Assembly: GCA_947448415.1 (NCBI GenBank)
Contig: CANFMT010000007.1
Span: 32,616-96,615 of the forward strand
Origin: Burkholderiaceae bacterium
Lineage (GTDB): Bacteria > Pseudomonadota > Gammaproteobacteria > Burkholderiales > Burkholderiaceae
Length of the DNA stretch: 64,000 nucleotides
Direction of reading: 5' to 3'
The notes under the pieces are model-generated. The model saw only the letters and a program-made list of their open reading frames with translations. It made no database searches and was not told where the DNA came from. A program made the position numbers and the translations under genes. Positions 1-64,000 of the stretch are shown here, piece by piece; position 1 is the first letter of the stretch, and each line of letters opens with the position of its first letter.

Positions 1-129
1 ATTGACCCTTGGGGGGATGTGATAGAAGACTTGCCCGAAGGTGAAGGCTTTATTTCTGGGGTTTTAAGCAAAGAAAAACTAAACGAGGTACGCTCTAAGT
101 TACCCGCTCTTGCACACCGTAAGCTTTAA
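1..129 (+). CDS. C-terminal fragment of a carbon-nitrogen hydrolase (nitrilase) family protein, truncated by window start
   Basis: Frame 1 reads [42 protein letters not shown]; typical nitrilase-superfamily C-terminus directly upstream of tldD. Confidence 0.75.
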
Positions 130-149
130 CGAAAGACCTCTTGAATCAC

Positions 150-1640
150 ATGAATGCACCAGAAGCACTATTTCCAAGTAAATGGACCAAAGCCAAGAAG
201 CAAGCGGACTTAATTAAGTTAGCTAAATCAATCCTACTTGAACCAACAGGATTATCTGAGCAGGACCTTCATCACACCTTTGGCAATCTCTTTACTCATC
301 GTCTTGATGATGCAGATTTGTACTTTCAGCATACTCGCAGTGAGAGCTGGAGTCTTGAGGAGGGAATTGTCAAATCGGGTAGTTTTAATATTGACCAGGG
401 TGTTGGTGTACGTGCCATCTATGGTGATAAGACCGCCTTCGCCTATTCAGATGAAATTAATCTAGAGGCTTTAAATAAGGCAGCAAAGGCAACACGTGTA
501 ATAGGTCCCGCGGGTGGGAAGCAAGCCGTTGCAAGCAAACTATTTAATCCAGTCTCCAATCAGCTCTACTCAGACATTAACCCCCTGAATTCATTGGAAC
601 CCAAAGAAAAAATTGCATTATTAGAAAGTATTGAGCGACGTGCAAAAGCGCGTGACCCGCGCATTATTCAAGTCATGGCAAGTCTTGCTGGGGAGTTTGA
701 TGTCGTTTTAGTGGTGCGGGCAGATGGATTATTGGCTGCCGATATTCGACCGCTAGTGCGCGTTTCAGTGCATGTGATTGCCGAACAAAACGGACGACGA
801 GAATCCGGATCCTCGGGTGGTGGAGCGCGTCACGACTATCTCTACTTCGATACTGATCTGATCAATCGATATGTGGATGAGGCAGTTGATGGAGCCCTAG
901 TCAACCTAGAGTCTCGTCCCGCACCTGCTGGACCGATGACCGTTGTGATGGGCCCGGGTTGGCCTGGTGTTCTTTTACATGAAGCGGTTGGTCATGGCCT
1001 TGAGGGTGACTTTAATCGCAAAGGATCTTCAGCATTTGCTGGGTGTATCGGTCAACGCGTTGCAGCCAAAGGTGTCACAGTAGTTGATGATGGAACGCTC
1101 TCTGGACGTAGAGGCTCTTTAAATATTGATGACGAAGGAACTCCAACTCAGTGCACAACTTTGATTGAGGACGGGATTCTAAAAGGTTATATCCAAGATA
1201 GTCTCAATGCGCGCCTTATGAATATGCCTCTTACTGGCAATGGGCGCCGAGAAAGCTTTGCATCCCTCCCCATGCCACGCATGACTAATACCTATATGCT
1301 GGCAGGCAAAGATGATCCCCAAGAAATCGTAGCCAGTATCAAGCGTGGCTTATATGCCGTGAATTTTGGCGGCGGTCAGGTGGATATCACTAGCGGAAAA
1401 TTTGTCTTTTCTGCCTCCGAGGCTTACTGGGTTGAGAACGGCAAAATCCAATACCCCGTCAAAGGCGCAACCATTATTGGCAGCGGTCCAGAATCGCTCA
1501 AACAGGTTTCCATGATTGGAAATGACCTCAAATTGGATGGCGGCGTAGGGGTTTGCGGCAAAGAAGGGCAAAGCGTTCCGGTTGGGGTTGGGCAGCCTAC
1601 CCTCAGGATTGATAGTCTAACTGTGGGTGGTACCGCCTGA
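150..1640 (+). CDS. tldD: Metalloprotease TldD (ORF can also start at TTG 141)
   Basis: TldD motifs including [29 protein letters not shown] (HExxxH-type zinc motif) and [10 protein letters not shown]. Confidence 0.95.
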
Positions 1641-1670
1641 TTTTGTCTAAATACGGCTTAAAATAGATGC

Positions 1671-2795
1671 ATGAGCCAACAAAACACAAACCCCGCTACT
1701 TGGTATTCCGCTGTCGACAAGACTTCGGACACTGATGATCAACGCATTGACAACATTACCGCTCTGCCACCACCAGAGCATTTAATTCGCTTTTTTCCGA
1801 TCTCAGGAAGCCCAACAGAAGCGCTGATCAGCAAAACGCGCAAGAAGATCCGCAACATTATTCATGGCAAAGATGATCGTTTACTCATCATCATCGGACC
1901 ATGCTCCATTCATGATCCAAAAGCTGCACTGGAATATTGTCAGCGCCTCTTAGTCGAGCGCGAACGTCTTGCGGGTGAGCTCGAAATTGTGATGCGTGTT
2001 TATTTTGAAAAGCCACGCACTACCGTAGGATGGAAAGGATTGATAAACGACCCGTACTTAGATGAGAGCTATCGCATCGAAGAAGGTCTACGTATTGCTC
2101 GTCAAGTTCTCATAGAAATCAATCGACTGGGTATGCCAGCTGGTAGCGAATTCTTAGATGTTATTTCCCCGCAATACATTGCTGACCTCATTTCATGGGG
2201 AGCAATTGGTGCGCGCACCACCGAAAGCCAAGTTCATCGCGAACTAGCTTCCGGCTTGTCTGCGCCTATCGGATTTAAGAATGGTACTGATGGCAATATC
2301 AAAATCGCCACTGATGCTATTCAAGCAGCTGGACGTCCGCATCACTTTTTATCCGTTCACAAGAATGGGCAAGTATCTGTTGTAGAAACTAAGGGCAATA
2401 AAGATTGTCACGTTATCTTGCGCGGCGGCAAAGAGCCAAACTATGAAGCTAAATTTGTTCAGGCCGCCTGCTCTGAGCTAGAAGCAGCAAAGCTTCCAGG
2501 AAGCTTGATGGTTGACCTCTCGCATGCCAATTCAAGCAAAAAGCATGAGCGTCAAATTGTTGTAGCCGATGACGTAGCACAACAAATTGAAGCTGGATCC
2601 CATCAGATTTTTGGCGTAATGATTGAGAGCCATTTAAATGATGGCGCTCAAAAATTTACACCAGGAAAAGATGACCCAAGTAAATTAGAATACGGTCGCA
2701 GCATTACTGATGCCTGTATTGACTGGGATAGTTCTGTACAAGTATTAGAACGTCTTGCTACTGCAGTAAAGAAGCGCAGAAGCAAGAAAAAATAA
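1671..2795 (+). CDS. aroG: 3-deoxy-7-phosphoheptulonate synthase (DAHP synthase, class I)
   Basis: LLIIIGPCSIHDPKAALEYC, RVYFEKPRTTVGWKGLINDP, GARTTESQVHRELASGLSAPIGFKNGTDG. Confidence 0.95.
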   Translation: MSQQNTNPATWYSAVDKTSDTDDQRIDNITALPPPEHLIRFFPISGSPTEALISKTRKKIRNIIHGKDDRLLIIIGPCSIHDPKAALEYCQRLLVERERLAGELEIVMRVYFEKPRTTVGWKGLINDPYLDESYRIEEGLRIARQVLIEINRLGMPAGSEFLDVISPQYIADLISWGAIGARTTESQVHRELASGLSAPIGFKNGTDGNIKIATDAIQAAGRPHHFLSVHKNGQVSVVETKGNKDCHVILRGGKEPNYEAKFVQAACSELEAAKLPGSLMVDLSHANSSKKHERQIVVADDVAQQIEAGSHQIFGVMIESHLNDGAQKFTPGKDDPSKLEYGRSITDACIDWDSSVQVLERLATAVKKRRSKKK

Positions 2796-2823
2796 TGCAG
2801 CAGTCATTTTCAGCTAATGCAAT

Positions 2824-2856
2824 TAAAAGAGACTATTTATTTGGTCTCTTTTTTTT
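2824..2856. terminator. Rho-independent terminator, AAAAGAGAC...GGTCTCTTTTTTTT
   Basis: Inverted repeat plus T-run after aroG; overlaps the 3' codons of the convergent adenosyltransferase gene. Confidence 0.75.
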
Positions 2857-3406
2857 CGTGCTTCCAAAGTACATCAGAGCCACCGGCTGCTCGATTTAAA
2901 ACGCGTGCAAGCACAAAGAGCAAATCGGATAATCGATTTACATATTGACGAGGAGAGTCATATAAGGGCTCCTCCCAACCTAAGCGAACAATAGAGCGCT
3001 CTGCTCTTCGGCAAACAGTCCGACATACATGTGCTTGTGCTGCAGCACCTGTTCCACCTGGCAAGATGAACTCTGTCAAAGGCGGTAATTGCTGGTTATA
3101 TTTTTCTAGCCAAATATCGAGCTGTGCTACATGTTCCGGATTGAGGAGCTTGTAATTAGGAATACAAAGCTCGCCACCTAAATCAAATAAGTCATGCTGC
3201 ACCTGCAGAAAAAGCTCTCGCATTTCGGCCGTGATACTTTCCGGGATTTCTTCGGTCATTAAAACACCGATTTCTGAGTTCAATTCATCGACATCACCCA
3301 TAGCGCAAATCCGCAGATGATCCTTCTCAACACGACTGCCGTCACCCAAGCCCGTCATCCCCGCATCACCGGTTCTTGTGGCAATTTTTGATAATCGATT
3401 TCCCAT
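2837..3406 (-). CDS. Cob(I)yrinic acid a,c-diamide / ATP:cob(I)alamin adenosyltransferase (PduO type)
   Basis: KIATRTGDAGMTGLGDGSRVEKDHLRICAMGDVDELNSEIG and LPGGTGAAAQAHVCRTVCRRAERSIV signatures. Confidence 0.92.
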   Translation of the reverse strand: MGNRLSKIATRTGDAGMTGLGDGSRVEKDHLRICAMGDVDELNSEIGVLMTEEIPESITAEMRELFLQVQHDLFDLGGELCIPNYKLLNPEHVAQLDIWLEKYNQQLPPLTEFILPGGTGAAAQAHVCRTVCRRAERSIVRLGWEEPLYDSPRQYVNRLSDLLFVLARVLNRAAGGSDVLWKHEKKETK

Positions 3407-3424
3407 GAGCTTAATTATAGGTAA

Positions 3425-4939
3425 ATGGCTAAAATGATTCTTATGAATATGGTGACCCCACCCCCCGATTTAGCCGCTATAAGCGCCCTTCAGTCAAAAT
3501 TGGTATCGGCCTTACGCCCAATACTTCCGGAACATGCACTTCTGTGGGAGCCGGAAGACACTATTCCTTATGAATGCGATGGCTTAGCCGCCTACAGAAG
3601 GATGCCATTGGCAGTAGCTTTGCCTGAGACTGAAGAGCAGGTTGCTCAAATTTTGAAGGTTTGCTATGCAATGCAAATACCAGTGGTGCCTCGCGGATCA
3701 GGAACAGGGCTTTCTGGTGGTGCAATGCCACTCTCTCAAGGTTTAGTGCTGTCATTGGCCAAGCTTAAAAAAATTATGAGCATTGATCCATTTACCCGCA
3801 CTGCGGTTGTTCAACCCGGCGTTCGCAATCTTGCCATCTCAGAAGCCGTTGCGCATCTTGGCTTGTACTACGCACCAGATCCTTCGTCTCAAATTGCTTG
3901 CTCGATTGGTGGTAACGTCAACGAAAACTCTGGTGGCGTGCATTGCCTTAAATATGGGCTCACATTACATAATGTTCTGCGCGTCCGTGCAATCCTAATG
4001 AATGGTGAAATCGTAGAATTTGGTGGCTTAGCGCCAGATTCTCCTGGATTAGATTTGCTTGCAATCATGATGGGTAGCGAAGGCATGCTAGCTGTGGTTA
4101 CTGAAGTCACCGTTAAATTAGTTGCTAAGCCAAAATTGGCTCGCGTAATCATGGCAAGCTTTGACGATATTGAAAAAGGCGGCAATGCAGTTGCTGCCAT
4201 CATTGCTGCCGGCATTATTCCTGCAGGTTTAGAAATGATGGATAAAGCTACCACTCGTGCCGTAGAAGAGTTTGTGCACGCCGGTTATGACTTAGATGCT
4301 GCAGCTATTTTGCTCTGCGAATCGGATGGCACTCCAGAAGAAGTAGCAGAAGAGATTGATCGCATGACTAAGGTTCTTGAACATGCTGGCGCCAGCGGTA
4401 TTCAGATCTCCAAAAATGAAGCTGAGCGCTTAAAGTTTTGGAGTGGCCGCAAGAACGCTTTCCCTGCGGCTGGACGCCTAGCACCAGACTACTACTGCAT
4501 GGATGGCACCATTCCCCGTCGACACATTGCTACGTTACTCAAGCGCATTCAGGGCATGGAAGAGAAGTATGGCCTTGGCTGCTTAAATGTCTTTCATGCA
4601 GGTGATGGCAATATGCATCCCCTTATTTTATTTAATGGCGCAGACCAAGAAGAATGGCATCGCGCTGAAGAATTCGGTACAGAAATTTTAGAAGCCTGCG
4701 TTGAACTTGGTGGCACCATCACCGGTGAGCATGGCGTAGGTATCGAAAAAATTAATTCGATGTGTGTGCAGTTTGGAGAAGGTGAGCGCGAATCTTTCTG
4801 GGGAGTGAAGAGCGCCTTTGATCCAGAAAAGTTGCTCAACCCAGATAAAGCCATCCCAACTTTGAGTCGCTGCGCAGAATATGGCCGCATGCGCATTAGT
4901 GGTGGCCAATTGCCCCACCCAGAATTGGAGCGCTTCTAA
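3425..4939 (+). CDS. glcD: FAD-linked oxidase, glycolate oxidase subunit GlcD
   Basis: VVPRGSGTGLSGGAMPLSQGLVLSL FAD-binding motif; followed by glcE and glcF. Confidence 0.93.
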   Translation: MAKMILMNMVTPPPDLAAISALQSKLVSALRPILPEHALLWEPEDTIPYECDGLAAYRRMPLAVALPETEEQVAQILKVCYAMQIPVVPRGSGTGLSGGAMPLSQGLVLSLAKLKKIMSIDPFTRTAVVQPGVRNLAISEAVAHLGLYYAPDPSSQIACSIGGNVNENSGGVHCLKYGLTLHNVLRVRAILMNGEIVEFGGLAPDSPGLDLLAIMMGSEGMLAVVTEVTVKLVAKPKLARVIMASFDDIEKGGNAVAAIIAAGIIPAGLEMMDKATTRAVEEFVHAGYDLDAAAILLCESDGTPEEVAEEIDRMTKVLEHAGASGIQISKNEAERLKFWSGRKNAFPAAGRLAPDYYCMDGTIPRRHIATLLKRIQGMEEKYGLGCLNVFHAGDGNMHPLILFNGADQEEWHRAEEFGTEILEACVELGGTITGEHGVGIEKINSMCVQFGEGERESFWGVKSAFDPEKLLNPDKAIPTLSRCAEYGRMRISGGQLPHPELERF

Positions 4940-6084
4940 TGAGTCACTCCGATTCACAAATCGATGTATTCCGAGACCAAATTCTCAATGCAGCGAACAA
5001 TAAAACTCCGCTATCTATCGAAGGCGGCGGCACAAAGTCTTGGTACGGCAACCCCAATCAATTCACCAAGTTAGAGACGCGTGCGTACTCGGGGATACTG
5101 GAATATCAACCAGAAGAATTAGTCATTACCGCTTGCGCAGGGACTCCACTAAAAGAAATTGAAGCAGCGCTCAAGGAAAAAAATCAGGTCCTCGCTTTTG
5201 AGCCGCCACACTTTGGTGAAAATGCCACTTTTGGTGGTGCCATTGCTGCTGGCTTAGCGGGCCCCGGCCGCATCACCGTTGGAAATTTCCGTGACTTTGT
5301 ATTGGGCGCTCGCATTTTAGATGGCAAAGGTCAGGATCTTTCTTTTGGCGGCAAGGTAATGAAAAACGTTGCAGGGTACGATGTCTCTCGCTTACTTCCT
5401 GGCTCCTTAGGAACACTTGCGCTGCTGTTAGAGGCATCAGTCAAGGTATTACCGAAACCCGCTGCCTGCGCTACCTTGCGTTGCCAAATCTCTCAAGATA
5501 ACGCCTTAAAAGTACTGAATGAATGGGCTGGTCAGCCTCTACCACTCTCCGCAAGTTGCTGGCTTGGCTCAGCAAAAGGTGGAGATGGCGAACTTACTAT
5601 CCGTCTTGCTGGCGCTGCTGCTGCAGTTAAGGCTGCTATTCCACTAATGAGTTCATTGGTCCTTGCCTCCGAGGTCAATGATGAAGTTGCAGAACAATTT
5701 TGGAATGACTTGCGTGAGCAAAAACTCTCCACACTTAGCAATCTTGGCGCAGATCAAACCCTATATCGCCTAGCTTTGCCTGCTGCCTGTGGGCCAATTA
5801 CCATTCCCGACAGCGATGATCAAGTCACTCTAGAGTGGCATGGCCAACAACGCTGGATCAAAGCTCCTGGAGATGAAGCTACCTTTGCAAGCATTAAGGC
5901 GCTCGCCAATTCTCATGGCGGACATGCAACGCGTTTTAGGCAGGGAGCAAATATAAATCCCTCCTATCAGCGCTTTACTTTGCTTTCAGAACAAGCTCAA
6001 TCCAAAGCCCTTGAGGTAGTGCAAGAGCGCTTGAGATCCTCTTTCGATCCTTTCGGCGTATTTGCCACTAAACGTCTTCCATAA
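4939..6084 (+). CDS. glcE: Glycolate oxidase subunit GlcE (FAD-binding)
   Basis: GGGTKSWYGNP, GGAIAAGLAGPGRITVGNFRDFVLGARILDGKGQ; start codon overlaps glcD stop. Confidence 0.92.
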   Translation: MSHSDSQIDVFRDQILNAANNKTPLSIEGGGTKSWYGNPNQFTKLETRAYSGILEYQPEELVITACAGTPLKEIEAALKEKNQVLAFEPPHFGENATFGGAIAAGLAGPGRITVGNFRDFVLGARILDGKGQDLSFGGKVMKNVAGYDVSRLLPGSLGTLALLLEASVKVLPKPAACATLRCQISQDNALKVLNEWAGQPLPLSASCWLGSAKGGDGELTIRLAGAAAAVKAAIPLMSSLVLASEVNDEVAEQFWNDLREQKLSTLSNLGADQTLYRLALPAACGPITIPDSDDQVTLEWHGQQRWIKAPGDEATFASIKALANSHGGHATRFRQGANINPSYQRFTLLSEQAQSKALEVVQERLRSSFDPFGVFATKRLP

Positions 6085-6092
6085 GTTTTTAT

Positions 6093-7370
6093 ATGCAAAC
6101 TCAACTCGCACCTCAATTTGCCAACACGCCGGAAGGTATCGAGGCGGCCCATATTCTGGGCAAATGTGTCCATTGCGGTTTTTGTACCGCTACCTGCCCC
6201 ACCTATCAGCTTCTTGGTGATGAATTAGATGGCCCGCGTGGACGCATCTATCTCATTAAGCAAATGGCTGAAGGCCAAGCGCCAACCGAAAAGACTCGTC
6301 TTCACCTAGATCGCTGTCTAACCTGCCGCAATTGCGAGAGTACTTGCCCAAGTGGAGTTCAATACGGCAACTTGATAGATATCGGACGTAAATGGGCGGA
6401 AGAGAATACTCCAGAGCGTCCACTTGCCCAAAGACTCACTCGTTGGGTACTCAAAGAAGGTTTAACGAAGCCCGCCTTATTTAATTCAGCTATGACTTTG
6501 GGTCGCCTAATGCGCCCATTGATGCCAAGTGGCATTAAACGCAAAATTCCGCTGGCTATTAACAAAGCATTGGCTAGCTCCACCGATGCTTATGCAAGAC
6601 CTACCGCTGCTCATCAGCGAAAAATGCTTTTGCTAGAAGGCTGCGTTCAGCCTGGCATGTTGCCCAATATTAATTCGGCAACAGCACGTGTACTCAATGC
6701 ATTAAAGATTCAATTAATCAGCGCGCCCAATGCTACATGCTGCGGAGCGTTGCGCTATCACTTAAACGACCAGGCTGGCGGTTTAGACAACGCTAGGCAA
6801 AATATTGATGCATGGTGGCCTATGGTTGAGAATGGTGTAGAGGCAATTGTCATGACCGCATCTGGTTGCGGTGTGATGGTAAAAGACTATGGACACCTCT
6901 TTGCTAATGACCCTACTTATGCAACAAAGGCTAAAAAGATTTCAGAATTAACCAAAGATATTTCTGAGATTTTGCCTTCCTTACAAAATGAGCTGGTACA
7001 ACTGATCGGCACAGATCCAAAGCCTGGCGTTGTATATCACCCACCCTGCACTTTGCAACATGGCCAACAAATTCGTGGCAAGGTAGAAGATCTACTCACC
7101 AATATTGGCATTGGGGTGCGCTTATGCGCCGACAGTCATCTTTGCTGCGGTTCTGCTGGAACTTATTCAGTTACTCAACCAGAATTATCCGAACAGCTCC
7201 GCAAGAATAAGCTAACTCACCTCAATGCGGCTTGCGAAGAATCAGGGGCAGAAGTGATTGTTTCAGGAAATATTGGTTGCATTACCCATCTACAGCAAGA
7301 TGATGTCCCAGTAGTACATTGGATTGAAATCGTAGATCAATTAATCAATAACCCTTCTAAAGCCTCATGA
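6093..7370 (+). CDS. glcF: Glycolate oxidase iron-sulfur subunit GlcF
   Basis: Two CxxCxxCxxxCP clusters (CVHCGFCTATCPTYQL, CLTCRNCESTCPSGVQYG) and CCG motifs. Confidence 0.95.
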   Translation: MQTQLAPQFANTPEGIEAAHILGKCVHCGFCTATCPTYQLLGDELDGPRGRIYLIKQMAEGQAPTEKTRLHLDRCLTCRNCESTCPSGVQYGNLIDIGRKWAEENTPERPLAQRLTRWVLKEGLTKPALFNSAMTLGRLMRPLMPSGIKRKIPLAINKALASSTDAYARPTAAHQRKMLLLEGCVQPGMLPNINSATARVLNALKIQLISAPNATCCGALRYHLNDQAGGLDNARQNIDAWWPMVENGVEAIVMTASGCGVMVKDYGHLFANDPTYATKAKKISELTKDISEILPSLQNELVQLIGTDPKPGVVYHPPCTLQHGQQIRGKVEDLLTNIGIGVRLCADSHLCCGSAGTYSVTQPELSEQLRKNKLTHLNAACEESGAEVIVSGNIGCITHLQQDDVPVVHWIEIVDQLINNPSKAS

Positions 7371-8092
7371 ATTCGATTGTCATCAACCTAATGAAAGTTA
7401 GGGAGCGGATTGAGCTTGCTGCTCTAGCAGCAAAGCGTGAACCCGAAGAAATTGAACTCTTGGCTGTTAGCAAAACCTTTCCTGCCTCAGCAGTGGAAGA
7501 GGCAATGCATGCGGGACAATCTGCCTTTGGTGAGAACTACGTCCAAGAGGCCGTTGAAAAAATTGAGAAGCTGGCTAAATTACGTCCTTGGTTAATTTGG
7601 CACTTCATTGGCCCACTACAAAGTAATAAAACCAGAGAAGTTGCGCAGCACTTTGACTGGGTTCATGGCGTTGATCGTCTCAAAATTGCTGAGCGCCTCT
7701 CCGCTCAACGTGGTGAATTTCCTGAACTAGCCCCTTTACAGGTCTGCGTGCAAATCAATGTGAGCGAAGAAGATAGCAAAAGTGGTGTTTCCCTGGCAGA
7801 GGTCGAAGAACTTTGCAGTGCAATCACTTCTTTACCAAATTTAGTGCTAAGAGGCTTGATGGCTATACCCGCCCCCAATCCAGACCCTCATCAACAGCGC
7901 CAGGCTTTTGCAAGCGTGCAAGATTGCTTTAGAAAGATACAAACTACCCATTCGACTGAGCTGGGATATCAATTTTTCGACACCCTTTCGATGGGTATGT
8001 CAGATGATTTAGAGGCTGCAATTGCCGAAGGAAGTACCATGGTTCGAATTGGTACAGCTATTTTTGGGAAGCGCGATAAGATTATCAAATGA
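7367..8092 (+). CDS. YggS family pyridoxal phosphate-binding protein
   Basis: LLAVSKTFPASAVEEAMHAGQSAFGENYVQEA, WHFIGPLQSNK, LSMGMSDDLEAAIAEGSTMVRIGTAIFG. Confidence 0.93.
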   Translation: MNSIVINLMKVRERIELAALAAKREPEEIELLAVSKTFPASAVEEAMHAGQSAFGENYVQEAVEKIEKLAKLRPWLIWHFIGPLQSNKTREVAQHFDWVHGVDRLKIAERLSAQRGEFPELAPLQVCVQINVSEEDSKSGVSLAEVEELCSAITSLPNLVLRGLMAIPAPNPDPHQQRQAFASVQDCFRKIQTTHSTELGYQFFDTLSMGMSDDLEAAIAEGSTMVRIGTAIFGKRDKIIK

Positions 8093-8958
8093 GCACAATT
8101 AAAACTGTACAAAATATTAGTAATGCACACATTACTTTCATTGGTGGTGGCAACATGGGCCGCGCCCTGATTAGCGGCCTCATTGCTAATGGATTTGAAC
8201 CCAATCAAATATCTGTAGTTGAAGCCAATGCAGTAACAGCCTTAAAGCTCCATGAGGATTTTGGAGTTCAAGGTATTGGTGCGTTAGAGCAAATTGCTTT
8301 TGACTTCTCCAAAAACAATGTAGTGGTCATGGCAATTAAGCCTCAAGACTTTAATATTGTTGCCAAAGGATTGGCCGCGAAACTCAAACATGCTAGTGCG
8401 CCCGGTCCTTTAATTCTGAGCATTGCTGCTGGCATTCGTTTAAAAGATATGAGTCGCTGGTTAGATCATGCACGCTGCGTACGCGCTATGCCAAACACCC
8501 CAGCTCTTATTGGCAAAGGGATCACAGGCTTATTTGCCGATGCCGCTGTTAATGAATCAGATCGTGCTTTGGCTGAAACGATTTGTAATGCGGTAGGCCA
8601 GGCCGTATGGGTGTCAGAAGAAAAACTTATGGACGCAGTAACCGCTGTTTCAGGTAGTGGACCAGCCTATGTCTTCGCCTTTTTGGAAGCCATGCAATCA
8701 GCAGGAGAAAAACTTGGGCTAGATACTCAAACTGCACGCAAACTAGCTTATGCAACTCTAGAGGGGGCTACTCAATTAGCTCATAACTCTGATGAGCACG
8801 CGGGCATACTACGTGAAAGAGTAACCTCTAAAGGTGGCACTACTGCAGCAGCACTAGATGTGATGAAGCAACAAGGTTGGCACGAGATTCTAGAACAAGC
8901 GATTGATGCAGCCAGCCAGCGCGGCAAAGCCATGGGCGATGAACTAGGTCAGAGCTAG
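8089..8958 (+). CDS. proC: Pyrroline-5-carboxylate reductase
   Basis: [52 protein letters not shown]. Confidence 0.95.
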
Positions 8959-9818
8959 TTAAAGCCTAAGCCCAAGATAATCCCTAAAAATAAAAATCCG
9001 CCTAGCCAGTTGTTATGACGGAATGCCTTAAAGCAATCTTTTCGATTGCGGGTAGAGACCAGCTTTAGATGATAGATTGCACAAGCAAAAGCTAAAACCC
9101 AACCCAAGAGGAAATAGTTACTTAAATCGGCCAACTGCGCTACCCATAGCTGGCTAATGAATAGTATTGCGTAGCTCAATGCAATTGCAAGAACATCGTA
9201 CTGGCCAAACGTAATAGCTGATGTTCGTAAACCCAATCGCAAGTCATCATCGCGATCGACCATTGCATAGGCAGTGTCATAAGCAATTGCCCAAAAGATA
9301 TTTCCAACAAATAAAATCCATGCCTCTAGAGGGATGAAATCCAAAATTGCGGCATATGCCATGGGAATTCCAAAACCAAAGGCAATCCCCAGGATGGCTT
9401 GAGGCATTGCAAAAAAGCGCTTGGTAAATGGATAAATGAAGGCAACTAATAGAGCAAGAACGGAGAGTTGCTTAGTAAATACATTTAATGGCTGGATAAG
9501 CATGAAAGCGATAAAGGCCAATACACCGGCTACAACAATAGCCTCTTTGCCAGAAATTTTTCCACTAGTGACAGGACGACCCTGCGTTCTTTTGACATGC
9601 CGATCAAAGTCACGATCCGCATAATCATTAATCGCGCAACCAGCACTGCGCATCAAAAATGTACCCACTACAAAAATTAGCAATATAGATATATCTGGTA
9701 CCCCAGCACTAGCTAACCATAAAGCCCAGAGAGTAGGCCACAACAGCAATAGTGTACCGATAGGCTTATCCAGCCTAATTAAGTAACCGTAAGAGATGAA
9801 ACGCTCTCGTAAATTCAT
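8955..9818 (-). CDS. ubiA: 4-hydroxybenzoate octaprenyltransferase
   Basis: [40 protein letters not shown], multiple TM segments. Confidence 0.95.
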
Positions 9819-9828
9819 AGCGTAATTA

Positions 9829-11916
9829 TCAAGCCTTTAAAAATTCAGCACGTGCTCCAAGCCAGCGCTCTAAATGTCGCTCAACAATATCTGCATGCTC
9901 ACTAAGCAAACGATCGGCTGCCCGTTGAGCCAATTCAATCAACCAAGCATCGCGCTGCAAATCAACAAAGCGCAACATGGCATCGCCCGACTGCTTGGCA
10001 CCCAATAACTCACCAGGGCCACGTAGCGATAAATCACGCTCGGCAATCACAAATCCATCCGAGGTCTCTCGTAAGGTTTGTAAGCGCTCTTTAGCAGCCA
10101 TCGAAAGCGGTTCGGCATACATCAAAATACAAACTGAATCTGCAGAGCCTCTACCTACACGTCCTCGCAGCTGATGAATCTGGGCATATCCAAAACGCTC
10201 TGCATGCTCTATGACCATCAATGCTGCATTTGGTACGTCCACCCCAACCTCAATCACCGTAGTGGCAACCAAGAGCTGAATCTCGTTTGCCTTGAAGGCA
10301 GCCATGACAGCCGCCTTTTCTTCAGCCTTTAACCTACCATGTACTAAGCCCACCTTGAAATCTGGTAGCGCTTGCGTCAACTGCTCAAAACTTTCTACCG
10401 CCGTTTGTAGCTGAAGCGCATCTGACTCCTCAATCAGCGGACATACCCAATATGCTTGCAAACCTTTAGATAGCCAACTTTGCAAGCCACTAATAACTTC
10501 GTCCCGACGACTAGCTTTAACCACTTTCGTGGAAATCGGTTTACGGCCAGGGGGTAATTCATCAATGACCGAAACATCCAAGTCGGCATAATAAGTCATC
10601 GCCAAAGTACGAGGAATTGGAGTAGCAGACATCATGAGCTGATGACAGTAAAACAATTCTGAGCCAACACGCTGCTGAATCTCTAAACGCTGCCTGACTC
10701 CAAAGCGATGTTGCTCATCAATCACCGCCAAACCTAACTTAGCAAAACTGACACTCTCCTGAATCAAAGCGTGTGTACCCACAATCAACTGAGCTTGTCC
10801 ACTCTCAATGACTTCTTGGGCTAATCTTTTTTCCTTGGCTTTTAAACTACCAGATAACCAAGCAATTTGAACTCCCAAAGGCTCGAACCACTCTTTCATT
10901 TTTAGATAATGTTGTTCAGCCAAAATTTCGGTAGGCGCCATAATAGCCGCTTGGTAGCCATGGTCCATTACCCTTGCTGCAGCTAAGGCTGCTACCACAG
11001 TCTTACCACTCCCTACATCCCCCTGTAGCAAGCGATTCATCGGAAAAGATTTGGAGAGGTCCTTGCTAATTTCTGACCAGACGCGCTCTTGCGCACCAGT
11101 TAATTTAAAAGGAAGCACTTTGAATAAGCCCGCTTCAAAACCTTTCTTCTCTTTGCTAGCAGTGCTCACTCCTTTGTCCTTTGTAAAGCTTGGAGCATGT
11201 CGCTCGCGACGAATCGCATGAGCTCGCTTTAAAGATATTTGTTGCGCCAGTAACTCTTCAAATTGCACCCTACGCCATGCGGGATGCGTACGCTCCAATA
11301 ATGACTGTGTATTGGCATCGGCTGGAGGTTGATGCAAATAGGTGATTGCCGCTTGTAAGTTGGGCCAATCGTTACTCAGCAATAACTCGGCCATCAGTTT
11401 TTTAGGCAAGAACTCCGCCAGACTATCTTGCAGACTTGGGTCCCGCAAAGCTTGCGTTACCGCTTTACGAATAATGGTTTGCGAAACACCGACACTCGCC
11501 GGATAGACTGGGGTTAAGCTAGTAGGTAATGTAGCATCTGGAGCAACAGCCCGAACAGTAGGGTGAACCATTTCTGGACCCTGAAAGCCCGCGCGCACCT
11601 CGCCACGTACTCGAATATTAACTCCTACTGCCATCTGCTTTTGCTGACTTGGATAGAAATTGAGAAAACGCAGATTTAGGGTTTCGGTTTCGTCCTCAAT
11701 AGTGACGACCATCTGCCGTCTTGGGCGAAACAAGACCTGGTTACGAATGACTACCCCCTGGGTCTGAGCAGAATTAAATCTACCCTGGTGGATAGCTTCC
11801 TCAATAGTCAGTAGCTCGGTCTCATCCTCGTAACGGGATGGCAAATGCAAAGCAAGGGCCATAGGGCTGTCTAAACCCATCTTTTGGAGTGTGCTTGGCG
11901 CTTGTTTAGTAGTCAT
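9829..11916 (-). CDS. recG: ATP-dependent DNA helicase RecG
   Basis: [74 protein letters not shown]. Confidence 0.97.
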
Positions 11917-11946
11917 CGTTAAAATCTAATACCTGATGGTAATGCT

Positions 11947-14147
<2,201 letters not shown>

Positions 14148-14280
14148 TAACCCTACAGGGGGCAAAACCCCCGCAAATCACCTCCAAAGCCCCACACAGT
14201 TTAGAATTGCGGGTTACGGCCTTGAGTTTAAAGGTCGAAAAATAATGCGGTTTTTAATTGGTATTTAACGGAGGTTTTGT

Positions 14281-14607
14281 ATGTGGATTAGTAACGCTTT
14301 TGCCCAAGCTCCTGCAGCGGGCGCTGACTCAGGTGGCTTAATGAGCTTCCTTCCATTAATTTTGATGTTTGCAGTTTTGTACTTCATCATGATTCGCCCA
14401 CAAATGAAGCGTCAAAAAGAAACTAAAGCAATGCTCGAGGCATTAGGCGTTGGTGATGAGGTAGTTACTGTTGGCGGCATTATGGGCAAAGTAACAGCGT
14501 TAAAAGACCAAGTGGTCACTGTGGAGATTTCTGCTGGTACTGAAGTGCAATTACAAAAAGGCGCTATCACTACAGTATTGCCAAAAGGCACATTGAAGTC
14601 TGCTTAA
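14281..14607 (+). CDS. yajC: Preprotein translocase subunit YajC
   Basis: Single TM plus YFIMIRPQMKRQKETKAML and GDEVVTVGGIMGKV; upstream of secDF. Confidence 0.95.
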   Translation: MWISNAFAQAPAAGADSGGLMSFLPLILMFAVLYFIMIRPQMKRQKETKAMLEALGVGDEVVTVGGIMGKVTALKDQVVTVEISAGTEVQLQKGAITTVLPKGTLKSA

Positions 14608-14645
14608 TGCATTTGCTTAATACGTCTTACTAAAAGTATCTCAAT

Positions 14646-16505
14646 ATGAATCGTTATCCTCTCTGGAAATATCTAGTCATCGCCGTTGCCTTGCTGATCG
14701 GCGGACTGTATTCATTACCCAATTTCTATGGTGAGGCCCCAGCGGTTCAAGTCTCGTCTGCCAAACCAACCATCAAGGTTGATTTGGCAACGCAGTCTCG
14801 CGTTGAGAAAATTCTGACTGAAGCTAACATCGATAACACTGGTATTTTCTTTGAAGTCACTGGCAATGTTGGCTCCATTAAGATTCGCTTTAATAACACC
14901 GATATTCAACTACGAGCTCGTGACCTCTTGCAGCAAAAGTTGAATGTTGACCAGAATGAACCCAATTACACCGTTGCTTTAAATCTGCTATCCAATACGC
15001 CAGGATGGTTAAATGCAATGAACGCACTACCAATGCCATTAGGTCTTGACTTACGTGGTGGCGTATATTTTCTTCTACAAGTTGATATGAAGGGTGCCGT
15101 TCAGAAGAAGGTCACTTCTCTTGCTACCGATATCCGAAGTCAATTGCGCGATAAGAATATTCGTCATCAAGGTATTGATCGTGGTACTGACTTCATCTCA
15201 ATCAATTTTGGCAGTACTGCTGATGCTGAAGCAGCGCGCACCTTACTGATGACAGCTCAGCCAGATTTGATTTGGCAAGTAAAGCCAACTGGCCTCTCTC
15301 CAAAAGTTGTTGGAGAATTTAAACCAACCGCATTAAAAGAAATTCAAGATAGCGCGGTTAAACAAAACATCATCACGCTCAATAAGCGCGTTAATGAATT
15401 GGCGGTAAAAGAACCCGTTATTCAACAACAAGGTGCTGAGCGTATTGTTGTGCAACTACCAGGCGTACAAGATACAGCACGTGCAAAAGACATCATCGGT
15501 CGTACAGCGACATTAGAGTCTCGCTTAGCCGACCCACTTGTTTCGACTATTAGCCTAGGTGAAACACCTCCCCCAGGCATGGACACCTTCCGCTTTGGTG
15601 AAAATCGCTTGGGTGTATTTAAAAAATCTGTAATCTTTAGTGGTGATCGCATTACCGATGCTAGTGCCGGCTTTGATCAAAACCAACGCCCAGCAGTCAA
15701 CATTTCCCTGGATTCTGCCGGCGGTCGGGTCATGCAAGAAGTTACTCGCGAAAATATTGGTAAGCCAATGGGCATGATTCTGTTTGAAAAAAGTAAAGGC
15801 GAAGTGCTGACTATCGCCACTATTCAAAGTGAATTTGGTTCTAAGTTCCAAATTACCGGCCAGCCAACTACCGAGAGTGCAAACGATCTAGCCCTTCTCT
15901 TGCGCGCAGGATCTTTAGCTGCACCAATGGAAATTATTGAAGAACGTACTATCGGACCAAGCCTGGGTGCAGAAAATATTGAGAAAGGCTTCAAGTCTCT
16001 CTTAATTGGCTTTACTGCAATCGCCATTTTCATGATGGCTTACTACTTATTATTTGGCTTCTTTTCTGTAATTGCCCTTGCCGTTAACTTACTACTGCTC
16101 ATCTCAGTACTATCCATGTTGCAGGCCACTCTTACCCTCCCAGGTATTGCTGCGATGGCCTTGGCTCTGGGTATGGCAATTGACTCAAACGTTTTGATCA
16201 ATGAGCGTATTCGTGAAGAGTTACGTAATGGTGCCGCTCCACAAACCGCAATTGCCGTTGGCTTTGATAAAGCCTGGGCAACGATTTTGGACTCTAACGT
16301 AACTACTTTGATTGCTGGTCTGGCATTGCTAGCGTTTGGATCGGGCCCTATCAAAGGCTTCGCGGTAGTTCACTGCTTAGGCATTCTGACTTCAATGTTC
16401 TCCGCCGTCTTCTTCTCACGTGGTCTTGTTAACCTTTGGTATGGCAGACATAAGAAGATTCAAAAACTCGCTATTGGCCAAGTTTGGCGCCCACAGGAGA
16501 AATAA
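14646..16505 (+). CDS. secD: Protein translocase subunit SecD
   Basis: LGLDLRGGVYFLLQVD, ALALGMAIDSNVLINERIREELRNG. Confidence 0.97.
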   Translation: MNRYPLWKYLVIAVALLIGGLYSLPNFYGEAPAVQVSSAKPTIKVDLATQSRVEKILTEANIDNTGIFFEVTGNVGSIKIRFNNTDIQLRARDLLQQKLNVDQNEPNYTVALNLLSNTPGWLNAMNALPMPLGLDLRGGVYFLLQVDMKGAVQKKVTSLATDIRSQLRDKNIRHQGIDRGTDFISINFGSTADAEAARTLLMTAQPDLIWQVKPTGLSPKVVGEFKPTALKEIQDSAVKQNIITLNKRVNELAVKEPVIQQQGAERIVVQLPGVQDTARAKDIIGRTATLESRLADPLVSTISLGETPPPGMDTFRFGENRLGVFKKSVIFSGDRITDASAGFDQNQRPAVNISLDSAGGRVMQEVTRENIGKPMGMILFEKSKGEVLTIATIQSEFGSKFQITGQPTTESANDLALLLRAGSLAAPMEIIEERTIGPSLGAENIEKGFKSLLIGFTAIAIFMMAYYLLFGFFSVIALAVNLLLLISVLSMLQATLTLPGIAAMALALGMAIDSNVLINERIREELRNGAAPQTAIAVGFDKAWATILDSNVTTLIAGLALLAFGSGPIKGFAVVHCLGILTSMFSAVFFSRGLVNLWYGRHKKIQKLAIGQVWRPQEK

Positions 16506-16508
16506 GCC

Positions 16509-17483
16509 ATGGAATTTTTTCGGATCAAAAAAGATATTCCTTTCATGCGCCATGCATTGGTGCTTAATGGGATTTCTTTAATTACTTTTTTAGCGGCAGT
16601 TTTTTTCCTCTGGCACAACGGCCTGCACCTCTCCATTGAATTTACTGGTGGTACGGTGATGGAAGTGAGTTATTCCCAGACTGCGCCACTAGACTCTATT
16701 CGCGCCAAGGTTGAAAAGCTCGGCTATGCAGATACCCAGATTCAGAACTTTGGTAGCTCACGCGATGTGATGATTCGCTTGCCATTGCAAAAAGATGCAG
16801 AAGGCAAACTCATTTCCTCGGCCGATCAAAGCACTGCAGTAATGCAAGCACTGGATCCTGCAGTGACCGGTGTAAAGCTCCAGCGCGTAGAGTTTGTCGG
16901 CCCTCAGGTTGGACGCGAGTTAGCAATGGATGGATTAATGGCTTTGCTATTTGTGATCATCGGCATTGTGGTTTACCTCTCTTTCCGTTTTGAGTGGAAA
17001 TTTGCGGTTGCAGGCATCATCGCGAACTTGCATGACATTGTGATCATTTTGGGGTTCTTCGCTTTCTTCCAGTGGGAATTCTCCCTTTCTGTATTGGCTG
17101 CAGTCCTCGCCGTTCTCGGTTACTCGGTAAATGAGTCCGTGGTGATCTTTGACCGTATTCGTGAGAATTTCCGCAAATATCGCAAGATGAATACCCGCGA
17201 AATTATTGACAACGCTATTACAAGCACGATTAGCCGCACCGTAATTACACACGGTAGTACCGAGATGATGGTTTTGGCAATGTTGATTTTTGGTGGTCCA
17301 ACACTCTTTTACTTCGCCTTAGCTCTAACCATCGGTATTTTGTTTGGTATTTACTCTTCAGTTTTCGTTGCGGCAGCACTAGCTATGTGGCTTGGTGTTA
17401 CTCGCGAAGACCTAGTCAAGGGCGATAAAAAACCAGATGACAATGCTCGTAATGAAGATCCAAATTATGGGGCACGAGTTTAA
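16509..17483 (+). CDS. secF: Protein translocase subunit SecF
   Basis: LHLSIEFTGGTVMEVSY, LGYSVNESVVIFDRIRENFRKYRKM. Confidence 0.97.
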   Translation: MEFFRIKKDIPFMRHALVLNGISLITFLAAVFFLWHNGLHLSIEFTGGTVMEVSYSQTAPLDSIRAKVEKLGYADTQIQNFGSSRDVMIRLPLQKDAEGKLISSADQSTAVMQALDPAVTGVKLQRVEFVGPQVGRELAMDGLMALLFVIIGIVVYLSFRFEWKFAVAGIIANLHDIVIILGFFAFFQWEFSLSVLAAVLAVLGYSVNESVVIFDRIRENFRKYRKMNTREIIDNAITSTISRTVITHGSTEMMVLAMLIFGGPTLFYFALALTIGILFGIYSSVFVAAALAMWLGVTREDLVKGDKKPDDNARNEDPNYGARV

Positions 17484-17504
17484 CTAAAGATAGCTGAGGG
17501 TTTT

Positions 17505-20314
<2,810 letters not shown>

Positions 20315-20336
20315 TTAGGGTCGCTATACTAGCCCC

Positions 20337-20951
20337 ATGAAACTTATCGGATCCCTCACCAGCCCCTACGTACGTAAGGTACGCATTGTTTTCAACGAAA
20401 AAAAGGTAGATGTAGACCTCGAATTGGAGAATGTCTGGGCTGCAGACACTAAAATTAGCGCCTCCAACCCCCTTGGAAAGGTTCCCTGCCTCATTCCAGA
20501 CGATGGGGAGGCAATTTATGACTCTAGGGTTATCGCCGAATATGCTGATGCCTTGAGCCCGGTCAGCAAACTTATCCCCACAAATAACCGTGAGCGCGCT
20601 TCAGTCAAAACCTGGGAAGCGCTAGCTGATGGAATTATGGATGCAGGTATTTTGTCTCGCTTAGAGCTCACATGGCGTCCGGCCAGCGAGCAAAGTAAAG
20701 CCTGGGTTGATCGCCAAATGGGCAAGATTAATATTGCGCTTCGCCAAATGTCTGAGCAACTTGGAGGTAATGCGTGGTGTCATGGCAATCAAATTACGCT
20801 AGCTGATATTGCTGTAGGTTGCGCAATTGGATATTTATTATTTCGCTTTCCTGAAGTGAAATGGCAAACTCAATATCCAAACTTAGATCGCTTGTATCAA
20901 AAATTATTGCAACGGCCTTCGTTTATTGAAACTGAACCGCCTGCTGCTTAA
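20337..20951 (+). CDS. Glutathione S-transferase family protein
   Basis: MKLIGSLTSPYVRKVRIVFNEKKVDVDLE..NPLGKVPCLIPDDGEAIYDSRVIAEYAD. Confidence 0.92.
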   Translation: MKLIGSLTSPYVRKVRIVFNEKKVDVDLELENVWAADTKISASNPLGKVPCLIPDDGEAIYDSRVIAEYADALSPVSKLIPTNNRERASVKTWEALADGIMDAGILSRLELTWRPASEQSKAWVDRQMGKINIALRQMSEQLGGNAWCHGNQITLADIAVGCAIGYLLFRFPEVKWQTQYPNLDRLYQKLLQRPSFIETEPPAA

Positions 20952-20968
20952 CTAAGCTCCACCTAATT

Positions 20969-21000
20969 AAAAAAGCCAATCAAAACTGATTGGCTTTTTT
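20969..21000. terminator. Bidirectional intrinsic terminator between GST gene and mnmA
   Basis: AAAAAAGCCAATCA-AAAC-TGATTGGCTTTTTT perfect hairpin with flanking A/T tracts between convergent genes. Confidence 0.85.
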
Positions 21001-21021
21001 GTATCCGCTATGTTGTGAGTC

Positions 21022-22134
21022 TTAGGTGGAAATAATTCCGCCGCCCAAACAAATATCTCCATCATAGAGAACGGCAGATTGCCCGGGAGTAACTGCCCAC
21101 TGCGCATCTGGAAAACTTAATTCAAAATGTAATTCTTCATTGCCTACATTCAAAGTGCATGCAGAATCAGCCTGGCGATAGCGCGTTTTAGCTGAATATT
21201 TTCCGGGAGTTGGAGACGCTCCTGACACCCAACTTGCATCCATCGCAGTGAGCTTATTGGCCAATAGCCATGGGTGTTCATGGCCCTGTGCCACATATAA
21301 GGTATTACTAGCAATATCTTTACGGGCCACATACCAGGCATCACCATTGCCATCCTGACTACCACCCAAACCAATACCTTTACGCTGGCCCAAGGTAAAA
21401 AAAGCTAAACCCATATGCTCACCAACCGTCTTACCCTCTGGTGTTTTGATTGGGCCCGGAACACGCGGCAAGTAACGATTTAAAAATTCTCTAAAAGGGC
21501 GTTCGCCAATAAAACAGATTCCAGTAGAGTCTTTCTTTTTTGCATTGTGCAAACCAATCTGCTCAGCAATTTTTCTGACCTCAGTCTTTGGAATCTCTCC
21601 AAGTGGGAACATGACATTTGCTAATTGTTGTTGCGTTAAGCGATGCAAGAAATAGCTTTGATCTTTACTGGCATCCACTGCCTTTAATAATTGAACGGTT
21701 CCACCCTCATGGCGAACGCGAGCATAGTGGCCAGTAGCAATAGCATCCGCACCCAAACTCATAGCGTGATCTAAAAAGGCCTTGAACTTTATTTCGGCGT
21801 TACACAAGACATCGGGGTTTGGGGTTCGCCCTGCAGCATATTCACGCAAAAACTCAGCAAATACGCGCTCACGATATTCAGCAGCAAAATTGACCGCCTC
21901 AACATCAATTCCGATCATATCGGCCACTGAAACCACATCTAACCAATCCTGACGAACCGAACAGTACTCATCTTTATCGTCATCCTCCCAATTTTTCATA
22001 AAAAGGCCAATAACTTCAAAGCCTTGCTCCTTTAGCATCCACGCGGCAACCGACGAATCCACCCCTCCAGACATGCCAATAACGACTTTCTTGGGCCTGG
22101 AAGATGGGATTGAGGAAGAATTAGGTTGGATCAT
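21022..22134 (-). CDS. mnmA: tRNA-specific 2-thiouridylase MnmA
   Basis: [54 protein letters not shown] track extends 36 codons upstream but homology begins near MIQPNSSS. Confidence 0.95.
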
Positions 22135-22313
22135 CAAAAAAATGCGAAAATGCTTACGGACAGATAAACCCCATTGTAGAAGCCTCAACCAGGCTTCGCA
22201 TGATTTTAGGCAAAACCATAGCCGGCAGACCTGGGGGCCCAATAAGTAGGTAAAACCTACCCTATTTATCTATAAAATAGATTTCTTATAAATTTTGCTT
22301 TTGGAGACATGCC

Positions 22314-23444
22314 ATGCGCATAGGAGTGCCACTGGAAACAAGGCCCGGGGAAACTCGAGTAGCCGCCACACCAGAAACGGTTAAAAAATTAATTGGTCAA
22401 GGCCATACCGTCGTTATTCAAAAAGACGCCGGCGTAAAAGCCAGTCAACCTGATTCTGTATACGAAGCTGTAGGCGCTAGCATTGGCAGCGCTGCAGATG
22501 CATACGGTGCAGAGATTGTTCTTAAAGTGCGCGCGCCTGAAGCAGCTGAACTCAAACAGATTAAATCCGGCGCAGTGCTTCTAGGCATGCTTGATCCATT
22601 TGATAACGATATGATTGCAGCCATGGCTGCGCAAGGTGTTACGGCATTCTCTTTAGAGGCTGCACCACGTACAACACGCGCACAAAGCATGGACGTTTTA
22701 TCTTCCCAAGCAAACATTGCTGGCTATAAAGCAGTACTAGTTGCTGCAAATGAATATCAACGCTTCATGCCGATGCTGATGACTGCTGCAGGAACCGTTA
22801 AAGCTGCACGCATCCTGATCTTGGGTGCTGGTGTAGCTGGCCTGCAAGCGATTGCAACTGCAAAGCGTCTAGGCGCTGTGATTGAAGCATCTGATGTTCG
22901 TCCTGCAGCTAAAGAGCAAATTGAATCATTGGGTGCTAAATTTGTTGATGTTCCTTATGAAACTGATGAAGAGCGTGAAATTGCTCAAGGCGTTGGTGGC
23001 TATGCCCGTCCTATGCCTGAGGCCTGGATGAAGCGCCAAGCCGCGTTAGTTGCAGAGCGTGCCCAACAAGCTGACATTGTGATTACTACTGCATTGATTC
23101 CAGGACGTAAGCCTCCTGTGCTTTTACATAGCGATACTGTTGCCAATATGAAGCCAGGCTCAGTCGTGATCGACTTAGCTGCAGGCAAAGGTGATAACGG
23201 GTCAGGTAACTGTCCATTAACTCAAGCTGACAAAGTGATTGATGTAAACGGCGTGAAGATTGTTGGCTATACCAATTTAGCTAGTATGGTTGCAGCAGAT
23301 GCTTCTGCTCTCTACTCACGCAACTTACTTGATTTCATGAAACTCATTGTGGATAAAGATGCTAAGTTGGTTATCCCAAGTGACGATGACATCGTTACTG
23401 CTTGCTTAATGTGTCGTGATGGCCAAGCCATCCGCAAAAACTAA
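22314..23444 (+). CDS. pntAA: NAD(P) transhydrogenase subunit alpha part 1
   Basis: MRIGVPLETRPGETRVAATPETVKKLIGQGHTVVIQKDAG; GAGVAGLQAIATAKRLGAVIEASDVRP. Confidence 0.93.
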   Translation: MRIGVPLETRPGETRVAATPETVKKLIGQGHTVVIQKDAGVKASQPDSVYEAVGASIGSAADAYGAEIVLKVRAPEAAELKQIKSGAVLLGMLDPFDNDMIAAMAAQGVTAFSLEAAPRTTRAQSMDVLSSQANIAGYKAVLVAANEYQRFMPMLMTAAGTVKAARILILGAGVAGLQAIATAKRLGAVIEASDVRPAAKEQIESLGAKFVDVPYETDEEREIAQGVGGYARPMPEAWMKRQAALVAERAQQADIVITTALIPGRKPPVLLHSDTVANMKPGSVVIDLAAGKGDNGSGNCPLTQADKVIDVNGVKIVGYTNLASMVAADASALYSRNLLDFMKLIVDKDAKLVIPSDDDIVTACLMCRDGQAIRKN

Positions 23445-23468
23445 TAGTAAAAATACTAAGGAAACACT

Positions 23469-23807
23469 ATGGATCTCGCTGCCTTTCAAAGCATCCTCAC
23501 CGTTCAAAACATTACTGTGTTTGTATTGGCCATTTTTGTTGGCTATCACGTAGTTTGGAATGTAACCCCAGCATTACACACTCCCTTAATGGCGGTGACC
23601 AATGCCATCTCCGGCATCATCATCGTTGGAGCATTGCTTCAAACAGAAATAATCGGTGGTGATGAAATTACACTCACTAGCATTATTGGTGCGGTAGCCG
23701 TATTTCTCGCATCAATCAATATTTTTGGTGGCTTTATGGTCACCCGCCGCATGCTTGAAATGTTCAAGAAAAAAGCTTCTAAAGCTGATGCGGCTGGAAC
23801 CAAATAA
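23469..23807 (+). CDS. pntAB: NAD(P) transhydrogenase subunit alpha part 2 (membrane)
   Basis: Small TM protein, [45 protein letters not shown]. Confidence 0.94.
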
Positions 23808-23840
23808 ACCTAGAACAAGACCCATTTAGAGACCAAAACT

Positions 23841-25208
23841 ATGTCAAACATAACCGCTATTTCTTATCTCATTTCATCGGTGTTGTTCATCCTCGCTTTG
23901 CGTGGCTTATCTTCACCAACTACTTCACGCCAAGGCAATACCTTCGGCATGATTGGCATGCTGCTGGCCGTCATCACCACCTTCTTTATCCCTGATTTCA
24001 AACCAGTTATCTCTTTGATTGGCATTGCAATTGTGGGTGGCGCGATTATTGGAACCATTGCTGCAAAACGTGTGCAGATGACCAAGATGCCTGAGTTAGT
24101 TGCCTTGATGCACTCCTTTGTTGGTTTGTCGGCTGTGTTAATTGCAATTGCTGCGGTATTTAATCCGGCTCATGACCATACTGGCGCGCAGAAGATTGAA
24201 CTCTTTATTGGTGCGTTCATTGGCGCAATTACTTTTACTGCATCTGTCATTGCTTTTGGCAAGCTTTCAGGAAAAGTCAGCGGTAAGCCTGTGAGCTTTG
24301 CAGGACAACACTTACTTAACTTGATTCTGGCTGCTTCCATGATCGGTGCTGGTATTGCGTATTACATGGGTGATAGCCACGCAGCGTTCTTAGCAATGTG
24401 TGCCATTGCTTTGGTATTGGGTGTGACTTTAATCATTCCTATTGGCGGTGCTGATATGCCAGTGGTTGTATCAATGCTCAATAGCTACTCTGGCTGGGCT
24501 GCTGCCGGTATTGGCTTTACCCTGAACAATCCAGTATTGATCATTGCCGGTGCTTGCGTAGGCTCTTCTGGCGCCATTCTGTCTTACATTATGTGTAAAG
24601 CAATGAACCGCTCTATTCTGGCTGTACTGCTCGGCGGCTTTGGCGCAGAGGCTGCTGCAGGTGGTGGCGATGATGGTGGCCCTAAGAATTACAAAACTGG
24701 TTCGCCAGAAGATGCAGCCTTCTTGATGGAAAATGCTGACACAGTCATCATTGTCCCTGGTTATGGTTTAGCAGTTGCTCGCGCTCAACATGCTTTGAAA
24801 GAGTTAACTGAAAAACTTACTCATCATGGTGTAACGGTTAAGTATGCGATTCACCCAGTAGCCGGTCGTATGCCTGGTCATATGAACGTACTCTTGGCTG
24901 AAGCTGAAGTTCCATACGATCAAGTATTTGAGATGGAAGATATCAATAGTGACTTTGGACAGGCTGACGTTGTATTGGTTCTCGGTGCCAATGACGTTGT
25001 TAATCCTGCAGCAAGAACTCCAGGTAGCCCAATTTTTGGTATGCCTATCTTGGAGGCCTTTAAAGCTAAAACCATCATCGTTAATAAGCGCTCGATGGCA
25101 GCTGGCTATGCCGGCCTAGATAACGAACTCTTCTACATGGATAAAACCATGATGGTCTTCGGTGATGCGAAGAAAGTGGTTGAAGAGATGGTTAAAGCTG
25201 TTGAATAA
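23841..25208 (+). CDS. pntB: NAD(P) transhydrogenase subunit beta; 3' end supplied by an integrative-element att repeat
   Basis: MNSYSGWAAAGIGF-type motif, PVAGRMPGHMNVLLAEAEVPYDQVFEMEDINSDF, C-term MMVFGDAKKVVEEMVKAVE. Confidence 0.96.
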   Translation: MSNITAISYLISSVLFILALRGLSSPTTSRQGNTFGMIGMLLAVITTFFIPDFKPVISLIGIAIVGGAIIGTIAAKRVQMTKMPELVALMHSFVGLSAVLIAIAAVFNPAHDHTGAQKIELFIGAFIGAITFTASVIAFGKLSGKVSGKPVSFAGQHLLNLILAASMIGAGIAYYMGDSHAAFLAMCAIALVLGVTLIIPIGGADMPVVVSMLNSYSGWAAAGIGFTLNNPVLIIAGACVGSSGAILSYIMCKAMNRSILAVLLGGFGAEAAAGGGDDGGPKNYKTGSPEDAAFLMENADTVIIVPGYGLAVARAQHALKELTEKLTHHGVTVKYAIHPVAGRMPGHMNVLLAEAEVPYDQVFEMEDINSDFGQADVVLVLGANDVVNPAARTPGSPIFGMPILEAFKAKTIIVNKRSMAAGYAGLDNELFYMDKTMMVFGDAKKVVEEMVKAVE

Positions 25209-25210
25209 GC
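25150..25210 (+). repeat. attL: 61-bp direct repeat comprising the pntB 3' end
   Basis: tgatggtcttcggtgatgcgaagaaagtggttgaagagatggttaaagctgttgaataagc, perfect copy at 33395-33455. Confidence 0.95.
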
Positions 25211-25336
25211 CATAGCGTAATGTATTTAGTCTAAACCTAAGTGCAATAAGAATCAGATGGGGCGGTTAAAAGCGGGTTAGCAATAACTCACTTACTGCTC
25301 CATTTTTACATCTAAAAAACAGTACCAAAACGATTC

Positions 25337-25354
25337 TGTCCAATTCCTGTCCAA
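25337..25354 (+). promoter_or_regulatory. Paired TGTCCAA direct repeat (11-bp period); candidate integrase arm-type sites, left end
   Basis: TGTCCAATTCCTGTCCAA at 25337-25354; matching pair at the right end. Confidence 0.55.
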
Positions 25355-25367
25355 CTGGAGAGGAAAA

Positions 25368-26354
25368 ATGGCATCAATACGTAATCGCCAAGGTAAATGG
25401 CAAGCCCGAATCATTAGAAAAGGCTTTGCCCCAATTACAAAATCTTTTTTAGCCAAGCAAGATGCGGAACGCTGGGCAAGGCAAATTGAATCTGAGATTG
25501 ATAAAGGCGCCTATACCAACATAGCACTAGCTGAAAGAACCCTGTTTAAAGACGTTATAGAGCGTTATGTGCAGGAAGTTACCCTCAAGACCCGAAGTAT
25601 GCGTGAAGACACTTATCGCCTCAGGGCGCTTTCCAGACACCCCATAGCAAAACTGCGCATGACTGCTTTAACTCCCATCAAGGTAGCAGAGTATCGAGAC
25701 GAAAGACTTCAAATTGTTTCCAATGGTGCAGTAATAAGGGAGCTAAGTTATTTTTCTAGCATCATCAATCATGCACGGCGGGAATGGGGCATCACCATGG
25801 TTAATCCGATACCTCTAGTTAAAAAACCAGCAAACCCGCAAGGCCGAAACCGACTGCTAAGCGAAGAAGAATTGAGTAGGCTCTATGAAGCACTAGCTCC
25901 GAAAATAAAAAGCTCAAATCATTGGATTTTGCCTCTAACAAAGTTTGCGTTAGAAAGCGCTATGAGACGAGGCGAAATACTGGGCTTACATTGGGAGCAT
26001 ATTGACTTAGTAAAACGTACTGCATTTATATCGTTAACCAAAAATGGTGAATCACGATTAGTGCCATTAAGTACTGCTGCTATCGAAATACTTGGAGGGC
26101 TACCAAGAAATCTAAATGGGCAAGTATTCCCAGTAAAAGGAACGACGCTATCTGCGGCTATAGAAAAAGCACGAACTAAAGCGGGGATAGAGGATTTTCA
26201 TTTCCACGACCTAAGACACATGGCCATAACACGACTTGCAGAAAAGCTCCCGAACCTCATTGAACTATCAGCCGTATCTGGCCATAAGAGCCTTACAATG
26301 CTTAAGCGCTACTACCACCCGAACCCCGAACTTCTCGCACAAAAGCTTGGGTAA
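25368..26354 (+). CDS. Site-specific tyrosine recombinase / integrase
   Basis: N-terminal arm-binding-like region (MASIRNRQGKWQARIIRKGFAPITKSFLAKQDAERWA); catalytic ESAMRRGEILGLHW, HFHDLRHMAITRLAE, SGHKSLTMLKRYYHP. Confidence 0.96.
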   Translation: MASIRNRQGKWQARIIRKGFAPITKSFLAKQDAERWARQIESEIDKGAYTNIALAERTLFKDVIERYVQEVTLKTRSMREDTYRLRALSRHPIAKLRMTALTPIKVAEYRDERLQIVSNGAVIRELSYFSSIINHARREWGITMVNPIPLVKKPANPQGRNRLLSEEELSRLYEALAPKIKSSNHWILPLTKFALESAMRRGEILGLHWEHIDLVKRTAFISLTKNGESRLVPLSTAAIEILGGLPRNLNGQVFPVKGTTLSAAIEKARTKAGIEDFHFHDLRHMAITRLAEKLPNLIELSAVSGHKSLTMLKRYYHPNPELLAQKLG

Positions 26355-26612
26355 TCAGCTAAGTGGATGGTGTGTATGTTTTCATAATATAAAAAAGTCT
26401 GGCAATCTCTTTTAATATGTGGTCGAATCGCATAGTGCGATAGAAATCGTACACATCATCAAAGGTATGGCTACCGACAATAAGTAAACAAGCCAGCATT
26501 GTCGTGCGCATAAGGCAAAACGACCGCTACAAAAAGATGAATCTCTAATCATGTTGGAGGTCTTGTCTCTGTTGTAGCTAGATCTCCAATTTTTTAAATT
26601 TTGGAGCTTCTA

Positions 26613-28649
26613 ATGCAGAATCAAGAACTTGTAATACCACCAAATACCCAAAACATTCCATCGCTGTTAAAGGAAAGAAATAACTGGCTATGCTGGAAAA
26701 AGGCAGAGCCAAAGCCGAATGGTAGGTACGGAAAACGCCCCGCTAATATTAATGGTCGACTTATTAATGCACATGACACTGCCGAGCACGTAGATCTAGA
26801 GACCGCCTATCAAAGCTACATCTCCAATAAATCTCAACTTGCTGGGATTGCACTCGACCTTCCAGTCGAGCCTATTATTTATGGCTATAGCAATACTGGA
26901 GAACCTCTCTACCTGATTGGCGGAGACATTGATGAATGCGTGGTCATTAAAGACGGCAAACTAACCTTAAGCGCTCAAGCGATGAGTGATTTAAAGCAGC
27001 TCTATCAGCCATACTGGGAAATTTCACCCTCCGGAACAGGAATTAGGTGGTTTGGGTTGCATACGAGACCACTTAAAGGCGGCAATAAAAATGGGCGTGA
27101 AATGTATTCAAGCGGTCGATTCTTGACTGTCACCGGAAAAAGTAAAGGTGGGCAAATAACTACACTGCCATCTAGCATCGAAGTCTTGGAGCGAGAGTGG
27201 TTTGGATCAACCAAATCCGCAGACATTAATAGTGATCTACTCGCACACCTGTCATCTACCCCCTATCAATTACCCCAGCGGATTAATGATGGCGAGGGCC
27301 GCAACGCCGGCCTACTAAGTCATGCTGGACACTTAAGGGCAAAAGGTCTTAACCAGGAGGAAATTGAACTGGGCTGCATTGAATTTAACCAGCAAAAAAT
27401 TAATCCGCCACTCCCACTTGAAAAGGTATTAGATCTTTCTAGACGCTATGCGGAAGAAAAAATCACTGCAAATAACCCCGAACCAATTGGCGTCGCATAC
27501 AGCAGAAAAAAAGAGTTTGAACTTAATTTAGACTCAGGACTGATTAAGCTTGTGGCCACATCACCCAAGAGACCTTTTATTGCTGGCAATGACATCATCC
27601 CTCTGGGTTCGTATAGTGCATTGGGTGGGTTTGGTGGCATCGGAAAAACAAATACCATCATCTCTCTAGCGGCGCAGGCATCAATAGGAGGATCATTTGC
27701 TGGCAGATCATGTGAGGAAACGTGCGTATTAATGCTAGCGTGTGAAGATAGCGAAGCTGAAATTAATGCTAGATTTTGCGCTTCCATTGAAAGCCTTCCC
27801 AAAGAAAAACAAAATCAGGCAATCAGAAATATCAGAGTATTTAGTCTTGTTGGCCAAGATGTCCACATGGTCAAAATGGAAGGTAGAAATGCCGAACCCA
27901 CAGGCAAATCCGCAGTGCTAATTAATGCAGTAAAGCAGCTCAAGCAGCAGACTGGTATTGATAGGTGCCTTGTCATTATTGATCATGCACGGATGATTGC
28001 TAGTGTTGATTGGAATGATTCAGCCCATGCAACCGTCTTTACAAGAGAAATGCAGCACATTGCATCAGAAACTAGCGCTGGTTTGGTTGTTTTGACCCAT
28101 ACCAATAAGGCAGCGCTGAACTCAAAACATGAATCTGGCCAAGGTGATGTGTCAGGATCTACTGCCATCGTTGATAACGCTCGTTGGGTTGCCCTTTTAC
28201 ATGTTATGGGAGAAGCAGACGCTAAATCACTTGGGATTGCACCAGAGGCAAAACAAAACTATGTATCACTCGATATTGTTAAGACCAACTATTGCGCAAT
28301 GGGAAGAATTGGCTGGTTTTTAAAACGCACTGTCGAGCATCACTCGGTATCAGTACTTGAGTATGTTGAATTAGCTAAACCCACCCTCTCAAAGCCAGGA
28401 GATAACGCTCTTGAAAAACGACTCATTGAATACCTGAAAAGTCATCCTGGCTTAACGATGAATAAGCTCAAGGGATATGCTGGCACCCAAGGCGTATTTA
28501 AGGCTAGCGAAAAAGCAGTTACCTCTGCCATTCAAGAACTGATTGACAAAGACATGGTCAAACTAGAAATGCCTTCAGATGAGCAACGTAAAGAACTTGG
28601 TTTACCCAAAAATACTGCGGGGATTCTGATTGTGTCGGGGGGTATTTAA
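26613..28649 (+). CDS. Replication protein: AEP-like primase domain plus PriCT-like linker plus RepA-type AAA helicase domain (TTG 26601 alternative start)
   Basis: N-term NNWLCWKKAEPKPNGRYGKRPAN..GGDIDECV (DhD) and SPSGTGIRWFG; GLNQEEIELGCIEFNQQKINPPLPLEKVLDLSRRYAEE; Walker A GGFGGIGKT, Walker B CLVIIDHA, VVLTHTNK. Confidence 0.8.
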   Translation: MQNQELVIPPNTQNIPSLLKERNNWLCWKKAEPKPNGRYGKRPANINGRLINAHDTAEHVDLETAYQSYISNKSQLAGIALDLPVEPIIYGYSNTGEPLYLIGGDIDECVVIKDGKLTLSAQAMSDLKQLYQPYWEISPSGTGIRWFGLHTRPLKGGNKNGREMYSSGRFLTVTGKSKGGQITTLPSSIEVLEREWFGSTKSADINSDLLAHLSSTPYQLPQRINDGEGRNAGLLSHAGHLRAKGLNQEEIELGCIEFNQQKINPPLPLEKVLDLSRRYAEEKITANNPEPIGVAYSRKKEFELNLDSGLIKLVATSPKRPFIAGNDIIPLGSYSALGGFGGIGKTNTIISLAAQASIGGSFAGRSCEETCVLMLACEDSEAEINARFCASIESLPKEKQNQAIRNIRVFSLVGQDVHMVKMEGRNAEPTGKSAVLINAVKQLKQQTGIDRCLVIIDHARMIASVDWNDSAHATVFTREMQHIASETSAGLVVLTHTNKAALNSKHESGQGDVSGSTAIVDNARWVALLHVMGEADAKSLGIAPEAKQNYVSLDIVKTNYCAMGRIGWFLKRTVEHHSVSVLEYVELAKPTLSKPGDNALEKRLIEYLKSHPGLTMNKLKGYAGTQGVFKASEKAVTSAIQELIDKDMVKLEMPSDEQRKELGLPKNTAGILIVSGGI

Positions 28650-28707
28650 ATGATGTCGTATAACACCCCCCAAGTAAAGCAAGCGCCAAGTACAACATGG
28701 CGGAAAA

Positions 28708-28834
28708 CTCAAAAACCGGGCGCAGGCCCAAGCTGGTTATGCGTTTGCGCCGGGTTTTTAGTCCCGGGTAAATTGCGCACCTCAAAACCTGGCGCTGGGG
28801 CCAATAAATACAAGGGTTTGCGCCGGGTATTTTT
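28708..28834 (+). repeat. Two tandem imperfect stem-loops sharing right arm TTTGCGCCGGGT
   Basis: CTCAAAAACCGGGCGCAGG...TTTGCGCCGGGTTTTT and CTCAAAACCTGGCGCTGG...TTTGCGCCGGGTATTTTT; TTTGCGCCGGGT at 28744 and 28817. Confidence 0.65.
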
Positions 28835-28840
28835 CTCTTA

Positions 28841-28898
28841 CGTCCTTACGGACGGTGCGTGCCTTTACCCACACGCCACCGATCCTTCGTTTAAGGGG
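28841..28898 (+). ncRNA. Structured leader of three consecutive hairpins upstream of the 117-aa ORF (unclassified)
   Basis: CGTCC-TTAC-GGACG; GGTGCGTG...CACGCCACC (one bulge); CCTT-CGTTT-AAGG, ending 7 nt before ATG 28906. Confidence 0.4.
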
Positions 28899-28905
28899 AC
28901 TTTCC

Positions 28906-29259
28906 ATGCGATCTAACACTGCGCTGCCACCACTGATTAATCAGCCCCTATATTTGCAGATCCAAGGTCTTAAAGAACAGGTTGCTTTATCTGATCTAAA
29001 GAGGAGCTTAGTCAGCACCATGCCCACATACACGCTTGAAGAAAAGTTAGTGCTCTGGATTACCTCGCTCACGCCAGCGCAGCTACAAAGGCCATACACG
29101 ACCATAGAAGTCATCAAACTAGCATCACTCACTGGCAAATACCGAAACCAGCCTGCATTGCAACAAGTGGCCCAAATCTTACGCAAACACGGATTTGAGC
29201 ATAAACGTAGCTGGACTAATGCAAGCCGAAATCAAAGATATTGGAAATTTAAAGGATAA
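28906..29259 (+). CDS. Hypothetical protein; C-terminal region resembles the winged-helix tail of phage primases / VapE-type proteins
   Basis: MRSNTALPPLINQPLYLQ...TTIEVIKLASLTGKYRNQPALQQVAQILRKHGFEHKRSWTNASRNQRYWKF. Confidence 0.6.
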   Translation: MRSNTALPPLINQPLYLQIQGLKEQVALSDLKRSLVSTMPTYTLEEKLVLWITSLTPAQLQRPYTTIEVIKLASLTGKYRNQPALQQVAQILRKHGFEHKRSWTNASRNQRYWKFKG

Positions 29260-29262
29260 GAA

Positions 29263-29823
29263 ATGTTGGGTACATCAAAAGATATACACATGAAAATCAC
29301 TGCATATAGAGTTGTTGCAAAAATGGCTAGCATCACGATTCATAACCTACCTTTTAGCAATACGTACGATCACAATGAAGGCATCAAGAGCGGAAATTTA
29401 TATTCTTACCAAATGGAACATTTACCAATTGAAGCCCAAATCATCCTGGCAGAACATCAACTAAATAAAGCGCGTGATTGTATTTTGTCGTGGAGGAAGA
29501 AGGATACTGAAAGCCGCATAAATACTCTTGTGGGGACTAATGATCGAGAGCGATATAGTATTTTCAAAAATGCGCCGGAATATCTGGGCACTCAAATGTA
29601 TGCAGTATTGAAAGTTTTTGCTCAGATTGACCGAAGCACCGCCAAAGAGTGGCTTAGGTTAAACCGCAATTACAAGCTAGATATTAGCCAAATTGAGAGA
29701 AACTACCCAAATAAAACAGGGTGCTATAAAAAAAGAATGGCGGCTCTAACCCCAGTGCTGGTGCAATATCTTGATTTGGCTGATCAATACATCGCTAACT
29801 TGTTGCTGCATTACAAATCATAA
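29263..29823 (+). CDS. Hypothetical protein (186 aa)
   Basis: Open frame with RBS-like AAGGATAAG before ATG, on the element strand; no recognised family. Confidence 0.6.
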   Translation: MLGTSKDIHMKITAYRVVAKMASITIHNLPFSNTYDHNEGIKSGNLYSYQMEHLPIEAQIILAEHQLNKARDCILSWRKKDTESRINTLVGTNDRERYSIFKNAPEYLGTQMYAVLKVFAQIDRSTAKEWLRLNRNYKLDISQIERNYPNKTGCYKKRMAALTPVLVQYLDLADQYIANLLLHYKS

Positions 29824-29873
29824 AACACCCAAGAACTAAGAAGCGCTAGATTAGGTAGACGCAAATATAAGCC

Positions 29874-30287
29874 TTATTTACTAAGGAATTTATCCAACCA
29901 TCCTTGCTTTGGGGCTTCCTTGCAAACATACTCCAATACGCTTTCTTCGGCTGTTTCCCTGGTGATATATTTCCAGTCTGCTTGATCTAAGATCGTTTGC
30001 GGACCATCTGTATTTAAACCCTTATAAGCAGTACCAGCCAATCTACGAGCCTGAGTGGTCTTACAGTTGTATTCCTTCAGCTGTTTTGCTGACATGTTTG
30101 CGCTCCTGACAACAAGTTTTATCCAAGCAGTCACAATATCGCCATTACGCTTCAGAGAGGTCTTATCTACATATATATCCGCCGAATCGTTGGAATTTAC
30201 GCCTACCCACTTTGGATCAACAGCATTTTGACCAAAGGCTGCCCCTGCAAAAATCAAAAGATAAAAACAAATTAATAGTGATTTCAT
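29874..30287 (-). CDS. Secreted surface-adhesin protein E-like protein
   Basis: Signal peptide MKSLLICFYLLIFAGAAFGQ, then WVGVNSNDSADIYVDKTSLKRNGDIVTAWIKL...LEYVCKE pattern. Confidence 0.75.
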   Translation of the reverse strand: MKSLLICFYLLIFAGAAFGQNAVDPKWVGVNSNDSADIYVDKTSLKRNGDIVTAWIKLVVRSANMSAKQLKEYNCKTTQARRLAGTAYKGLNTDGPQTILDQADWKYITRETAEESVLEYVCKEAPKQGWLDKFLSK

Positions 30288-30468
30288 GGAAACAAATAGC
30301 AAAGATTATTAATTTGATAAGTGTATCTCTTATAAAAAAGAAGTTAAAGTTAAGCAACTGATCCGCGCGCTACCCTTAGAAAAAATTGCTTGTTTTACAT
30401 AATATCCCTGCAAATATGTCATGCTGGTATTAGAAGTGATTTTTAACCCTTAACACTCTGCCTAAGGT

Positions 30469-30648
30469 ATGAAAACTCAACCTAAAACCAAATTCAACCC
30501 AAGTAATGACGGGCTTACCCTTAACGAAGTTGGGGCTGCCATGGGGGTCACCCGTGAGAGGGTTAGGCAGATCGAAGCCAAAGCCCTGATAAAGCTACGA
30601 AAGAAGCTGAATCATCAAAACATTCAACGCATTAGCCACATTCTCTGA
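30469..30648 (+). CDS. Sigma-70 region 4-like miniprotein (59 aa), not in the supplied ORF track
   Basis: MKTQPKTKFNPSNDGLTLNEVGAAMGVTRERVRQIEAKALIKLRKKLNHQNIQRISHIL*; VTRERVRQIEAKALIKLR is the sigma-70 region 4.2 HTH signature. Confidence 0.8.
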   Translation: MKTQPKTKFNPSNDGLTLNEVGAAMGVTRERVRQIEAKALIKLRKKLNHQNIQRISHIL

Positions 30649-30667
30649 CCTTATTGGAATCAAATTA

Positions 30668-31033
30668 ATGAACAACCACGCCAATCAAGTTAAGGAATTC
30701 TCATGGGATGCTTTTGATGAGTTTTTCTCCATTCAAAACATCATGGAAAGTCAGGGGCAATACCAAGAACTAGCTCTAGATGCGCTTAAGCAGATTCCGA
30801 GCAAAGAAGATAAGGCTAGGCTAATCACCTTGTTGGATTTACGCCTCATAACCCTGCTTGAGCTCTTACAAGGCCATGGTGACTCATATAAAGATAAATC
30901 AGGCGCCTTAATTTTTGATGACACTATCGCTGCCAGATTGCAAATTAACAATGACCTCTGCTCATCACTTGGGCTTCCTCGAAATAGGCGAGATCGTTTA
31001 AGTCGATTTCTTGAACAGTACGAATCCCTCTAA
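30668..31033 (+). CDS. Hypothetical protein (121 aa)
   Basis: Open frame MNNHANQVKEFSWDAFDEFF..., 20 nt after the sigma-like gene. Confidence 0.55.
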   Translation: MNNHANQVKEFSWDAFDEFFSIQNIMESQGQYQELALDALKQIPSKEDKARLITLLDLRLITLLELLQGHGDSYKDKSGALIFDDTIAARLQINNDLCSSLGLPRNRRDRLSRFLEQYESL

Positions 31034-31069
31034 GTGATTGCCAGCTTATAACTATTTTAAGGAGTCCAC

Positions 31070-31423
31070 ATGGGCGGCATAGACAAACAAAAACCCGTAA
31101 ATCACCAATTTCTCAACTGTGAACTTGAATTTGAATGTCCAATGAATTGGTTTGATCTGACGCCCACCCATGATGCTAAGGTTAAATATTGTGAAGCATG
31201 CAACAAAGATGTTCACCTTTGCGTTACGCAGGAAGATTTGGATGCCCATGCCGAACAAAGGCACTGTATTGCATATTTCAAAGACCCAGACTTAAGCACA
31301 CGTTTTAAGTTACAACGTGAAGTTTGCGAAACTCTAGTCCCGGGCAACAGAGTAAGAATGCTAACGGGATATCCAGCAGTAACCAAAAGAATTTCTGATA
31401 TTTTTAGCAAGGATGACGAATGA
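31070..31423 (+). CDS. Cys-rich hypothetical protein, probable zinc-binding
   Basis: RBS AAGGAG before ATG; FECPMNWFDLTPTHDAKVKYCEACNKDVHLCVTQEDL Cys pattern. Confidence 0.7.
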   Translation: MGGIDKQKPVNHQFLNCELEFECPMNWFDLTPTHDAKVKYCEACNKDVHLCVTQEDLDAHAEQRHCIAYFKDPDLSTRFKLQREVCETLVPGNRVRMLTGYPAVTKRISDIFSKDDE

Positions 31424-31487
31424 AAGCCGTAATTATCATTTTGGCCATGGCTTAAAACAAGCTCTAATTCATATGAAGGCATCTAAG

Positions 31488-31817
31488 ATGAAAAATTTAT
31501 TCCTGCTAGCGGCTTTTGTCTCAAGCATATCTCTCGCCCAAACAACCTACTATTCCGATCAGTACGGAATGCCTCAGGGATCTGCAACACGGGCGGGCAA
31601 TACTACTTACTATTCGAATCAATATGGAATGCCCCAGGGATCGGCTACCCAGTCAGGAAATACAACTTACTACAGCAATCAATACGGTATGCCACAAGGG
31701 TCAGCCACACAATCAGGAAATACTACCTACTACAACAATCAATACGGTATGCCTCAGGGATCTACTACAACCATAGGGCCCACCCCAATACAACCAATTA
31801 GACCCTATGGAAGATAA
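31488..31817 (+). CDS. Secreted tandem-repeat protein (20-aa repeat TTYYSNQYGMPQGSATQSGN)
   Basis: Signal peptide MKNLFLLAAFVSSISLAQ followed by about 4 repeats; alternative start 31473. Confidence 0.8.
   Translation: MKNLFLLAAFVSSISLAQTTYYSDQYGMPQGSATRAGNTTYYSNQYGMPQGSATQSGNTTYYSNQYGMPQGSATQSGNTTYYNNQYGMPQGSTTTIGPTPIQPIRPYGR
31542..31766 (+). repeat. 60-bp coding tandem repeat, 3 full units plus a partial fourth
   Basis: Units at 31542, 31602, 31662, 31722 encode TTYYS[DN]QYGMPQGSAT..GN. Confidence 0.92.
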
Positions 31818-32039
31818 ATGGATACCCTGGATAAATATAAATACGACTCAATAACGGCTCAATTGAGACTCGATCTCCCAAATTACACAGATGAAGAGCG
31901 CACCAAATATATTGATTTACTGGAAATTATGCTAGATAACCATATGATTTACGAGCTTGAAGTTAATGGCGGCAAGGAAAACTTTACTCGATTCATTGAC
32001 GCATATGCTGACAGACTTTTGGAATGGAAATATAAATGA
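31818..32039 (+). CDS. Hypothetical protein (73 aa)
   Basis: ATG immediately follows the preceding stop; MDTLDKYKYDSITAQLRLDLPNYTDEERTKYIDLLEIML. Confidence 0.55.
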   Translation: MDTLDKYKYDSITAQLRLDLPNYTDEERTKYIDLLEIMLDNHMIYELEVNGGKENFTRFIDAYADRLLEWKYK

Positions 32040-32054
32040 ATTTAAGGGGTACAC

Positions 32055-32258
32055 ATGAATAGAAATAATGGCTATTTGATGGAAGATGGTCCAGAAGATG
32101 TGAATGAATACCCTCTTTCCATAAGATTTACCTATCAGAGAGCCATCTTAACCGCTATCGCTCAAGCAAAGATTACTGACGGAACGTATAGGCCACAAAA
32201 AATCATTTGCCAACTACCAACGAAAGTCAATGGGGATGGTTTGTTAAATGGCCGGTGA
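32055..32258 (+). CDS. Hypothetical protein (67 aa)
   Basis: Open frame after AAGGGG RBS-like sequence; MNRNNGYLMEDGPEDVNEYPLSIRF. Confidence 0.45.
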   Translation: MNRNNGYLMEDGPEDVNEYPLSIRFTYQRAILTAIAQAKITDGTYRPQKIICQLPTKVNGDGLLNGR

Positions 32259-32301
32259 AATCAGAAGTCTAATTAATACTAAACCTTGAAAATCTATAAA
32301 T

Positions 32302-32685
32302 ATGAAAATTATTCTACTCATCGCATTGCTAATAACGATCTCTATGCCAGTACTGAGTCAAACTAAACCCCCTGCAAACCTAACGCCAAAAAAATTTAGT
32401 GACACAATTGCAAAAGGTCGCTGCGTTACATTTATGTCAGATGGCAATACAGCAAAAGATTTTGCAGAATTTGGAATCACCCCATCCAATATGTGCTCCT
32501 GCGTTCAAGAGGAAATGAATTATCTTGTTTCAGATCCTCTAGCCCTTAGACTTATGACGGCAATTGCGAAACAAAACTCTAATATCAAAATAACTGAAGA
32601 GGAGGAAAAAGTGGCTACAGAATGGAATGGACTATTCTCAAGCTCTTTTAAGGCATGCATGTATAAATTGCGTCGCAATAACTAA
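32302..32685 (+). CDS. Secreted hypothetical protein (127 aa)
   Basis: Signal peptide MKIILLIALLITISMPVLSQ, Cys residues in the mature part (GRCVTF, NMCSCVQE, KACMYK). Confidence 0.65.
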   Translation: MKIILLIALLITISMPVLSQTKPPANLTPKKFSDTIAKGRCVTFMSDGNTAKDFAEFGITPSNMCSCVQEEMNYLVSDPLALRLMTAIAKQNSNIKITEEEEKVATEWNGLFSSSFKACMYKLRRNN

Positions 32686-32861
32686 AATTACCTCATACTG
32701 CTTGACACATCAATTCGAGAGTCAATGCAAGGAAATAAAGATGAATTGATTGTTGAAGCGCTATTACTGACACAACTCATTAAGGTATTTTCATGCATCT
32801 GACTCCTTATGCCAATAAAATATTAAAACGTACTAGCAAAATACGATGAGCTATAGGTGGA

Positions 32862-33101
32862 GTGATGAGGTACATTTATTTCTATTTAGCAATTGGAGTC
32901 ATTGTCACGGTAGTCTCTTACATATCCTACTATCGCAAAGAAAAAGATATTTCTGAGGTTGTTCACGATAAGCTACATGAGTTGCGTAATGATGACTCCT
33001 TCTCATTCCAAAGCGCCAATATTCTGGGACATCTTTTAGCCTTCGTTTTCAGTGCAGCTTTTTGGCCATTATTGGTTTTTAAGAAAATATTTAGGAAATG
33101 A
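32862..33101 (+). CDS. Small membrane protein (79 aa)
   Basis: Two hydrophobic segments (YIYFYLAIGVIVTVVSYISYY; ANILGHLLAFVFSAAFWPLLVF). Confidence 0.5.
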   Translation: MMRYIYFYLAIGVIVTVVSYISYYRKEKDISEVVHDKLHELRNDDSFSFQSANILGHLLAFVFSAAFWPLLVFKKIFRK

Positions 33102-33278
33102 CGTGTGTATGCCCTATTTTTTACCGGGCGCTCTATACGAGATACTTAAACCTACCCCTGTAGCATGTGTTAATTGGTCCATGCCACCACCCCATCTAGC
33201 CCACCTGCCTAAGGCATATACGATGAATTCGCATTTTTAATTGAGAAATTTCCATACAGGTCTGATCTCGATTTAGCT

Positions 33279-33296
33279 TGTCCAAATTCTGTCCAA
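33279..33296 (+). promoter_or_regulatory. Paired TGTCCAA direct repeat (11-bp period); candidate integrase arm-type sites, right end
   Basis: TGTCCAAATTCTGTCCAA, same spacing and orientation as 25337-25354. Confidence 0.55.
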
Positions 33297-33394
33297 GTCA
33301 CAGCATTAAATACGTTAATATCAAACCCTAAGGAATTAGAAGAATATTTTTAGACTGCTGTAAGTTGTTGATTCTTATTACACTCGCAAAATGT

Positions 33395-33455
33395 TGATGG
33401 TCTTCGGTGATGCGAAGAAAGTGGTTGAAGAGATGGTTAAAGCTGTTGAATAAGC
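33395..33455 (+). repeat. attR: 61-bp direct repeat of the pntB 3' end including stop codon
   Basis: Perfect match to 25150-25210. Confidence 0.95.
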
Positions 33456-33473
33456 AAAGTTAACTGCTGAATA

Positions 33474-33498
33474 AAAAGCCGCCTGCGGGCGGTTTTTT
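33474..33498 (+). terminator. Probable original pnt operon terminator, now separated from pntB by the element
   Basis: AAAAGCCGCC-TGCG-GGCGGTTTTTT just downstream of attR. Confidence 0.85.
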
Positions 33499-33561
33499 AT
33501 TGCGCTAATATAGGCAGAAAGTATCTGCAGAATACTGAACAATTAACCTATTAGAGACAAT

Positions 33562-34530
33562 ATGCACATCAAATCCTTTTTTCTAGTCCTTAGTCTTGGT
33601 TTAGCCGGCATCACTGTCGCAAGTGCACAATCTAACTACCCAACTCGCACCATCCAAACCATCATGCCACTTCAAGCTGGTAGCGGTGTTGATATATTAA
33701 TGCGGCCCATTGCCCAGAAAATGAGCGAGAGTCTGGGTCAAGCTATCACCATTGAAAATATTCCTGGGGGCGCTGGTTTAATTGGAACTGCGAAGGTTGC
33801 ACAAAGTCCAGCAGATGGCTATGTTTTAGGGGCATTCAATGACAGCATTTTGACGATGCTGCCAAATCTCTACAAAAAAATCGACTACGATCCTGTACAA
33901 AGTTTCGCCCCAATCTCGGAAGTTGCGGCAATTACCTTTGTAATGGTTGCTAATCCATCTTTTCCCGGAAATACAGCAGCAGACTTAGTGCGCATTGCCA
34001 AAGAACAACCCGGCAAAATTGACTATGCATCTGGTGGAAATGGCTCACCTCAGCATATTGGCATGGAGATATTTAGGCAATACACTGGCGCACCATTAGT
34101 TCACATCCCCTATCGTGGAGCTGCAGCAGCCGTTACAGATGTAATGGCAGGGCAAGTACCAGTCATGATTAGCGCACTGTCTGTAGTGTTGCCACATATA
34201 CGCGCTGGCAAGTTGAAGGTGCTTGGAGTGGCAAGTAAAACACGCTCTCCATTGTTACCAAATAGCCCAACAATTAATGAAAGCGTTAAGGGCTATGAAT
34301 TTTCAACCTGGGGCGCATTACTGGCACCCAAGGGAACTCCCAATGCTGTCATCGATAAGTTAAACGATTCCTTAGCCTATGCCCTTAAGGACCAAAAACT
34401 GAGAGAGCAATTGATTCAACAGGGCTTCGAATTTGTACCGCTAGGTCCTGAACACTTGAAAGAAATGATTGCTCAAGGTTTGGTAAAGATGAAGAAGGTA
34501 ATTAAAGATGGTGGTATTCAGCCTGATTAA
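33562..34530 (+). CDS. Tripartite tricarboxylate transporter substrate-binding protein (TctC/Bug family)
   Basis: Signal peptide; NYPTRTIQTIMPLQAGSGVDILMRPIAQKMSESLGQ, PLVHIPYRGAAAAVTDVMAGQV. Confidence 0.93.
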   Translation: MHIKSFFLVLSLGLAGITVASAQSNYPTRTIQTIMPLQAGSGVDILMRPIAQKMSESLGQAITIENIPGGAGLIGTAKVAQSPADGYVLGAFNDSILTMLPNLYKKIDYDPVQSFAPISEVAAITFVMVANPSFPGNTAADLVRIAKEQPGKIDYASGGNGSPQHIGMEIFRQYTGAPLVHIPYRGAAAAVTDVMAGQVPVMISALSVVLPHIRAGKLKVLGVASKTRSPLLPNSPTINESVKGYEFSTWGALLAPKGTPNAVIDKLNDSLAYALKDQKLREQLIQQGFEFVPLGPEHLKEMIAQGLVKMKKVIKDGGIQPD

Positions 34531-34550
34531 TAGGTTACGACGATCGAAGC

Positions 34551-34580
34551 AAATGGCTGCCTATTGGCAGCCATTTCTTT
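34551..34580 (+). terminator. Intrinsic terminator-like hairpin
   Basis: AAATGGCTGC-CTATTG-GCAGCCATTTCTTT. Confidence 0.65.
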
Positions 34581-34593
34581 AACTTAAGCGTAT

Positions 34594-35100
34594 TTAGTTT
34601 TTAGCTGGTGGTGTTTGCGGGACGCTTTGCGGAATAACTGTTGGTACACCTTGCTGAAGCACGGACGGTGAAGCCGTTGGCTGAGCTGGTGGCGACGGGC
34701 TTCCATCTGGCGACAATGAAATTACCTGAATCACCAAATCATTGTTGTTATAAATGACTCCGTAAGCTGTTAAGTTGCCATCTGCAATTGACTCCACAGG
34801 AGTAGTAATCACCTCTGCGACACCTAAAGTCATGAGATCTGCTACCCCTTCAGCAAATGCGCGCCCAGCTTTTGCTCCGCCACTATAACCCTGAGTAAAT
34901 CGAAAAATTTCATACTTCTGACCATTTTTTACTTCACTAGATACTGGCTGCCCAAACTCCGCAATTAAAAAGCTTCTGGGTGTACCGACTGCGAAGAGTC
35001 CAACATTTTTTTCATTAGGCTGATGCGCCGCCATATATACAGAACATCCTCCCAGTAAAAGCATTAACAGGGCGACTAGGCTAAGTTTTCCAGATTTCAT
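34594..35100 (-). CDS. Putative lipoprotein (168 aa)
   Basis: Lipobox LMLLLGGCS; Pro-rich C-terminus. Confidence 0.75.
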   Translation of the reverse strand: MKSGKLSLVALLMLLLGGCSVYMAAHQPNEKNVGLFAVGTPRSFLIAEFGQPVSSEVKNGQKYEIFRFTQGYSGGAKAGRAFAEGVADLMTLGVAEVITTPVESIADGNLTAYGVIYNNNDLVIQVISLSPDGSPSPPAQPTASPSVLQQGVPTVIPQSVPQTPPAKN

Positions 35101-35160
35101 TCAATGCCTTATATATGGATATTTATTGAATTATTTTATTCGATAGTAGCAAACAAATAA

Positions 35161-35191
35161 AAAACGCCTGGTCTTGTGAACCAGGCGTTTT
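35161..35191. terminator. Intrinsic terminator downstream of groEL
   Basis: AAAACGCCTGGTCTTGTGAACCAGGCGTTTTT hairpin with A/T tracts. Confidence 0.85.
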
Positions 35192-35229
35192 TACTTCTAC
35201 AGCCAGATAGCTGAGGAAATTAACGGCTA

Positions 35230-36897
<1,668 letters not shown>

Positions 36898-36910
36898 TTA
36901 GATACCGAAA

Positions 36911-37201
36911 TTACTTCTGAACAACGGCCATGATGTCGTCTTCACGCATCACGATGAGTTCTTCGCTGTCAACTTTTACTGTCTGTCCTGCGTATTTGCC
37001 AAACAACACGCGATCGCCTACTTTGACGTCAGGCGCATTTAATTTGCCGCTGTCATCGCGCTTGCCTGGACCTACTGCCAAAACTTCGCCTTGATCAGGC
37101 TTTTCTGCAGCAGCATCTGGAATGATGATTCCGGAAGCAGTTTTTGATTCTTGATCTAAACGCTTGATGATTACGCGATCATGTAAGGGACGCAAATTCA
37201 T
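36911..37201 (-). CDS. groS: Co-chaperonin GroES
   Basis: [46 protein letters not shown]. Confidence 0.99.
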
Positions 37202-37310
37202 CTCTTCTCCTATGTTAGTAAGTGTTAACTATTTAAATAAACTATATAAATCAATGCTTTAAAGTCTCATTACACGCAAAACAGAATGAATTTACTAATA
37301 AACCATCTGT

Positions 37311-37337
37311 TTAGCACTCGCGTGTAGGGAGTGCTGA
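37311..37337. promoter_or_regulatory. CIRCE operator (HrcA-binding) upstream of groES-groEL
   Basis: TTAGCACTC-N9-GAGTGCTGA, one mismatch from consensus TTAGCACTC-N9-GAGTGCTAA. Confidence 0.9.
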
Positions 37338-37511
37338 TTATATAGGTCTGATTCCATGGATTTCAAGGGCGGATCACCATAAATTCTTTGAGGATTTAGC
37401 TGCTATCTATACTGGAGACAGCTGAGTAGGTCTTTTCCTACAAATAAATCAGCCTTAAGCCCTTACTCCTCGAATCCGTCCTGCCTAGACTGGACAGTCA
37501 CCGATTGGAGA

Positions 37512-38363
37512 ATGCTGATGAGCCCGAAATCCCGGCTGTACACGCTTGTAAAGGCATGGAAGAACAAACCCTTCCAGGAAGTACGAGACGCCTGTGGCGC
37601 ACCTTGGCTAGGCATTAGCAGCCAAGCTCTTGAAGAACATCAATCCTGGTCCAAGCGACAAGTGATTAGCCATGAACCCATTTTTAATTGCAGGGGGACA
37701 AAACTGACCAGCTCTTTATTTAGACCATTACTCGCTGCCACTGATATGCAGTTTCTGCGCCTATTTATGGAGGGCTTAGATGCGATTTCCTACTGGCATC
37801 GTAGTGGACGCTTTATACCTGGAATTTTGCCCGTGCCCACCCACATCATTGCCTCAAGTGAATATGTTGATGCTATGAGTGACCTGATTTTGAATTCGCG
37901 GTTACCAGTAGGCTTGGTTGCCATTGGACTTCCATCTATTCCAGATAGCAGCTTAGTGAATTCACATAAAGAAGGTTTGCAGCGTATGCGACGCCTTGGG
38001 GCATTAATTCATTTTCTCAATTTCTCAGGTAGCGTAGACCAAATGCAATGGATTGAAGAAATGCAAATGGAGGGTATTCATATTGACATGAGCCAACTAA
38101 GAAAAGAAACCTTGCCTATTAATGCGTTATCTCAAATTAGGCGATCTACATATTCATCCACACAAATTTATGCCAGCAACATTGCGCTCGTAAAAGATAT
38201 TGAAAATGCCGCAGAGTGGCAGATCGATCACTGCTACGGTGGCTTGATGATGCCACCGCTTAGCAGGCATCAGACTTTACAAATTAACGATAGCAGAATT
38301 GCTAAGGCTATTTTTTCGCTGCACCCTCATCAACACCCAAACCAAAACGGAGATAAGCAATGA
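37512..38363 (+). CDS. Degenerate EAL-domain protein (BvgR-like, likely catalytically inactive)
   Basis: HEPIFNCRG, RRLGALIHFLNFSG (for DDFG), GIHIDMSQL (for KID), YASNIALVKD (for AEGVET), HCYGGLMMPPL (for QGY..P); EAL signature absent. Confidence 0.65.
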   Translation: MLMSPKSRLYTLVKAWKNKPFQEVRDACGAPWLGISSQALEEHQSWSKRQVISHEPIFNCRGTKLTSSLFRPLLAATDMQFLRLFMEGLDAISYWHRSGRFIPGILPVPTHIIASSEYVDAMSDLILNSRLPVGLVAIGLPSIPDSSLVNSHKEGLQRMRRLGALIHFLNFSGSVDQMQWIEEMQMEGIHIDMSQLRKETLPINALSQIRRSTYSSTQIYASNIALVKDIENAAEWQIDHCYGGLMMPPLSRHQTLQINDSRIAKAIFSLHPHQHPNQNGDKQ

Positions 38364-38983
38364 GAAAACGCGTGATGTTGGTAGATGACCATCCGGCTAT
38401 GCTGATGGCCCTTAAGAGTATGTTGCAAGATCAGTTGTTGTTTGAAATCGTAGGACAAGCTCAAAATGGCGAAGAATGCCTAAGATCCATGAAAGAAGTC
38501 AATCCAAACATGGTGATTCTGGATCTGGATATGCCTAAGACGGATGGGTTTGACGTTATACGACGTATTGGCTTAATGCATCCAGATGTTCGAATGCTGG
38601 TGCTATCAAGCATGGATGAAGCAGTCTATGGAGGTAGGGTTCGCTCTCTAGGTGGGCATGGATTTGTCAATAAAACAGCCGGGGCAGATGTCATCCTTGC
38701 GGCCTGTGTAGCGATTTCTCAAGGCTATAACTTCTTCACTCACGGAAAGAATGGTAATAGCTCGCTGAGTGATAACGATAAGCTCGCCCTAATATCTGAT
38801 CGCGAATTACAAGTCATGAAATATCTTGGTAAGGGCAACACTAACCAGCAAATATCAGACATGCTTCACATCAGTAATAAGACGGTGGCTACGTACAAAA
38901 CAAGGGTATTTGATAAGTTGGGAATTAATAATATTGCTGACCTAATCTTGTTCTGTCGTATGAATAAGATTATTGAAAGCTAA
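38360..38983 (+). CDS. NarL/LuxR-type response regulator (BvgA/EvgA-like)
   Basis: REC: LVDDHPAM..ILDLDMPKTDG; HTH: LISDRELQVMKYLGKGNTNQQISDMLHISNKTVATYKTRVFDKLGINN; ATGA overlap with the upstream gene. Confidence 0.93.
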   Translation: MRKRVMLVDDHPAMLMALKSMLQDQLLFEIVGQAQNGEECLRSMKEVNPNMVILDLDMPKTDGFDVIRRIGLMHPDVRMLVLSSMDEAVYGGRVRSLGGHGFVNKTAGADVILAACVAISQGYNFFTHGKNGNSSLSDNDKLALISDRELQVMKYLGKGNTNQQISDMLHISNKTVATYKTRVFDKLGINNIADLILFCRMNKIIES

Positions 38984-38990
38984 ATTCAGT

Positions 38991-41414
38991 ATGCATCGAT
39001 TCATTAAAAATTCAACAGCCCTTGTTTTTTTCTTGGTAAATGGGCTTAGCCTTGCACAGCCATTAAGCGTCCAAGAGCAACAGTGGATCGATGCTCACCC
39101 TATTGTGCGATTTAGCATTCACGAAAAATATGCGTCCTACTTACAAAACACTAAGAGTGACACAGGCTCTGGCGTACTACATAGAGTTCTAGAAAAACTT
39201 AGCGGATTTACTCAACAACAATTTTTCCCGATATGGAGAAAGACCGATCAAGAGGGCCTTCAACAACTAGAGAAAGGTGATGTTGATTTCATCATCGATC
39301 CTCCACCGTTTGATGAGGAATACCTAAAGTTTGGGTCTTTATCTGAAGCAATCTTTTGGGGACAGGATGTCATTCTCACAAAAAACAATGCTCAAACCTC
39401 TATCAACCCTACTAATATCGTTTATTTTGATCGCGGCTTCGAAAGCCCGCCCTTTATCTCTAAGCAGCAGGTAAATGTTTCTAGTCACACCGAGAAATTA
39501 GCCTTTGATTTGCTCAAAAATGATGTTGAAGCTTTGATTTTGCCTATGCGCCTTGCACAGCAATTAATTAAAAAATTCAATGCATCGGAACTTCAAATAG
39601 ATGGTTATTACAGTAGAGAGCCATTTGCCTATCGCTGGCTCATTTCCCATCAGGATGCTCCGCTCAACAATATCCTTGGACGCTTCTTAGAAAACTTAGA
39701 TCCAATTGAATCACGTCATTTGTTTTCTGTTGACACTTATAGCCCTCAAACCAAAGCGCAATGGGGTGTATTTCCCTGGCTTATAGCGCTGACGCTATTA
39801 GTTATTACTTCTTTAATGCTTTGGCGCTGGAAAAAAACACAAGTCCTTCAGGAGCAAATTACGACAAACTTAATTTCTTCAAAAGAGATGGCGGAAAAAG
39901 CCAACGCAGCTAAATCTGCCTTTTTAGCAACCATGAGTCATGAAATTCGCACCCCCATGAATGCTATATTGGGCGTACAAGAGTTATTGCTCACTAGCCA
40001 AAAATTTCCTGCCAAGGATAAGCTACTTCTCAGGAGCGCCCATGCTTCAGCCGAATCCCTTCTTGGAATTTTGAATCAAGTACTAGACCTCTCAAAAATT
40101 GAAGCGGGCAAGTTGACGCTTAATCTAGAACCCTACTGCCTCAATACTCTCATTGATGATATTGACTCAACCTTTGCAACAGTAGCTAGTAAACAAAAAC
40201 TCATACTGCACACCAGTAAAGATTCTCGTATTGCCCCGGTTCTCATGATTGACGCTCTTCGCTTACGTCAAATTTTGCAAAACCTACTAAGTAATGCCAT
40301 TAAATTTACTGAATATGGTGAGATATATTTCTCTATCAGCGTATTAGCGGATGACCACGCTGGTCAACTTATTGAGTTTCGAGTGATCGATACGGGTATC
40401 GGCATGCGCAAAGAAGAAATAAAACTGGCACTTCAAGCCTTTGAGCAGGTACCAGGTAAAAATGATCAGCAAAATGGCACTGGACTAGGGCTCACCATTA
40501 CCAATCACCTAGTGAACTCAATGAATAGCCAACTCTATTTTGAAAGCGATCCTGGATTTGGAACCAACATACATTTCAGCATCGCATTTCCTCGAACCAG
40601 TTTAGCTGCCTCTAGAGTGGGCGCAATGCAAGAAGTTGCACTAACTTCTAAAAAAATGATCTCAAAGCGTTCTTTATCTGAGAATCGTCCACTGCACGCA
40701 TTAGTAGTAGAGGACCATCCAGCAAGCCGTCAAATAATATCGCTACAACTACAAGCTTTTGGTATAGAAGTAGATGTCTGTGAAAGTGCATTTATGGCTA
40801 TTGAACTTCTTTCACAAAAACACTTTGATTTACTCATTACAGATCAGTCTGTACCAGGCATGCAGGGATCTGAACTAGCTAAAAAAATTCGTTGTCTAGG
40901 ATTTTCAGAGCTAATCATTATTGGAGTAACGGCAGATATCTATGCTCTTGATTCTCGACACCACTTTATGACGGCCGGTATGAATGGGGTTCTTATAAAA
41001 CCCCTCAGCTTAATCGGTCTAGAAAACGAACTTACCCGCTATTTTGAACTGACTGAAATCCGCAACAAAGATGAGTTAATAGATGCCCAGGACGAATATT
41101 CATTCGATGCATTCTCAAATCTATTGCGTGATAACCCCAATCAAGTTTTAGTCATATTGGAAGAGATTAAAAAAGTTCATGATGAATCAATAGAGATTCT
41201 AGAAAATGGGGCTATTAATTCAAATATATTCAATAGTCTGGTTCATAAAGTCAAAGGTGGTGCACAACTGCTTGGCGCTCAAAGCTTTATTAGCTGTTGC
41301 AATCGCCTTGAAGAGCCAGGTCCCCTACCCGAAAAAATAGAAGCTTTCCAGAAATTACTTGAAGAACAAAACCAAATCATTTTGCAATATCAGGCCAAGC
41401 ATCAAGAAACTTAG
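38991..41414 (+). CDS. BvgS/EvgS-like hybrid sensor kinase: periplasmic VFT-like domain, TM, HisKA, HATPase, REC, HPt
   Basis: Signal peptide; SVQEQQWIDAHPIVRFSIHEKYASYL; ATMSHEIRTPMNAILGVQELL; NAIKFTEYG, GTGLGLTI; LLITDQSVPGMQG; HPt LVHKVKGGAQLLGA. Confidence 0.9.
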   Translation: MHRFIKNSTALVFFLVNGLSLAQPLSVQEQQWIDAHPIVRFSIHEKYASYLQNTKSDTGSGVLHRVLEKLSGFTQQQFFPIWRKTDQEGLQQLEKGDVDFIIDPPPFDEEYLKFGSLSEAIFWGQDVILTKNNAQTSINPTNIVYFDRGFESPPFISKQQVNVSSHTEKLAFDLLKNDVEALILPMRLAQQLIKKFNASELQIDGYYSREPFAYRWLISHQDAPLNNILGRFLENLDPIESRHLFSVDTYSPQTKAQWGVFPWLIALTLLVITSLMLWRWKKTQVLQEQITTNLISSKEMAEKANAAKSAFLATMSHEIRTPMNAILGVQELLLTSQKFPAKDKLLLRSAHASAESLLGILNQVLDLSKIEAGKLTLNLEPYCLNTLIDDIDSTFATVASKQKLILHTSKDSRIAPVLMIDALRLRQILQNLLSNAIKFTEYGEIYFSISVLADDHAGQLIEFRVIDTGIGMRKEEIKLALQAFEQVPGKNDQQNGTGLGLTITNHLVNSMNSQLYFESDPGFGTNIHFSIAFPRTSLAASRVGAMQEVALTSKKMISKRSLSENRPLHALVVEDHPASRQIISLQLQAFGIEVDVCESAFMAIELLSQKHFDLLITDQSVPGMQGSELAKKIRCLGFSELIIIGVTADIYALDSRHHFMTAGMNGVLIKPLSLIGLENELTRYFELTEIRNKDELIDAQDEYSFDAFSNLLRDNPNQVLVILEEIKKVHDESIEILENGAINSNIFNSLVHKVKGGAQLLGAQSFISCCNRLEEPGPLPEKIEAFQKLLEEQNQIILQYQAKHQET

Positions 41415-41455
41415 ATGATTTTGATTTCCGATCGGAGGGGTTTATTCTATGGAAA

Positions 41456-42991
41456 ATGCGCCACTTTTTATCCTTCCGTCACTTCGCAATAGCAATCCTA
41501 ACGATTGGTGCGGGTTTAATTGCTTTACCAGTAAAAGCTAACGATGTCAGTAAATCTATTCCTAAGGCTATTGCTAATACCCTAGAGCGCAATCAGATTC
41601 CAAAGGATTCAGTCAGCATTTCAGTTATTGAAATTGAACCTAGTCAAGATAGAAAATATAGCGCTAAGACTGTTTTAGAGTGGCGTGCGACAGAGGCGAT
41701 GAATCCTGCCTCAACTATGAAGCTTCTCACCACTCTTTCTGGCTTGGATATTCTAGGGCCCAAGTATCGCTGGCATACCAATATTTATACCGATGGCTTA
41801 ATTCGCCAAGGCACTCTCAAAGGCAATCTTTACTTACAGGGTACCGGTGACCCCAAGTTAATTCCTGAAGAGCTCGCTAAACTCATGAAAGACTTGCAGG
41901 ATCTTGGCATTCAGAAGATCGATGGAAATTTATTCTTTGATCGAAGCGCCTACTCGCCGAGCGTAATGGAACACAACACTATTGATGGTGAGTCCTTAAG
42001 AGCCTATAACGTTCCACCCGACCCCTTGCTATATGCATTTAGAACACTCTCTTTTCAGCTAGGAAAATCACGCACAGCGGACTTTATTGATATTACCTAT
42101 ACCCCTTCTCTATCGGGATTAAAAATCGACAATCAAATGCAATTGGTTGATCGATCATGTGATAACTGGAAGAGCAACATCCAATTTAATCTTGATCCAG
42201 AGAGTGGAAATGGCACTAGCCAGTTGCTAACTGCAAAATTTTCTGGTGCTTTTCCAAATAATTGCAAAGGAGTCAATTACAACGTAGTTGCCTTGGATGC
42301 CAACACTTTTTTAACTCAAGGCTTCGCAGCAGCATGGGAACTAGCTGGCGGCACCTGGGTGCAGCCGCCCATTGGAAAAAGTGGCACGGTACCGCTTGCA
42401 GCGCGTCTTTTACTTCAATTTGAGGGTATCACTCTTGGCGATGATGTGCAAGACATCAATAAATACTCAAACAATGTCATGGCCCGCCAACTACTACTAA
42501 CCCTGGCGTTAGAAAAGATGGGGAAACCTGCTACTACGGCTAATGGAGATTTAGTCATTCAAAGCTGGCTCAAACAAAATGGTCTTAATTTCCCTAGCCT
42601 AGTAATTGAAAATGGTTCAGGACTTTCGCGCAATGAGGCAATCTCGGCAAGCAATATGAATCAACTTCTTTTGACTGCACGCAATCTACCTGCTGGCGAT
42701 ATTTTCTACAATAGCCTTCCTATTGCTGGGACTGATGGCACTATGCGTAATCGCCTAATGACACAGCTGCGGAAATTTTTACACTTAAAGAAAAAACCTG
42801 AAGCAAGAATTAAGACGGGATCACTAGCTGATGTACGTGCTATCTCGGGTTATGTACTAAGCAAATCAGGCAAGATGTATGCAGTAACCTCTTTCATTAA
42901 CCATCCCAATGCCTGGAGAGGTCTGGAAGCTCACGATCAACTATTAACGTGGCTACTTGAAGATGGGCCGGAACCAAAGCAAGCGCGCTGA
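41456..42991 (+). CDS. dacB: D-alanyl-D-alanine carboxypeptidase/endopeptidase PBP4
   Basis: NPASTMKLLTTLSGLDILGPKYRWHTNIY (SxxK), YSNNVMARQLLL (SxN), RIKTGSLADVRAISGYV (KTG). Confidence 0.94.
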   Translation: MRHFLSFRHFAIAILTIGAGLIALPVKANDVSKSIPKAIANTLERNQIPKDSVSISVIEIEPSQDRKYSAKTVLEWRATEAMNPASTMKLLTTLSGLDILGPKYRWHTNIYTDGLIRQGTLKGNLYLQGTGDPKLIPEELAKLMKDLQDLGIQKIDGNLFFDRSAYSPSVMEHNTIDGESLRAYNVPPDPLLYAFRTLSFQLGKSRTADFIDITYTPSLSGLKIDNQMQLVDRSCDNWKSNIQFNLDPESGNGTSQLLTAKFSGAFPNNCKGVNYNVVALDANTFLTQGFAAAWELAGGTWVQPPIGKSGTVPLAARLLLQFEGITLGDDVQDINKYSNNVMARQLLLTLALEKMGKPATTANGDLVIQSWLKQNGLNFPSLVIENGSGLSRNEAISASNMNQLLLTARNLPAGDIFYNSLPIAGTDGTMRNRLMTQLRKFLHLKKKPEARIKTGSLADVRAISGYVLSKSGKMYAVTSFINHPNAWRGLEAHDQLLTWLLEDGPEPKQAR

Positions 42992-44040
42992 AGACGATCT
43001 CTCACACCATCCCACTCTTCACCTGCTGGTGGCTCAGGGAATAGAATTAAATCCCAACCCTGTTGATCCAAATCACGCAAAGAGCGATATAAAAGAGTAG
43101 CGAATGTTGCGCTATCAGATGGCACTTCCACTTCCTCAAAGTGCACCGAGGGATGACCATCTTCACCTAAAGAAGACTCAGAGTCCCAAACAGCTACAGC
43201 TACACGAGATTTGATATCCGGGAATTCACTCAATGCATCCAATACACGACCGGGAGCATATAAGCGCAAAGGCGTAGTGGGTGCGTAATGAGCTCGCAAA
43301 CTTCCAGAAACCTTTGGCAAGCTTTCGTCGTCACTTGCCATCTGATTTTCTCCGCGTTGAAAAACTTTGATACCAGTCTTAGCCATCACTTCACCAGGAG
43401 TAATGATGCCAGGACGCAGAAGGACAGCTTTATCGCCCGAAGATAAATCAATAATCGTGGATTCAATACCGACTTCGCAATCACCACCATCCAAAATCAT
43501 GAGATCTAATGCACCCCCAAATTCATGACGAACATCAGCAGCACTAGTTGGCGAAACTTTACCAAAGCGATTTGCTGAGGGCGCAACTACACCGCCTTTG
43601 AATTTGCGAAGCAGTTCTTGCGCCATTGGATGTGCTGGTGCACGAATCGCCACAGTATCCTGGCCACCAGTCAATTCATTGAGAACGTTTTTATCTTTTT
43701 TAAATACCAGCGTTAATGGACCTGGCCAAAATGCATTAATTAAAGCCAAAGCATCTTCTGACAAATCTCTGACCCATGGGGCTAGGATAGGAACCCAGTC
43801 CACTTGTGCTTGATCAAATTTATCTGGAGCAGCCAAGTGCACTATTAAAGGATGGTTTGAAGGCCGTCCTTTGGTAGTAAATACTTTCTCAATGGCCTTA
43901 GAATTTTTAGCGTCAGCGCCCAATCCATAAACTGTCTCTGTTGGGAAGGCGACCAAACCACCTTCACGCAAGGTTTGTACCGCTTCATTAATTACAGCAG
44001 AAGATTGCAGTAGCTTACTATCCGATGAGTCCGTAGACAT
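42937..44040 (-). CDS. L-threonylcarbamoyladenylate synthase (Sua5/YwlC type)
   Basis: GGLVAFPTETVYGLGADAKNSKAIEKVFTTKGRPSNHPLIVHL, APSANRFGKVSPTSA, C-terminal Sua5 domain. Confidence 0.94.
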   Translation of the reverse strand: MSTDSSDSKLLQSSAVINEAVQTLREGGLVAFPTETVYGLGADAKNSKAIEKVFTTKGRPSNHPLIVHLAAPDKFDQAQVDWVPILAPWVRDLSEDALALINAFWPGPLTLVFKKDKNVLNELTGGQDTVAIRAPAHPMAQELLRKFKGGVVAPSANRFGKVSPTSAADVRHEFGGALDLMILDGGDCEVGIESTIIDLSSGDKAVLLRPGIITPGEVMAKTGIKVFQRGENQMASDDESLPKVSGSLRAHYAPTTPLRLYAPGRVLDALSEFPDIKSRVAVAVWDSESSLGEDGHPSVHFEEVEVPSDSATFATLLYRSLRDLDQQGWDLILFPEPPAGEEWDGVRDRLQRACFGSGPSSSSHVNS

Positions 44041-44042
44041 TT

Positions 44043-45227
44043 CTAGGGCTCGATCCCTAATTCAGATGCAACTGCTGCACAATTTTGACGCGCCTCATTG
44101 AGCGCCTCACCTAAGCAATTGATATGACCCATCTTTCTACCAATGCGAGGTTCTGATTTTCCGTAAAGGTGGAGTTTTGCATCTGGGTGAGCAAGAACTT
44201 TATTCCAAGCAGGCTCTTTGGCACAATCTTCATTTTCCTCAAACCAGAGATCACCCAAAATATTGAGCATCGAAACTGGCGCCAACTGACGAGTATCGCC
44301 AAGCGGTAGGCGGGCCATTGCTCTAACCTGCTGCTCAAATTGACTGCTTACACAAGCATCCATTGTGTAATGCCCTGAATTATGAGGACGTGGTGCAATT
44401 TCATTAGCTACGATATCGCCGTTCTTCAATATAAAAAATTCAATACACAAAACACCGACGTAATCAATCTTACGGATGAGCGCTTTAGCAGCATCAATAA
44501 TCTTCTTCTCTTGCACAGGCTTAAGGGATGGCGCAGGGACAGTAGATGTATGCAAAATACCATCACGATGAACATTCTGAGCAACTGGATAGGCCACTAC
44601 CGCATCATCGTAGCCACGCACTACCAGAGCAGATACTTCAAAATCTAGGTCCATACGCTTTTCTAATACACAAGGTATGCGACCAAAATCATTCCAAACT
44701 GTTTTCAAGTTTTCTGAGTCATACACGGTCGCCTGACCTTTACCGTCGTAGCCCATACGAGCAGTCTTCAGAATTCCAGGAAAAAGATCTGCTGGAACAT
44801 GAGCAATATCAGCATCATGCTCAATCACAAAATGTGGAGCTGGTCCGATATTGGTTTCAGATTTCCAGGTAGCTAAAAATTTCTTTTCAGCAATACGATT
44901 TTGCGCCAAAGAAACGCAGCTACTTCGTGGCGCAACAAATATCCCCAATGATTCCAGCTCATCCAAAGCTTGCGCAGGCACATTCTCAAACTCCGTACTT
45001 ACTGAGACGCAAAGAGATGCCATCTGCTTTAAAGCAGCAGAGTCAATGTAATCAGCCTGTATAAACTTTTCAGCAATAGAGCCAGCTGGACTTTCAGCAC
45101 TAGGATCTAAAACACAAACCTTGTAGCCCATCGATTGAGCGGCTTGTGTAAACATACGACCCAATTGACCGCCACCTAATATTCCCAAATACGAACCCGG
45201 TAAGATGGGTTCCATGCGATCTGCCAT
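44043..45227 (-). CDS. purK: 5-(carboxyamino)imidazole ribonucleotide synthase
   Basis: LGILGGGQLGRMFTQAAQSMGYKVCVLDPSAESPAG, NEIAPRPHNSGHYTMDAC. Confidence 0.96.
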   Translation of the reverse strand: MADRMEPILPGSYLGILGGGQLGRMFTQAAQSMGYKVCVLDPSAESPAGSIAEKFIQADYIDSAALKQMASLCVSVSTEFENVPAQALDELESLGIFVAPRSSCVSLAQNRIAEKKFLATWKSETNIGPAPHFVIEHDADIAHVPADLFPGILKTARMGYDGKGQATVYDSENLKTVWNDFGRIPCVLEKRMDLDFEVSALVVRGYDDAVVAYPVAQNVHRDGILHTSTVPAPSLKPVQEKKIIDAAKALIRKIDYVGVLCIEFFILKNGDIVANEIAPRPHNSGHYTMDACVSSQFEQQVRAMARLPLGDTRQLAPVSMLNILGDLWFEENEDCAKEPAWNKVLAHPDAKLHLYGKSEPRIGRKMGHINCLGEALNEARQNCAAVASELGIEP

Positions 45228-45230
45228 TGC

Positions 45231-45737
45231 TTAATATCCCGGCAAATTCATCGAGCGCGCAGTCTCAGACTGTTTCACGCGAAACTCTTCAAGACGCTTT
45301 GCCAAATCTGCGTCATGCAAGGCTAATCCTGCAATCACATGCAAGGCTGCATTAGCAGCGCCTGCTTCACCAATAGCAAAGGTAGCAACAGGAATACCTT
45401 TAGGCATTTGCACAATTGAATACAACGAATCTTCGCCACGCAAATACTTGCTTGCTACCGGAACACCATAAACCGGAACAATGGTCTTAGATGCAAGCAT
45501 GCCCGGCAAATGGGCGGCTCCGCCTGCGCCTGCAATGATTGCCTGCAGGCCATTGGCTTGCGCTTTTTCTGCGTACTGGAACATATCATCTGGCATGCGA
45601 TGCGCTGAAAGTACTTTAGCCTCATGAGCAATTCCAAACTGCTCAAGCATTTGGGCGGCATGTTGCATAGTGTCCCAATCTGAATTGGAACCCATCACTA
45701 TTCCGACTATCGGCTTTTTGCTCATTAACCCCTCCAA
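45231..45737 (-). CDS. purE: 5-(carboxyamino)imidazole ribonucleotide mutase
   Basis: [52 protein letters not shown]. Confidence 0.97.
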
Positions 45738-45775
45738 ATGCCTTAAATATCAACCAACCATCTTCTAAAACTCTA

Positions 45776-46672
45776 TTATCCCTGAGTTAAGCGAGTCAAG
45801 GCTTCACGGTACTTTTGAGCAGTCTTTTCAATAACGTCAACTGGTAATTGCGGTGCCGGAGCAGTCTTTGGCCATAGCTTGCCATCGACTTGAGCAGTTT
45901 CTAACCAGTCACGCACAAATTGCTTGTCATATGAAGGTGGGTTTGAACCCACGTAATACGTTTCAGCAGGCCAGAAACGAGAAGAATCTGCAGTCAGAAT
46001 TTCATCCATCAACACTAGCTGACCAGCATCGTCTAGACCAAATTCAAACTTAGTATCAGCAATGATGATTCCTCGGGTAGCCGCGTATTCTGACGCTTCT
46101 TTATAAAGACGAATACTGACTTCGCGAATTTGATTTGCTAGCTTCTCGCCAATGAGTTCAATGACTTTTTCAAATGAGATATTTTCATCATGCTCGCCCA
46201 CATCAGCTTTAGCAGCTGGTGTAAAAATAGGCTCAGGTAATTTTTGAGCATTTTCCAAACCCTCTGGCAAAGTAATACCGCATACCCTGCCAGTTTCTTT
46301 GTAATCTTTCCAACCGCTACCAGCTAAATAGCCACGCACTACCGCCTCAACTAAAATTGGCTTCAAACGCTTAGCTACTACTGCACGCCCTTGAACCTGA
46401 ACAACCTCATCTGCAGCCACAACTGTTGCAGGATCAATGCCAGTTAAGTGATTTGGTATCACGCCACCCAATTTATCAAACCAAAAATTGGCCATCTGAT
46501 TGAGCACAATGCCTTTTTCAGGAATGGGCTCGCCCATCACCACATCAAAAGCAGATAAACGATCTGTAGTGATCATTAATAGCTTGTCATCACCCAAAGC
46601 GTACACATCACGCACCTTACCTTTTGACAATAAAGGCAATGCCTTAATAGAAGTTGCATACAAAGCGGGCAT
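45776..46672 (-). CDS. purC: Phosphoribosylaminoimidazole-succinocarboxamide synthase
   Basis: [59 protein letters not shown]. Confidence 0.97.
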
Positions 46673-46679
46673 AGTTAAA

Positions 46680-47744
46680 TCACTTCACAATCTGAGTTAG
46701 TTTGCCGCTCTTATAAAGTTCAGCCATTTTTTCCAAAGGAATAGGTTTGATCTTTGAAGCCTGGCCAGCAGAGCCAAAGGCCTGAAAGCGTGCGATACAA
46801 ACTTTTTTAGCAGCTTCGCGAGCAGGCTTCAAATAGTCACGCGGATCAAACTTACTTGGGTTCTCAATGAAATAGCGACGAATAGCACCAGTCATCGCCA
46901 AGCGAATATCAGTATCGATATTGATCTTACGAACACCATTCTTAATACCCTCTTGAATTTCTTCAACAGGCACACCATAAGTTTCTTTCATGTCGCCACC
47001 AAATTGACGAATCTCGGCAAGCAACTCTTGAGGAACACTTGAAGAACCATGCATTACTAAGTGTGTATTTGGAATACGAGCATGAATCTCTTTAATACGA
47101 TCAATTGCAAGAATATCGCCAGTAGGCTTTTTGGTGAACTTATAAGCGCCATGACTAGTACCAATTGCAATAGCCAATGCGTCGCATTGAGTCGCCTTTA
47201 CAAAATCAGCTGCCTGCTCTACGTCTGTTAGCAATTGCTCACGAGTCATCTTGCCATCGGCACCATGACCATCTTCTTTATCACCCTGCATTGTTTCTAG
47301 CGAACCTAATACGCCTAGCTCAGCTTCGACAGTAACCCCAATAGAGTGGGAAAACTTCACCACTTCTTTAGATACATCAACGTTATATTCATAACTAGCA
47401 ACAGATTTTCCATCAGCCTCAAGAGAGCCATCCATCATGACACTAGTAAAACCGCTTTTAATTGCAGCCATACATACCGCAGGGCTTTGGCCGTGGTCCT
47501 GATGCATGACTACTGGTATATGTGGATAAGCCTCCACCGCCGCAGATATCAAATGACGCAAGAAAGCTTCACCCGCATACTTACGCGCTCCTGCAGATGC
47601 TTGCATGATCACCGGGGAATCGGCTTCATTAGCTGCCTCCATAATGGCAGTAACCTGCTCTAAATTATTGACGTTAAATGCTGGCAAGCCATAACCATTT
47701 TCTGCAGCATGATCCAAGAGTTGTCTTAAAGATACCAAAGCCAT
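46680..47744 (-). CDS. fba: Class II fructose-1,6-bisphosphate aldolase
   Basis: [61 protein letters not shown]. Confidence 0.96.
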
Positions 47745-47793
47745 GATGTTCTCTTAATTAATAGTATGTTGAAAGTTATAAATAGTTTGTGAA

Positions 47794-49230
47794 TTACTTC
47801 ACATGAATAATTTTTAGATTATTGGTTCCGCCAGGCTCGCCCATTGGCTCGCCAGAAGTTAAAACAACCGTATCACCCTGTTTAACCGCGCCAGCTTTTT
47901 TCAAGCAAGCTTCCACCTCTTGTAAAGCGGTATCACGGTCCTTGGTATAGTCAAGGCCAATAGGTGTCACATTGCGATAGGTACTTAATGCACGCTGAGT
48001 TGCAATCTTAGAAGTCAAAGCAAAAATTGGCACATGAATATTGTGACGGCTCATCCAAATTGCAGTCGATCCAGAATCAGTCAGGGCCGCAATGGCGTTG
48101 GCATGCAAATGATGGGCAGTAAACAATGCACCCAGAGCAATTGTTTGGTCGATGCGCGCAAAAGTTTGGTCTAAGAAGTCTGTATCCAATTTAACAGGAT
48201 CAGACTTTTCGGCCTCGATACAAATCTCCGCCATGGCTTTGATAGTTTGAACTGGATATAAACCAGCAGCAGATTCAGCAGATAGCATGACGGCATCTGT
48301 GCCATCAAGCACTGCATTGGCTACATCACTCACTTCAGCTCGAGTCGGCACTGGAGCATTAATCATAGACTCCATCATTTGTGTTGCGGTAATCGTAAAT
48401 TTATCTGCTTCACGCGCCCACTTAATCATGCGTTTTTGTAAAGCAGGAACTGCTGCATTACCGACTTCAATCGCTAGGTCACCACGAGCAACCATAATGC
48501 CGTCGCTCTCAGCAATAATACTTTTTAAAGCTGCAGGCTCTATAGCTTCTGCACGTTCCACTTTTGCAATTGTGCGCACTTTACCAACGCCATGCTTTGC
48601 GCTAGCAGCATCTGCAAGCTTACGAGCATAGACCATATCTGCTCCGTCTTTCGGAAAGCTAATGGCCAAGAAGTCAACACCCATAGCGATAGCGGCATCT
48701 AAATCAGCAATATCTTTTTCAGTTAATGCAGGAGCTGTTAAGCCGCCGCCAGCACGATTGATGCCTTTATTATTGGAGAGTGGACCACCCTGCTCCACAA
48801 TAGTGAAAATTTCTCCACCCTTAACACTCTCTACCGTGAGAACCACTAAGCCATCATTTAATAAGAGGCGATCTCCTGGCTTAACATCACCTGGTAATTC
48901 TTTGTAATCAAGCCCAACCTTTGTTTGATCACCCAACTCACAAGCAACATCAAGCGTAAATTTGTCACCCTCTTTGAGAAGAATTTTGCTGTCAGCAAAT
49001 TTGCCCACACGAATTTTTGGGCCTTGCAAGTCGGCCATAATGCCGACCTCTTTACCGACCTCGGCAGAAATAGCTCTTACCAAATCATGGCGTGCCTTGT
49101 GATCCGCAACGGTTCCATGAGAAAAGTTCATACGCACTACATCCACACCTGCGCGAATCATCTCGCGTAATACTTCAGGTTTTTCTGATGCCGGGCCCAG
49201 AGTTGCAATAATTTTTGTTGCTCGAAGCAT
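47794..49230 (-). CDS. pyk: Pyruvate kinase
   Basis: TKIIATLGPASEKPEVLREMIRAGVDVVRMNFSHG, IMVARGDLAIEVG, TATQMMESMINAPVPTRAEVSDVANAVLDGTDAVMLSAE. Confidence 0.97.
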   Translation of the reverse strand: MLRATKIIATLGPASEKPEVLREMIRAGVDVVRMNFSHGTVADHKARHDLVRAISAEVGKEVGIMADLQGPKIRVGKFADSKILLKEGDKFTLDVACELGDQTKVGLDYKELPGDVKPGDRLLLNDGLVVLTVESVKGGEIFTIVEQGGPLSNNKGINRAGGGLTAPALTEKDIADLDAAIAMGVDFLAISFPKDGADMVYARKLADAASAKHGVGKVRTIAKVERAEAIEPAALKSIIAESDGIMVARGDLAIEVGNAAVPALQKRMIKWAREADKFTITATQMMESMINAPVPTRAEVSDVANAVLDGTDAVMLSAESAAGLYPVQTIKAMAEICIEAEKSDPVKLDTDFLDQTFARIDQTIALGALFTAHHLHANAIAALTDSGSTAIWMSRHNIHVPIFALTSKIATQRALSTYRNVTPIGLDYTKDRDTALQEVEACLKKAGAVKQGDTVVLTSGEPMGEPGGTNNLKIIHVK

Positions 49231-49232
49231 AT

Positions 49233-50444
49233 TTAGTCTTTCGCCCGTTCGGCCAATACTGCAAATGCTGGCAAGGTTTTACCTTCAAGGAATTCCAAGA
49301 ATGCGCCTCCACCAGTTGAGATGTAATCCACTTGGTTTTCAATGCCGTACTTAGCAATCGCAGCCAAGGTATCACCACCACCTGCAATAGAGAACGCTGG
49401 TGAATGCGCAATTGCTGCAGCTAACATTTTGGTACCACCACCAAATTGATCAATTTCGAATACGCCCAAGGGTCCATTCCAAACAATCGTACCAGCGTGA
49501 GCTAGCATGATCGAAAGTCGTGCAGCTGTCTTGGGGCCAATGTCTAAAATCATGTCATCTTCAGCCACCTGATCAGAAGGTACACGGTTTGCGCGTGCCA
49601 GCGGAGATAGCTCATTAGCAACGACAACGTCTTCTGGAATGGGAACATGTGCGCCACGCTTTTCCATGAGCTCCATAATTTCTCTAGCCTCATCGACTAG
49701 ATCAGGCTCAGCAAGAGATTTTCCAATTGGCAAACCCTTGGCGAGCATGAAGGTATTGGCGATACCGCCGCCAACAATTAGCTCATCCACTTTTTCTGAT
49801 AAAGCTTTCAAAATAGTGAGCTTAGAGGATACTTTAGATCCAGCAACAATCGCTACCAATGGGCGCTTAGGGCTTGCCAATGCACGACTCAATGCATCTA
49901 GCTCAGCAGCCATCAATGGACCAGCGCAGGCAACTGTCGCAAATTTTGCTACACCATTCGTTGTTGCTTCAGCACGGTGTGCAGTACCAAACGCATCGTT
50001 TACATAAACATCACACAAAGCAGCAATCTTTTTAGATAGCTCATCACCATTCTTTTTCTCACCCACATTGAGGCGGCAATTTTCTAGGAGAACCACTTCA
50101 CCTGGATTAACTTCAAAACCACCATTTACCCAGTCACTAATTAATGGCACTTTGCGGTTGAGTAATGTAGCAATACGATCCGCAACTGGAGCTAAGCTAT
50201 CTTCAGGCTTAAATTCACCTTCCGTTGGGCGCCCTAAATGTGAAGTCACCATCACAGCAGCGCCGGCATCTAAACACATTTGGACAGCAGGCATGGAGGC
50301 GCGAATGCGGGTGTCTTCGGTAATATTTCCCGCTTCGTCTTGAGGAACATTCAAGTCGGCGCGAATCAATACCCGTTTCCCCTTGAGTTGACCCGATTGG
50401 GCTAAATCGCTTAAACGCTTAACTTTGAATAATGATTCCGGCAT
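49233..50444 (-). CDS. pgk: Phosphoglycerate kinase
   Basis: [57 protein letters not shown]. Confidence 0.97.
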
Positions 50445-50645
50445 GAGATTAGGGCAAATAAGGTGGTTTATGGGGAATGCTCCATTCTAAATGCTCTAGG
50501 GCAGCAAAACCAAAGGAATCAGATGATCCATCTACGCCGCCTGCTCTACAATAGGAACTTGGATGCTTTTTGGATGCAGGATGCCTAAAACCCTAGCCCA
50601 GCGCCCCGATTAACCAGATTTTTTAGATATAAAAAGGTAGAGAAA

Positions 50646-51569
50646 ATGTCGATGTCCGACCGCGATGGCTTTATTTGGTCCGATGGGAAGCTAATTCCTT
50701 GGCGCGAGGCCAATGTTCATATCTTAACCCATAGCCTACACTACGGAATGGGCGTTTTTGAAGGTATTCGTGCCTATAAAACTCCCCAAGGCACAGCCAT
50801 TTTCCGCCTTCCAGAGCACGTAAAGCGCCTCTTTAATGGCACCAAGATATTCCAAATGAATATGCCTTACAGCCAAGAAGAGATCACTAAAGCCATTATT
50901 GAGGTCGTTAATAGCAATAAACTTGAAGCTTGCTACATCCGCCCGATCATCTTTATTGGCTCCCAAAAACTAGGCATTTCACCTAAAGGCAATAGCATCC
51001 ATACAGCCATTGCTGCCTGGGAATGGGGTGCCTACTTAGGCGAAGACGGACTAAATAAGGGTATTAGAGTAAAAACCTCTTCATTTACTCGTCACTTTGT
51101 AAACTCCTCATTGGTACGCGCTAAAGCTTCTGGCTACTACATCAACTCAATTTTGGCCAATCAAGAAGTTACTGCTAATGGATACGACGAGGCTTTATTG
51201 CTCGACACTGAAGGTTATGTATCTGAAGGTTCTGGTGAAAATCTCTTCATGGTTCGCAATGGCATCGTTTACACACCTGATCTTGCTTCATGCCTTGATG
51301 GCATCACACGTGACTCAGTCATGCAGATTGCAAAAGATCTAGGCTATGAGGTTCGTGAAAAACGCATAACTCGCGACGAAGTCTATTCTGCTGATGAAGC
51401 TTTCTTTACCGGCACTGCTGCTGAAGTAACCCCAATTCGCGAACTAGATGACCGCACAATTGGTGATGGTAAGCGTGGCCCTATTACCGAGAAAATTCAA
51501 AAGACTTATTTTGATGCTGTTTATGGCAGAGATGATAAGTACAAAGCGTGGCTTACTTACGTTAAGTAA
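50646..51569 (+). CDS. ilvE: Branched-chain amino acid aminotransferase
   Basis: LTHSLHYGMGVFEGIRAYKTPQGTAIFRLPEHVKRLF, GYVSEGSGENLFMV, FFTGTAAEVTPIRELDDR. Confidence 0.96.
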   Translation: MSMSDRDGFIWSDGKLIPWREANVHILTHSLHYGMGVFEGIRAYKTPQGTAIFRLPEHVKRLFNGTKIFQMNMPYSQEEITKAIIEVVNSNKLEACYIRPIIFIGSQKLGISPKGNSIHTAIAAWEWGAYLGEDGLNKGIRVKTSSFTRHFVNSSLVRAKASGYYINSILANQEVTANGYDEALLLDTEGYVSEGSGENLFMVRNGIVYTPDLASCLDGITRDSVMQIAKDLGYEVREKRITRDEVYSADEAFFTGTAAEVTPIRELDDRTIGDGKRGPITEKIQKTYFDAVYGRDDKYKAWLTYVK

Positions 51570-51585
51570 TTAGGAAAAATTAGAA

Positions 51586-51774
51586 ATGACTCAAGCTCAA
51601 GTGATTATGGTGGACGGCAAAGACTTGCCATTACATTGCCCCACCAATAAAACTCCAGCCTGGAATTCGCATCCACGCGTTTTTCTAGATATCACGAAAA
51701 CCGGGGAAGCTAAGTGCCCATATTGTGGCGCTGATTACAAGCTTATCCCAGGTACCGAACCACACGGTCACTAA
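51586..51774 (+). CDS. Zinc-finger domain-containing protein (small, CxxC)
   Basis: LHCPTNKTPAWNSHPRVFLDITKTGEAKCPYCGADYKL. Confidence 0.9.
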   Translation: MTQAQVIMVDGKDLPLHCPTNKTPAWNSHPRVFLDITKTGEAKCPYCGADYKLIPGTEPHGH

Positions 51775-51819
51775 CCATATCAGCACCTCATTTTGAGGTG
51801 CTGAATCGGGATACATCTT

Positions 51820-52857
51820 ATGCGCGGTATTCTGATAATTGCCCCTAACTGGATTGGGGACGCAGTAATGACCCAGCCTTTACTAGCAAATCTTAAAGCG
51901 CTTTATCCAGAATCTAAAATTGATATTCTTGCTAGCGACTGGGTTGCGCCGATTTATCGTGCCTGTTCAGAAGTGCATGAGGTCATTGAAGCAAAGTTTG
52001 AGCACAAAAAACTGCAATGGAGCATGCGCAAACAACTTGCAAAAAAGTTACGCGCAAAAAATTATTATGCATGCTTTGTACTACCAAATAGCTTTAAATC
52101 TGCTTTGATTCCCTGGCTGGCAAATATTCCATTTCGAATTGGTTATCGCGGTGAATTGAGATATGGGCTAATTAATATTGCTCTTAATAACCCAAGCAAA
52201 GTTCATCGTCCTCCGATGGTCGATCATTATCTTGCCCTGAGCCAACTGCTTAGCGATCACCAAGAATTAAACGGAGATCATGATCAGGTACCAAAACTCA
52301 ATATTTCACCCAAAGCAAAGCAGTCCGTAGAGGCAAAATTAGGGTCCGTAACAATTGCCGCAGACTCTACCTATGTGATGTGTCCAGGCGCTGAATATGG
52401 CCCGACTAAACGCTGGCCTGCAGAGCACTTTGCAAATCTTGCAAAAACTCTCATTAAGAGCAATCTACAGAATCATGTCATTCTTTTAGGTGGTAAAGGT
52501 GATCACTCTCTAGCCCAAGAAATTGCCACCCTAGCAAACCTCCCCGATAAGGTTTTGAACTGGTGTGGCAATACTTCACTAGATGAAGCTATTGCCCTCA
52601 TTGGAATTAGCAAAGCCGTGATTAGCAATGACTCTGGATTAATGCATATTGCAGCAGCTCTCAAAACCCCGCAGGTAGCCATCTTCGGATCAAGCGACCC
52701 AGCGCATACTCCTCCTTTATCAGATAAAGCTAAAGTACTATGGCTAGCTTTACCTTGTAGCCCGTGCCATAAGAGAGAGTGCCCATTAGGCCACTTGAAA
52801 TGTCTAAAAGATATCTTTCCAGAGCAAGTTTTCGCTACACTCAATCACCTGCAATAG
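51820..52857 (+). CDS. waaF: ADP-heptose:LPS heptosyltransferase II
   Basis: APNWIGDAVMTQPLLANLKALYP, CPGAEYGPTKRWPAEHFANLA, SNDSGLMHIAAALKTPQVAIFGSSDPAHTPP. Confidence 0.95.
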   Translation: MRGILIIAPNWIGDAVMTQPLLANLKALYPESKIDILASDWVAPIYRACSEVHEVIEAKFEHKKLQWSMRKQLAKKLRAKNYYACFVLPNSFKSALIPWLANIPFRIGYRGELRYGLINIALNNPSKVHRPPMVDHYLALSQLLSDHQELNGDHDQVPKLNISPKAKQSVEAKLGSVTIAADSTYVMCPGAEYGPTKRWPAEHFANLAKTLIKSNLQNHVILLGGKGDHSLAQEIATLANLPDKVLNWCGNTSLDEAIALIGISKAVISNDSGLMHIAAALKTPQVAIFGSSDPAHTPPLSDKAKVLWLALPCSPCHKRECPLGHLKCLKDIFPEQVFATLNHLQ

Positions 52858-52877
52858 TCATCCAAGGAATGTAAGCC

Positions 52878-53312
52878 ATGTCAAAACTTGCCAGACTTTT
52901 TCATAATGCTGATGATGTCGTAGATGCTTGGCGAGATGCTTTGCGCCATAGAGATGTTCAGGGTGCTTTAGATATATGGCTCGATGACGACTCAATTACT
53001 TGCGTTCTTCCAGAAGGTCATCGCTTAAGTGGGCATGCTGAAATACGTGAGGGCCTGGAAAGACTCCTCACCAAACAGCCATTATTTCTCGAGCCAATTG
53101 CCTGCATTAGTCACTCTGTATTGGGTGCTGCAGTCTATGACACTATAGAAGCAGTTCATCTCAGACCTGATCAGATAGAAGCTGAATTTTTTCTCAATAT
53201 CACTCTCGTTCTATTGCAAGATAGTCAAGGTTGGAGAATTGCCCATCTGCATGCAAGTCGTTCAACAGAGGATACCTTTGACGCTCCTTCCACTCCACAC
53301 GGCTTGCATTAA
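52878..53312 (+). CDS. NTF2/SnoaL-like fold protein
   Basis: WRDALRHRDVQGALDIWLDDDSITCVLPEGHRLSGHAEIREGLERL. Confidence 0.75.
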   Translation: MSKLARLFHNADDVVDAWRDALRHRDVQGALDIWLDDDSITCVLPEGHRLSGHAEIREGLERLLTKQPLFLEPIACISHSVLGAAVYDTIEAVHLRPDQIEAEFFLNITLVLLQDSQGWRIAHLHASRSTEDTFDAPSTPHGLH

Positions 53313-53317
53313 AAACC

Positions 53318-53938
53318 ATGGATGAACAAGTACTACGGTCACTAGTTAAGTGGCCTAACGTACCCGATTGTTTTGGCTGGCTTGCCTTAGATCGCCGCGG
53401 CCAATGGCGTATGCGTGATGAGTTTGCACAAGTCAATCAATTGCCAGGGCAGGCGATTGAGCATGTAGCCTTAAAAGAATTTATTTCCAGAAATTACGCA
53501 AGCGACTCACAGGGGAGATACTTTTTTCAGAACGGTCCTCAAAGAGTTTTTATAACGCTGGATGCAACCCCCTGGGTTGCTCGCATCATTCCCGATGAAA
53601 ATCAATTTCTTCTTATCACGCAGTGCCAGAGCCAGCTTCATCCAATCGCCGCATTAAGTGATGAGAACGGAAACATCTATATAGTTGGATCAATCGAGCA
53701 TGTTGTCTATCAAGGCTCTGGAAATGATCAGTTCACTAAAGAATATAGCTTGAGTGTTGCTATACTCCACGATCATGATTTGGATCACTTTTCAGAATTA
53801 GCAAAGTTGCATGATGAAGCTTGTAGTTTTGGTGGATCTTGGAATTGGCGAGGCAAGCAATTGCCTTTAGACCCGATTCACCACAAAGAACTTGCTACTC
53901 GCTTTAATTTTGTAACTACGCCAAGTGCTAACACCTAA
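53318..53938 (+). CDS. Conserved hypothetical protein (DUF family not assigned)
   Basis: Continuous frame; LRSLVKWPNVPDCFGWLALDRRGQWRMRDEFAQ...GRYFFQNGPQRVFITLDATPW. Confidence 0.75.
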   Translation: MDEQVLRSLVKWPNVPDCFGWLALDRRGQWRMRDEFAQVNQLPGQAIEHVALKEFISRNYASDSQGRYFFQNGPQRVFITLDATPWVARIIPDENQFLLITQCQSQLHPIAALSDENGNIYIVGSIEHVVYQGSGNDQFTKEYSLSVAILHDHDLDHFSELAKLHDEACSFGGSWNWRGKQLPLDPIHHKELATRFNFVTTPSANT

Positions 53939-53939
53939 G

Positions 53940-55640
53940 TTAGCCAGGCACCTTCCTGCCCTGCTCTCGTAGTTCATCCTGATATTGCCTTTGCATTTCT
54001 CGCAAACGCGCCTCAATACTAGAACCCTGATAGTAGTCCGTCGCACCGGCAGAGCGAGCAATTTTTAATTGCTCAATTGCTGATGGCCAGGCTCCTTCAA
54101 GTGCGTATTTCTCACCAAGAGCGTAATGTCGCATCGGTACATTTTTTGCCTGATCATAGGATTGTGAAAGTAAACCCCACCATACCACTTCATTTGGTTG
54201 TGCTCTGGTCCGCGCTTTAAGCCAAACAATTGCATCATTAGTTTTGCCTAGCTTTAACTCTGCATTAACCATTGCAGCGCCAGCAGCATAGGATTGAGGA
54301 TAGGCTCTTAAAGTTGCTTGTGCAATTTGCAAAGCTTCTTCATTCTTACCCTTGGCTAAGGCTAGCTCTGAAGCTGTGATGTCCAAAGATAAGCTCTGCT
54401 TCTGCGCGGGCGTACCTTGAATACTGGCTTTCTGTAACAGTGTTCGAGCTTGCTGCAAATTAAACTCAGCCTGATCAATTTTTCCCTGACGCTGATCTAT
54501 GAGAGTAAGGCCATAAAAACCTTCTAATTGCTTACCTACTTGAGGTTGCTTGCTCAAGCTATCAAAAGTATTTCTGAGGTCATACATACCGCCTGAAGTT
54601 CCTGATTGCTCCATGCGTGCCCGCGCCTTAATAAAATAGAACTCGAGAGAGGTGGGCAGATTGCGTCGGGTAACCACTCTTGCACGATCCTGCATATCGG
54701 CAATACGATCCGTTGTTAATGGATGAGTACGCACATAGGCTGGAACTCCTTTATCCATAATTCCAGTGGCTTTTTGTAAGCGCTGAAAAAAACCTGGCGC
54801 GCCATTCACATCATAGCCACCGGCATCCAGTATCTGAAATCCAACACGATCAGCCTCTCGTTCTGCATCTCTTGAGTAAGAGAGTTGATTATTAACCGCA
54901 ATTGCTTGACCGCCCTGCATAAGTCCTGAGGCCGCCTGAGGATTTCGGGACATGGCTAAAGCGCCCAAAACCATTCCAGCTAAAGCAATCATTGTGTTGG
55001 TAGCTTGCTGATCCATTTGGCGAGCCAAATGTCGTTGCAACACATGCCCGGTCTCATGACCCATAACTGAGGCAACTTCAGATTCAGAATCTGCGCTCAC
55101 TAATAAACCTGTATGAAAGCCAATGAAACCACCAGGTAAAGCAAAGGCATTAATGCTGCTATCTTTCACTGCAAAAACTTCAAAGTTATAAGCCCCACTA
55201 CCTTGCTCATTGGCACCACCAAGCTGTAATTTCTTAGCCGCTTGAAGCAGGCGACGTTCCATTTGATTTAGAAAATCATAAATTACTAAATCATTTGAGT
55301 AATCAGGATCAGGTCGAATCTGACGCATGATCATCTCACCATACTTGCGCTCATCAACTCTATTTAAAGCATCGCCCCCTGGATCACCCATGTCAGGCAA
55401 CACAATATTGGGCTGACTTTGCGAGGCGCCTCGTGATGGCAAATTTGACGAACGTGCATCAGGCGATTGCATTGCACGGTCAATATTCTGGATTGCTGCA
55501 GAATTACCCTCAACAGACACATCGCCCACAGGTACTGCTGCATAAGCAGGAAATCCGGAAAATACCATTCCAAGCATCAGCTGGATAGCCAAAAAGCGCT
55601 GCAAAAAAGAGGTTTTATTAGTCGACTTAATGTCCCGCAT
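53940..55640 (-). CDS. M48 family periplasmic metalloprotease with TPR (BepA/YfgC-like)
   Basis: Signal peptide; [18 protein letters not shown] (HExxH), [20 protein letters not shown]-like C-terminus. Confidence 0.93.
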
Positions 55641-55663
55641 CCCTATATGGTAAAACTAAACCT

Positions 55664-56155
55664 ATGAATAAACTAACTCATTTCGACACCAGCGGACAAG
55701 CCCACATGGTTAATGTGGGAGATAAACCTAATACTCATCGTATTGCAATTGCAACAGGCACCATTTCAATGAAGCCGGAAACCTACAACATGGTTGAGGC
55801 TGGAACACATAAAAAGGGGGATGTTCTTGGCATTGCCAGAATCGCAGGAATTCAGGCATCTAAAAAAACCTCAGATCTTATTCCCCTATGTCACCCTCTA
55901 GCGCTTACTCATGTTAGCCTGGAATTTCAGCTCAATCCCAACAATAGCAGTGTTACTTGTATAGTAAAAGCTGAAACCACCGGCCCCACTGGAGTTGAAA
56001 TGGAAGCCCTCACCGCAGTTCAGGTTACCCTCCTCACAATCTACGATATGTGCAAAGCAGTAGACCGTGGAATGGTGATGGGTGATATTAAATTACTTGA
56101 GAAGAATGGTGGTAAATCTGGGGAGTGGAAAGCGGGAGAGCAAAAACTAACCTAA
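55664..56155 (+). CDS. moaC: Cyclic pyranopterin monophosphate synthase MoaC
   Basis: [65 protein letters not shown]. Confidence 0.97.
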
Positions 56156-56367
56156 GTAGCACTTAGAGTATTCAACTTTTAGTCTTGCCTATGCGAAGGA
56201 TGAAAAATAGTGTCAATAAGCTGCCACCATGAAATATTGCTTGGCGAATTTTAGGCAGCCAGCCAAATAGTTAGACTATATTCAATCTAGCTGGCCTTGA
56301 ATAGCTGATATAGTAAACATGAAATCTTGAAATAACATTAGGATAAATTTTATATAGCGAATCAATC

Positions 56368-57048
56368 ATGTCATATATCAGCTCAAAGAATAGAAAACTT
56401 TTATCTTCGATTGCTCCCAAATGCAAGTCTCAGTTAGGCCAAGAGATATTTGCCTTAATTGAAAACGATTTTAAACGAAATGGTTATTTTGTAGAATTCG
56501 GTGCGACTAATGGATTCGATTTAAGCAACTCCCATCTTCTTGAAAAAGAATTTGGCTGGAGCGGAATCCTTGCTGAACCAGCAAAATTATGGCATCAAAA
56601 TCTACAAATAAATAGAAATTGCATCATTGATCATCGATGTGTCTGGAGCAAATCTGGAGAAATACTCTCCTTTCATGAAGCTGATGCAGCTGAATTTTCA
56701 ACAATTCACTTTTTAGCCGAAAATGATTTACATAAAGAACATAGAAAACCTGGGAAGCAGTATCCCGTCACAACAGTTTCTTTGGAAGATTTATTAAGAC
56801 AACACTCTGCCCCAAAAAATATTGACTATCTTTCAATTGATACGGAGGGTAGTGAGTATGAAATTCTTTCAAATTTTGATTTTAATGCCTATGAAATTAA
56901 TGCAATAACCTGTGAACATAACTACACATCCGAGAGGGATTTAATATACAAACTCTTAACTTCTAAAGGTTTTTTTAGAGTTCAAACTGATAAATCACAA
57001 TATGATGATTGGTATACAAAAAGAAAACCAATTTTTTTATACGTTTGA
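56368..57048 (+). CDS. FkbM-family methyltransferase
   Basis: GQEIFALIENDFKRNGYFVEFGATNGFDLSNSHLLEKEFGWSGILAEPA..IDYLSIDTEGSEYEIL. Confidence 0.88.
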   Translation: MSYISSKNRKLLSSIAPKCKSQLGQEIFALIENDFKRNGYFVEFGATNGFDLSNSHLLEKEFGWSGILAEPAKLWHQNLQINRNCIIDHRCVWSKSGEILSFHEADAAEFSTIHFLAENDLHKEHRKPGKQYPVTTVSLEDLLRQHSAPKNIDYLSIDTEGSEYEILSNFDFNAYEINAITCEHNYTSERDLIYKLLTSKGFFRVQTDKSQYDDWYTKRKPIFLYV

Positions 57049-57370
57049 AAAAATATAGAGGCCTAACCAAGCTTGAGTTACTTCATTTTTGGAGGCGCCT
57101 CAACATAAATATTTAATTAGTATTTAAAACACAGTCATACAAATAAATAATTTAGCTAGTTGACGTGCTTGTGAAATACTCAATCTCAGGAGCTTTCAAT
57201 GAGATTTGTAGGTGGCCAAAGATTCTATGCAAATAAATTAGAGGTAAAAGATTATCCTAATTTTATAAGGCCATCGGGGAAAAATAATGGTATAAATTAA
57301 AAAATCAAATAATTATTACCGGATTTACTGAACCAATCGTCAGACCTTTATTTAACTACAATGTAATTTA

Positions 57371-58102
57371 ATGACTACAATTTCTATTATCACTTGCGTA
57401 ACCGGTGAGCCAGAATCCCTGCGCAAAACAGCTCAATCTATTAGCCCCTATCTCTCGCAGCAGCTTAATTGGGTCATTAAATTTTCAGATAAATCAGCCG
57501 AAAGCTTTATTGAGGGCTTTAAAGCTTCCTATGTAGCTATTTATCGACAGGCTGATTCCTCTCTTTATGAAGCAATGAATCAGGCTCTAGAACTTTGTAA
57601 TAGTGAGTACTATATGGTGCTCGGTGCCGGAGACGCACTTTTACCCGAGGGCATAGAGGCATTATGCGCGCAACTCACTTCGCGGCCATCGCACGCTCCT
57701 TCTTACCATGCCCCATTAATCTTTGCAACCACAGGTACAGTTTTTATGCCTCAACCGGATGCAATGAAATACTTTATGAGTTGCCCACACCCTTCTAGCT
57801 TGTTAAAAGTAAAAAATTCTATAGCGATTAATGGATTCAATATAAACTATCAAATTGCTTCAGATTATGATCACCTGAGTAGGTATGCCATTACGTTTGG
57901 AGTTGGCGAGACTCTTAATCTTCCACCTTTAGTTTCTTATATGGGTGGCGGCATTTCCGACGTGAGGGCACTAGAGGCTTTCATTGAGGAAACCTTAATT
58001 CGAATAAGGATTTGGAAAGCTTCTGATATCAGAATAATGGGGGATTTGTTAAATCATTCGGCATTAAATATTTCGAATAACATTCGTCACAATTTTCCTT
58101 AA
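57371..58102 (+). CDS. Glycosyltransferase, GT2-like
   Basis: MTTISIITCVTGEPESLRKTAQSI...QADSSLYEAMNQALELCNSEYYMVLGAGDALLPEGIEAL. Confidence 0.85.
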   Translation: MTTISIITCVTGEPESLRKTAQSISPYLSQQLNWVIKFSDKSAESFIEGFKASYVAIYRQADSSLYEAMNQALELCNSEYYMVLGAGDALLPEGIEALCAQLTSRPSHAPSYHAPLIFATTGTVFMPQPDAMKYFMSCPHPSSLLKVKNSIAINGFNINYQIASDYDHLSRYAITFGVGETLNLPPLVSYMGGGISDVRALEAFIEETLIRIRIWKASDIRIMGDLLNHSALNISNNIRHNFP

Positions 58103-58334
58103 TTGAGTTTTGGTAGTGCGAAGCTAAATACAGCGCTCTAAAAATTCTCGAGGTCAAAGCTACGCGCATCATAAAATTATCATGTTCCGATTTGAACTGC
58201 TATTCAGAATCACTGTAAAATGCTCCATAAAAGAGAAGATTACTTCATTTTATGGACATGATAAGCTACGTTTATTGAACAACAATAATTATTTGCTCGC
58301 ACCCATTTGAGTAAATATCGGATAAGTTATGTCT

Positions 58335-59309
58335 CTACTCAAATAGGCGGCTAACCTTATCAAAAAACTCGTTGAACCCTAGAAATGCCTTTGAATAATC
58401 TACATACCCAACTTCTTTTTTAAAGTCTATCTTTTCTAATGGGTAAAAATACGAATTACTAGATAAGCCGGCAGATCTCCCAATCTCTAAATGAGCTTTA
58501 ATTCCAGAAATTAAAACGCTTTTATTCAAAACAATCGCCTCACAAAGCCCCCTATTTTGTGTTGCTAAGCATGTGGCTGAAATATAGACATCAGACTTAG
58601 CCATTATCTCAAGAGCCTTTATTCTTGGAACCCTGCCATGCCACCTAGAGTCTATATTTCTCTTTAATCTTAGCGCAGACACTATCTTCGGATCCGGCAT
58701 ATCATAACCAACAAAATTGAATATTGCCTCATCAGGAAAGTTTAATACCTCTTCTTCAATTCTGTGAATATTTGTATAGGGCGCCCTAGGATCCATAATG
58801 CAAAATGTTTTTATGCCTTGCTTATGCTCAAAATTTATCTGCTTTATCTCATCGGGTATATCAACAGGAGAAAGTAGAGTGACAGAATTTAAGGTGTCAA
58901 TTAACCCCTCCCACTCTTTTTTACAAGCCTCAGTAGGAAAAATTATTAAGTCAACATTTTCCGTTCTTCTCATATTCACAGCGCTTGACCATGCCAATCC
59001 CCCTAAAAAGGGACTTTCGTGAATCCATAAAATAAATTTGGTCTTTTTATTTTTTATTTTTGGAATAAATGGAGTAGATACAACCGTATTAAATACGACA
59101 ATGTCATAGTCATTAACATCCAAACTTTTCTCCTCCCTGTATTTCACACCAATCCGATTAAAGTCAGCCAGCAAATCCCCGCGCCCATAGAGCGATGCCA
59201 ACCCTACATCATGGTCAAGTTGAATTAAGGCTTTAGCAAGATAGAAAAGGGCAATGGGCGCACCAGAAAAGTCTAATTGATGACTCACTAGAAGAATATT
59301 TTTTCGCAT
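58335..59309 (-). CDS. Glycosyltransferase, GT4-like
   Basis: KNILLVSHQLDFSGAPIALFYLAKALIQLDHDVGLASLYG...GRVPRIKALEIMAKSDVYISATCLATQNRGLCEAIVL. Confidence 0.8.
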   Translation of the reverse strand: MRKNILLVSHQLDFSGAPIALFYLAKALIQLDHDVGLASLYGRGDLLADFNRIGVKYREEKSLDVNDYDIVVFNTVVSTPFIPKIKNKKTKFILWIHESPFLGGLAWSSAVNMRRTENVDLIIFPTEACKKEWEGLIDTLNSVTLLSPVDIPDEIKQINFEHKQGIKTFCIMDPRAPYTNIHRIEEEVLNFPDEAIFNFVGYDMPDPKIVSALRLKRNIDSRWHGRVPRIKALEIMAKSDVYISATCLATQNRGLCEAIVLNKSVLISGIKAHLEIGRSAGLSSNSYFYPLEKIDFKKEVGYVDYSKAFLGFNEFFDKVSRLFE

Positions 59310-59549
59310 TTGTATAACTCCGACCGTTCAACAACTTAAAGTTATTAATAGTTTCTCATATGTATGAATTATCAAAAAATCAAAATTATTTAAGTAACTA
59401 TAAAATAAGGAATTTATTCGTATGTAGATTCTTTTTCAGGATAGGCCTGCAGGTTAGCTTCTTTAAAATTGAGAGGAATCTTCATATTTCTTACGCCAAT
59501 ATTTGCCAAAATACTGTTAAAGAAAACTGAAGATTTGGTCAGGTTGTAA

Positions 59550-59700
59550 TCCTGTGATTCTCAATAGAAGCTCCCATTGCAGCCAATATAATCCTCATTA
59601 CATATATGATATCTATAAAGCAATAGGCCAAGGCATGGTGATGAATGATGTCAAACCCTTAGAAAAGAGAGGGCGAACCTTGGGGGAGCAAAAAAGAGTT
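59550..59700 (+). pseudogene. 3'-terminal moaC remnant, frameshifted at its 5' side
   Basis: YDIYKAIGQGMVMNDVKPLEKRGRTLGEQK aligns to Moa[36 protein letters not shown]; upstream CTCAATAGAAGCTCCCATTGCAGCC matches the moa[10 protein letters not shown] region after a frameshift. Confidence 0.85.
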
Positions 59701-59769
59701 AGTAACCCCATCAATATTGATGCGCTGCAAAACTTAAAACGTAGAAATTGTCCAAATAAGGTATAAGAA

Positions 59770-59915
59770 ATTACATCAATTCGATTTAACATGTTAAGTA
59801 ACAAGCACTCATCTCCAGAAAAGAAAAGCAGTCTCTAGTCAAATCTTTCATTCCAGAGAAGATGCTGAACACTGGGCAAAAAGTATTTAAATGGAATGGG
59901 GCAAGGAAATTCAAA
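59770..59915 (+). pseudogene. N-terminal remnant of a tyrosine integrase homologous to the one at 25368
   Basis: TTGTCCAA...ATTACATCAATTCG parallels CTGTCCAA...ATGGCATCAATACG; downstream FHSREDAEHWAKSI* aligns with FLAKQDAERWARQI; start codon lost, in-frame stops. Confidence 0.8.
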
Positions 59916-62133
59916 TCGATTTCTGAGATTGAAGAAATTGACTTAGCAAGAAATCTTCAAAAGCATGTATTGGCTCGATATCGCCATATAAGCAATCACG
60001 CACCTCAATAATCCTCGCCTTAACATGCCCTCGATATTCTTTATCTTGCGCTAGGCGAATAGCAAGGTCAACATATTCCTGGCCAGTATTTGCAATCAAA
60101 TCAGGCATTGCCATTTTTTTGAGAATACCGCTGGCAAATCGACCTCTCATGAATTTTCCCTCTATCGTAACAATTGGTAAAGCACAATCGACTGCCTGCA
60201 TAGCAGTATTAAATCCAGAAAAACCAATCGTATCTAAAAATGCATCAGCATATTTCATGAGCCCATAAAATTCTTCAGATTTTAACCAAGGTATAAAAAT
60301 TACATAGTCGTCAAGATTTAAGTTTTCCTTAGCAAATGCCTTCGCTAATCTCAACCTCAGAATCTCTGACAAGTTATTGCTGTATTGAAAAAATATGAAG
60401 TTACATTTACCTAAACGCTTAGCAATTTCTACAAAAATCCAATCATGCTGAGGAGAATATTTATAAGGAACGCCAGGGCATATAAATATTGGTTTATTGA
60501 GATCAATTCCCAGGCTTTCAATATCAATATTTTCAAGAATGACTGGTAACCTCGAATAACTGCAGCCTAGATTCGGCAGTGTAACCAAAGTTTCCGTATA
60601 AGCATCTTGAGATAACTCATCTTCAAATAAATCAGCAGATAAATAATAATCAATAGTTGGTAATCCCGTAGTTTCTGGATGACCCCAGCATGCAATTTGA
60701 ATAGGTGCTAATCGCAAACAAGCTAGCTGAGTTGTAAGTGCATCCATACCAATTTCTGGATAGAGCAACACATCAACATTCTGCTTAAGAATTACTTGTG
60801 CCCAATCTAATAATGAAGATTGATTATTGGTAAAGGTTGTTGCTCTGGCCTTAGCGGCAAATGTTTCCTCATCAGCATCATGACCTAGATGAAAAATATG
60901 GATCTCAAATTTACTTATATCGAGATTAAAGACCAGTCCTTTGGTAATGGCATTCCAAACCGAGTGATCGCGAATTTGCTCTCCAATAATGCCAACTTTA
61001 ATTTTCTCGCACTCTTTTTTTCTGCTCAACTGTAACTTATTATTTTTTTGCCACTTATCCATTAGACGATTGCAAATATACCCATAATGATTTAATAAAT
61101 CTTTATTATTAATCTCCTGATATGCCAAATAAAATGGTTGAAAAGTGCCGACTACCTCGAGTGTGCCGTCCTGCACCTCTCCACTTAACTGTTCTTTAAG
61201 CTGTAAAATCTCTTTTGCGAACGTCTCTCTAAGTTCTTGAAAATTTTCAAGGCCATTAGGGACAACTGGAATTGATGTGAATAACTTTGCCCATAGAGCT
61301 TTCTGATAATTTGGCATAAGGTCTAAAGCATTTTCAAAACATGTCCTAGCATCCAATAAACGGGACGATGCATTTAAGAGAATGCCTTTATTGGTCAGTG
61401 TTACATAGTCATCAGGCCTAAGACTCAATGCCCTATCGTAGGAAGCAATTGCCTCGTCAAAACGCTTCAGCAATTGCAGTGTTACCCCCCTATTGACCCA
61501 GACCTCATGATATTCTGGTCTAAGACTCAATGCCTTATCGTAGCAAGTGATTGCCTCCTCAAAACGATTGAGGCCGTGGAAGGCTACACCACTACTTAGC
61601 CAGCACTCCACATAGTTCGACTTCAAGCTTAATGCCTTATCGTAGCAAGTGATTGCCTCCTCAAAACGATTCATTCCGTGAAGGGACAATCCTTTGCTTA
61701 GCCAGCACTCAGCATAATTAGGGTCAATTGCCAAAGCTTTTTCATGACACACTAAAGCCTCATCATAACAGCCCAAACTAGATAACGTTTTCCCATAACC
61801 AAGCCAAAAATCTGGATTATTAGGCACTAGGGAGACTATTTTTTTATAGCAAATCAGAGCATCTTTAGCATTGCCAGAATCAGAAAGAGCTTTAGCCAAG
61901 TTATATTGTATTGATTCATCATTCGGATTAATTCGCATTGCCTTTCGAAGAAAATCAACAGCTGAATCAAAATTACCCTGTGATGCCTTTATCAAACCGA
62001 GGACTTGTAATGCAAGCAGATTTTTTGAGTCCAAAAGCAATACTCTTCTTAAAATTAAATCGGCGCCATCAAGGTTTCCGGCCTGAAATGCCTGGATGGC
62101 TTGCTGAAGCATTATTTGAAGTGAAGGAGTCAT
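59911..62133 (-). CDS. TPR-repeat O-linked GlcNAc transferase-like protein (GT41/SPINDLY family)
   Basis: Serial TPRs (AECWLSKGLSLHGMNRFEEAITCYDKALSLK), C-terminal CWGHPETTGLPTIDYYLSAD, FLDTIGFSGFNTAMQAVDCALPIVTIEGKFMRGRFASGIL. Confidence 0.88.
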   Translation of the reverse strand: MTPSLQIMLQQAIQAFQAGNLDGADLILRRVLLLDSKNLLALQVLGLIKASQGNFDSAVDFLRKAMRINPNDESIQYNLAKALSDSGNAKDALICYKKIVSLVPNNPDFWLGYGKTLSSLGCYDEALVCHEKALAIDPNYAECWLSKGLSLHGMNRFEEAITCYDKALSLKSNYVECWLSSGVAFHGLNRFEEAITCYDKALSLRPEYHEVWVNRGVTLQLLKRFDEAIASYDRALSLRPDDYVTLTNKGILLNASSRLLDARTCFENALDLMPNYQKALWAKLFTSIPVVPNGLENFQELRETFAKEILQLKEQLSGEVQDGTLEVVGTFQPFYLAYQEINNKDLLNHYGYICNRLMDKWQKNNKLQLSRKKECEKIKVGIIGEQIRDHSVWNAITKGLVFNLDISKFEIHIFHLGHDADEETFAAKARATTFTNNQSSLLDWAQVILKQNVDVLLYPEIGMDALTTQLACLRLAPIQIACWGHPETTGLPTIDYYLSADLFEDELSQDAYTETLVTLPNLGCSYSRLPVILENIDIESLGIDLNKPIFICPGVPYKYSPQHDWIFVEIAKRLGKCNFIFFQYSNNLSEILRLRLAKAFAKENLNLDDYVIFIPWLKSEEFYGLMKYADAFLDTIGFSGFNTAMQAVDCALPIVTIEGKFMRGRFASGILKKMAMPDLIANTGQEYVDLAIRLAQDKEYRGHVKARIIEVRDCLYGDIEPIHAFEDFLLSQFLQSQKSI
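61529..61671 (-). repeat. 102-bp-spaced TPR-coding repeat with 41-bp identical blocks
   Basis: AATGCCTTATCGTAGCAAGTGATTGCCTCCTCAAAACGATT at 61529-61569 and 61631-61671. Confidence 0.9.
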
Positions 62134-62300
62134 GAAAAATATTTTAAAGGAAGTAGACTCATAAATCTCATAAATGGGTAACAAAAATAGCAAACTGCAA
62201 GATGTGTTAATAACTTAATTGATAGGCTTAAGATCCTAGAAACTACATAATTTATCTCAAAGTGAAGTAAATCGAGGTTCAGGATTCAGTGAATAAAAAT

Positions 62301-64000
62301 TTAGATGATTGATATGTGGTCTGCTTGCAATCCCAACTGGTATCGCTCACACATTTTGATATAAGCATCTTCAAGATGTCTAGAGAAGCGATCCGTATCA
62401 AATAAGGGCGCTGCAAGACGATTTTTTGCTAAATTTTCTTTAATGACATCTAATTTTCTACGATTAGAAGCTAGTTCGATTGCTAGCGATTCATACTCTT
62501 CTTCAGTATAGGTAATGAGCTCACTCAAACCCGCGGCACTCAGGAGACTTGCGGCAACCCTACCTGGAAAAGTCTGTCCAATTAAAGTCAAAAGAGGTAA
62601 CCCAGCCCATAAAGCATCACTAGTAGTGGTATGAGCGTTATAGGGCAAAGTATCCAGAAATAAATCCGCCTGACGATGGCGAGCCAAATGCTCTGCTATT
62701 GGCATACGGTCAGCAAATATCAGTCTGGAAGAATTTATCCCTCGAGCGGCAGCTTCTTTAATTAGATTTTCTTGAGCCATTGGGTTGTCTGCCAAAAGCC
62801 ATAAAACACTTCCTTCAACCGATTTTAATATTTGCATCCAAGAATCAAAGGTGGTTGGAGTTATTTTGTAATTGTTATTAAAGCAAGCAAATACAAAAGC
62901 ATCCTTAGGAAGGCCTAATTGAGTTCTTGAAAATGACTTTTCAGAAATTTGCCTTTGATTATCATTTGCTTGATAAGTATTTGGAAGATACACAACTTTT
63001 TCAACATAATGTTTTTGTGACTCTTCTGGGATCACTATTTTGTCGGCAATGATGTAATCCATGTATTCGCTACCAATCGTTCCCGGAAAACCAAGATAAT
63101 TCACCTGAATTGGCGCCGGCTTATAAGAAAATACTCCCTGCCTTGCTTGGCCAAAAAATCCATTCAAATTTACAAGGATATCAATCTCATTTGATTGAAT
63201 GAGATGGGCCGTCTTTAGATCAGAAAACCTAGAAATATCAAACATATTTTCGCCAAAAGCTTTATTTATTCGTTGCCGGTACTCAGAGCCATCATCCCAG
63301 CCACTATCAAAAGCAAATATTTCAAATTTTTCTTTGTCGTGCAGCTCCCATATTCGGGTCATTAAAATTGAAGTGGCTTGATTTCTAAATTCACCACACA
63401 AATAGCCAATGCGAAGTTTGCCATGAATATATTTTGCACTTCCAGCTAAACTATTTAAGGCTGGATACTTATCACCAGAGTAGGTTACCGCACATTTTTT
63501 TAAGAGTTCTTCCGAGATTGCTATACCCTGAAAACCAAAGGGGTAGGAACCCATTCTGCCTTCTTCAGTTAACTTAAAAATATCTTCGATAATTTTTTCA
63601 TAGTCAGTCCAATCACAAGCCAACATCATTTGATGATGAGCCTCGCCTAATAAATAAGATTCACCAACTTTAAGATCTAATGCCTTTAGATAGCATTTTG
63701 CAGACTCGGGATGCTTCTTCAAAAAATTAAGTGTTGTCGCTTTATTAGACCAAGCTTCGGCGTATTCAGGCTTAAGACTCAGAGCTTTATCGTAATGAGA
63801 AATAGCCTGGTCATAAAGCTTAAGCTCATTTAATGTCACACCTTTATTGGACCATGCTTCAGCATAGTCAGGCTTAAGACTCAGTGCTTTATCGTAATGA
63901 GAAATAGCCTGGTCATAAAGCTTAAGCTCATTTAATGTCACACCTTTATTGGACCATGCTTCAGCATAGTCAGGCTTAAGACTCAGTGCTTTATCGTAAT
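62301..64000 (-). CDS. TPR-repeat O-linked GlcNAc transferase-like protein, 5' end beyond window
   Basis: TPR units HYDKALSLKPDYAEAWSNKGVTLNELKLYDQAIS; GT41-type C-terminus: PIQVNYLGFPGTIGSEYMDYIIADKIVIPEESQKHYVEKVVYLPNTYQAND, LFLDTLPYNAHTTTSDALWAGLPLLTLIGQTFPGRVAASLL. Confidence 0.92.
   Translation of the reverse strand, partial: YDKALSLKPDYAEAWSNKGVTLNELKLYDQAISHYDKALSLKPDYAEAWSNKGVTLNELKLYDQAISHYDKALSLKPEYAEAWSNKATTLNFLKKHPESAKCYLKALDLKVGESYLLGEAHHQMMLACDWTDYEKIIEDIFKLTEEGRMGSYPFGFQGIAISEELLKKCAVTYSGDKYPALNSLAGSAKYIHGKLRIGYLCGEFRNQATSILMTRIWELHDKEKFEIFAFDSGWDDGSEYRQRINKAFGENMFDISRFSDLKTAHLIQSNEIDILVNLNGFFGQARQGVFSYKPAPIQVNYLGFPGTIGSEYMDYIIADKIVIPEESQKHYVEKVVYLPNTYQANDNQRQISEKSFSRTQLGLPKDAFVFACFNNNYKITPTTFDSWMQILKSVEGSVLWLLADNPMAQENLIKEAAARGINSSRLIFADRMPIAEHLARHRQADLFLDTLPYNAHTTTSDALWAGLPLLTLIGQTFPGRVAASLLSAAGLSELITYTEEEYESLAIELASNRRKLDVIKENLAKNRLAAPLFDTDRFSRHLEDAYIKMCERYQLGLQADHISII
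63791..64000 (-). repeat. Tandem 102-bp TPR-coding repeat, identical at DNA level and continuing past the window end
   Basis: 63791-63898 is identical to 63893-64000 (period 102 bp = 34 codons). Confidence 0.97.

Follow-up and report, generated by a model that had tools for sequence, protein, structure and literature searches.

A conserved phosphorelay operon encoding a degenerate EAL protein in Polynucleobacter

Three adjacent genes in a Burkholderiaceae genome of 2.09 Mb on balance appear to form an operon for a phosphorelay of the BvgS/EvgS/Roc superfamily that controls its own expression and goes back to the ancestor of Polynucleobacter. Judged from its sequence, the operon encodes first a catalytically dead EAL-fold protein without a receiver (REC) domain, then a NarL/EvgA-type regulator with its phospho-acceptor Asp, and then a kinase that has a single VFT2 of the BvgS/EvgS type on the outer side of the membrane and an intact H317-D618-H752 relay on the inner side. 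A conserved palindrome lies upstream. This palindrome, and the conservation of synonymous sites at both ends of the EAL-like gene, are new here.

The window, the whole stretch of 64,000 nucleotides that was analysed, had been said in an earlier note to carry three co-directional genes between 37512 and 41414, the first two overlapping by ATGA. All three reading frames are present there on the + strand, and the overlap lies at 38360-38363. The EAL-like gene (37512..38363, +; 283 aa, with the EAL fold at about 37671-38279) is followed by the response regulator gene (38360..38983, +; 207 aa, with the phospho-Asp D55 at 38522-38524) and the hybrid sensor kinase gene (38991..41414, +). The kinase probably begins at ATG 38991, not at TTG 38973; the ATG is the better start and gives a signal peptide (MHRFIKNSTALVFFLVNGLSLAQ) and 807 residues. 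Since it lies seven bases past the regulator stop, the regulator and kinase genes do not overlap. The intergenic region before the operon is bounded by a CIRCE element (TTAGCACTC-N9-GAGTGC, 37311..37334), which belongs to the divergent groESL promoter. In the loci read, the next gene downstream is dacB (41456..42991, +), for D-alanyl-D-alanine carboxypeptidase, and the 41-nt gap between kinase and dacB holds no terminator-like site.

Polynucleobacter are free-living lake bacteria. The EAL-like protein was found in 137 of 151 genomes of the genus, and among the relatives in 72 loci of the named collection, all that carry a genus name are Polynucleobacter, the rest being Burkholderiaceae or betaproteobacterial metagenome-assembled genomes; on this ground the genome studied here is assigned to Polynucleobacter. 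The operon is conserved genus-wide, and its place between groESL and dacB does not vary among the loci read: divergent groESL is followed by the EAL-like gene, regulator, kinase and dacB even where the EAL-like proteins are only 25-30% identical, with insertions between groES and the EAL-like gene in some deep members. The closest relative, L085, shares 88% identity in the EAL-like protein, 100% in the regulator and 73% in the kinase. Purifying selection acts on the EAL-like gene, with a dN/dS of 0.085-0.14 over six relatives; for regulator and kinase, synonymous sites are mostly saturated. This ratio and the genus-wide synteny exclude chance as an explanation of the observed locus.

The palindrome, GTAGG-N6-CCTAC, is at 37426..37441, between the CIRCE element and the EAL-like start, and lies no more than 140 nt from the start in 61 of 65 named-collection loci. 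The exact pattern GTAGGNNNNTTCCTAC occurs in all 28 genomes searched, in 27 of them at a single place, the operon; the exception, G144, has a second. Such a site, upstream of the operon and nowhere else in nearly every genome searched, suggests that the operon is autoregulated through it, and its own response regulator is the proposed binding protein. The half-site TTTCCTA equals the high-affinity heptad of BvgA (PMC4314077), but here the halves face outwards. TTCYTAC halves are found in the evgA promoter region of Escherichia coli.

That the palindrome is the site of a different regulator, or a signal of another kind, and the operon's regulator acts elsewhere, is rather unlikely. In its favour, one deep clade (L057, L058, L065, L066 and L069) has the operon but no palindrome, and the regulator persists where the EAL-like and kinase genes decay. 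Against this stand the tie of the palindrome to this one operon and the resemblance of its half-site to BvgA and EvgA sites (PMC4314077 for BvgA).

Further targets were sought by pattern only. The pattern read backwards, a control whose dinucleotide make-up differs, gave more one-mismatch matches than the real pattern, and the motif is thus rare elsewhere. The second site in G144 and one-mismatch sites in G000 and G036 share one position, just after ligA; behind them come, in this order, genes for a FAD-NAD(P)-binding protein, a Bcr/CflA transporter and a NUDIX protein. This is the best candidate for a second target. The near copy in G000 is at G000:C20:13840-13855 (L357, L394). Weaker sites occupy this position in G118 and G137, with other genes behind them. 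A wider regulon was considered and set aside: of the near-match sites read, the one downstream of ligA recurs in several genomes and most others look single. A further orthologous pair of near matches (L366, L377) consists of half-site-like matches only.

Between the palindrome and the regulator gene, conservation extends to positions that do not alter the protein. The first such stretch (37442..37727, +) takes in the leader and about the first 72 codons. The distance from box to start is identical in 58 of 63 loci. Codons 1-12 of the EAL-like gene show a synonymous codon diversity of 0.03 and those up to codon 72 one of 0.17-0.34, compared with about 0.5 later. The second (38304..38363, in a wider delimitation 38304-38400; +) lies at the end of the EAL-like gene, before the regulator start, where diversity falls to 0.04 over codons 265-276 against about 0.5. 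In the regulator gene it is low mainly in the first 12 codons (0.16), and the kinase gene shows no dip in the windows scored. These values, from 34 closely related sequences, are descriptive and carry no test of significance. Signals for translation, an internal promoter or an RNA element may underlie the conserved stretches. A coding reading of the leader was rejected on account of a single base inserted ahead of the start in one group. A hairpin in the leader, formed by CTCCAATC and GATTGGAG across the Shine-Dalgarno sequence, was rejected after its 5' arm proved to be lost in L302-L304, L307 and L311. Alignments of the leader and of the EAL-gene end revealed no conserved hairpin accounting for the conservation, and a search of Rfam gave nothing credible.

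The first gene product had been described as a degenerate EAL protein, and this description holds. Its AlphaFold2 model (pLDDT 80.5) has an EAL fold, the best PDB folds being EAL domains (E 1.2e-12, probability 1). Pfam matched no family to it; a profile of the family reaches ordinary EAL proteins, and the best PDB sequence match is RocR (2.4e-5), with the next match close (8.8e-5). A tree of EAL domains neither places the family, whose stem is 2.75, nor settles whether it arose from REC-EAL proteins. When the alignment was read together with the secondary structure of the model, S67-S68-L69-F70-R71 aligned to EALLR; YQP had become HEP, Asn Pro, DDFG LNFS, KID HID, AEG ASN and QG YG. The protein does not carry the catalytic and metal residues of an active EAL phosphodiesterase (E, N, E, D, K, E, Q) and, as BvgR does, represents a stand-alone EAL protein without phosphodiesterase residues. 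No enzymatic activity is expected of it, and binding of c-di-GMP is unlikely.

The last point bears on the idea that the protein is a c-di-GMP-binding effector in the style of FimX or LapD, which couples the relay to c-di-GMP. Degenerate EAL domains are able to bind the nucleotide (PMC12805831), and the same genome encodes two other EAL proteins with canonical motifs, so turnover of c-di-GMP is likely in this cell. In this protein, however, the positions of the EAL Glu, the Asn, DDFG and AEG are changed, a segment after the EAL strand is missing, and the window protein has Glu for the Gln of YQP, a position not conserved within the family. An effector of this kind is improbable.

The regulator was confirmed as NarL-type, with a receiver domain (PF00072, E 3.5e-22) and a GerE helix-turn-helix (3.5e-18). 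Its best PDB match is EvgA, and in a tree it groups with EvgA and FimZ (94/96), not with UvrY or RcsB.

The kinase likewise proved to be a periplasmic-VFT hybrid with HisKA, HATPase, REC and HPt domains, although Pfam scored Hpt below threshold and did not call the VFT, which a profile search does find. The single VFT is encoded at 39060..39755 (+) and is homologous to the membrane-proximal VFT2 of BvgS and EvgS. When its profile was searched against the whole PDB, only EvgS (1.6e-7) and BvgS (3.9e-7) matched, both at VFT2, and it matches the VFT2 positions in BvgS-like kinases. The structural model of this domain is poor (pLDDT 70.6), and the top Foldseek hit is 3mpl with a TM of 0.25. The membrane segment (259-277) ends near residue 277 and HisKA starts near 307, with no PAS domain between. 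The relay residues H317, D618 and H752 are conserved, and the kinase tails read all have the Hpt His.

In a tree of the kinase core, the Polynucleobacter kinases form one clade (100/100). The earlier note had named as refuting a kinase outside the BvgS/EvgS clade together with a 283-aa protein without an EAL fold; neither was seen. In a tree with EvgS and BvgS-like kinases, not BvgS itself, the clade did not fall outside this set but grouped with it (98/87), apart from BarA, TorS, ArcB and RcsC. The tree leaves the nearest sister of the clade unresolved. Constraining the Polynucleobacter kinases to form a clade solely with L224 and L225, the two that come nearest to BvgS, was rejected (p-AU 0.004), as was such a clade with BarA (p-AU 0.004); holding a stricter BvgS/EvgS set together was not rejected (p-AU 0.11). 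Members of the BvgS family have one to five VFTs (PMC4352136), so the kinase falls within the family. By sequence it is a member of the BvgS/EvgS/Roc superfamily and, with one VFT, no PAS and the exclusive clade rejected, is not a BvgS orthologue.

Some deep Polynucleobacter kinases (L057-L069, L060-L064, L074 and L084) lack the VFT and keep the membrane anchor and the relay domains. Since species with and without the VFT form two sister clades in a tree of neighbouring genes, one change suffices, and the presence of VFTs in the BvgS-like outgroup kinases favours loss. The regulator gene tree disagrees with the neighbouring genes, making the species without VFT paraphyletic.

The closer parallel among known systems is the three-component Roc design rather than Bvg. 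In Pseudomonas aeruginosa, Roc1/Sad (RocS1, RocA1, RocR) brings together the genes for a BvgS-homologous hybrid kinase, a NarL-type regulator and an EAL protein (PMC3083521; PMC12051241), the same three kinds of component as here, RocR being also the best sequence match. RocR, however, is an active phosphodiesterase with a REC domain, whereas the Polynucleobacter protein has neither REC nor catalytic residues, so that no REC-EAL phosphodiesterase serves as the second regulator. RocS1 has two SBP domains and a PAS compared with one VFT and no PAS, and in Polynucleobacter the EAL gene comes first. The Roc/Sad arrangement also occurs in other Burkholderiales, where L224, L236 and L239 have a REC-EAL gene next to those for a BvgS-like kinase and NarL-type regulator; L240 has the regulator and REC-EAL, with the kinase absent from the stretch read. 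The REC-EAL protein at L224:12107-13441 is partly degenerate, with EIQ for EAL and QADPAN for DDFGTG. This suggests, but does not show, a path from a RocR-like enzyme to a dead EAL protein.

The earlier note had likened the locus to Bvg. The likeness stands for the family of the kinase with its HK-REC-HPt architecture, the NarL-type regulator, the nearby degenerate EAL protein and the TTTCCTA half-site; it fails as orthology of the kinase. A true orthologue of bvgR-bvgA-bvgS, in which the EAL-like gene and BvgR descend from the same degenerate EAL gene, is very improbable. BvgR likewise lacks 12 of 13 phosphodiesterase residues (PMC11537037) and is BvgA-activated (PMC12805831), and the kinases share a superfamily. 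BvgS, by contrast, has two VFTs and a PAS, and the Polynucleobacter kinase is not sister to those nearest BvgS; bvgR lies downstream of bvgS in Bordetella (PMC11537037), whereas the Polynucleobacter operon opens with the EAL gene. Beyond the genus, searches of the family and order samples with the EAL-like profile turned up nothing but ordinary EAL proteins. A 99-aa PDB segment of BvgS found no relative in the genome contig collection and reached 43% identity at best in 399 genomes of the order, which therefore include no classical Bordetella. EvgAS of E. coli provides the best PDB match for the regulator and the VFT profile and shares the REC-HPt tail; it differs in having no EAL gene beside it and two VFTs in EvgS. 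EvgS also has a PAS. YdiV/RflP of enteric bacteria, a stand-alone degenerate EAL protein that works by protein contact, on FlhD, is not known to be encoded with a two-component system; it resembles the Polynucleobacter protein by description only.

In the favoured reading, an autoregulated phosphorelay, a small periplasmic ligand would gate the VFT, and phosphate would pass from H317 to D618, H752 and then D55 of the regulator, which when phosphorylated would bind the palindrome and drive the operon. The EAL-like protein would occupy the place of RocR in a Roc-like system. Being predicted not to hydrolyse, and probably not to bind, c-di-GMP, it would act by protein-protein contact, most likely as feedback on the regulator or kinase, in the manner of YdiV on FlhD and as proposed for BvgR. 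A nearly closed circuit is a doubtful extension of this scheme: the regulator's main strong site would be its own promoter, the dead EAL protein its main product and a dedicated partner of regulator or kinase, and an additional RNA or DNA element would cover both ends of the EAL-like gene.

It has yet to be settled how BvgR and other degenerate EAL proteins act (PMC12805831). The Polynucleobacter protein is built like a signal-degrading enzyme without the active-site residues, which makes the operon a good place to ask what dead enzymes of this kind do. It is encoded with its phosphorelay throughout a free-living, small-genome lineage, some members of which have naturally lost the sensor domain or one of the genes, so its partner and target can be sought genetically or biochemically without a pathogen.

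That the EAL-like gene is a functionless remnant in decay is scarcely credible on present evidence: it is frameshifted in several small genomes, but in most it is intact, under purifying selection and with residues invariant across the genus. G069, G084, G095, G132 and G135 have no EAL-like gene and no regulator match at the threshold used. G103 lacks the regulator and has fragments of the other two genes, and G017 and G106 keep an intact regulator gene beside broken EAL-like and kinase genes. In L049, L050, L051 and L052 the EAL-like gene is frameshifted, in L049 and L051 beside a broken kinase gene, and the regulator is intact at 92-95% identity. Such preservation in reduced genomes speaks against the favoured scheme and argues that the regulator has a role without the EAL-like protein and the kinase.
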